Positions 1 to 40,106 of a stretch of DNA of 40,106 nucleotides are shown here, in pieces; position 1 is the first letter of the stretch; each line of letters opens with the position of its first letter. The position numbers were made by a program, and so were the translations under genes. The notes under the pieces were generated by a model. The model had not been told where the DNA came from. It worked only from the letters and a program-made list of their open reading frames with translations, and ran no database searches. The stretch lies in NCBI GenBank assembly GCA_913052575.1, contig CAJXFK010000010.1, positions 1-40,106 of the forward strand, read 5' to 3'. The DNA comes from an uncultured Planctomycetaceae bacterium (lineage in GTDB: Bacteria > Planctomycetota > Planctomycetia > Pirellulales > UBA1268).

Positions 1-934
1 GGTAATACATTCGCCAACCTGAATCTGATTCAGGAAGTACATACACGAGCCTTGCAAGATCACCTGAATCAGAATTATTGTCACCAGTGAAGAGGTTTCC
101 ATAGTCATCGAAAGCAAGCTCCTGTGGATTACGAAGGCCATAGGCAAACTCTTCGAGCCCCGAGCCATCTCGCTCACACCGAAACACAGCACCACAATAT
201 GGACGGTGCAAGTGATTCCCTTCCGGCGTAATCACGTTGTAACCACGGTCTCCAATACTAAAATAAACACGTCCATCGGGGCCAAGCGTAAGCCCATGCA
301 TGTCGTGCCCGCGAAATGCTACCCGGACACCATATCCGCTGTGCAATGTTTTCTTGACGTCAGCAATTCCATTGCCATCAGTGTCTTTCAACAACCACAA
401 ATTCGGAATGCATGTGTAGTAGACATCTCCATTGATTGCCAAAACGCCTGCACCTGTTCCGTCTTCAATCTCATTAAATCCATCGGCAAAAGTAACCACC
501 TTGTCGGCGAACGTATCGTGATCCGTATCAATAAGCAATCGTACGCGATCTTCAAACGCAGAATAGTCATGCACTTTTTCACCAAGATGTTTACGAAACA
601 TTGCCAACCGATCGGCAACACTCTGCGCTGCAAGATCATCTTCAAGCCATACGAGATGTTTCCGATTATCTTCGACTCCTTTGCCTTGGCGAAATGTTTC
701 ACAGACAAACACTTGCCCCATCTCGTCAATTGAGAAAGCAACAGGATTCGCAACCAGTGACTCATCTGCAAAGACGTCCATATGCATACCAGGAGGCAAC
801 TGAACAATTTCTGCGATTGCTATTCCGTCGCCTGATTCACTGCCTTCTGCAGTTTTCCCTTCGCACCAAAATGACAGAATGAAAACGAGCAACAAAAGAA
901 TCGAAGAGGGCAGAACGCCTGTATGATATTTCAT
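1..934 (-). CDS. PVC-type membrane-bound dehydrogenase, N-terminal part (truncated by window edge)
   Basis: Reading the minus strand from an ATG at 934 gives an uninterrupted frame of 311 codons that runs off the left edge, so the C-terminus is missing. It opens with a signal peptide (hydrophobic residues about 9-22, then a WCEG stretch). The mature part matches the N-terminal domain of the large Planctomycetes/Verrucomicrobia putative membrane-bound dehydrogenases: PPGMHMDVFADESLVANP, the CETFRQGKGVEDNR block, RVRLLIDTDHDTFADK, then GHDMHGLTLGPDGRVYFSIG and GLRNPQELAFDDYGNLFTGD. These are beta-propeller (glucose/sorbosone dehydrogenase-like) blades, and full-length members often carry a C-terminal c-type haem domain that would lie outside the window. 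The substrate is unknown. It lies 173 bp downstream of the RND efflux gene on the same strand; a functional link is not evident. Confidence 0.85.
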   Translation of the reverse strand, partial: MKYHTGVLPSSILLLLVFILSFWCEGKTAEGSESGDGIAIAEIVQLPPGMHMDVFADESLVANPVAFSIDEMGQVFVCETFRQGKGVEDNRKHLVWLEDDLAAQSVADRLAMFRKHLGEKVHDYSAFEDRVRLLIDTDHDTFADKVVTFADGFNEIEDGTGAGVLAINGDVYYTCIPNLWLLKDTDGNGIADVKKTLHSGYGVRVAFRGHDMHGLTLGPDGRVYFSIGDRGYNVITPEGNHLHRPYCGAVFRCERDGSGLEEFAYGLRNPQELAFDDYGNLFTGDNNSDSGDLARLVYVLPESDSGWRMYY

Positions 935-1107
935 CTCAATATGGTTTATGTCGAGGGACGGATAGGAGTCGCACTATGAAAACACACCGTCCAAAGTTTA
1001 CCAATGAAGATTCCTAGAAAAAATCGCCACCCTAACCTTGACTGTTTTCAGCCTCATTGCCTCCCAGGCGCCTGCGCCTTGTTCCAAAAACAAGCCTCCT
1101 TACAAAG
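935..1107. other. Intergenic region with stacked hairpins after the RND gene
   Basis: Just past the stop of the RND efflux gene (minus strand) lie two adjacent inverted repeats: CTTGTT/AACAAG at 1078-1083 and 1089-1094, and AGGCGC/GCGCCT at 1066-1071 and 1074-1079. They share bases 1078-1079, so they may be alternatives. They could terminate the efflux operon, but neither is followed by a clear U-run. The rest should hold the promoter of the dehydrogenase; no strong promoter box stands out. Confidence 0.3.
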
Positions 1108-4100
1108 CTACCGTGAGGATGCCGCTAAGACATCAGTTCCGGCTTTTCCTATTGCTTTTTCTGCATCTCGCATACCGAAGCACCAGAACAAGGCCGGGTG
1201 TACAAAGAAATCAAGAATAGTCGAACTGATCAGGCCACCAAGAATGACTGTTGCCACTGGATAGAGAATTTCCTTCCCTGGTTCACCTGCAACCAAAACA
1301 AGTGGCACCAACGCGATACCCGCAGTGAGCGTCGTCATCAGCATCGGTGCAACCCGCTCTTTCCCTGCCCGCTCTATCATATCTCGAGTAAAACCTTCTC
1401 CTTCATGTCGAACGAGATGAAGATAATGAGCTATCAGGAGTATTCCGTTCCTCGAAGCAATTCCACAGAGTGATATGAAGCCAACCATACTTGCAATAGT
1501 CAATGACTGGTTTGTGAGTACGAGTGCACCAATAGCTCCAATAGCTGCCATAGGTAATGCCGCAAGTACCTGCAGAGAAAGATTTACAGAGTGAAACAAT
1601 GTATAGAGAAGTACGAACATTCCACCCAGCGACACCAGGCTTAACAAAGCAATCATCCTTGTTGCTTGCCTCTGGCTCTCAAACTGGCCTCCGTATTCAA
1701 GGAAGGACCCCGGGGGCAGTCCGGTCTCAATTAGTTTAAGCCGCTTCTGTATCTCTCGAACCACCCCATCAAGGTCACGCCCGACCGTGTTACATTGAAT
1801 AACGATACGCCGCCTCGCATTTTCTCGGTTAATCGTATTCGGCCCACTACCTTCCCTAATAACAGCAACAGCATCGAGCGGGACTCGCCCACCCGTTGGC
1901 AGATTAATTGACAAGTCCCCCAGCTTTTCAACATCGACTCGATACGGTTCATCCATCCGTACAATAAGATCAAACACACGCTGACGATCAACTATTTGTG
2001 ACACGGTTCTGCCGTACATTGCTGTCTGTATAAACTCATTGACTGTTTCAACCGTAAGGCCATACTGCACAAGTTTTTCTCGATTGATCTGAATCTTGAG
2101 TTGAGGTAGTTCCGTTTGCTGCTCTACTAAAAGATCAGTAACACCGGGCACATCAGCAATTGCCTCTTTTATCTGCTCGGCGTTTTTCCGTAATAAAACA
2201 AGATCGTCTCCATAAAGCTTAATGCCCACCTGTGCTTTTACTCCTGAAAGCATGTGGCTGATGAGGTGTGAGAGAGGCTGTTCAACTGATGCAATAACGC
2301 CTGGGACATTCTCAACCTTTTCTCTGATATCCTGAATTGATTGCTCACGACTGCGGCTCGCAGTCGGATCTAAACACACAAGGATCTCTGATGTATTCAC
2401 TCCTTCCGCGTGCTCGTCCATTTCTGCCCTACCTGTCCGGCGACTAACGTTCAAAACGCCTTCAACTGTTCCAATACGTTCATCAACCATCGCATTGATT
2501 GCATTTGATGTGGTGAGCGATGTTCCTGGGGGCAAAAACACATTGACCTGAACACTACCTTCGTTGAAGGGAGGTAAGAAATCTCTCCCGAGCCGCGCAA
2601 GGGTCACAATACTAGCTACACAACATCCAGCTACCACCACTAAGACAATTGCTGGATACCGAATACTGAAACGATTCGCCCACCCTACTAACGATTGGGA
2701 AACATTAAGAACAAAGCTTTTGCGATATTTTCGAGAACCAGTTGAACCAGGCAACAACCAGTACGACAGAACAGGCGTGACCGTTAAGGAGACGACAAGA
2801 GATGCAAGGATAGAAATAATATAAGCCAAGCCGAGGGGCATAAATAATTTCCCTTCAATTCCCCCGAGTGCAAAGAGTGGAACAAAAACAAGAACGACAA
2901 GAGCTGTACTAAAGACAATAGAACTTCGGACTTCCCGACTTGCTTCATAAACAACACGAAGGATTGGATGCGGTACTGCCCGTTGACTATTTTCACGAAG
3001 GCGTCGAAAAATATTTTCGACATCGACAATCGCATCATCAACAAGTTCACCTACTGCAACAGCTAATCCGCCCAAAGTCATCGTGTTAATCGACATACCA
3101 AGAACCTGAAAGACGATGGCCGTGATCATGATCGATAGGGGTATTGCCGTAAGCGTGATAAATGTCACACGAACATTGAGAAGAAATAAGAACAAAACAA
3201 CAATTACAAGCAAGACACCGTCTCGTAATGCCTCGATTACATTTGAAATACTTAAATCAATAAATGTTTTTTGTTGATAAAGATCTGGGGTGATTCGAAT
3301 ATCAGCCGGGAGAGACTGACTGATACTTTCGATTGCACTAAGGACATCCTCGGTCAAACGACGAGTATCAGCACCTGGTTGCTTTGAAACAACTACAAGA
3401 ACGGCTGGCTTTCCATTGACAGCCGCATCACCTCTTTTTAATTGCGCCCCCTCTACAACTCGAGCCACCTGCCCCAAGACCACCGGGCGGTCCTCCCTTG
3501 CCTTCACTACAACAGCCTTCAAATCATTTACTGTTTTGATTCGGCCTAATGCGCGAACCAGCAGCTCATTCCCGGCTCGCTCGAGATAGCCACCAGTAGC
3601 ATTTGAATTGCTGGCTCGGACGGCCTGCTCAACATCATGAAGTGAGACTCCGTATTGCAACATCAAATCAGGATTAACCAAAACCTGAAACTGTTTGCGA
3701 CCACCACCCATGGTGATAACTTGCGCAACTCCTGGCACGGTCAACAAACGCTGACGAACAACCCAATCTGCGAATGTTCGTAGGTCAATAGGAGCCGTTT
3801 TGCCATGAACACTTTCGATGCCAATATGCATAACCTGCCCCATGATCGAAGAGATCGGCGCAATATGAGGACGCATTCCTTTCGGCAGTCGCTCTTGCGC
3901 TGATCCAATCTTCTCGGCAACAATCTGACGATTGACATAAATATCTGAGCCCCATTCAAATTCAACCCAAATGACAGAAAGACCAATACCTGAGGAACTT
4001 CGTACTGTCTGAACACCGCTCGCCCCGGTTAAAACTGCCTCAAGCGGTACGGTCACAAGCATCTCTACTTCCTCAGGAGCGAGCCCGCTTGCCTCTGTCA

Positions 4101-4248
4101 GTATTGTTACTCGTGGCCGATCAAGATCCGGGAAGATATCGATCGGAAGGTTACGCCAAGCCAAGCCACCATAAAAAAGAATTGCTAAAGCAGAGACGGA
4201 TGTTAAAACCCGATAGCGAAGTGCAGCTCGTATAACAGCATCAAGCAT
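1108..4248 (-). CDS. Heavy-metal efflux RND pump, inner-membrane subunit (CusA/CzcA family)
   Basis: A 1046-residue protein, the normal size for an RND permease. It starts MLDAVIRAALRYRVLTSVSA with the first transmembrane helix, followed by the LPIDIFPDLDRPRVTI segment that marks heavy-metal exporters. The TM4 proton-relay region GELVDDAIVDVENIFRRL (about residues 399-416) has the acidic residues and VEN signature of the CzcA/CusA (HME) subgroup. A second large periplasmic loop and a second block of TM helices (about 860-1030) complete the duplicated RND fold. It should export metal cations by proton antiport. The gene lies 32 bp downstream of the adaptor, in the same operon; no outer-membrane channel gene is present in the window. 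The exact metal cannot be read from the sequence. The ATG at 4248 has an AAGGGA ribosome-binding site. Confidence 0.93.
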   Translation of the reverse strand: MLDAVIRAALRYRVLTSVSALAILFYGGLAWRNLPIDIFPDLDRPRVTILTEASGLAPEEVEMLVTVPLEAVLTGASGVQTVRSSSGIGLSVIWVEFEWGSDIYVNRQIVAEKIGSAQERLPKGMRPHIAPISSIMGQVMHIGIESVHGKTAPIDLRTFADWVVRQRLLTVPGVAQVITMGGGRKQFQVLVNPDLMLQYGVSLHDVEQAVRASNSNATGGYLERAGNELLVRALGRIKTVNDLKAVVVKAREDRPVVLGQVARVVEGAQLKRGDAAVNGKPAVLVVVSKQPGADTRRLTEDVLSAIESISQSLPADIRITPDLYQQKTFIDLSISNVIEALRDGVLLVIVVLFLFLLNVRVTFITLTAIPLSIMITAIVFQVLGMSINTMTLGGLAVAVGELVDDAIVDVENIFRRLRENSQRAVPHPILRVVYEASREVRSSIVFSTALVVLVFVPLFALGGIEGKLFMPLGLAYIISILASLVVSLTVTPVLSYWLLPGSTGSRKYRKSFVLNVSQSLVGWANRFSIRYPAIVLVVVAGCCVASIVTLARLGRDFLPPFNEGSVQVNVFLPPGTSLTTSNAINAMVDERIGTVEGVLNVSRRTGRAEMDEHAEGVNTSEILVCLDPTASRSREQSIQDIREKVENVPGVIASVEQPLSHLISHMLSGVKAQVGIKLYGDDLVLLRKNAEQIKEAIADVPGVTDLLVEQQTELPQLKIQINREKLVQYGLTVETVNEFIQTAMYGRTVSQIVDRQRVFDLIVRMDEPYRVDVEKLGDLSINLPTGGRVPLDAVAVIREGSGPNTINRENARRRIVIQCNTVGRDLDGVVREIQKRLKLIETGLPPGSFLEYGGQFESQRQATRMIALLSLVSLGGMFVLLYTLFHSVNLSLQVLAALPMAAIGAIGALVLTNQSLTIASMVGFISLCGIASRNGILLIAHYLHLVRHEGEGFTRDMIERAGKERVAPMLMTTLTAGIALVPLVLVAGEPGKEILYPVATVILGGLISSTILDFFVHPALFWCFGMRDAEKAIGKAGTDVLAASSR

Positions 4249-4280
4249 GACATTCCCTTGTGCAGAGACAGGTAGCAGGT

Positions 4281-5801
4281 TTAGTGGGTATGCCCTAAAT
4301 GATGATCAGCAGTCGTTCCTGATTGACTCTTCAATGCGAATTGCAGCTGCTGTGCAGCGGTGAGAGCAATAATGTCGCCCGGGTGGATTGACCCGTCATT
4401 CGCAAGAACAACAGATTTTGGATCACGAAATTCAACCTCAACAGCTTGTTGATGGAAGTGATCCCCGTCTGCAATAAAGACGTAGTGTTCGACACCATCT
4501 TCAGCCACAGCAGTGGCTGGCACAACCATCCGGTCCGGCCACTCCTCAATTGGAACTCGCAGTCGCACTCTTTGGCCGGGGCGATATCGCCAATTCAGTA
4601 TTTCCGAACTCAGTTTACCGGCCGGACCAGATAACTTTTCATTCGGAAGCGACACAAAAAAGTGCAATGTTCTCGCTTCTGCATCAACCTCACTAGAAAG
4701 GTAGTCTATTGTAAGTCCCGGAATGTCCCTAGATTCTCCAGACGCGGTCTCAAGCATCGCAACGACGGGCCTGCCCTCTGAAGCAGCTTCACTAATTTCA
4801 ATCGCATCCTTTTCAAAAGCCTCAGCATCAATCATTAATGTTCGATGATCTACTAACACGGCAAGCGTCACGCCGGTTTCAACATATTGGCCACGCTCGA
4901 CATCGAGTTGCTGTAGCAAAAGCGTGGGCTGGCCTTCAGCATCATCTACAACAAGTTCATCCTCATGAGGCGCCCGGACTATGACCGTGCCCAGAAGAGT
5001 GCGACTTTCCTGAATTGTCTTCACTTGAGATTCAGAAAGTCCATGTAACAGCAATGCCTGCCTCTGAGCACGTTGCCGACCCTCCAGTTTTTGCAATTCA
5101 TATTGCTGGTCAAGGATTCTCTTTTTTGCAATGAGTCCCTCTGTATTAATGCTCTCAAGCCGACGAAGTTCTCTTTGAATAACATCAAGTGCCTCCGAAG
5201 TAGCAAGCAAATCAACTTGTGACTGTACAAGTTCTTCATGAGTGAGTCGAAGTTCAAAAAGTGGATCACCTGGTGAGACTGACCCTCCAGGTGTTTGATA
5301 GACCTGTGTGACATAACCGGTAATTGGAGCAATTACTGTGTACTGAGATCGACCAGGCTTCTCAACAATAATGCCTGGCACAATGACGGGTCGGCTGTAG
5401 GACTTGACGACTACTGGTCCTTCACGTAGTCCGATACCATTTCTCGCTTGCGACGATAAAGAAACTTCAACTTTATCTCCATGATCTCCATGATCTCCAT
5501 GATCTCCATGATCTCCATGATCTCCGTGACCTCCGTGACCTCCGTGACCGTGGTCTCCGTGACCGTGGTCTCCGTGACCATGACCTCCACTCTTGGGGTG
5601 AACATCGCCATGAATATCATGGATTGTTTGAGAACGTGTTTCCTGAGCACTCTCCGATTTTAAGTCATACGGAAATAGGCTGGCCACGATCGTTGTGCGA
5701 AAACGAGAAGGTGATACCAGAAACAATCCAAAAAGAATGACTACTAAAAGTAGACTTATAAAAACACCAGCAACAAAACCTACCCACCTGCGATCGAGCA
5801 T
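4281..5801 (-). CDS. RND efflux periplasmic adaptor (CusB/CzcB-like) with a His-rich repeat
   Basis: A 506-residue membrane-fusion protein. Residues about 8-30 form an N-terminal membrane anchor. Residues about 71-109 are a low-complexity tract of GHG/GDH triplets with a histidine at nearly every third position. The rest is a standard adaptor: a lipoyl/barrel-sandwich half (IVEKPGRSQYTVIAPITGYV), a coiled-coil hairpin (about 190-260), the second half (SQSGTTADHH at the extreme end is again His-rich) and beta-barrel domains with RPGQRVRLRVPIEEWPDRMV. Adaptors link the RND pump to an outer-membrane duct and may hand metal to the pump; His-rich stretches in this family bind Zn, Co, Ni or Cu. First gene of the efflux operon. 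The repeat makes the tract prone to length variation without frame loss. Confidence 0.9.
   Translation of the reverse strand: MLDRRWVGFVAGVFISLLLVVILFGLFLVSPSRFRTTIVASLFPYDLKSESAQETRSQTIHDIHGDVHPKSGGHGHGDHGHGDHGHGGHGGHGDHGDHGDHGDHGDHGDKVEVSLSSQARNGIGLREGPVVVKSYSRPVIVPGIIVEKPGRSQYTVIAPITGYVTQVYQTPGGSVSPGDPLFELRLTHEELVQSQVDLLATSEALDVIQRELRRLESINTEGLIAKKRILDQQYELQKLEGRQRAQRQALLLHGLSESQVKTIQESRTLLGTVIVRAPHEDELVVDDAEGQPTLLLQQLDVERGQYVETGVTLAVLVDHRTLMIDAEAFEKDAIEISEAASEGRPVVAMLETASGESRDIPGLTIDYLSSEVDAEARTLHFFVSLPNEKLSGPAGKLSSEILNWRYRPGQRVRLRVPIEEWPDRMVVPATAVAEDGVEHYVFIADGDHFHQQAVEVEFRDPKSVVLANDGSIHPGDIIALTAAQQLQFALKSQSGTTADHHLGHTH
5475..5591 (-). repeat. 9-bp tandem repeat array inside the adaptor gene
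   Basis: On the plus strand the unit ATCTCCATG occurs five times head to tail at 5475-5519, followed by variants (TCTCCGTG, ACCTCCGTG, GTCTCCGTG) interspersed with 6-bp ACCGTG or ACCATG units up to about 5591. All units are multiples of three, so they encode Gly-Asp-His / Gly-His-Gly blocks without shifting frame. The five identical units indicate recent slippage expansion; the variant end looks older. Confidence 0.9.
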
Positions 5802-6014
5802 TACTGAAAACTTTCCTACCTTCTATTATGTCAAAAAACTTAAATCCTATCATATGGTTCGATAAACGAATCCAACGATCGTATCCAATACCCCGGCCTG
5901 CCGCCTAAACTGAAGATGCACGGGGGTGCTCTTCTAGCACAATGCGAACTCAATGAATCCGTTTTGTAAGGCAAAAATCTTCGCCACAGCGTTCATCATA
6001 CGCATTCTGTTTTC
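5802..6014. promoter_or_regulatory. Upstream region of the efflux operon
   Basis: This 213-bp gap must contain the efflux operon promoter (minus strand, reading toward 5801) and the 3' end of the pseudopilin transcript. A short inverted repeat GTGCT/AGCAC with a 5-base loop lies at 5925-5939 and could help terminate the pseudopilin mRNA. No recognisable metal-sensor operator (for example a long MerR-type dyad) was seen. Confidence 0.3.
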
Positions 6015-6986
6015 TTACCCGCTACTTCCTGCCACTTCTTCTGACGCACGCGTCAGTAATGCCAAGACAATGTGGTTTTCTGTACTAGCAGCCAAATACC
6101 GTACCGAACCATCGCATAGCACAATATTTACTCCACCGGGATGGTCAGAAAACATGGGTACATTAGGCCCTGCCTCCCAGACTTTTGCTGGTGGTGGATT
6201 GATCAGTGAAACATTTCGGTGCGCATGGCCAACATAATTACAATTTAGCCCTGATGCCCACACGCCTCTGGCCTGCCCACCACCTAAGCCAACACCAGAC
6301 CATTCAAAAATCAGAATTGTCTTGGAAAGCCCATCCGTAATCCATCGGTAGGGAACGCCCTCACTCAAACCACTGACCTCACGAAGCAAGAGCACCCCAG
6401 TATTGGAGGGATAGGGATGCCCGTGGTGATCAGAATAGTGTGCTTCGTTTGGATTTACACCGGCGTTCCCAGAGTAGTCGATACAAGCCATTCCATAATA
6501 ATCACCCGATTCATTGATTATGTCATTGTGACGAGATGACTCTTCTCGAGAAACGCTCGGGCAAAGATATTGTCGTATCTTCGTTGTTGTTGCTTTGTGA
6601 TTTACTTGGGAACGAAAATCTGCATTCAAGAACAGACGAGTGTCGTGTGTCACACGATCGGCGTCTGTGACTGGTGCCCACGTAGCCTGACGATCAACAT
6701 GATCCATAAACTCAAGAAAAAAACTACTCCATGAAACGGTTTTAAAATTTCTTTTCTGAATTCGTCCAGGTGGGAGGCGATCCCGATGCGCTGAAGCAAA
6801 CTGAGCAGTGGCCAGACCAATCTGCTTAAGATTGTTTTGACACGAAAGACGTCTCCCAGTTTCACGTACTCGCTGAACGACAGGCAACAGAAGTCCTACA
6901 AGAAGTACGACGACGGCAGCGGCTACAAGAAGTTCTATGACCGAGAATCCTGCCCATCTTTTCTGCTGTGTAGAAACCAAAAGCAT
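6015..6986 (-). CDS. DUF1559 pseudopilin (type II secretion/type IV pilin-like)
   Basis: A 323-residue protein with a type III prepilin signal: a basic leader, then the cleavage site G13|FSVIELLVAAAVVVLL, with glutamate at +5 of the mature protein and a hydrophobic helix. RETGRRLSCQNNLKQIGLA follows, typical of the DUF1559 (SBP_bac_10) family. Near the C-terminus the H-x9-DG signature is present as DHPGGVNIVLCDGSVRYL. Hundreds of paralogues occur per planctomycete genome; they are thought to be processed by a prepilin peptidase and exposed at the cell surface or periplasm, but their role is not established. The ATG at 6986 is preceded by a GGGGGG tract at suitable spacing. It appears to be a single gene, divergent from the porin gene. 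Confidence 0.93.
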   Translation of the reverse strand: MLLVSTQQKRWAGFSVIELLVAAAVVVLLVGLLLPVVQRVRETGRRLSCQNNLKQIGLATAQFASAHRDRLPPGRIQKRNFKTVSWSSFFLEFMDHVDRQATWAPVTDADRVTHDTRLFLNADFRSQVNHKATTTKIRQYLCPSVSREESSRHNDIINESGDYYGMACIDYSGNAGVNPNEAHYSDHHGHPYPSNTGVLLLREVSGLSEGVPYRWITDGLSKTILIFEWSGVGLGGGQARGVWASGLNCNYVGHAHRNVSLINPPPAKVWEAGPNVPMFSDHPGGVNIVLCDGSVRYLAASTENHIVLALLTRASEEVAGSSG

Positions 6987-7242
6987 TTTACATCCCCCCT
7001 AGTCTTTACGCAGCGTTCAATGAACAGGTTCGGCTTCACATGCACGATCAAAGCTATGCACAGTTCGTGAGAATGATTACGAATTCATTGTTTCCTGCAT
7101 TACGGGTGACCGTATCTGCCTTATTTCGCCCAGATTCATCCGTTGCCTGAACAATCCGAAAAACCCTCAGAATCTATACATTCTGTGTCGATTTCCTAAT
7201 TAGATGCCTCGGGGTTAGAAACTCCTGATCAATCTCCAGTTC
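6987..7242. promoter_or_regulatory. Divergent promoter region between pseudopilin and porin
   Basis: A 256-bp gap between divergent genes, so it should carry both promoters. I see no strong consensus boxes, no operator-like palindrome, and no clear ribosome-binding site in front of the porin start at 7243. Confidence 0.3.
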
Positions 7243-8853
7243 ATGCGTACTTCCAGAAACCGAGAACCTGTTCGGATAGAAAACGTCTGCCATGCGCACG
7301 TGCGTTTTGGACGTCTGTGTGCACTCACTGTAATTCTTGCAGCTCTGAACTCACAACCAGTGTGGGCAGAAACCTCGGGCCTCTCATTACCCATCGCCTC
7401 GTATCAAGATAATGCCGAATACGAAACCATTCCACCGCCCGAACCACGTACGTATACTGCCGAGGACGACTTGCGATCGGCTATTCGCTCTGATCCTGAA
7501 TTAGCCGCGGTTGTTCGCGAGGAAGCTGAAATGATGCTTGCCGCTCAACTCAGTGGCATCCCACGACCTCGATACATCCCGGCTACCTCACTTGTAGATT
7601 TAAAGGGCCTTGAGGTTTACGCATCGAGAAATCGTCAATCATTTCCATTCTCTTTTTATCTCAATGGTTTCGTCCAGGTCCGTTGGTTTGAGTTCGCACG
7701 TTCCGTGACAAGTTGGACAGCAAGTGGGCCTATAAAAGGAATTCCTGGCGCACCCACTGCACCTACGCAATACCCTGTCAGTAATATTAATGTTTTTGAA
7801 ATTAATAGATTTTTCCTTACCTCAGAGGGTTATGTTACGGATGAACGCCTGCGTTACTCAATTACCCTCTTTGGAACAACGAATAACGGAAACAACTCTG
7901 CTATTGCACCGCTCGGTTTTGCAGGCTGGAAATTCAACGATCAAGTCATGATGCTCGGAGGAGTCTCCTTTGTCGCAGCAACCAGAGAGTGGGGAACCTC
8001 GAGTCGCTGGGTCCAGGGTATCGACCGTAGCATGGCGAATACATTCTTTCGACCGTCTTACTCCCCTGGGTTTGAATTCAAAGGAAAACTCCTTGATGGT
8101 GAATTTCGCTATCGTGGAGGAGTATGGAACGGCATTGATGGATCGCGTGCAGGTGTGAATCGATCGGGTACTGCAATGGCATGGGCAGGAATTGTTACAT
8201 GGGAACCTCTTGGAGCGTATGGCCCCTACTACTCCGATATGGAGATCCACCGTGAGCCCGTATTACGCCTCGGCTGCAGCGGAATGCATGCGCTGACACC
8301 AACCAGCCAACAAAGTCAGGCGTTCTCAAACCCTGAAGATACACTCGTCCGTCTCAGCAATGGCACACCAATTTCTGCCCCAGGCGCAATTCAAGCACGG
8401 ACCGTGATCACAAAAGTTCGTGTCCAACTTGCTACTGTTGACATTGGATGGAAATACAAAGGCACCGCAGTAAATTTTGAATACTATTTCAGACAACTTG
8501 ATGACTACACCGGACAAGACATACCGCCTGTAACAGTACCCCCGACACCACCAACACCCGTACCGGTCCGAGCTCCGAGCATCTTCCAGCAGGGAGGGGC
8601 CGGGAGTGTCTCTTTCTGTCTCATTCCACAAAGATTAGGTATTTACGGCCGCTCCGGCGGTGTGACTGGTCCCAATGGAAGCGGTCAAGAATACGGAGGA
8701 GGATTCAACTTCTACCCAAAGAACAATCGTCAGACAAAGTTCACTTTTGAAACTCTTTATTACAATCGTAGCCCTGCCAACAACGCTCTGTATCCTTATC
8801 GCGCAGGCTACAGTGGTACGGCTATCCAAACCCAGATGCTAGTCATGTGGTAA
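7243..8853 (+). CDS. Outer-membrane porin, phosphate-selective porin O/P-like
   Basis: A 536-residue predicted beta-barrel. Residues 1-42 form a long signal peptide (Arg-rich start, then LCALTVILAALNSQPVWA). A helical segment follows (DDLRSAIRSDPELAAVVREEAEMM), then alternating amphipathic strands rich in aromatics (FYLNGFVQVRWFEFARSV; FEINRFFLTSEGYV; RLRYSITLFGTTNNG) and a C-terminal strand ending in LVMW, the terminal aromatic expected for BAM-assembled porins. The strand order resembles OprO/OprP-type porins of planctomycetes. A Pro/Val-rich stretch (PPVTVPPTPPTPVPVRAP, about residues 427-444) probably sits in an extracellular loop. It is not a TolC-type channel and therefore does not complete the nearby efflux system. 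Substrate unknown. Confidence 0.72.
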   Translation: MRTSRNREPVRIENVCHAHVRFGRLCALTVILAALNSQPVWAETSGLSLPIASYQDNAEYETIPPPEPRTYTAEDDLRSAIRSDPELAAVVREEAEMMLAAQLSGIPRPRYIPATSLVDLKGLEVYASRNRQSFPFSFYLNGFVQVRWFEFARSVTSWTASGPIKGIPGAPTAPTQYPVSNINVFEINRFFLTSEGYVTDERLRYSITLFGTTNNGNNSAIAPLGFAGWKFNDQVMMLGGVSFVAATREWGTSSRWVQGIDRSMANTFFRPSYSPGFEFKGKLLDGEFRYRGGVWNGIDGSRAGVNRSGTAMAWAGIVTWEPLGAYGPYYSDMEIHREPVLRLGCSGMHALTPTSQQSQAFSNPEDTLVRLSNGTPISAPGAIQARTVITKVRVQLATVDIGWKYKGTAVNFEYYFRQLDDYTGQDIPPVTVPPTPPTPVPVRAPSIFQQGGAGSVSFCLIPQRLGIYGRSGGVTGPNGSGQEYGGGFNFYPKNNRQTKFTFETLYYNRSPANNALYPYRAGYSGTAIQTQMLVMW

Positions 8854-9595
8854 AGGTGCAGACGAAACAACTACTTTTAAATTGCCAATAGGTTGCATGT
8901 ACCACCATTAGATCACCGAATTGGATAGTTAATACCTATCTAGGCCCTGTCGACTCAAGCACTCCCCTTTTCTTCATCGCAATACTGCATGAGCTCTCAT
9001 AGCAAGAAAAAATGTCTTAGCAAACGATGCGTCAAAGAAAAAAGTGAGATGTTGGCAAGGAATTATTTCTGTAATTTATTTCCATGCTACTGAATAGGTT
9101 TTATCTCTACGGAATATCAAGTACTGCCATTGGTACGTTCAAGAGCGGGCATTCGTATTCGATTTACAACTATCGTTTCACAATATCCGGGATATATCTT
9201 CCAGCTGGAATCAACTGATTATCATTTAGTTTCATTCATAGCACCGTAGAGAACGAAGATCGTTCGAAAGCCACACGAAACTGTGTAAAAAGTTCCCGAA
9301 ATACTAAAAGTCCGTATGGCATAGACCCAAAGAGAATACCGCCCTCGGCAGCAATCTTCGGATGTGGATAACGTAAACAAATAAGTGCAAAACCCCTTTC
9401 CAAAACCCCTTTCTAAGCAATCAATTTCAGGACTTTTATTTGTCCAGCAGTTCCTGGCATCGGCTTTTAAGGAGAAATCCGCTTTCTAATCGAACGAATG
9501 GTGCATATCGTTCGTAAGAACATGAATGGCCACGGCAGTAAAAAACCAACAGCCAAAACCACTGCTCGAACTGGATGCTTGCGGAGGAATTTATA
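8854..9595. other. Gene-poor interval with repeated GAACGA dyads and a 13-bp direct repeat
   Basis: About 740 bp without a convincing gene; the one minus-strand frame at 9436-9630 lacks family features and overlaps the next gene's start. Visible structure: the dyad GAACGA-AGA-TCGTTC at 9251-9265, a related longer dyad CGAACGA...TCGTTCG at 9491-9514, and a tandem pair AAAACCCCTTTCC/AAAACCCCTTTCT around 9392-9417. The dyads could be operator sites for the small gene starting at 9596. Confidence 0.45.
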
Positions 9596-9925
9596 ATGAC
9601 ACGCGAAGAATTACTCACTCTTTGTGACAACTATGTTCATGATGAAAAAACACCCTTAGAATCCACCGGATTTGATCAGGATTCTTTGGCCCCGACGACG
9701 TCCATCATACATTGCTTTCGTGAAGCGGAGATATCCGCAGCCGAAATGCAATCTTTACTGGCTTATGTTTGTCAGTACCAGAATGATGAACTTGATTGGT
9801 CTGATGCCGACCGATTCTGTGACGCGTCCGACGGAGTAGGTAGGCTTGAAAACACGAAAAATACGGCATCTTGGATGACCGACGGCGGTTGTGAAAATCC
9901 GATCAAGAGTCGGCGGCCTCGATAG
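9596..9925 (+). CDS. Small hypothetical protein
   Basis: A 109-residue protein not recognised as a known family. The ATG at 9596 is preferred over the in-frame ATG at 9575 because a strong GGAGG site (9583-9587) lies 8 bases before it. The sequence is acidic in the middle (NDELDWSDADRFCDASDG) and basic at the end (NPIKSRRPR), with no signal peptide, membrane helix or metal-binding motif. The 24-residue AEISAAEMQSLLAYVCQYQ stretch looks helical. It stands alone: the next gene is convergent. The upstream region carries repeated dyads that may control it. The good ribosome-binding site is the main argument that it is expressed. Confidence 0.55.
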   Translation: MTREELLTLCDNYVHDEKTPLESTGFDQDSLAPTTSIIHCFREAEISAAEMQSLLAYVCQYQNDELDWSDADRFCDASDGVGRLENTKNTASWMTDGGCENPIKSRRPR

Positions 9926-10025
9926 CTTTGTCGTCGACCAATGATTACCCGCTTAGAACGGCTCATTGAAAACAAATTGTTTCCGTGCCGACAAAGTGTA
10001 GTCACTGGCAGATAAAATAATTCAG

Positions 10026-10436
10026 CTATGGAGCCTTTGTAAGAAGCCAGTCGGGAAGTTTTCTAATCTTTCCTTCAGGATCAACACAGACAACCAGTGT
10101 TTCACCAGTAGCAATTATTCGAGTGTCTCGAACTAGTTCATACGTGTGACGAATGCTCGCAGAGGTTACTTTCCCAACATATGTTCGCAGAAAGAGCATG
10201 TCATCGTATTCTGCGGCCGCCTGATAGCGACACGATGCTTCGGCAACAACCATAAAAAGACCTGCGTCCTCAAATGCTTTGTACGTGTAGCCTTGCGCTC
10301 GAAGCATCTCGGTACGCCCCATCTCAAAATATGTTAGATAGTTCGCGTGATGCACTCGTCGCTGACCGTCTGTTTCCTGATAACGCACCCGAATTGCAAT
10401 TTCATGAGAGTGACTAGAAACCGGTGATTGATGCAT
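10026..10436 (-). CDS. Acyl-CoA thioesterase, YbgC/4-hydroxybenzoyl-CoA thioesterase family
   Basis: A hotdog-fold thioesterase of 136 residues if started at the ATG at 10436 (MHQSPVSS); a longer frame begins at 10493 but adds 19 residues without family similarity. The active-site region VRYQETDGQRRVHHANYLTYF (residues 17-37, quoted in part: ETDGQRRVHHANYL) has the catalytic Asp23 and the HHANY motif of the 4HBT/YbgC family, followed by the long helix with MGRTEMLRAQG. Members hydrolyse small or aromatic acyl-CoAs; YbgC acts with the Tol-Pal system in proteobacteria, but no tol genes are nearby. The gene is divergent from the ACT-domain gene. Confidence 0.85.
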   Translation of the reverse strand: MHQSPVSSHSHEIAIRVRYQETDGQRRVHHANYLTYFEMGRTEMLRAQGYTYKAFEDAGLFMVVAEASCRYQAAAEYDDMLFLRTYVGKVTSASIRHTYELVRDTRIIATGETLVVCVDPEGKIRKLPDWLLTKAP

Positions 10437-10591
10437 TACAGCGACAAACCTCGTTAGAGATGAATGATAACGTGTCAGGATTATCATGCTCAATCTAAAG
10501 AAGTTAACAAGAGCATGCAGACATTTATTGACCAGTTTGGATTAAAAAGCCTATTCTGTACCGTATTGATTTACGCACGGAAGAAAAAGGT

Positions 10592-11095
10592 ATGACTAGC
10601 TTTAGTGACGCGGGTGAAGGCGCAGCGGTTGGCTTTGCAACTGCGCGTGGAAGAAACTGGCCAACATTGCGGCAATTCACCGTCTTCTTAGAAAATCGCG
10701 TTGGACAACTTGCTGAACTTGTTCGTCGATTTGCCGGTACGAGAGTACGCATTGTTGCCTTATCAATTAGCGACGCGGGTGAATGTGCTTTTGTTCGCTT
10801 TCTTCTGAGCCATCCTGAACAAGGGCGAGAAATTCTTGAACGTGCTGGACTCGCAATCATTGAGAGTGATTTAATTGGTGTGGAATTGCCTGATGATCCT
10901 CAACCACTGGTTCAGATCTGTACAGCTCTTCTTCAAGCTGAGATAAATATCATTCAGGCCTATCCAGTTCTCATGCGTCCCCGAGGGCGTCCAGTTGTAG
11001 CCCTTATGGTTGACAACACTGAAATGGGCCTGGAGACACTTGCTGCAAAAGGGTTTTCAATGATCACCGAAGGTGATCTGGATGATGATTCATAA
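10592..11095 (+). CDS. Double ACT-domain protein, probable amino-acid-binding regulator
   Basis: A 167-residue protein consisting of two ACT domains. The first (about residues 28-92) begins LRQFTVFLENRVGQLAELVR, the classic beta-loop-helix of the ligand-binding ACT motif with the G at the turn; the second (about 95-160) contains LVQICTALLQAEINIIQAYP. There is no catalytic domain, so it is a stand-alone ACT protein, a class that binds amino acids and regulates enzymes or transporters. An identical layout is common in planctomycetes. The ATG at 10592 directly follows an A/G-rich stretch (AGAAAAAGG) that is closer than ideal for a ribosome-binding site. Ligand and target are unknown. Confidence 0.8.
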   Translation: MTSFSDAGEGAAVGFATARGRNWPTLRQFTVFLENRVGQLAELVRRFAGTRVRIVALSISDAGECAFVRFLLSHPEQGREILERAGLAIIESDLIGVELPDDPQPLVQICTALLQAEINIIQAYPVLMRPRGRPVVALMVDNTEMGLETLAAKGFSMITEGDLDDDS

Positions 11096-11127
11096 TTGAA
11101 TGATCATCACGCAGCATATCAAGGGAC

Positions 11128-11664
11128 CTAAGTCTCCCCTTCGTCCAGAAACATTCCATCTGGAAGCCCCTGAACTTTGCGAACGACTACTCGCTGGATC
11201 GATTCCCAGGCGACGGCTTCAAGAGTAATAGAACCATCTGGCTCTTGACGCGCAAACAAAGCATGTGTCCCCTCTGACCACTTCCGCTCAAAGAATTGTG
11301 GTAAAATGGGTCGAGAGCTTCCGGCAATATGGAGTTCAACTTCCCCGCCATGTTCGAGTTCCTGCCAGAGCCGAGCTATAAGTCGTGCCGTTGGACTTTC
11401 AGTACTTCTTCCTGCCAGATTGCTGGCAACCAAATCATTTTCGACAGGAGGACCAAGGAGATCTATCGAGGAACTCTGAAGGCTTGAGACGTCGTTCACT
11501 ATCGCTGAACCCAGCGTACTGTCTTGATCCGATGGCTGTGAATTTGGAATGACCACCTTGATTCCGCATTTCGAACAGACTCCACCTTTCCCCGCGAGTT
11601 TAATTGGAACGGTTATACGATGATTATTCGGACACTGAAATGTAATAGTAGAAGATTCGACCAT
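11128..11664 (-). CDS. Zinc-ribbon protein of unknown function
   Basis: A 178-residue protein. Residues about 8-41 form a short zinc ribbon, FQCPNNHRITVPIKLAGKGG then VCSKCGIKVVIP: the second knuckle is CxxC, while the first is C-x3-H in place of the usual CxxC. The middle (about 42-90) is Ser/Asp-rich and probably disordered. The C-terminal half (about 90-178) is folded but unrecognised, starting with a helix LIARLWQELEHGGEVELHI and ending acidic. No signal peptide or TM helix is seen, so it is likely cytoplasmic. It is transcribed divergently from the zinc-ribbon membrane protein at 11868, which begins with the same kind of module. Confidence 0.7.
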   Translation of the reverse strand: MVESSTITFQCPNNHRITVPIKLAGKGGVCSKCGIKVVIPNSQPSDQDSTLGSAIVNDVSSLQSSSIDLLGPPVENDLVASNLAGRSTESPTARLIARLWQELEHGGEVELHIAGSSRPILPQFFERKWSEGTHALFARQEPDGSITLEAVAWESIQRVVVRKVQGLPDGMFLDEGET

Positions 11665-11867
11665 TTAAAATTACCATGACGAAAGATTAGGAACGACGCT
11701 CACATTACAACAGAAGCATGCCATCTCTACTTTACCCCCCCATTTTTGTAACGTAAAAAAAATCTATTTATTTTTAAATACAATTTACAAAGTCGACTCT
11801 AATAACGGCACAGAACGTACACCCCACTGAATACGATCCCGGCAACTACTCACTTTAGGTCTTCTCC
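11665..11867. promoter_or_regulatory. AT-rich divergent promoter region
   Basis: A 203-bp gap between two divergent zinc-ribbon genes. The centre (about 11750-11795) is very A/T-rich, with runs of A and T and a C-run (about 11736-11742) beside it, suitable for promoters in both directions. No strict -35/-10 pair could be assigned. Confidence 0.35.
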
Positions 11868-12545
11868 ATGGCAATTTCCGTTGTATGCACAAAATGCCAG
11901 GCACGCTTCAACGTCAGCGACAAATTTGCCGGACAAACTGGCCCTTGTCCAAAATGCAAGCAGCCGATCAAAATCCCAAAGGCAACGGGCGATGTCACAA
12001 TTCATGAGCCTTCGAAGCCTACAGAGTCATCACAATCTGGCCATATGCCGACTGCACCAATTGTGTTTAAAGAAGAGTCGTTCTCTCCTATCTCTGTAAC
12101 GATACTTCTTGTTGCAGGTGTACTCTTATTATTTGGAGCATACGCTTCCGGCAGAGTATTCAAGGTTGAAACTGGCCAACCGACTATACCTTTTCTTCTC
12201 CAGGCTCTAACAGCTTTCTTTGTCGCAATACCTTGCGCAAAGGTCGGGTACACCGTAATGCGAGACAAGGAACTTGAACCATATCGTGGCCGACCACTCG
12301 CTATTCGAGTTTTGGTTTGTAGCATGGTCTATGCAGCATTGTGGTACGTACGGGGAACAATTGGGATTGATAGCCCTGAGATATGGCAATGGACTTTTCT
12401 TGCTCCAGTATTCTTATTTATGGGTGGCTTGACTGCAGTCCTTAGCTTTGACATCGACTGGGGTGTTGGAGTGAGCCACTATTTTTTCTATGTAATCCTG
12501 ATAGCTTTAGTGAGATATCTAGCAGGATTACAACCACCCTTGTAA
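11868..12545 (+). CDS. Zinc-ribbon integral membrane protein
   Basis: A 225-residue protein. Residues 7-37 are a complete zinc ribbon: VCTKCQARFNVSDKFAGQTG followed by PCPKCKQPIKIPK, with two CxxC knuckles. A polar linker (about 40-72) is followed by about five hydrophobic segments: VTILLVAGVLLLFGAYA, FLLQALTAFFVAIPCA, LVCSMVYAALWYV, TFLAPVFLFMGGLTAVL and YFFYVILIALVRYLAGL. The zinc ribbon should face the cytoplasm. Function unknown; proteins with this N-terminal ribbon and variable C-termini are widespread in planctomycetes. It lies 48 bp before the HD phosphohydrolase gene on the same strand and may be co-transcribed with it. Confidence 0.75.
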   Translation: MAISVVCTKCQARFNVSDKFAGQTGPCPKCKQPIKIPKATGDVTIHEPSKPTESSQSGHMPTAPIVFKEESFSPISVTILLVAGVLLLFGAYASGRVFKVETGQPTIPFLLQALTAFFVAIPCAKVGYTVMRDKELEPYRGRPLAIRVLVCSMVYAALWYVRGTIGIDSPEIWQWTFLAPVFLFMGGLTAVLSFDIDWGVGVSHYFFYVILIALVRYLAGLQPPL

Positions 12546-12593
12546 ATACTGAGCAGGAAGTGCTTTAGATAGACCCAATGAATTCGAGATCGA

Positions 12594-13937
12594 ATGTCCT
12601 TTGCGAAACTCCAGGAACTGAAAACTATTCATGATGGCGGCGGTGTTCGGATTCCTCCGGACAAGACCGTTCCTCTAACACCTCGTGTTCGTAGATTACT
12701 GGACAGTTCGCCAGTAAGACGAATGGCAGCAGTGCGACAACTGGGTCTTGTTTCACTTGTTTACCCCGGGGCTGTGCACTCAAGGCTTGAGCATTCTCTT
12801 GGAGTTTATCGGCTCTCCCTTGAGTTTCTGTTGAGTTTACAAGGCGATGAGTGCTTTCGTGAAACTATTTCCGAGCAGGACGCCTCAGCTTTCTTAGTCG
12901 CTGCAATGCTTCACGATATCGGACATTGGCCATTTTGCCACCCTATCGAAGATATGGATTTGCCAGGGATACCACGACACGAGGAGCGAACATCCCTGCT
13001 CATCTCAACGGATGAAATTAAAAATCTTCTCAAGTCTGATTGGGGACTTTCAGCAGATCGCGTTGCTGAACTAATACTAGGATCCGCGACCGATCCATCT
13101 GGGAAGATAATTCATTCACTTCTCTCTGGACCAGTAGACGTCGATAAGATGGACTACCTAATGCGGGACAGCCTGCACGCCGGAGTACCATACGGCAGAC
13201 ACTTTGACCAAGACCGCTTACTCGCAAGCCTCTGCCTTGATGCGAACGGAGAATCACTCGCAATTACTGAAAAAGGAAAGACTGCGGCAGAACTTATGGT
13301 GTTTGCTCGCTACGTCATGTTCAGTGAGGTTTACTGGCACCATGCCGTACGATCGGCCACAGCAATGCTTCAGCGAGCTCTTTGGCTAAGTCGTGAAACG
13401 CTAGACATAAACCAATTAGTTCAATCGACAGAAGAATCATTTATTCAAAACATATGTCAGAAAAATGAGAATCCAGACATTCTAATGATTCGAAACGGCC
13501 TCTTTGGTCCGCAACGAAACCTTTTTAAACGGATCGCCGCATTTGATGCGAAATCTCACCCCATTCTCCATAAGACTCTAGCCGGACTCCCCTATAAAAA
13601 CCTTGTTCGAGTGTCTGATTGCTTCGCAAAACGACTAGCCAAAAAAACGAACTATGATATTAAGCACAATGAAATACTTTTAGACGCACCACCGAAACAG
13701 CGTGAAATTGAATTTAATTTACAAGTGCGTTGTCGTGATCAGTTTGGTCAAGGTGAGTATCGCTGGCGATCACTCACAGAAATCTCACCAGTCACGGAGT
13801 CCCTAGCACATCAACAATTCGATTGCCTAGTAAAACAAGTCCGCGTCTTCGGATCACACGACGCTTTTGCTGCTGTGCAGAACACAACTGGCCTCGAGGA
13901 AATTCTTCTCGAGGCCAGTAGTGATGCATTGGGGTAA
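12594..13937 (+). CDS. HD-domain phosphohydrolase (SAMHD1/dGTPase-like)
   Basis: A 447-residue metal-dependent phosphohydrolase. It contains the SAMHD1-like entry motif VHSRLEHSLGVYR (H62, H67), the HD doublet in AAMLHDIGHWPFCH (H107-D108) and the downstream ligand region GPVDVDKMDYLMRDS (D182-D187). The arrangement H...HD...D is that of the HD superfamily branch containing dNTP triphosphohydrolases; HSRLEHSLG and DVDKMDYL are typical. Members cleave dNTPs or other nucleotides, affecting nucleotide pools and phage resistance, but substrate is not readable from the sequence. The C-terminal 200 residues are helical and family-typical. It ends 12 bp before the convergent cytochrome gene, and a perfect inverted repeat lies in its last codons. 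Confidence 0.85.
   Translation: MSFAKLQELKTIHDGGGVRIPPDKTVPLTPRVRRLLDSSPVRRMAAVRQLGLVSLVYPGAVHSRLEHSLGVYRLSLEFLLSLQGDECFRETISEQDASAFLVAAMLHDIGHWPFCHPIEDMDLPGIPRHEERTSLLISTDEIKNLLKSDWGLSADRVAELILGSATDPSGKIIHSLLSGPVDVDKMDYLMRDSLHAGVPYGRHFDQDRLLASLCLDANGESLAITEKGKTAAELMVFARYVMFSEVYWHHAVRSATAMLQRALWLSRETLDINQLVQSTEESFIQNICQKNENPDILMIRNGLFGPQRNLFKRIAAFDAKSHPILHKTLAGLPYKNLVRVSDCFAKRLAKKTNYDIKHNEILLDAPPKQREIEFNLQVRCRDQFGQGEYRWRSLTEISPVTESLAHQQFDCLVKQVRVFGSHDAFAAVQNTTGLEEILLEASSDALG
13887..13919. terminator. Perfect 12-bp inverted repeat at the end of the HD gene
   Basis: ACTGGCCTCGAG (13887-13898) and CTCGAGGCCAGT (13908-13919) pair perfectly across a 9-base loop. The hairpin lies inside the final codons of the HD phosphohydrolase, 18 bases before its stop codon, between two convergent genes whose stops are only 12 bp apart. 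A bidirectional transcription stop shared with the coding sequence is the simplest reading; there is no U-run, so it would not be a classical intrinsic terminator. Confidence 0.5.
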
Positions 13938-13949
13938 ACAAAGAAAACT

Positions 13950-14309
13950 CTAAGGAAGTTTGCCTTCCTTAAAAATCTCACCATACGTGACACCCGATGG
14001 GCTTTTCTCTGACTCTACTTTCGCCAATGCCTGGCGAATCTTTTCTGGATTCTTCGCATCTTTTTTTCGATCCAGCAAAGCATCGAGGAGCTCACCGTAC
14101 GCATTCTTATTCTTTTTACTTTTTCCCTCATGACACAAATTGCACTTCGCCTTGGCAACTGCACCAGCATCAAGTTTACCGTTGTTTACATATACTTCTT
14201 TAAATTCATCATAGAACTGCTTCACAGCGAATGCTGGACTTGCAGAAACCAGAAAGGCTCCAACAAACGCCGCCAAGAATAATTTACTAAGCAATTGAAA
14301 TTTTCTCAT
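13950..14309 (-). CDS. Small secreted protein with one c-type haem motif
   Basis: A 119-residue protein. Residues 1-28 are a signal peptide (LFLAAFVGAFLVSASPAFA with cleavage after AFA). The mature part has one CxxCH motif, KCNLCHEGKS, at about residue 56, followed by lysine-rich segments (GKSKKNKNAYGELLDALL; RKKDAKNPEKI). One haem-binding motif in a protein this short points to a periplasmic mini-cytochrome c; the axial sixth ligand could not be assigned, and there is no clear Met in the second half. Proteins like this recur in planctomycetes. A good AAGGAG ribosome-binding site precedes the ATG at 14309. Electron partner unknown. Confidence 0.72.
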   Translation of the reverse strand: MRKFQLLSKLFLAAFVGAFLVSASPAFAVKQFYDEFKEVYVNNGKLDAGAVAKAKCNLCHEGKSKKNKNAYGELLDALLDRKKDAKNPEKIRQALAKVESEKSPSGVTYGEIFKEGKLP

Positions 14310-14441
14310 ATTCTATTTTCTCCTTACATATCACAAGATGGATACAACAGAATGCGTTCCATCTCAGCTGACAGTTTCAACAAACTTTTACAGTTTTTCT
14401 CTTTTAAATTTGTACTTTTCATACACCCCAAAAATAGGGCA

Positions 14442-14457
14442 CATTGTTTATACAATG
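14442..14457. promoter_or_regulatory. Palindrome upstream of the cytochrome gene
   Basis: CATTGT (14442-14447) and ACAATG (14452-14457) form a perfect dyad across TTAT, about 135 bp upstream of the cytochrome start in an A/T-rich stretch that should hold its promoter. It is a possible operator; its size is within chance expectation for such a region. Confidence 0.3.
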
Positions 14458-14530
14458 ACTTCAATTCAATAATATTACAGCAAAAAAATACTAGTGCTTC
14501 CGCAATGCCCTCTAAGCAATTCATTTCTTA

Positions 14531-14553
14531 CAATTGAGATTCGATCTCAATTG
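14531..14553. terminator. Perfect 10-bp inverted repeat after the kinase gene
   Basis: CAATTGAGAT (14531-14540) and ATCTCAATTG (14544-14553) pair perfectly around the triloop TCG. It lies 27 bases beyond the stop of the kinase gene (minus strand) and upstream of the cytochrome promoter. It could end the kinase transcript or act as an operator for the cytochrome; no long U-run follows in either direction. Confidence 0.5.
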
Positions 14554-14579
14554 AATTAACCCAAGTTCGTCCGTCAAAA

Positions 14580-16811
14580 CTATTCAATTACTGAAAACCC
14601 TTGATACTCCAACGGCTGTCCCGCTGAAGAATAGTCGATTTCAACCAAGTTACCGGCGCCATCAATTTTGCGAAAAATTCTTCCCCCCTCATATCTTCCC
14701 CGCTGATCAGTCCAATTAATCGCGCGCTGATATACCTCTGGTTCTGCCACCCCTACCTGCTCTAACAAAACAGCTGACTCTGGAATAATAAATCGACAAT
14801 GCTCCACAACAACTCGCAACTGAGGAACGTCGTCCTGCCCTGGCGCATCCTCAAGACGAGCAAATCCATCTTGGCAGACAAACGTTGCGTCACGAAGGTG
14901 AAGCTGTACATTAGTGGACACAAATGGAAATATGGACTTACTTCTTGCGGTAAGAAATCTTTGCTTAACTGTTACGCCGCCGCCAATCCAAGAAAGTGAC
15001 CATGCTGTAGATGACTCACAAACAAAACATGTCAGATCACCGTTTACTGTAGAATTTTCTATCTTGATAGTACTTTCTTTTTTCACGGCTGAGACTTGCT
15101 TCGATACATCCGAGTATGGCTCAACAGTTTTTCCGTTGTACTCGGAATCATTTTGTTGGCTTTGATCGAAAGCACGGATCCGTGCTAGAACCAACGCAGC
15201 CCCGTCTTCCGATAATTTTTCTTGAGTGGCAATGGGTATCGATGTAACCTTAATATTTTCACAAGTAAGCTGCCCCCCATTGGCAAGTTCAAAGATTGAT
15301 GAGTAGCCGGTACTGGTATCGGTATTTTCATGATCAACACGAACATCTACACCGTTTAGCATCAGGTGTCCGCCCTCAATAAAAAAGACCGAACCCTCTG
15401 CATTCATCACCGATTTCGAAGAAGGAGTAATCCGTAAGACGGGTCGTTTTCCTGCTTCGCCTCGTATCATTAATTTGATATCCGTCCTCAGATGGGTGCG
15501 GCCGATCTCATATTCTGAATCTCCAGTGAGTTCTATGACTCCTCCGTCTGCGAGATGGGTTACTGCTGCGGCAACAGTATCGAACTCATTATCTTGAACA
15601 GGCTGTGGGACAACACGAATTACCGCGGTATCACCGAGATTCTGGCGTTGATATTGATTCCCAGAGGCTTGCTTTTCTTTCAACCCGGGTGTGGGGACCA
15701 TCGCGGTCCAACACACAAGAGCAATAAACCCAACCACGGCAAGAAACCATGGCCAGTACGACACATCTGTTACGTTTCGAACAGACGAATTAGGTTCAAC
15801 AGCTGGTCGTGATACCGTAACATCAAAACCCTCTTCTTCTGCAATCGACAGTAATTCAAATTCAAGAGCCGCTGGATGCTGAAAGCGTTCCTCCGGACGC
15901 TTTGCCATCAATTTGTGAACAGCTGATGCCAGCCTACGAGGTGTCTCGGCCCTCATACTTGAAATCTCAGGTGGCGATTCCTGTTGATGCTGTAGTAGCT
16001 TTTGCACCATCGTGCCTTCAGCAAACGGTGCTCTACCAACTAGCATAAAAAACATCGTGCATCCCAACGAATACAGATCGCTACGAATATCAGCAGACCG
16101 TGCGTCCCTGGCTTGTTCTGGAGAAATATAGTCGAAGGTGCCGAGTGTTATTCCACTGACCGTGAGGTCCTGCTCGCCAGCAATATGCTGTAAACGGGCT
16201 AACCCCATGTCAACCAATTTCGCTCGACCTTCGGGTGTAAGAAGAATATTCGATGGCTTAATGTCACGATGTGTGACATCTCGGTGGCAAGCGTGATCCA
16301 ACGCTGCTGCAATTTGCATTGAGATATCTACAACGGCGGCAACTGTCAGAGGACCTCGCTGTCGGACTAAATCTCGAAGATTTGTACCTTCGATATATTC
16401 AAAAACAATGAAGTGCCATCCGTCACTTGATCCAACAGCATGTACTAAACCTATGTTCTCATGATTGAGCCTTGCTGCAGATTGCGCTTCATTCCGGAAA
16501 CGCTTTAGCATCTCTTCATCCGCCGACCGGTGGCCGGCTAATACTTTTACTGCAACCGTTCGATCAAGAGTAGTATCAAGTGCTTTAAAGACAGCTCCCA
16601 TACCACCACCACCAACAAATTTATTGAGGCGGTAGTCTCCAAGCTGGCGGCCTTCAAGAAGTTTCCCTAGCTCATTTACTGACTTTGGGACATGCGCTGC
16701 GGCATCCCCACCAGATAGCATTGTTGCATCTCCATCTTGAGGCCGATGCATTCCTGGGGCACTACGATCTGGCTTGTCTTCTAGAGCAGAATTTTCTTCA
16801 GCGTTTTCCAT
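14580..16811 (-). CDS. Membrane-anchored Ser/Thr protein kinase with a large extracytoplasmic domain
   Basis: A 743-residue receptor-like Hanks-type kinase if started at the ATG at 16811 (MENAEENS); the longer frame to 16874 would need a TTG. Kinase domain about residues 60-325: glycine loop VGGGGMGAVFKA (66-77), VAVK (K89), catalytic HRDIKPSN (181-188), DMG (201-203) in place of DFG, and GTFDYISPEQARD. One TM helix follows (about 353-373, WPWFLAVVGFIALVCWTAMV). The C-terminal 370 residues are outside the cytoplasm and contain repeated beta-rich segments (VIELTGDSEYEIG; GGHLMLNGVDVRV; IENSTVNGDLTCF) that resemble a right-handed beta-helix. It would sense an external signal and phosphorylate cytoplasmic targets. 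Such kinases are abundant in planctomycetes. Confidence 0.88.
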   Translation of the reverse strand: MENAEENSALEDKPDRSAPGMHRPQDGDATMLSGGDAAAHVPKSVNELGKLLEGRQLGDYRLNKFVGGGGMGAVFKALDTTLDRTVAVKVLAGHRSADEEMLKRFRNEAQSAARLNHENIGLVHAVGSSDGWHFIVFEYIEGTNLRDLVRQRGPLTVAAVVDISMQIAAALDHACHRDVTHRDIKPSNILLTPEGRAKLVDMGLARLQHIAGEQDLTVSGITLGTFDYISPEQARDARSADIRSDLYSLGCTMFFMLVGRAPFAEGTMVQKLLQHQQESPPEISSMRAETPRRLASAVHKLMAKRPEERFQHPAALEFELLSIAEEEGFDVTVSRPAVEPNSSVRNVTDVSYWPWFLAVVGFIALVCWTAMVPTPGLKEKQASGNQYQRQNLGDTAVIRVVPQPVQDNEFDTVAAAVTHLADGGVIELTGDSEYEIGRTHLRTDIKLMIRGEAGKRPVLRITPSSKSVMNAEGSVFFIEGGHLMLNGVDVRVDHENTDTSTGYSSIFELANGGQLTCENIKVTSIPIATQEKLSEDGAALVLARIRAFDQSQQNDSEYNGKTVEPYSDVSKQVSAVKKESTIKIENSTVNGDLTCFVCESSTAWSLSWIGGGVTVKQRFLTARSKSIFPFVSTNVQLHLRDATFVCQDGFARLEDAPGQDDVPQLRVVVEHCRFIIPESAVLLEQVGVAEPEVYQRAINWTDQRGRYEGGRIFRKIDGAGNLVEIDYSSAGQPLEYQGFSVIE

Positions 16812-17045
16812 TTTTCGACGGTAGCAACGAACTTCCTGAACGGCAACGGGCTTCGCATATTTCTTACCACGCAACGAGGCCTATGTGGCAAAAAAATGGT
16901 TGAATTGGTGCATAACGATGCATTTTGGCTCAAAACAGTACTCCTTGAAATTTCAGAAGCAAAGACGCCGCTCACCAATTATGATCTATCCCACAGAGTC
17001 ACTGTTATTACCGTTCGCTTTCAAATCCCTTCCAGGAGTTTTTTA

Positions 17046-17594
17046 ATGGATACTGAGTCACCTAGCGTTTCCCGAATTGCAACATGGTGCCTCGTCCTCG
17101 GTGGGATTTTTGCAGCTCTTGGAACCCTCGCTGTTATGACACCATGGGTAGCAGCGAAAGTAGTTGCAGTATTTTGTGGTATTACTCTGCTTGTGGCCGG
17201 ATTTTCACAGGTCGCGATGGCGATTGGCACTTACACATGGAGAGGTTTCTGGATAACGCTTGTATGCGGTGGCATATCAACAATGGCCGGAATTGGAATG
17301 CTCGTACTGCCAGAAGCAGGTGTCGAAGCTCTGGTTTTGTTTCTTGGCTTCCTACTAGCGTTTGAAGCTGTAGCAAAGCTAGCAGCAGCATTTACCGTCC
17401 GAGAAGGATTTCCCTGGGGATGGCTTCTCCTCGATGGAATTATCACAAGTATTTTAAGTATAATTCTTTTGACGAGTAGCCCGCTGGAAGCAGGTATGCT
17501 GCTCGGCATATTTATTGGCATCAATTTTCTTTCAAGTGCCGTGGCATTTATTGCAGCAGGCCTTCATCTTCGAAAAATTGATGTACCAAGCTAA
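17046..17594 (+). CDS. HdeD/DUF308 family membrane protein
   Basis: A 182-residue protein with about six hydrophobic helices and little else (for example WCLVLGGIFAALGTLAV, VVAVFCGITLLVAGFSQV, ITLVCGGISTMAGIGMLVLP and LLLDGIITSILSIILL), the arrangement of the HdeD family, whose E. coli member contributes to acid resistance. The ATG at 17046 has an AGGAG site (17034-17038) and is preferred over an in-frame ATG 150 bp upstream. The short helices and paired loops with GIG/GxxS motifs suggest an internal duplication typical of DUF308. No operon partner is evident. Exact role here unknown. Confidence 0.82.
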   Translation: MDTESPSVSRIATWCLVLGGIFAALGTLAVMTPWVAAKVVAVFCGITLLVAGFSQVAMAIGTYTWRGFWITLVCGGISTMAGIGMLVLPEAGVEALVLFLGFLLAFEAVAKLAAAFTVREGFPWGWLLLDGIITSILSIILLTSSPLEAGMLLGIFIGINFLSSAVAFIAAGLHLRKIDVPS

Positions 17595-17702
17595 CTTTTA
17601 ATTCCTTTAAGCGATCTACGTTCACTGATAATTTAACTTCTCTAAATATCAATGGGAATTCTGATAGACCGAGCATATGCATTCTCAGGTTTCTAGAAAC
17701 AA

Positions 17703-19748
17703 ATGATCTCCATAAACCGATCTCCTCGTTTTCTAAGCATTCAATTTTCCTTATTTACAATTCTGGTTTTTTTTGTCCCGCAGGTAAATACTGCGAAAGC
17801 ACAATCGAAACCGAACTATGATGAATCAGAAATTCGGGATTATTACCTGCCTGATCTTTTTCTAGTTCCAAATCAAAAAAAAGTTTTTTCTAGGTTGTAC
17901 TGGGAAGAATTCGCACGGCCTCATCAATGTGAACTGCTTGAGAAGTTTGTCTATGGGCGGCGATTACCATCAACCGAAGTCTCAGTTCTAGGTAGAGAGG
18001 AACGTTGCGACACAGAGTATGACGGTATTTCAGCTACCCGAATCCGAGCAACACTTCGGCTCGGTCCAAGTTCTAACTCTCCTACCACCAAAGTGCTTTT
18101 ATACGTACCAAAATCCGAAAAGAAGGTGCCCGTCTTTCTAAAACTTAACTTTCTCGGAAACCAGGCAGAAGTTCCCGATAAAGATATTGAAATAACCCAG
18201 AACTGGGTCATTTCAAAAGAGAAACATAATCACGCTACGGAGGCTTCTCGCGGCACCCAAATTCGGAGATTTCCTGTTCCGTCAATGCTGGCTCGTGGCT
18301 ACGGGTTAGCAACCGCCCACTGTGGTGATTTTTTTCCTGATCACCAAAATGGCCGTGCGACCAGCATTCTAGGTTCACTCGGCAGACCAACAGGCGGACA
18401 CCTTCCTGATGATGAGCCAGGAGCTATTGGGGCATGGGCTTGGGGTCTCTCACGAATCCTTGACTGGCTCATTACTCTTCCTGAGGTCGATCCAAATAGG
18501 GTTGTTGTCCTCGGCCACTCTCGGCTCGGAAAAGCAGCGCTCTGGGCAGGAGCTTGTGACAAACGTTTTGCCATGGTGATATCAAACGAATCCGGCTGCG
18601 GTGGAGCAGCTCTCTCACGACGCAATTTTGGTGAATCTATTGCAGTGATAACCAAACGTTTCCCTCATTGGTTCTGTCCAGCATTTGCTTCTTTTGCAAA
18701 TCATGAGGATGAACTTCCATGTGATCAACATTCACTCCTTGCGATGACTGCACCGCGACCCCTGTATGTCGCAAGTGCTGAGGGTGATCGCTGGGCAGAC
18801 CCAAAGGGAGAGTTCCTGGCCGCTGTTGCAGCAACGCCTGCTTGGAATCTCTACAACCTTCAAGGGCTGGAAACCAACAAAATGCCTTCGCCGAATGTAT
18901 CAATTGGCCAGATGGTCAGCTACCATCTCCGTGATGGAAAACACGACCTCCTAGCATTTGACTGGGACCACTTTGCAGCGTTTGCAGATCTTAAATTACA
19001 AAAATCGAAACATTCACGACCGAAGGAACATCGACCACGAAAGTCAAAGAACCAACAATGCTTAGCTGACTTTAATCCTGACCAGCGTGCTTTACCCACT
19101 CACCCACCAGAAGATGCAGTCATCCTTCTTGGCAAGAATATTGAACCAAAATTTACTGCAATGAACGGTGAACCGATTGACTGGTCCGAGGAAAACAGCG
19201 TGCTCACAGCCACTCAAAGCAAACAGCACAGGAACCATATCGTTTCAACAGAATTCTTTCAGGATGCGGATATACACGTAGAGTTCATGACATCCCCAGC
19301 TGCACATGGCAATAGTGGACTTTACATACACGGACACTTTGAAATGCAGATCTATGACTCATTTGGTGTAAAAAATTTCACGCAGCAAGACGAGGGTAGC
19401 CTTTACCGATTCATGAAACCTCTCGTCAACGCATCCCGCCCTACAGGTTTATGGCAGGTGTACGATATACGCTTTATTGCACCACGAAAAAATGATAGTG
19501 GTGGCATTCGATCACCCGGAACACTCAAGGCATGGCTTAATGGACAACTGGTTCAAGATGGAGTGGCATTCACAGAGCCACGGTCTCCATATATTCCCTA
19601 CAAGCACGGAGTCACTCCATACCTTAAAAAGATTGAGAAAACACTATACGAAACAGAGCGTGGGCCACTGTTTCTGCAGGACCACGGTAGTCCTACGAAG
19701 TTTCGAAACATCTGGATCAAGCGACTTCCAGAAGAGCAATCACCTTAG
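17703..19748 (+). CDS. Secreted CE15-like esterase fused to a C-terminal DUF1080 domain
   Basis: A 681-residue protein. Residues 1-34 are a signal peptide (FSLFTILVFFVPQVNTAKAQ). The first domain (about 40-450) is an alpha/beta-hydrolase of the glucuronoyl esterase (CE15) type: nucleophile Ser273 in VVVLGHSRLGKAALW, an acidic residue Glu296 in ISNESGCGG, and His423 in FDWDHFAAF make the expected catalytic set. CE15 enzymes cleave esters between glucuronic acid of hemicellulose and lignin or related alcohols. The second domain (about 470-675) is DUF1080 (3-keto-disaccharide hydrolase-like jelly roll), with SGLYIHGHFEMQIYDSFG and a concluding FRNIWIKRLP. The final codons overlap the convergent ThuA gene by 9 bases. 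Confidence 0.85.
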   Translation: MISINRSPRFLSIQFSLFTILVFFVPQVNTAKAQSKPNYDESEIRDYYLPDLFLVPNQKKVFSRLYWEEFARPHQCELLEKFVYGRRLPSTEVSVLGREERCDTEYDGISATRIRATLRLGPSSNSPTTKVLLYVPKSEKKVPVFLKLNFLGNQAEVPDKDIEITQNWVISKEKHNHATEASRGTQIRRFPVPSMLARGYGLATAHCGDFFPDHQNGRATSILGSLGRPTGGHLPDDEPGAIGAWAWGLSRILDWLITLPEVDPNRVVVLGHSRLGKAALWAGACDKRFAMVISNESGCGGAALSRRNFGESIAVITKRFPHWFCPAFASFANHEDELPCDQHSLLAMTAPRPLYVASAEGDRWADPKGEFLAAVAATPAWNLYNLQGLETNKMPSPNVSIGQMVSYHLRDGKHDLLAFDWDHFAAFADLKLQKSKHSRPKEHRPRKSKNQQCLADFNPDQRALPTHPPEDAVILLGKNIEPKFTAMNGEPIDWSEENSVLTATQSKQHRNHIVSTEFFQDADIHVEFMTSPAAHGNSGLYIHGHFEMQIYDSFGVKNFTQQDEGSLYRFMKPLVNASRPTGLWQVYDIRFIAPRKNDSGGIRSPGTLKAWLNGQLVQDGVAFTEPRSPYIPYKHGVTPYLKKIEKTLYETERGPLFLQDHGSPTKFRNIWIKRLPEEQSP

Positions 19749-20804
19749 ATCTTCTGGGGTTATTCCAGCAGTTTTCCCTTTTCGAAAACCATACATTGTT
19801 GGTTTGAATTCCCCCACAATGTTGACATCCAAATCTGCCGAGATTTCAGCCTCGAGACCTACCGCCCAATAGCATGCATTGACCAGCATCCGACGGACTC
19901 CCTCTGAAACCATGTCCGTTGAGGCACCCATTGTTGTTGTAAAGGCTTTTCCTTGAGGACCACCATCAATCGAGTAACTTTTGACCCACGCAACCGGCAT
20001 CATTGGATCATTTTTAGCGATATTCTTTTTTCCATTTTTTTGTATGCCTTGTACCGGAGGCGAATCAGGCTCCATATTTTCAAGAACCTGACCGAAAACG
20101 AGTGGCTTACTGTCTCCCGGTAGAGGTAACCGTACGCCATAGACATCCGTTGGGCCCCAGATATCACCATCCTCTATGCCCCGTAGTACCGGGTGCTCCT
20201 TTGCGCTCGGAGCGACTACACCTCGTGTACTCTCAAATTTGTGGTGACCATGATGACTAATCCACGTTTCACCTAGGACCAAACGGCCAAACCCCTGAGT
20301 CCACCCTTCCCTGTCACCATCGTAATTAAAACTGTAATGAGCATACTGACTATCTTTAGAAATCTTAAAGGCGTGCGTTGCTGTCCGCATACCAATAACA
20401 GGTCGTCCACTAAGTAGATACTCATCGATTTCTTTCATCTGTTCATCAGGAAGATTCCGAAAGCGTGTCGCAATGACCATCAAGTCGGCTTTCCGTAATG
20501 CTACTAAACCAGGGATATTCCTCTGTTCGTTTGGAGCAATTTCACCGGAGTCTTCATCAATTGCATAGAGAACAACACAGTCAAACCCATGTCGTGCTGA
20601 TAAAATTTTTGCTAATTGGGAAAGTGCTTCTTCACTTCTATATTCTTCATCACCACTTACTAGCACTACACTTTTTCCACGCCCCGCACCCTCACCCCCG
20701 GTGTATGTATTCCATGAGTCATTCCCTTGAACGTTTGAAGTGACGAGGATAAAAACAACCAAGGCAAATCGGCAGGCGAGTGACATAGGCTTTCGAAAAG
20801 ACAT
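19740..20804 (-). CDS. Secreted ThuA-like (trehalose utilization family) protein
   Basis: A 354-residue protein with a signal peptide (FALVVFILVTSNVQG) and a ThuA/class I glutamine amidotransferase-like fold: KSVVLVSGDEEYRSEEALSQ, LVALRKADLMVIATRFRNLP and GRPVIGMRTATHAFKI, then HHGHHKF and the family's later segments. It is a typical secreted planctomycete ThuA-like protein; ThuA was named from sinorhizobial disaccharide metabolism, and the enzymatic role here is unproven. The ATG at 20804 is chosen over one at 20831 because AGGGGAAA sits at the correct distance. It converges with the CE15-DUF1080 gene, overlapping its stop, and both may serve carbohydrate degradation. Confidence 0.8.
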   Translation of the reverse strand: MSFRKPMSLACRFALVVFILVTSNVQGNDSWNTYTGGEGAGRGKSVVLVSGDEEYRSEEALSQLAKILSARHGFDCVVLYAIDEDSGEIAPNEQRNIPGLVALRKADLMVIATRFRNLPDEQMKEIDEYLLSGRPVIGMRTATHAFKISKDSQYAHYSFNYDGDREGWTQGFGRLVLGETWISHHGHHKFESTRGVVAPSAKEHPVLRGIEDGDIWGPTDVYGVRLPLPGDSKPLVFGQVLENMEPDSPPVQGIQKNGKKNIAKNDPMMPVAWVKSYSIDGGPQGKAFTTTMGASTDMVSEGVRRMLVNACYWAVGLEAEISADLDVNIVGEFKPTMYGFRKGKTAGITPEDLR

Positions 20805-20876
20805 TGTGAAATTTCCCCTAAAGAGCAGCACTTACTGAATTCACAGAAATCTAGAGCATCTTCTAAAAGAAAGCAA

Positions 20877-21698
20877 TCAATACTGAATAGCGAGGCCAGC
20901 GTCTGAGAAAAAATTTGCTGCTTCTTCCGTGAGGCCCCAGCCTACACGAAGCCCAATTTCAACATTTTCATTGATCACAAAGTGGGTGCCAGGGCTAAAA
21001 AAAGGACGACTTACATCTTCCACCAAACCCTGTGTAAATGTTCCAAAATACTCTGCGTGAACTTCCCAGCTATTGGTTATTGGAATACGAGCAACAACTG
21101 ATGGTCCCCAACGACTGAACCAGTTCTCTTCGCCCTCAGCGTATGCATAACGCATGGCTGTATCAATTCGCCATTTTTCAGGAAATTCCCAACCAAAAAC
21201 TATGGTGGCAACGGGTTCTGTTCCAAACTCCTCACCATACATCGGTGTTGTTGCCTCCATAATAAAACAACTCTGAGGAATAAGGCCATCTTGCTCCGTG
21301 GTTGCTAGTTTGAAACCATAAAGAAAATTGGATTCGTAGAGTGCACCTCCACCAATTGGAAGTTCCCCCGCCTCAACACTTGTGACAACATTGCCCTGCG
21401 AGCCAACTGAATAATTCACACCAAGTCTCCACTCAAATATCTCATTGGCTCCGAGGCGGAAAATATACTCTGGATAATTATTCGTCGGATTACCATCTCT
21501 ATTCTCAATATAGACATGAGACATTTCATTGAGAGCAACACCTGGACGAATCGTGAATACTGACGGAGTAAATGCATCCCGATCAGTGTTTAGATCACGA
21601 GGCTCAAGAGGAGCAGCATTCCCGATACTAAGAAGTAGTAATGGGAACCAGAGAATACACAGGTGGAATAGAAGATGAATTACTCTCACCAAACACAA
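20877..21698 (-). CDS. Putative beta-barrel outer-membrane transporter (MetA-degradation-like)
   Basis: A 273-residue secreted protein. Residues 1-28 are a signal peptide with long Leu/Ile core. The mature part opens LEPRDLNTDRDAFTPSVFTI and has regularly spaced amphipathic strands, ending in GLAIQY with a terminal aromatic residue, consistent with a small barrel similar to the Phenol_MetA_deg/transporter family. No ATG lies in range: TAA is directly upstream, so the start must be TTG (21698), TTG (21692) or GTG (21689). No partner gene is evident. Substrate unknown. Confidence 0.6.
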   Translation of the reverse strand: MCLVRVIHLLFHLCILWFPLLLLSIGNAAPLEPRDLNTDRDAFTPSVFTIRPGVALNEMSHVYIENRDGNPTNNYPEYIFRLGANEIFEWRLGVNYSVGSQGNVVTSVEAGELPIGGGALYESNFLYGFKLATTEQDGLIPQSCFIMEATTPMYGEEFGTEPVATIVFGWEFPEKWRIDTAMRYAYAEGEENWFSRWGPSVVARIPITNSWEVHAEYFGTFTQGLVEDVSRPFFSPGTHFVINENVEIGLRVGWGLTEEAANFFSDAGLAIQY

Positions 21699-21919
21699 TT
21701 AAGCACTAAAAAACCTAAATCTTTATCAACCACACATTGGGAAAGATCGTCATTTAGAGACAGGTTTCGCCTTTCTTTCAGAACTCCTCTTCCTGCCTTC
21801 CAAAAAACACCCATTTTGTCACGATGCCGTGCCTGATGAGCCGAGCCCAATCAGCACACGCACGCTGGTTCAGTGAGCTTGCTCATTATGGCCTGTAATT
21901 ATTTTGAAGAGGATCACTT
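21699..21919. other. Intergenic gap
   Basis: A 221-bp gap between two minus-strand genes. The only structure is a weak hairpin TGAGC/GCTCA near 21875 that could end the phosphopantetheinyl transferase transcript, and a short C/T-rich tract. No ORF worth noting. Confidence 0.3.
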
Positions 21920-22735
21920 CTATACCCCACTGTCGCGCAGCACACGGTCGAAACTTCGGGCCGTGAGTTCACAGGTTAGTGACGAACACGCTATCGCCAC
22001 ATGAGCATCTTCACCAAGGCTAACCAGAGTAACACCAAACATACTGCTACAACTGGGACTTTGATCCTGCAAAACCACCGGAACGAGTCGGCATGAAGTT
22101 GTTTCTAAATCAGTGAAGATCATAACCTTTGGGAGATCAGCAGGAAGTTGACACTTGCGAAGCTTGTCACCTATTCCGGTGCCAGCCGCCTTAAGCACTG
22201 CTTCTTTTGCCACCCAAGCGTCAAGTATGTCTGCGGAGACAATTGTATCGGACGATGCTGACCGTTCAGACAATTCATTCTCTGAGAAAATCGTAGGTGC
22301 CATAAGGCGAGCCCATCTCTGATCGTGCGTGTTCTTACTTTTTTCCAGGTCAACTCCAACTACAGACTGATATGAAACAGCAACTATCGCCTCATCCATT
22401 GAGTGGGCTACATTGAACTGAATACCATTCTGATGAAACTCACTTAAATAAGGCTTTCCGAAATGCCCCGTGATGAGCTGAACCTTTTCTGGTGCAATCC
22501 CGATCAAGTGCCCCAATAAAACCCGTAGACGTCCTCTACTGACAACGGCTCGGCGACGAACCTCAGGAACTCGCCTGAAAGACCGTTCCTTTTCATCTTC
22601 TGAAAGCAACTTTTCTAGAGAGGCAAACTCATCGTCAGCAACATGAAGTGAATACTGAACAATAGTTACTTCTGATTTCTCTTGAAATCCTAGTGATGAA
22701 TGTGATGATTGTTGCGGAAAACCTTCATCAATCAT
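21920..22735 (-). CDS. 4'-phosphopantetheinyl transferase, Sfp/Gsp type
   Basis: A 271-residue protein with both diagnostic motifs of the superfamily: VGVDLE (D129 and E131, magnesium ligands) and WVAKEAVLKAAGTG (W174, K177, E178). N-terminal IQFNVAHSMDEAIVAVSYQ has the [FW]N-SHS-like block around residues 107-113 (here FNVAHS). The two-lobed length fits the Sfp type, which modifies carrier proteins of secondary metabolism, rather than AcpS. It converts apo-carrier proteins to the holo form using CoA. No PKS, NRPS or carrier protein lies in the window, so its partner must be elsewhere. The methyltransferase gene 152 bp upstream may share the transcript. Confidence 0.88.
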   Translation of the reverse strand: MIDEGFPQQSSHSSLGFQEKSEVTIVQYSLHVADDEFASLEKLLSEDEKERSFRRVPEVRRRAVVSRGRLRVLLGHLIGIAPEKVQLITGHFGKPYLSEFHQNGIQFNVAHSMDEAIVAVSYQSVVGVDLEKSKNTHDQRWARLMAPTIFSENELSERSASSDTIVSADILDAWVAKEAVLKAAGTGIGDKLRKCQLPADLPKVMIFTDLETTSCRLVPVVLQDQSPSCSSMFGVTLVSLGEDAHVAIACSSLTCELTARSFDRVLRDSGV

Positions 22736-22887
22736 CTTCTACAACCTATCTAAAAAGTTATTACCAAACCTTACGAGATAATGTCGACACAAATGGGCAC
22801 CAATTCATTAGGTGCAAAACAAAGGGTCCTACCAAAGCATTATGATACTTGTCACCAGAAACTGATACAGGATGATCAACCGCTCAT

Positions 22888-23748
22888 TCAGACCACGACA
22901 AAAATATCTGCTGGATGCTCTACCTTGCGACTACTTCCATCAATACGACTAATTTTTTTCAGGAAATACAGGCACCGTTCAAGCACCTCCACTCCAGACT
23001 CCCGGCAATCATTTTGGGTGATAAAGTCCAGCAGTTCTTCACCATGCTCACACCCACTTTCAAAACACTGGGTAACATCTATTTCACCTTTTAGCCTGCG
23101 GCAGGTGAAGTTTATGCTTTCCTGCACGAGATGCTCCTCAAGTCGACTACTGAACCAGATGTCATGGTCAACATGATGGGACCAAAAGCATTCCGAAAGC
23201 TGATTAAGGTGTTCATTGGGAGCATGCACCATTACCAACTTTCCATTCGATGCCAATAGTCTCCTCAACTTCTCAAGTGCGTCGGCTGGGTCTTTGAAGT
23301 AATACAGTGCGTGAGTCAACTGAATAATGTCAAACGGCTCATTGATATCTAATGACTCAATACCTTGCACTTTTAGCTCTAGTTCCACATTCGTCAAATG
23401 AAGCTGTTCAAAACTTTCCCGAAAACGCTGGCAGGCGACCGGGTTCGGATCAACACCTGTGTATTTGAAACACCGATTCGATGAAGCAACTGAAGCTATA
23501 AGTTGGTTATCGAGTATCCCACTTCCACACCCAACACTAAGAATACGTAATGGACCCGAGCTCTCTTTGTGCGATCCTATCAATTCTTCCAGCGCCATGA
23601 GGACGAGCCGCTGCTGAGTACTCGATCGCTCAAAAGTCTCATGAGTCACATCAAAACGTTTATCAGAAAGTTGACGGCACGAATTTGAATTCTGTACCGC
23701 TATTTTCAATGCAATCAGTGCTTCAGCTACAGATTCTGAAGATTCAAT
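22888..23748 (-). CDS. Class I SAM-dependent methyltransferase; start may be ATT
   Basis: A methyltransferase with motif I LRILSVGCGSGILDN (about residues 68-82 of the long form), motif II YTGVDPNPVACQRF, and FDIIQLTHALYYFKDPADAL with a post-I acidic turn. Substrate unknown; the histamine/small-molecule methyltransferase clade is a possible match. No ATG exists near the start. TTG at 23709 has no ribosome-binding site, whereas AAGGAG (23757-23762) sits 8 bases before an in-frame ATT at 23748, giving 286 residues beginning ESSESVAEALIALKIA. An in-frame TAA lies immediately upstream of the site. A CTG is also available between the two. Confidence 0.78.
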   Translation of the reverse strand: MESSESVAEALIALKIAVQNSNSCRQLSDKRFDVTHETFERSSTQQRLVLMALEELIGSHKESSGPLRILSVGCGSGILDNQLIASVASSNRCFKYTGVDPNPVACQRFRESFEQLHLTNVELELKVQGIESLDINEPFDIIQLTHALYYFKDPADALEKLRRLLASNGKLVMVHAPNEHLNQLSECFWSHHVDHDIWFSSRLEEHLVQESINFTCRRLKGEIDVTQCFESGCEHGEELLDFITQNDCRESGVEVLERCLYFLKKISRIDGSSRKVEHPADIFVVV

Positions 23749-24149
23749 AACGTTGACTCCTTATTTTTTGGCATGGGCCGGCGAGCAATTTAACAACAAA
23801 TGAAAAGTCACGCTCAACCTGCAAATATCAGTTTGCCACAAACGCCGTCAGACTACCAACGACCATGGCGATGAACGGGGTTTACAGACGATGTTACAGT
23901 CCTCATGAACGATACGATTAATCAAGCCTCATGCCATCTTGTCAAAGGGTGCTGCTGCCGATCAGACCAATTATGTTATGAAATAATTTCTGAATCAAAG
24001 ACTCATATGTGATGATACCGGGCACTTCAGATTCCACTTATTTTTGATTTACGATTTATGATGGCTTTAACGGTACAAGGCCTCTCTTACTAAAAGCTAA
24101 AACATAATGTTTCGTGAATCGATAATGAATATTGGAAAGGGTCATCCTC

Positions 24150-24230
24150 ATGAAAACAATTCTCTCTATGATCACTCGTTACCTTATAAAGATATTTTCT
24201 CCTGATTACTCTGACATTTGGAACAAATAA
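24150..24230 (+). CDS. Possible 26-residue small protein
   Basis: ATG at 24150 preceded by AAAGGG (24136-24141) at 8 bases gives MKTILSMITRYLIKIFSPDYSDIWNK, of which the first half is hydrophobic and basic and could be a membrane peptide. A hairpin ATCCGT/ACGGAT (24242-24264) and a T-run (24280-24286) follow directly, as for a short transcription unit. Alternatively it is the front of a decayed gene, because the same frame continues open across two stops to 24452. Too short for any family assignment. Confidence 0.25.
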   Translation: MKTILSMITRYLIKIFSPDYSDIWNK

Positions 24231-24497
24231 TTTTTTAAGTCATCCGTTTTATTTAAACACGGATATGTACACTTAGATATTTTTTTAAAAACATCCAGTA
24301 AGAGTCTGCCAAAAACTGCATGGTTTGATGCCTTGTAGGCCACATCGCTTGAGCCACCAGAACTGATTATCACGTCTATGGCCACTGGCGAGGCAGCACC
24401 TTCAAATCAAGGGATAAGAAAAGAAGTTGCCCGACAGGGCTCAAATCTTTGAGCTACGGATGTGAAGTCAATCCCAAAGGACTCAGCTGTCATTCAG

Positions 24498-24535
24498 TTG
24501 ATAAACCAACGCTTTTAAAGCGTTGGTGGTATACT
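24498..24535 (+). promoter_or_regulatory. Extended -10 promoter with upstream operator palindrome
   Basis: TGGTATACT (24527-24535) matches the extended -10 pattern TGnTATAAT in five of six hexamer positions. Immediately upstream is a perfect dyad: ACCAACGCTTT (24505-24515), central T, AAAGCGTTGGT (24517-24527). A TTGATA at 24498-24503 is too far (26 bases) to be a standard -35. A palindrome over the -35 position suggests regulator-controlled transcription of the gene at 24636. Confidence 0.5.
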
Positions 24536-24540
24536 CATTC

Positions 24541-24622
24541 TGAGGGTTGCACCTCCCGGAACTGATCCCCGGGAGGCAACGTCCCGAGAGACAACGTCTG
24601 AGCACGCGTCTCAAAGTTCACT
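24541..24622 (+). ncRNA. Structured 5' leader (candidate cis-regulatory RNA)
   Basis: Downstream of the candidate promoter, GTTG-CA-CCTCCCGG (24546-24559) pairs with CCGGGAGG-CAAC (24569-24580) as a 12-bp hairpin with a two-base bulge. AGAC-AAC-GTCT (24590-24600) adds a small hairpin, and GAGAC/GTCTC (24588-24592, 24608-24612) is an alternative larger stem. The structures end about 10 bases before the GGAGG site of the next gene. No known riboswitch family was recognised. Confidence 0.4.
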
Positions 24623-24635
24623 GGAGGAACTGCAG

Positions 24636-25439
24636 ATGAATCCGAAGTCTATGGAAAGACTCTTTGCACGATTCGAAGCATTCAGAGACAAAGATCCCAT
24701 TGGGCTTCTGTACGCAATCTGGAGAAGCGACATTGAGCCACTCTCTCCTGCTGAATTGCCGACAACGTACAAGGCTTTTGAAAATCAACAACCTACGTTT
24801 AGATTCTCCCCCGCCAAAGAACTCAACGGACTCTTGATTATACGGGGAGATGATCCGACTGTGAAACGGCTGATGATGGCAACATGCAAGGCTGCTTCCA
24901 AAGAACTGCACGATGAATTGTGCCGTTGTGGTTTTGAACCTGATGCTGGAATTGTTGAAATCAACTGGCTCTGGGCTTTGATCGAGGCTGCTGGGAAAGG
25001 CTGTTTGGGCTGTGAAGGCTTTGTAGATGGAAAAGCTTTTTATCATTCGAAGATAGCTGACTTAACAGTTGACGAAGCAACGATTCTGGATGACTCGTTG
25101 GGCTGGTCGATGGCTGATTTTGTCCCTCGTAAATTCATGCAGTTTGAAAACATTGTTGAATCATCAATTAGTTTTATTGAATACCTAAAAAAAGAATTGG
25201 AGACACCAACGCCGCATTCTTTGCCCAAAAGACAACAAATAGATGAATTACTTCGAGGCTTGTATGAAAATGACCCGACATTCTGTCTCAAGGAATCATT
25301 AAAAATAATTGCTCAAAGACTCAATCTACAGTCAGAGGACACCGTTTCAGACTGCCCATTCTATGAATTTTATTTGAAAGAACGAAGAGATACATACACA
25401 CTTCAAACGAAGGCCCAACAACAGGCAGCTTCGTCTTGA
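24636..25439 (+). CDS. Hypothetical protein, possible C-terminal DNA-binding domain
   Basis: A 267-residue protein not recognised as a known family. GGAGG (24622-24626) precedes the ATG at 24636 at a good distance. The N-terminal half (DKDPIGLLYAIWRSDIEPLS; FSPAKELNGLLIIRGDD) is mixed alpha/beta; a Cys-containing segment CRCGFEPDAGIVEINWLW and CLGCEG (about 108-135) has a CxC and a CxxC that could bind metal or form disulfides. The C-terminal part KRQQIDELLRGLYENDP and KESLKIIAQRLNLQSEDTVSDC (about 197-245) looks like a winged-helix or HTH-type helix bundle, so a DNA-binding role is possible. No signal peptide. It lies alone on the plus strand next to tRNA-Arg, as accessory genes often do. 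Confidence 0.65.
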   Translation: MNPKSMERLFARFEAFRDKDPIGLLYAIWRSDIEPLSPAELPTTYKAFENQQPTFRFSPAKELNGLLIIRGDDPTVKRLMMATCKAASKELHDELCRCGFEPDAGIVEINWLWALIEAAGKGCLGCEGFVDGKAFYHSKIADLTVDEATILDDSLGWSMADFVPRKFMQFENIVESSISFIEYLKKELETPTPHSLPKRQQIDELLRGLYENDPTFCLKESLKIIAQRLNLQSEDTVSDCPFYEFYLKERRDTYTLQTKAQQQAASS

Positions 25440-25838
25440 CGATAGAAATCAGCAGCCTGCAAAATACACTCGAGCAACTAAAGTGAACCTGCCGAGACTC
25501 TTTGCTCTACTTCGTGACTGGCCGTGAACTGAGAATGCAAGTCTGACAATAACGAAGTGACTTTTGAGCTTCACCAAACCTTTCAATTATTTGCGATCCG
25601 GGGGGGAATGGAGCTGAAACAGAAGAGGGCCTCCGGAGTGTGCCCTAAAAACTTTTATTTATGCAAGCATCCCCGACAGAATTCAAGCATGTACTGTTGC
25701 ATCAAGAATTCACCCGCAAGGGCACACAAAGTGGCAATGAATCCGCTGCACTAGCGTTTGACAGCACTCGTTTCACGGTCCGTGAAAAGAAACAGAATCT
25801 AAAAGAAAACCTTATACACGCTGGCCCACAAAAATCAG
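25440..25838. other. 399-bp interval between the hypothetical gene and tRNA-Arg
   Basis: No convincing gene; the plus-strand frame over 25661-25999 is the familiar artefact of translating through a tRNA. A perfect palindrome TTTCACGG-T-CCGTGAAA lies at 25771-25787, 52 bases beyond the 3' end of tRNA-Arg (minus strand), possibly a terminator or operator. A G-run (GGGGGGG) sits near 25601-25607. Confidence 0.4.
25771..25787. terminator. Palindrome downstream of tRNA-Arg
   Basis: TTTCACGG and CCGTGAAA flank a single T, a perfect 8-bp dyad 3' of the tRNA gene. On the minus strand it is not followed by a U-run, so an operator or a processing hairpin is equally possible. Confidence 0.3.
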
Positions 25839-25912
25839 TACGCCCGACAGGATTCGAACCTGTGACCTGCGGATTAGAAGTCCGCTGCTCTATCCAACTG
25901 AGCTACGGGCGC
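25839..25912 (-). tRNA. tRNA-Arg (anticodon TCT)
   Basis: The minus strand folds as a complete cloverleaf: acceptor GCGCCCG/CGGGCGT with a first-pair G-U, D-arm AGCTCAGTTGGATAGAGC, anticodon arm GCGGACTTCTAATCCGC with TCT at 25876-25878, and T-arm ACAGGTTCGAATCCTGT, discriminator A. It reads AGA codons. CCA is not encoded. It sits between the accessory stretch and the oxoacid dehydrogenase cluster. Confidence 0.95.
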
Positions 25913-25966
25913 ATAGTTTACGGACTTCAAATCCTACCATTAAGTGGCAACATATTCTTTTTTAAT

Positions 25967-27352
25967 TCAGGCATGAATAGCACGCCCATCCACTGCTAAT
26001 GCGGCTTCTTTCAATGCTTCCGGGAGTGTTGGGTGAGCATGACAAACCCGGGCAATATCCTCCGATGAAGCACCAAAACTCATCGCTGCGGCGGCCTCGC
26101 CAATGAGATCACCAGCAGCTGGCCCAATAATATGGACGCCGAGTACTGCATCACTACTAGAATCTGCCAACAATTTTACTTTTCCTGTGATGTCATTAAT
26201 CGTTCGGGCCCTACCATTCGCCCGAAATGGAAAAACACCTTTTTTATAGGTCACACCATCGGCCTGTAATTGTTCCTCGGTGCGTCCAACTGTTGCAATC
26301 TCCGGATGAGTGAAAACAACGGCCGGAACAAGTCCGTAATCCACATGACACCACCCAGACTGCATCGCCTCAACGCATGCAACACCATCCTCTTCAGCTT
26401 TGTGTGCCAGCATTGGTCCTGGAATGCAGTCTCCTATAGCGTACACACCTGGAGTTGCGGTCCGATACTGTTCATCAACCTCGATACACCCACGTTCATC
26501 TGTCGAAAGGCCAACTGTTTCAAGACCAATATCAGAAGTAGCCGGCTTTCTCCCTGTGGCAGCCAGTACCCGGTCACATTTGATAGGGTCTCTCCCTTCT
26601 GAATGAATGACACAGCCGTCGCCATCGGCTTTGGCTGATAGCACTTTGACACTTAATTGAATATCAAGGCCCTGTTTTTTAAATAGTGATAGCGCATCTG
26701 ATGCTATCTCATTATCAATACCGGTGAGGATTCGATCAGAATATTCAAGAACAGTAACCCTCGATCCAAGTCGCCGCCATACGCTACCAAGTTCAAGTCC
26801 GATATAGCCACCACCAATAACAACAAGATGATCCGGTACTTCAGGAAACGAGAGTGCATCGGTACTCGTACCAACACGCTTACCATCACATTCAATACCA
26901 GGCAGCACCACACTCTGACTGCCAACAGCAAGAAGAATTCTCTGTGATGTAAGTTCTGTCGTACCACCATCAGAGCCAGTTACATGGATCCGCCCGGCGC
27001 CCGCCAGACGGCCAGTTCCCTTTATTTTCACGACTGTATTTTTTGCCAGTAGCGCTTCAATACCCTGCGATAACGTCTGTACGACATCAGATTTTCGCTT
27101 CATCATAACAGCCAAGTCGAGTGAAACCCCCTCAGCATGAACACCATGCTGACTGAGTTCTCCCAAAGCTACTTCGTATTTATAACTTGACTCGAGGAGT
27201 GCCTTCGAGGGTATGCACCCGACGCGAAGACATGTGCCACCAAAACGACTCTCCTTCTCGACAATAGCGACCTTCAGACCCAGTTGGGCGGCACGTATGG
27301 CAGCTACATACCCACCTGGGCCACCACCAAGTACGACTACATCGTATGTCAT
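25967..27352 (-). CDS. lpd: Dihydrolipoamide dehydrogenase (E3), second copy
   Basis: A 461-residue FAD disulfide oxidoreductase. FAD-binding GGGPGGYVAAIRAAQLG (9-25); redox-active disulfide C41/C46 in GGTCLRVGCIPSK; NAD-binding GGGYIGLELGSVWRRLGSRV; second FAD motif GVYAIGDCIPGPMLAHKAEEDG; and the catalytic HAHPTLPEA at the C-terminus. It reoxidises dihydrolipoyl groups of E2, making NADH. The last of six oxoacid dehydrogenase genes, 153 bp downstream of sucB, so it most likely serves 2-oxoglutarate dehydrogenase. About as diverged from the other E3 gene (36399-37820) as typical paralogues. The ATG at 27352 follows GAGGA at a good distance. Confidence 0.96.
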   Translation of the reverse strand: MTYDVVVLGGGPGGYVAAIRAAQLGLKVAIVEKESRFGGTCLRVGCIPSKALLESSYKYEVALGELSQHGVHAEGVSLDLAVMMKRKSDVVQTLSQGIEALLAKNTVVKIKGTGRLAGAGRIHVTGSDGGTTELTSQRILLAVGSQSVVLPGIECDGKRVGTSTDALSFPEVPDHLVVIGGGYIGLELGSVWRRLGSRVTVLEYSDRILTGIDNEIASDALSLFKKQGLDIQLSVKVLSAKADGDGCVIHSEGRDPIKCDRVLAATGRKPATSDIGLETVGLSTDERGCIEVDEQYRTATPGVYAIGDCIPGPMLAHKAEEDGVACVEAMQSGWCHVDYGLVPAVVFTHPEIATVGRTEEQLQADGVTYKKGVFPFRANGRARTINDITGKVKLLADSSSDAVLGVHIIGPAAGDLIGEAAAAMSFGASSEDIARVCHAHPTLPEALKEAALAVDGRAIHA

Positions 27353-27505
27353 CTATGTCCTCGAAATTATCTTTAAAGAATGAAAAACACTCGGATCAGA
27401 CGGTCGCGTGACTCAAACGCTGCTATGCATGGAGCCGTCTACTCAGAACTACTTACTTGAAGAGAGTTGCAAGCCTTACACGAAAACAAATTCCCTAGAA
27501 CCAAG

Positions 27506-28792
27506 CTAACACTCCAGCATAAGTCGGGTAGGGTCTTCAATCATTTCCTTAATTCGCTTTAGAAACGTGACTGCTTCACGACCATCAACTATTCGATGGT
27601 CGTATGACAACGCCACATACATCATTGGCCTGACCACAACTTGACCATTCAAAGCAACTGGTCTTTCTTGAATTGTATGCAGCCCAAGGATACCGCTCTG
27701 TGGTGGATTGATAATTGGTGTGCTAAGCATAGAGCCGTAAACCCCACCATTAGAAATCGTGAATGTTCCTCCCTGGAGTTCCTCGAGCTTCACTTTATTC
27801 TCTGCTGCCCGTCGAGCAAAATCACCAATTGACTGCTCGATCTGAGCAAAATTCATTTGTTCAGCATTACGAAGAACAGGAACAACAAGGCCCTTGCCTC
27901 CACCAACTGCAATTCCGATATCACAAAAATCTCGATACACAATATGAGGATCACGGAATTCGGCATTAACCTGTGGCACGGCATGCAAAGCCTCAACCGC
28001 CGCTCTTACGAAAAAAGACATAAAGCCAAGTTTTACGCCGTGGCGGTCTATGAAATTATCTTTGAATTTCTTACGCAATTCCATGACCGCAGACATGTCG
28101 ACTTCGTTAAAAGTTGTTAACAAAGCGGCATTATGCTGCGCCTCAACAAGCCGTTCCGCAATACGGCGGCGCATTGGGCTCATCAGGACAGGCCGCTCGC
28201 TGCGAACTGCGCTCGATGTTGCAATTTCGGTTGTTCCCTCCATTGGCAATCGTTGCTCTTTGCTGGCATTGGTGACTATCGGAGCAGGCGATGACGGCTG
28301 GGTCGACGCCGATACCGCAGAAATAGCATCAGCTTTTGTGACTCGCTGGCCAGGACCACTGCCTGAAATTGATTGAGATGAGACACCCGCTTCCCCCAAC
28401 ATTCTTGCTGCAGCTGGCATTACTGGCCCCGTCCCAGATGCTGGCTGTACAGAACCAATGACGGTGCTTCCAACACGATGACGCACATCCACGGATTGTG
28501 GTTGTGAGGGAGCAGGTACTGCAGGCGTTGCACTTGGAGCCGACTGACTGGCTGATACTGCATCAAGATAGCCTATCACTTCACCAACAACCGCTTGCTC
28601 ACCCGCCTGTTTAACAATCTTTGTGATGACTCCGTTTGATGGTGCAGGCAACTCGACTGTCGCCTTATCACTTTCAATTTCTACGATCACATCATCTGCA
28701 GACACGGCATCACCGACGTTTTTTTTCCAAACGCCAATCATCACTTCCGTGATCGACTCACCAACTTCCGGAACCTTCAGTTCAATCGCCAT
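27506..28792 (-). CDS. sucB: 2-oxoglutarate dehydrogenase E2, dihydrolipoyl succinyltransferase
   Basis: A 428-residue E2 with one lipoyl domain (residues 1-75; lipoylated K43 in [11 protein letters not shown]), a Pro/Ala/Ser-rich linker, a peripheral subunit-binding domain (about 124-160; [20 protein letters not shown]) and a catalytic domain. Active-site [14 protein letters not shown] gives H399 and D403. [24 protein letters not shown] and [15 protein letters not shown] place it in the succinyltransferase branch. It transfers the succinyl group from E1 to CoA. Start ATG 28792 follows AGGAA. A 151-bp gap separates it from sucA upstream, more than between aceF and sucA. Confidence 0.94.
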
Positions 28793-28943
28793 GGATTCCT
28801 ACATAGTAAAAAGGGGACTAGTTTGTAGCATCGTTGACACAATAGTCTTATAAACAGTGAATCAAGAATGACAGCATAGTAAACAATGCCCACGCCTGAT
28901 GGACAGACAATATTGTATCCCGAATTCAGCGGATCATAACCGC
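28793..28943. other. Gap between sucA and sucB with a small hairpin
   Basis: 151 bp. Immediately after the sucA stop (minus strand), AGCGG/CCGCT forms a 5-bp hairpin with a 7-base loop at about 28927-28943, a possible attenuator or mRNA stabiliser between the two genes. No separate promoter was recognised. Confidence 0.25.
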
Positions 28944-31900
28944 TTAACTCAGAAATGCAGCGGTTAGTAACTCATTCTGTTCAAGGTCGTGACTTTTTTT
29001 AGATCCTGTTGCTGGGCTGGCCGCACTCTGTCGACAAACCCCCGAAAAAGGCAGCCTATCAAACAATGTTTCACCAAAATGGATTCTCAAGAAACGCCAT
29101 GCACCCATATTCTCAGGCTCTTCCTGAACCCAGACAACCGGGGTTCCGTCACTGTAACCAGCCAACGCCTGTTCTAAAGATTTTCTTGGTAGTGGATACA
29201 GTTGCTCAACTCTAATAACAGCGACATCTTCACGATTTAGTTCCACCCTTCTTTTCTCAAGCTCATAAAAAACCTTGCCACTACAAAGCAGAATTCGGCG
29301 GACATCTTCTGGTCGGGTGATTGACTGATCCGGTATCACCCTCTGAAAGCATCCTTCCGAGAGATCATTGAGCGTTGAGACACATTTTGGATGCCTCAGC
29401 AGGCTTTTCGGCGTCATCACGACTAACGGCTTTCTCCAGATTCGAAGAACCTGTCTCCTAAGACAATGAAATAACTGAGCAGGAGTTGTAGGCTGCACTA
29501 CTTGAATATTATCTTTTGCAGCAAGAAGCAGAAATCTTTCAAGCCGTGCACTCGAGTGCTCTGGACCCATACCCTCAAAGCCATGTGGCAAAAGCATGAC
29601 GATGCCTGAAAGCCGGTTCCATTTATCTTCAGCACTTACAATAAATTGATCAATTACGACTTGAGATACGTTCACGAAATCACCGAACTGTGCTTCCCAC
29701 ATAACAAGTCCATCAGGACAGTCGAGGCTGTATCCGTACTCAAACCCAAGTACACCCGATTCTGATAGCGGACTGTTGTAGATTTCTACCGCAGCCTGCT
29801 CTTCTGAGAGATTCGCCAATGGACAATAGGTGTCATCTGTAATGTGGTCATGTATGACCGCATGCCTGTGACTAAACGTGCCTCGCTCACTGTCTTGGCC
29901 TGACAACCTTATCCGCAGCCCTTGGACTGCGAGACTTCCCATCGCCAGAGCCTCTGCGGCAGACCAATCAATTGGACGAGTTTCATCGGCCATAGCAACA
30001 CGTGCATCAAGTAATTTTCGTATCTTTGCATGCGGCTGAAAACGCTCTGGCAAAACAACCAGACGACGAAGAAGTGCCTGTAAATTTTCCAGCGGTACAC
30101 CTGTATCTACCTCCGCTGCTTCTTTTTCCCGTCCACCGATATAAAACGCCCAGACACCGGCAATATCACTTCGATGAACATAGTCATCGCGTTTTGCAGC
30201 TGAAAGTTCGGCGTCCAAACGAGCCCGGTGTTCTTCTGCAATTCTCATTGCCTCATCTCGAGACACTTCACCGAGCGTAAGAAGTTTCTCCAAATAGCTT
30301 TCATGAACACTTGGCTGTTGATCAATCACCCGATACAAGGCAGGCTGAGTAAACGCCGGTTCGTCCGCTTCGTTATGGCCTCGTCGTCGAAAGCAATACA
30401 TATCGATAACAACGTCACGTTGAAATTCTCGACGGAAATCCATGGCCAGGCTTACTACCTGTGCTACCGCCTCAGGATCTTCACCATTCACATGGAATAT
30501 TGGTATCTGCAGCATCTTTGCGACATCAGTCGCATACACGCAGGATCGTGACTCTTGTGGCCCGGTTGTGAAGCCAATCTGATTATTCACGATCACATGA
30601 AGCGTCCCACCAACACGATAAGGATCGAGTTCACTGAGATTCAACGTCTCCTGAATAATTCCCTCTCCAGCAAAAGCGGCATCGCCATGAATCAGAATCA
30701 CCATGCCGTGCTGACGAGCTCGATCACTCGAACGATCTTGGCGAGCACGCATTCGTCCAATTGCAACTGGATTCACGTATTCCAGATGACTTGGATTAAA
30801 GCAGAGCGTCAGGTGTACTTTACGACCATTTTCAGCGACGTAGTCCGTAGAATGACCTAAGTGATATTTTACATCACCGCGACCGACGTGTAGCTCAGGA
30901 TCGAGATCAGCAAATTCCCGAAAAATCCTCTGCGGACTTTTCCTCATGATATTTGCCAAGACATTGAGCCTGCCACGATGAGCCATGGCCATCACAACGT
31001 CCTGAATGTCTTGCGACGCTCCCCTCTCGATAGCCATTTCTACGAGCGGAATGAGACTCTCCGAACCTTCAAGCGAAAAACTTTTTGATCCCAGAAATCG
31101 TTTTTGAATAAATTCTTCAAATACTGCTGCAGTTGTCATCTGCCGATAGATACGCAACTGCTGCTTTCGATCAAGCTGTATACGATTTTCGCAGCCTTCC
31201 ATTCGTACTTGGAGCCACTGCCGCACGAGCAGATCATCCATATGCATAAACTGAACACCTATCGAGCGACAGTAAGTATTATGCAATCGTCGAATAATCT
31301 GCCTCAGTGACATCGACTGCGGGCCTTCAATGGTGTCCGTAGAAAAGACCCGGTCCATGTCTTCTTCTGTAAGGTCGTAGAATGTTGGATCTAATTCCGG
31401 AAGCCCAGGTCGAGGGCGGCCAAGTGGATCAATATCTGCAGTTAAATGACCCCGAACACGATATGCACGCACCAGTTGATCAACACGGTCCTGCAAGAAT
31501 GCAAAGCGGTCACTACCTTGGCTCTGGCGTACTTCATCGGGTAGTGGGGCTGGCTTGACTTCACCCGCTGGCGCATCGGGCAACTGAACCGAACCATTGG
31601 CGAGCGCCAAGGCGTGACCTGTTGCAATTCCATCCGGTGTAATCATCGTATCGTCACCGAGCAAGCCATTACTGTCTTGCGTAGAGCTTGCTACCCGACT
31701 CGCGGACTCATCATCGGCAGAGGCTTCAGTTTTTTCAGCCACCACGGCCGGTACCGCACCATTGGTGCTACCTGCATACCCACCTGAAGAATGACCATTA
31801 CTCGGTGGCCGTTCTGGTAAATCTACAAGCGAGTCGAAATACTGCCGCCAGTCCGCAGAAAGACTTTCAGGATCATTTTGATACTGGGCGAAGAGTTCCT

Positions 31901-31955
31901 CGAGAAATGCAAGGTTCGCAGTTCCTGCTGAATCAATGCCTTCGGTGGTGGTCAC
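28944..31955 (-). CDS. sucA: 2-oxoglutarate dehydrogenase E1 component
   Basis: A 1003-residue thiamine-diphosphate enzyme that decarboxylates 2-oxoglutarate and succinylates E2. N-terminus [25 protein letters not shown] is the E2-binding/assembly motif of 2-oxoglutarate E1. An extra 80-100-residue low-complexity linker (about 50-130; Ser/Ala/Gly/Glu) explains a length above the usual 930. TPP region [17 protein letters not shown] begins at about residue 422 and continues to [24 protein letters not shown] and [15 protein letters not shown] are family hallmarks. The start is GTG at 31955, only 16 bases after the aceF stop, suggesting translation coupled to pyruvate dehydrogenase E2. Confidence 0.95.
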
Positions 31956-31971
31956 TATGGGGTTCCGATGT

Positions 31972-33294
31972 TCACATGGCTAACAGGAGCCGACCAGGGC
32001 TTTCTAAATAACCGATAACTTCTTTCAAAAACCGTGCCGCCATCGCACCATCTATCACGCGGTGATCGTAGGACAATGAGAGCGGCATCATAAGCCTCGG
32101 TTCGACGCGATCTTCATACACAATTGGGAGCTTTCTTGATCTTCCAAGGAGAAGAATGGCAACTTCTGGATGATTGATGATGGGAGTGGAATAGGTCCCA
32201 CCAATTGCACCAAGGTTGCTTATAGTGAAGGTTCCCCCACGAAGATCTTCAACTCCATACTGAGCATTTTTTGCTTTTTCGGCAGTTTTTGCAATCTCTT
32301 GAGCAATCTGTGGAATTGATTGTTGATCGCAATCTCGCAAAACCGGTACCACCAAACCTCGAGAGGTATCAACCGCCAATCCAATGTTTACGTAATCTTT
32401 ATAGACGAGTTCGCCCTTTTCCATATCAACCGTTGAGTTGACACTCGGATGCTGCTTCAGCGACAAGCTTACTGCTTTTACAACGAACGCGAGTGCTGTC
32501 AGCTTTACATCGCTTTTAGCGTACTCGGCTGCACTGTCCTTCCTGAGCCGCTCAAGTTCAGTCACATCGGCATCGTCAAAGTTTGTAAGGTGAGGGATAG
32601 TCGCCACACTGCGAACCATATTCGTGGCGATTGTTTTTCTCATCCGTGACATTTTCTCACGGTGAATTGGACCCCAATCGTCCTGCTCTCCACCAGACCG
32701 CACTGTCCGAGAATTCGATCCCGCTTGCCCACCAGCTCTTCGCACGGCTGCAACAACATCCTCACGAACAATTCGACCTGAGGGCCCACTTCCTGAAACT
32801 CGCCCAAGATCAACACCAAGTTCTCGGGCTAACCGTCTGACTGCTGGGCCAGCTGGATTAATGACATCGCTAGCCAAAGTGTTATTTGTTGCTTCGCCAT
32901 TCGAAGCCGCAACGGGTGCTGGTGGTTGCGCTGCCGGCACCGACTGTGCAACAGCCACCGTTTCATTGGCCTCAACGACTGGCGATGGTTTCGCTGCAGC
33001 AACAGATTCTGTCACTGGAGATGGAACGGCTGGCTTAGCTGTTTCAGGCTGAGATTCTGACGAACTGAGTGACATTAACGCTTGGCCAACGTTTACCGTT
33101 TCACCTTTTTTGACAAGTACTTCTTGTATGACACCACCGGGCGGACAAGGCACTTCAATAACGGCCTTGTCTGTTTCAACTTCCAGTACTGCCTGACCCG
33201 GTGACACAACATCACCAGCTTTCACAAGCACTGAAACCACATCTCCTGAAGTTATATTCTCACCAAGGTCCGGCAAGGTAAATTCTGTCGCCAT
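31972..33294 (-). CDS. aceF: Pyruvate dehydrogenase E2, dihydrolipoyl acetyltransferase
   Basis: A 440-residue E2: one lipoyl domain (1-78; lipoylated K43 in [11 protein letters not shown]), a Pro/Ala/Val linker (80-140), a peripheral subunit-binding domain (147-183; [20 protein letters not shown]) and a catalytic acetyltransferase domain with [16 protein letters not shown] (H411, D415). Proteobacterial AceF often has three lipoyl domains; here there is one. It follows aceE by 151 bp and precedes sucA by 16, so it lies centrally in the six-gene cluster. It transfers acetyl groups from E1 to CoA. The role as pyruvate E2 rather than branched-chain E2 rests on adjacency to aceE. Confidence 0.92.
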
Positions 33295-33445
33295 ACTATC
33301 TCACGAAGTAAATCAAATTTTGTAAACAATTCGACCAGGCCGGCTCGGCGTGATCTGAAAATAAAACTGAAAACTCTATTCTTATTCTAGCAGATGTTTT
33401 GAGGTCAAACGGGCAGGAATAAGGGAAAAATGATTCAACGGCGAA

Positions 33446-36292
33446 CTAGGCTGAGGCGGCGTCGACCTTATCCGGATCGATTCCCAGTCTCTCAATCGCC
33501 TCGGCTACACGGTCAGCACCAATTGCCCCTTGCTTTGCCAGTTGCGATAGCGTTCCAACAACGATGCACTCGGCATCGACTTCGAAATGACGGCGTAACG
33601 GCCCGCGGGTCTCGCTCCGCCCAAAGCCGTCTGTCCCGAGGACAAAAAGCCCTCCTGGAATCCACGGATCGAGCTGCTCGGGAACTGCCCGCACATGATC
33701 ACTTGCAGCTACAAACACACCATCAGCGTCAGCAAGAGAGTCCTCCAGATAGCTCGTTCGCGGTGCATCCTCTGGATGGAGCATATTCCAACGACGGGCC
33801 TCTTGAGCCTCTCGACGCAGTTCTTTCCAACTCGTAACGCTCCAGACGGTACTATCAACACCCCATGACTCAGCCAGAATGTCGGCTGCTCGCAGGACTT
33901 CACGAAGAATGGCACCGGACCCAAAAAGATTTACATGCGGCATGGCGGACACTGACTTCTTCGCAGAAACGTCTCGAAGCTTGTACATGCCCTTCAAAAT
34001 ACCTTCCTCACAGCCGTCAGGCATCGAAGGCATTTCATAGTTTTCATTGTAAACCGTGACGTAATAGATCCAGTCCTCGCCTTTCGCAAACATACGATCC
34101 ATACCCTCGAGCATGATCACAGCAACCTCATACACAAAGGCCGGGTCATAGGCACGAACGGTCGGGTATGCCATTGCAAACAAATGACTGTGACCGTCCT
34201 GATGCTGAAGGCCTTCACCGTTTAGTGTGGTTCGTCCGGCTGTCCCACCAAACATGAAACCTCGAGCCCTCATGTCACACGCAGCCCAAATCAAGTCACC
34301 AATTCGCTGAAAACCGAACATCGAATAGTAGATAAAGAACGGAATCATCGGCACACCATGGCTGGAATAACTTGTGCCAGCTGCGACGAAGCTCGACATG
34401 CTTCCTGCTTCCGTGATGCCCTCTTCGAGAATTTGGCCATCTTTGGCTTCACGGTAGTACAACAATTGATCAGAATCGACAGGCTCATAAAGCTGACCGG
34501 TATGAGCGTAAATGCCACACTGCTTGAACAGAGGGTCCATTCCGAAGGTACGGGACTCATCTGGCACAATCGGCACAATATATTTGCCAACCGACTTGTC
34601 CTTCAAAAGCGATGCCATGAGTGTCACTGCACCTGTGGTCGTCGATACTTCACGACCAGAACTTTTCTCAATGAAGGGCCGATACTCGTCGAGACTTGGA
34701 GTCTGAAGAAGCGGAGACTTTTCAGGACGAGTGGGGATATAGCCCCCAAGTGCCTCGCGCCGCTCTCGAAGATATTGCATCTCCGGTGAATCCTCAGGTG
34801 GCTTATAAAACGGGGCTTTCGCGACCTCTTCATCGGATATCGGAATACCAAATCGCGAGCGAAACGCGCGTAACTCCTCCTCATTCAACTTTTTCTGTTG
34901 GTGCGTCACATTTCGACCTTCACCAACCTCGCCAAGCCCATAACCCTTGATCGTTTTTGCAATGACAACTGTCGGTCGGTTTGGCATATCTCGTTCATGC
35001 ACAGCCTTGTGATACGCGGCATACACTTTTTCAGGATCATGCCCTCCGCGACGAAGCTTCTTGAGTTTTTCATCTGACAGATGGGAAACCATTTCGGCCA
35101 ACTCCGGCTGATCTCCAAAGAAATGCTCTCGTATATAGCTACCGGGCATGACGACATACTTTTGGTATTGGCCATCAACAACTTCGTTCATGCGTTTGAG
35201 CAGAAGGCCTTGTTCGTCTTTTGCCAACAGTCCATCCCACTCTTCCCCCCAGATCACTTTGACCACGTTCCACCCAGCACCGCGGAAAACGCCCTCTAAT
35301 TCCTGAATAATCTTCCCATTTCCACGAACAGGACCATCGAGTCGCTGGAGATTACAGTTGATGACAAAAACCAGATTATCGAGACCTTCACGAGATGCGA
35401 GTGAAATCGCACCGAGAGTCTCTGGCTCATCGCACTCGCCGTCACCAATGAAGCACCAGATTCTTTGGCGACTCGTATCTTTGATACCACGATCTTGAAG
35501 ATACTTGTTAAATCGAGCCTGATAAATTGCCATAATAGGGCCCAGGCCCATTGAGACTGTCGGAAACTCCCAAAAATTTGGCATTAACCAAGGGTGGGGA
35601 TAACTCGAGAGCCCCCCTCCCTCCGCAAGTTCACGACGAAAATTTTCGAGATGCTTTTCTGTCAGTCGACCCTCAAGGAACGCACGTGAATAGATTCCGG
35701 GCGAAGCATGCCCCTGAAAATAAACCTGGTCACCTGAGTAGTCGTCGCCACGACCACGAATAAAGTGATTGAGGGCGACTTCATAAAGCGTTGCAGCTGA
35801 GGCGTACGTTGAAATATGCCCACCAATACTTTTATCCTCACGATTCGCCCGAACCACCATCGCCATGGCATTCCAGCGAATGATACTTTTAATCCTCCGC
35901 TCTAATTCACGATTCCCCGGAAAGGCCGGCTGACGATCCGTAGGTATGGTGTTGATATACGGCGTGGTCACAACGAACGGAATTTGAACACCTAGGCGAT
36001 AGGCCTCTTGCTCAATGGCATGAAGCAGATAAGTCGCTCTGTCGACACCACGGCTTTCCAGTACATACCGAAGAGAATCAAGCCACTCCTGAGTTTCAGT
36101 TGGATCTGCATCGACAACTGAAACCCCATCAGAGTGTTTCGGCTGCCCTCCCGCGGAACCACTAGCTTGCCCAATCGACATCTGAGTATGAATTCCGCGC
36201 GGCACAACGCCCCCGCCTGAGGCCGTTCCGGCACCAACCACCTTTACACCCGAAGACTCACCTTGGGACTGATCCAACTCAGAACTCGCCAT
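33446..36292 (-). CDS. aceE: Pyruvate dehydrogenase E1, homodimeric type
   Basis: A 948-residue single-chain E1 (E. coli AceE type, not E1-alpha/beta). The start at ATG 36292 (MASSELDQ) has GGAG 6 bases upstream; earlier ATGs at 36382, 36307 and 36304 lack one. The core begins DADPTETQEWLDSLRYVLES (about residue 61), so about 55 residues of Gly/Ser-rich sequence precede it. TPP motif GDGECDEPETLGAISLAS at 283-300, ending VINCN; GHISTYASAATLYEVALNHF is the active-site His region. It decarboxylates pyruvate and acetylates E2. Second gene of the cluster, 106 bp after the upstream E3 gene. Confidence 0.95.
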   Translation of the reverse strand: MASSELDQSQGESSGVKVVGAGTASGGGVVPRGIHTQMSIGQASGSAGGQPKHSDGVSVVDADPTETQEWLDSLRYVLESRGVDRATYLLHAIEQEAYRLGVQIPFVVTTPYINTIPTDRQPAFPGNRELERRIKSIIRWNAMAMVVRANREDKSIGGHISTYASAATLYEVALNHFIRGRGDDYSGDQVYFQGHASPGIYSRAFLEGRLTEKHLENFRRELAEGGGLSSYPHPWLMPNFWEFPTVSMGLGPIMAIYQARFNKYLQDRGIKDTSRQRIWCFIGDGECDEPETLGAISLASREGLDNLVFVINCNLQRLDGPVRGNGKIIQELEGVFRGAGWNVVKVIWGEEWDGLLAKDEQGLLLKRMNEVVDGQYQKYVVMPGSYIREHFFGDQPELAEMVSHLSDEKLKKLRRGGHDPEKVYAAYHKAVHERDMPNRPTVVIAKTIKGYGLGEVGEGRNVTHQQKKLNEEELRAFRSRFGIPISDEEVAKAPFYKPPEDSPEMQYLRERREALGGYIPTRPEKSPLLQTPSLDEYRPFIEKSSGREVSTTTGAVTLMASLLKDKSVGKYIVPIVPDESRTFGMDPLFKQCGIYAHTGQLYEPVDSDQLLYYREAKDGQILEEGITEAGSMSSFVAAGTSYSSHGVPMIPFFIYYSMFGFQRIGDLIWAACDMRARGFMFGGTAGRTTLNGEGLQHQDGHSHLFAMAYPTVRAYDPAFVYEVAVIMLEGMDRMFAKGEDWIYYVTVYNENYEMPSMPDGCEEGILKGMYKLRDVSAKKSVSAMPHVNLFGSGAILREVLRAADILAESWGVDSTVWSVTSWKELRREAQEARRWNMLHPEDAPRTSYLEDSLADADGVFVAASDHVRAVPEQLDPWIPGGLFVLGTDGFGRSETRGPLRRHFEVDAECIVVGTLSQLAKQGAIGADRVAEAIERLGIDPDKVDAASA

Positions 36293-36398
36293 TGATTTCT
36301 CCATCATGAATGATTTTTTCTTATTATCACGAAGGTTTCGATCGGCGTAAAGGTCTACCCGCAGCCAAAACGAGAGAAACAAATGCCTCAGAAACCAG
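36293..36398. other. Gap between the first lpd and aceE
   Basis: 106 bp, A/T-rich near aceE, that includes the alternative in-frame codons 36293-36382 upstream of the chosen aceE start. No terminator or promoter was recognised, so read-through from lpd is likely. Confidence 0.3.
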
Positions 36399-37820
36399 TT
36401 ATCGTGCAGAAGAAGCAGCGCGTGGACGGAAAATCTCGGTCGCCAATCCGAAGTAATTTTCAGCAGAAAAAGCCACTGTTTCCCCTAGCGTGGGGTGTGG
36501 ATGGATTGTTTCTGAAAGGTCCCTCGCAGTACAGCCCATCTCAATAGCGAGGGCACCCTCAGCAATCAATTCACCGGCACCAGATCCGACTATGCCAACA
36601 CCAAGCACCTGTTCCGTCTCAGGATCAACAAGCATTTTTGTCATACCCTCGATTCGACCAAGCGCATGAGCTCGTCCACTCGCAGCCCAAGGATATCGAC
36701 TCACCTCAATCTCTCGACCAGATAATTCGGCTTCTTGTTCAGTCAATCCAGCCCATGCGATCTCAGGGTCGGTAAAGACAACTGCCGGAATCGCCCTTGG
36801 CTCAAAAAGTGCAGGTTCACCATGAAGCGACTCAACAGCTACCTTTCCCTGATGACTTGCTCGATGTGCCAGCATCGGCTCACCACAAACGTCACCAATG
36901 GCGAGCATGTGAGAATCAGCAGTACGCTGCTGCTTATCTACCTCGACAAACCCTTTTGAATCCATGACAACATCGGTATTTTCCAACCCAATGCCATCCG
37001 AGTTTGGGCGACGACCAACAGCCACAAGAACTCGAGAAAATGTTTCTGTAGTCTGTCCTTCTGGCCCCTCAAAAGAAACGTCGACACCTTTACCGTTATC
37101 TTTTAAGCCTGTCACTTTTGTATTCAAACGAATAGCTTCGAACAGATTTCCCAATCTTTTATGAAGTGGTTTTACAAGATCACGATCAGCGCCAGGAAGA
37201 AGACTATCTGTAAGCTCAACTACTGAGACTCGAGACCCAAGTTCCGCGTACACAGTACCCATTTCTAAACCGATATATCCACCACCAACGACGAGCAGTG
37301 ACTCTGGAATATCCTCTAACTCGAGGGCTCCCGTTGAGTCCATCACTCGAGGGCTACCGATATCAAACGCCGGAATACGAGCCGGACGTGAGCCACTCGC
37401 AAGAATACAGTGATCAAATGTAATTTTCTGACTGCCAGCGTCCTGCTGAATCACCTCCAGGGTGTTTGAGGCCGTAAACATGCCTTGGCCCTGTACAACT
37501 TTCACATTTCTTCTTTTCGCAAGTTGCGCTAGGCCGCCGGTCAGGGCATCGATTACTTTTTCTTTTCGATCTCTGACTGCATCAATATCTATTTTGGGTG
37601 CCGAAAAATGCACTCCCCAATCCTGCATCTCACGGACTTCAGCGACAACGCGGCCAACGTGCAGCAATGCTTTCGATGGAATACAGCCTCGAAGCAAGCA
37701 GGTACCACCAAGCCGGGTGTCTTTTTCAACGAGCGTAACTTCCATACCGAGATCGGCGGCCATAAAAGCTGCGGCGTAGCCACCAGGGCCTCCACCCAGC
37801 ACCACGAGCGGTGCATGCAT
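36399..37820 (-). CDS. lpd: Dihydrolipoamide dehydrogenase (E3), first copy
   Basis: A 473-residue E3. FAD motif GGGPGGYAAAFMAADLG (9-25); disulfide C41/C46 in GGTCLLRGCIPSK; NAD motif GGGYIGLEMGTVYAELGSRV; ISGDVCGEPML-type second FAD motif as LAIGDVCGEPMLAHRASHQG; catalytic HPHPTLGETV near the end. First gene of the oxoacid dehydrogenase cluster, directly upstream of aceE, so it most likely serves pyruvate dehydrogenase. The start ATG 37820 follows AAGGAG at 8 bases, a strong site. Divergent from the HTTM gene; their promoters share the gap 37821-37956. CLLRGC replaces the more usual CLNVGC spacing residues but keeps both cysteines. Confidence 0.96.
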   Translation of the reverse strand: MHAPLVVLGGGPGGYAAAFMAADLGMEVTLVEKDTRLGGTCLLRGCIPSKALLHVGRVVAEVREMQDWGVHFSAPKIDIDAVRDRKEKVIDALTGGLAQLAKRRNVKVVQGQGMFTASNTLEVIQQDAGSQKITFDHCILASGSRPARIPAFDIGSPRVMDSTGALELEDIPESLLVVGGGYIGLEMGTVYAELGSRVSVVELTDSLLPGADRDLVKPLHKRLGNLFEAIRLNTKVTGLKDNGKGVDVSFEGPEGQTTETFSRVLVAVGRRPNSDGIGLENTDVVMDSKGFVEVDKQQRTADSHMLAIGDVCGEPMLAHRASHQGKVAVESLHGEPALFEPRAIPAVVFTDPEIAWAGLTEQEAELSGREIEVSRYPWAASGRAHALGRIEGMTKMLVDPETEQVLGVGIVGSGAGELIAEGALAIEMGCTARDLSETIHPHPTLGETVAFSAENYFGLATEIFRPRAASSAR

Positions 37821-37956
37821 GAATTACTCTCCTTCAGGTTGGTCTTCGGAACGTTCTGAAACAGCTCACTCAAAAGCTAGATTCGCGTTGTTTTGGTACT
37901 TTGTTGTAGTTTCGATATCTATTTCATACAAGAAACCACTCGAAACACTCGATGTA
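37821..37956. promoter_or_regulatory. Divergent promoter region: oxoacid dehydrogenase cluster and HTTM gene
   Basis: 136 bp between the divergent starts at 37820 and 37957. It must hold the promoter for the whole six-gene cluster. No PdhR-like dyad or strong -35/-10 pair was recognised by eye. Confidence 0.35.
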
Positions 37957-39522
37957 ATGGCTTCCTCCCACCTACCCTCTGTAATTGCACGTTTGTTGGC
38001 AAGCATCCGGTCAGCAACTCAACTCGATAGAGAAAGCCTCGCCGCTTTCAGAATTGCCGCCGGAACTATCTTAGTTGCAGATGCAATTCTTCGGTGCCGC
38101 GACTTTTGGCTTTTTTTTTCACCAACAGGAATTTTCCCTCCCGGTAATCTTCTGGCATACCTAGAGCCGGGCTGCTGGTCATTAAATTTCCTGAACGAAA
38201 ACATATGGTGGCAGGGAACAATCCTCGCAACTGAAGCGATAGCTGGCCTCTCATTAATGGCCGGCTACTACTCCTCTCTCTCTTGCATCATAGCATGGGT
38301 CGCATGGACGAGCATCCTGAGACGAACAGAGCCGGCTGCAAATGCAGGCGACTTCTGGATGGCATGCCTTTTATTTTGGGGAATATTTTTACCTCTTGGC
38401 GATGCGTTTTCTCTGGACAAACGATTACAAAGTAGAAAAAAGCATGCGACATGGAGTCTCGCATCAGGAGCCTTTGTAGCCCAAGTACTCGTGGTGTATT
38501 TCTATGCTGGCATCAGCAAACTCAATGGTGACTGGCTGAACGGTTCTGCACTTGGTTACATCCTATCGGTTCATGACCATGGAACCTGGGCAGGTGAACT
38601 TCTTGGGTCGTCCAAGATAATTACATGTATGTTCACGATATTTACACTTGCTCTGGAAATAATTGGACCAATTCTTTTCCTTTTCTGTGGAAATCGTACT
38701 GTACGTCGCACCGTCGCTATTTTATTTATTTTTTTTCATATTGGTATTTGGATAAATCTAAGTGTTGGAATATTTGCCCCGATTGGTATTTCTGCATGGC
38801 TCGCACTGATGCCATGGAACCCCGGATCTCCATCATCATGTCCAGAGAAGGTTGATCAAAACAGGAGTAATGCGAAACTCATTCGGTACGCATCACCTAT
38901 CAAAAACATGACAGTGGCAATTTCCCTTTTAATTGCTGGATTATCTCTCTCTACGAATGTATTTCCAAAAACTGACACGTGTTCGTATTGGGCTTCGGTG
39001 GCCATCAACGTGATTACACTCGACCAAACATGGGGCATGTTTGGGGATGTGGGTCCACAAGAACAATGGGTCACTGGAAAAGCGACTCTTGAAGATGGCA
39101 GTGTTGTTGACTTACTGAGAGGAGGACGGCCATTTTCTGGTGTCCGTCCACAAGGCGGGTTTTCATCGCTCCCGAACCATCGGTGGCATAAGATCTTTTG
39201 GGAATTACCAAAAACACGACAAGCATCACTCCGCGAAACCATTGCTGCGGGCCTTGTTGCTGACTGGAATCGCCGCAAACCACGTACAAAAGCGGTCTGC
39301 ACCCTCGAAATCTACTACACCCAGGCCATCCACGAAGGAAAAGCCACCGCTCAAGACTTTCCGGAGTTGACCGAACAAGGTGTTCCGAAAAAATTCTCAC
39401 CAGATTCAACCCTACGAAAATGGCTTCTAGCAACGTGGCCACCCCGGAAGGCCGGATCAGGAAACCTTGACCGCTTTCTCAAAGAAACGGAGAGTCTGAG
39501 CAACAAGAAAAATTTAAATTGA
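37957..39522 (+). CDS. HTTM-domain (vitamin K-dependent carboxylase-like) membrane protein
   Basis: A 521-residue protein when started at ATG 37957 (MASSHLPSV); a longer frame from 37819 would overlap the lpd start codon. The first 300 residues are a horizontally transferred transmembrane (HTTM) domain: ESLAAFRIAAGTILVADAIL, PPGNLLAYLEPGCWSL, IIAWVAWTSILRR, LLFWGIFLPLGDAFSLD (a hallmark), LVVYFYAGISKLNGDWL and ILFLFCGNRTVRRTVAILFI. The C-terminal 200 residues are soluble, with WGMFGDVGPQEQWVTGKATL typical of bacterial members. It is related to gamma-glutamyl carboxylases but bacterial HTTM proteins have no proven substrate, and the carboxylase catalytic lysine could not be located. Confidence 0.82.
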   Translation: MASSHLPSVIARLLASIRSATQLDRESLAAFRIAAGTILVADAILRCRDFWLFFSPTGIFPPGNLLAYLEPGCWSLNFLNENIWWQGTILATEAIAGLSLMAGYYSSLSCIIAWVAWTSILRRTEPAANAGDFWMACLLFWGIFLPLGDAFSLDKRLQSRKKHATWSLASGAFVAQVLVVYFYAGISKLNGDWLNGSALGYILSVHDHGTWAGELLGSSKIITCMFTIFTLALEIIGPILFLFCGNRTVRRTVAILFIFFHIGIWINLSVGIFAPIGISAWLALMPWNPGSPSSCPEKVDQNRSNAKLIRYASPIKNMTVAISLLIAGLSLSTNVFPKTDTCSYWASVAINVITLDQTWGMFGDVGPQEQWVTGKATLEDGSVVDLLRGGRPFSGVRPQGGFSSLPNHRWHKIFWELPKTRQASLRETIAAGLVADWNRRKPRTKAVCTLEIYYTQAIHEGKATAQDFPELTEQGVPKKFSPDSTLRKWLLATWPPRKAGSGNLDRFLKETESLSNKKNLN

Positions 39523-39585
39523 CACACTCATATGCATAAGAAAAAAGTTACACTTAGAGTGGCTGAACAAATTCAGCCTGCTACT

Positions 39586-39667
<82 letters not shown>

Positions 39668-39700
39668 CTCAGCTATTATCAAAGAGCCCTATGGGAAGGA

Positions 39701-40009
39701 TCATCCGGTCATCATCCTTGAGCGAGCCAAGGCTTCTTCTGCTTCGGCTATTTTACCAGCCCGCATACAGGCAACACTTAGCGCTGTGTAGCTAAAAGGT
39801 TCATTTGGCTCTAACTCACAAACTCGTCTAGCGTACTCGACAGCCTTTTCATGTCGCTCCAATCGAGTACACCACGCCGCCAAGGCCGAATAAGCCAAGG
39901 CAAAATCGGGGTTTTTGGCGACCACTGCGTCGAGAGCAGTTACCGCCTCTTCTATTTTTCCGGTGTTTTTTAGCTCTTCTGCTGCTGCGTATGCTTCGTC
40001 TCGATCCAT
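39701..40009 (-). CDS. TPR-repeat protein
   Basis: A 102-residue protein consisting of about three tetratricopeptide repeats: AAEELKNTGKIEEAVTALDA, VAKNPDFALAYSALAAWCTR with EKAVEYARRVCELEPNE, and FSYTALSVACMRAGKIAEAE. The canonical small/Gly/Ala positions and closing ...P are visible. TPRs form a groove for protein partners; which one is unknown. The start at ATG 40009 (MDRDEAY) is preferred over a GTG at 40015 because GAGGGG lies 8 bases upstream. It stands alone, 33 bases after tRNA-Leu and convergent with it. Confidence 0.88.
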   Translation of the reverse strand: MDRDEAYAAAEELKNTGKIEEAVTALDAVVAKNPDFALAYSALAAWCTRLERHEKAVEYARRVCELEPNEPFSYTALSVACMRAGKIAEAEEALARSRMMTG

Positions 40010-40106
40010 GATCACGACCCCTCAAAATGAAGTGTTACTGCGGTAACGATACTCTGAACTAATCTTTTTTCAAAAGTTCAGGCGATTTTAGCGTTATTTT
40101 CTCCAA
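40010..40106. promoter_or_regulatory. Upstream region of the TPR gene
   Basis: 97 bp at the right edge containing the leader of the TPR gene, with GAGGGG before its ATG. No other gene or structure is visible; what drives transcription may lie beyond the edge. Confidence 0.3.

Follow-up and report, generated by a model that had tools for sequence, protein, structure and literature searches.

Among sigma-70 promoters of the extended -10 kind, those whose operator lies in the spacer or -35 region form a general bacterial type. Genomic islands are reportedly integrated at the 3' ends of tRNA genes, as Williams is said to have set out in 2002. Tycheposons range from 4 to 200 kb and carry a XerD-like tyrosine recombinase, and the Methylophilaceae possess islands with repeated tRNA-Lys ends as well as tycheposons (PMC10872708). 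A literature search of limited coverage did not find tRNA islands in planctomycetes. In this work, we analyzed a 40,106-nt stretch of DNA (the window) from an uncultured Planctomycetaceae bacterium, in which an orphan gene is preceded by an extended -10 element with an adjoining palindrome and is framed by fragments of tRNA-Arg(TCT). We think it probable, on balance, that positions 24498-24635 hold the promoter and the 5' leader for a transcription unit of one gene, that the DNA tract carrying this unit built up at the tRNA-Arg(TCT) 3' end, and that a dimer on the palindrome modulates initiation. The features of the locus are as follows.

24429-24469, minus strand: displaced tRNA-Arg(TCT) 3'-half fragment (fragment A), which forms the left boundary of the inserted unit and lies a short way upstream of the promoter
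24498-24504, plus strand: TTGATAA heptamer, invariant in the alignment of three orthologues
24505-24527, unstranded: operator-like palindrome (arms of 11 bp, spacer of 1 nt), its centre at about -26 from the expected start
24527-24535, plus strand: extended -10 element TGGTATACT, conserved in orthologues and the sole such site in the window
24546-24580, plus strand: leader hairpin of 4 + 8 bp with a CA bulge, of which the inner 8-bp stem alone persists in relatives
24568-24582 and 24583-24597, plus strand: 15-bp tandem duplication, present in the window only
24623-24627, plus strand: GGAGG ribosome-binding site, invariant in orthologues, 8 nt before the ATG at 24636
24636-25439, plus strand: orphan gene of 267 aa, under selection and without a family match, with a helix-turn-helix (HTH)-like three-helix model for C-terminal residues ~196-257
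25611-25711, minus strand: degenerate tRNA-Arg terminator and displaced 3'-half fragment (fragment B; tRNA part ~25671-25711)
25838-25912, minus strand: intact tRNA-Arg(TCT), the right edge of the inserted tract

The extended -10 proposed in an earlier, sequence-only reading of this DNA is present and is the sole match to TGNTATA[AC]T in 40 kb when both strands are scanned. It was compared between the window's own genome (G000) and two genomes of the same genus that carry orthologues of the downstream gene (G002 and G003), where the element reads TGTTATAAT and TGTTATACT, respectively. The form TG[G/T]TATA[C/A]T is therefore kept in all three orthologues and the hexamer lies 6 nt past the GCGT of the dyad core each time; the kept element and its constant distance from the dyad indicate that the promoter is conserved. 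The element and the palindrome have one base in common. A consensus scan scored no -35 partner, and TTGATA, considered as a -35, was rejected because it lies 25-26 nt from the -10, which is too far. Judging from sequence and conservation, RNA polymerase would use the extended -10 without a -35, and we infer that transcription starts at about 24541-24543, since promoters of this kind initiate 6-8 nt past the -10. The TGN-TATAAT-like box, the dispensable -35, the dyad over the polymerase site, and the usual Shine-Dalgarno distance are all shared with extended -10 sigma-70 promoters, and the promoter-operator is of an ordinary kind in these respects, although the dyad of the window differs from the usual operators of such promoters in having a single target in the genus. 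A promoter with a putative, operator-like dyad is thus well supported by these comparisons.

The palindrome, ACCAACGCTTT-T-AAAGCGTTGGT, spans 23 nt with 100% complementary arms and is exactly the perfect 11-bp-arm palindrome that had been described. The window contains no second palindrome of such size, for which a first-order Markov model of the window expects 0.05 occurrences; the dyad symmetry therefore exceeds chance expectation, and it overlaps the promoter. The dyad reads ACCAACGCTTTTAAAGCGTTGGT in the window. In G002 it is likewise perfect (CACGCTTTAAAGCGTG), with an A-T pair replaced by C-G in a compensated change and a spacing that differs by 1 nt, whereas in G003 (ACCAACGCTTTTGAGGCGTTGCT) 3 of the 11 right-arm positions are changed and the DNA symmetry is broken. 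The dyad is accordingly perfect in two of three orthologous promoters, with the core kept in G002 and weakened in G003, a comparison of three sequences from MAGs of one genus. The outermost perfect pairing stems from a substitution seen in the window alone, and on this alignment the window lineage acquired its perfect outer pairs recently, while the core of the dyad has been preserved as its flanks drifted. For the proposal of an operator the evidence is mixed: the symmetry is beyond chance and its core is kept in G002, but it has decayed in G003. This decay and the recent outer pairs would also be expected if the palindrome had arisen by chance in a plain constitutive promoter. We regard such an origin as improbable, both from the 0.05 occurrences expected and from the intact core in G002, whose third codon positions in the orphan gene are 70% identical to those of the window. 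A terminator was considered as well and rejected, as a strong T run is absent on both sides of the palindrome.

The palindrome has no further copy in its own genome at up to 3 mismatches. Across 10 genomes of the genus, the core ACGCTTT(N)AAAGCGT occurs solely 5' of the orphan gene, in G000 and G002, and a regulon search with the palindrome recovered no other site in the genus. As the genus contains the dyad at no other place, the regulator would be dedicated to a single target. The position and conservation of the dyad suggest that a dimeric DNA-binding protein most likely occupies the palindrome at about -26, over the -35/spacer region, and that the bound dimer may block or modulate initiation. 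The first candidate for this regulator, speculatively, would be the product of the gene itself, which has an HTH-like C-terminus.

The gene at 24636 had been called unrecognised, and searches with its product indeed gave nothing significant in Pfam, NCBIfam, PHROGs, PADLOC, or, by sequence, the PDB. Identity to the G002 orthologue is 0.92, 0.91, and 0.70 at first, second, and third codon positions, respectively; the first two are far more alike than the third, which indicates a real protein gene under purifying selection. Protein identities to the two orthologues (G002, G003) are 85% and 92%, and the G003 orthologue is divided over two contigs. Relatives of the gene occur in 5 of 10 genomes of the genus, two of which (G001 and G006) carry distant versions with 32-33% identity. 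No homologues were found among the 72 remaining genomes of the family, in a phylum sample of 392, or in phages, plasmids, and IMG/VR, and GTDB contigs returned already known loci only. As far as these searches reach, the gene is a genus-restricted orphan.

AlphaFold gave an unusable model for residues 1-193 (pLDDT below 50) and a confident one for residues ~196-260 (mean pLDDT 79 when modelled alone), so that in the model the last ~65 residues form a three-helix domain resembling a helix-turn-helix. The structures nearest to this domain are nearly all HTH or homeodomain DNA-binding folds (FapR, RccR, YbbH, LexA, Mos1, and homeodomains), with matches that fall below significance (Foldseek E of at least 0.6, VIA Z of at most 5.5); a sub-significant Pfam HTH_18 match (E 0.12) was obtained for a distant homologue only. 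DNA binding by the gene product is therefore a lead provided by the models. A sharper form of our explanation would be autorepression, in which the 267-aa product binds the palindrome of its own promoter through the C-terminal HTH-like domain. The dyad found solely in front of the orphan gene is consistent with this possibility, as are the nearest structures of the domain, modelled at a pLDDT of ~80, and a scan of neighbouring proteins that yielded no other recognisable regulator. However, the fold matches are not significant, the scan for regulators covered part of the genes in the window, and the distant homologues beside tRNA-Phe (in G006 and G001) share the domain while their upstream regions contain no comparable palindrome. 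The operator is thus not a family-wide feature, and autorepression appears possible, if somewhat unlikely. The broader explanation, that some dimeric protein acts at the palindrome, is the one that we retain.

The leader contains the 12-bp bulged hairpin and the GGAGG just as they had been described, with the hairpin paired as GTTG-CA-CCTCCCGG/CCGGGAGG-CAAC. As a whole, however, it is no more structured than expected: its folding energy has a z of -1.16 against dinucleotide shuffles, 22 of 200 shuffles being equal or better, and a Markov control gave z values of -0.8 for the window, -0.3 for G002, and +0.4 for G003. Conservation of the stems in homologues, named beforehand as a test, was mostly not observed. 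The inner 8-bp stem persists with 8, 7, and 8 pairs in the window, G002, and G003 (G-U counted), with one-sided changes (C-G to U-G and U-A to U-G) and no two-sided change among the three sequences; the outer 4-bp extension is lost in both G002 and G003. The further stem that had been counted as a signal, GAGAC/GTCTC, has its left arm inside the 15-bp tandem duplication, and both the duplication and the stem are absent from the G002 and G003 orthologues. The leader has no match in Rfam. A structured riboregulator, whose bulged hairpin and further stems would control access to GGAGG, could draw on the persistence of the inner stem and on a CCTCC arm that could pair with GGAGG, but the folding scores, the unconserved outer and further stems, the empty Rfam search, and the one-sided pair changes make it highly unlikely, and the structured regulatory leader of the sequence-only reading is not upheld. 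A riboswitch or RNA thermometer was rejected because Rfam gave no hit, folding is not in excess, and the stems are unconserved. A leader ORF coupled to the gene was also rejected: an open TTG/GTG frame overlaps the ATG in the window and G003, but this frame is not open in the same way in G002. The ~95-nt leader carries a single GC-rich stem-loop besides an ordinary Shine-Dalgarno sequence and probably does not act as a switch.

The tRNA-Arg fragments that frame the gene were missing from the earlier reading. Fragment A matches the intact tRNA's 3' half over 41 nt without gaps, with a score of 46 where shuffles average 21.9 and reach at most 36. It lies at the same place in G002 and G003, although the G003 match, taken by itself, does not exceed the best shuffle. 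Fragment B, with its terminator attached, aligns to the terminator-tRNA junction of G006 with a score of 33 (shuffles max 16), and likewise in G002 (45) and G003 (34). The unit between fragments A and B measures ~1.2 kb and holds one substantial ORF without a family match, and no recombinase or integrase was found in the tract; it is possible that the integrase for this unit was supplied by other mobile units. In G005, which is uninserted, tRNA-Arg lies ~150 nt past a micro-ORF, at the place of fragment A in the window, with the exact joint blurred by divergence. In G006, the gene and fragment A are missing at tRNA-Arg and the terminator is present. The micro-ORF (24150-24230, plus strand; 26 aa, MKTILSMITRYLIKIFSPDYSDIWNK) has orthologues at the same place in six genomes of the genus, is most variable at third codon positions, has one weak match only outside the genus, and is likely an unannotated small protein.

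The palindrome lies ~36 nt from the end of fragment A, as might be expected if it were a leftover of insertion, such as an arm-type recombinase site, and not an operator. This alternative seems unlikely to us, since three species place it at one fixed distance from the -10, the core is kept amid drifting flanks, and the insert at tRNA-Phe described below carries no comparable palindrome. An operator at the promoter remains our preferred reading.

At tRNA-Arg in G002, an extra tRNA-Arg fragment and 1.6 kb more DNA lie ahead of the tRNA. This 1.6-kb segment (L014:11354-13075), absent from the window, is located between a displaced tRNA-Arg 3' half (37/42 nt identical) and the intact tRNA, and contains an ORF of 81 aa that looks like a zinc ribbon joined to a membrane segment; an integrase was not recognised. 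In the window, the ~126 bp from fragment B to the intact tRNA-Arg (25712-25837) are possibly a further mini-insert of the window lineage.

The distant homologue (32-33% identity) adjoins tRNA-Phe in both G006 and G001. In G006, the homologue is cargo of a 2.5-kb insert (L017:859-3346), which is bounded on its far side by a displaced tRNA-Phe 3' end of 25 nt. G000, G002, and G003 are uninterrupted there: they match G006 up to the end of the tRNA (859), resume at 3347, and overlap over the repeat. By these alignments, the segment is a clean 2.5-kb insertion at the 3' end of tRNA-Phe. Members of the gene family have the same orientation at both tRNA genes, with the 5' end towards the displaced fragment, and on this evidence the gene family is cargo at two tRNA genes, tRNA-Arg and tRNA-Phe. 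The gene would accordingly be accessory cargo, whose homologue arrived by a separate insertion at tRNA-Phe. By eye, the 2.5-kb insert also holds an endonuclease/exonuclease/phosphatase-like gene. A run of N lies inside the tRNA-Phe gene of G001 (L018:3841-4145), and a similar run lies inside tRNA-Arg in L052; these may be masked stretches, or else scaffold gaps that were placed inside repeated tRNA sequence.

Like islands at tRNA 3' ends, these inserts have displaced tRNA 3' fragments on their distal side and an intact tRNA on the other, and in the tRNA-Phe case relatives have exact empty sites. Unlike such islands, the units are no larger than ~1.2 and 2.5 kb and contain no recognised integrase. 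Of the described cases considered here, the Methylophilaceae islands with repeated tRNA-Lys ends and the tycheposons (PMC10872708) come closest, but the present units are far smaller. As in tycheposons and additive tRNA islands, cargo resides at tRNA genes of aquatic bacteria and repeated tRNA ends mark successive insertions (PMC10872708). In contrast to tycheposons, the unit of the window is ~1.2 kb and a XerD-like recombinase was not found (PMC10872708).

At this locus of an uncultured planctomycete, an orphan cargo gene has a regulatory region that is self-contained and conserved, and the family of the gene is placed in tRNA-anchored inserts of very small size at two distinct tRNA genes. 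A bolder proposal is that the gene founds a new family of cargo proteins that bind DNA and regulate themselves, and that tiny inserts without a recombinase, located at the 3' ends of tRNA-Arg and tRNA-Phe, have spread the family among planctomycetes of one genus, with a single-target operator for every copy; we consider this decidedly unlikely. If the product does bind the palindrome, however, this would explain both the uniqueness of the site and how a newly inserted gene checks its own expression.
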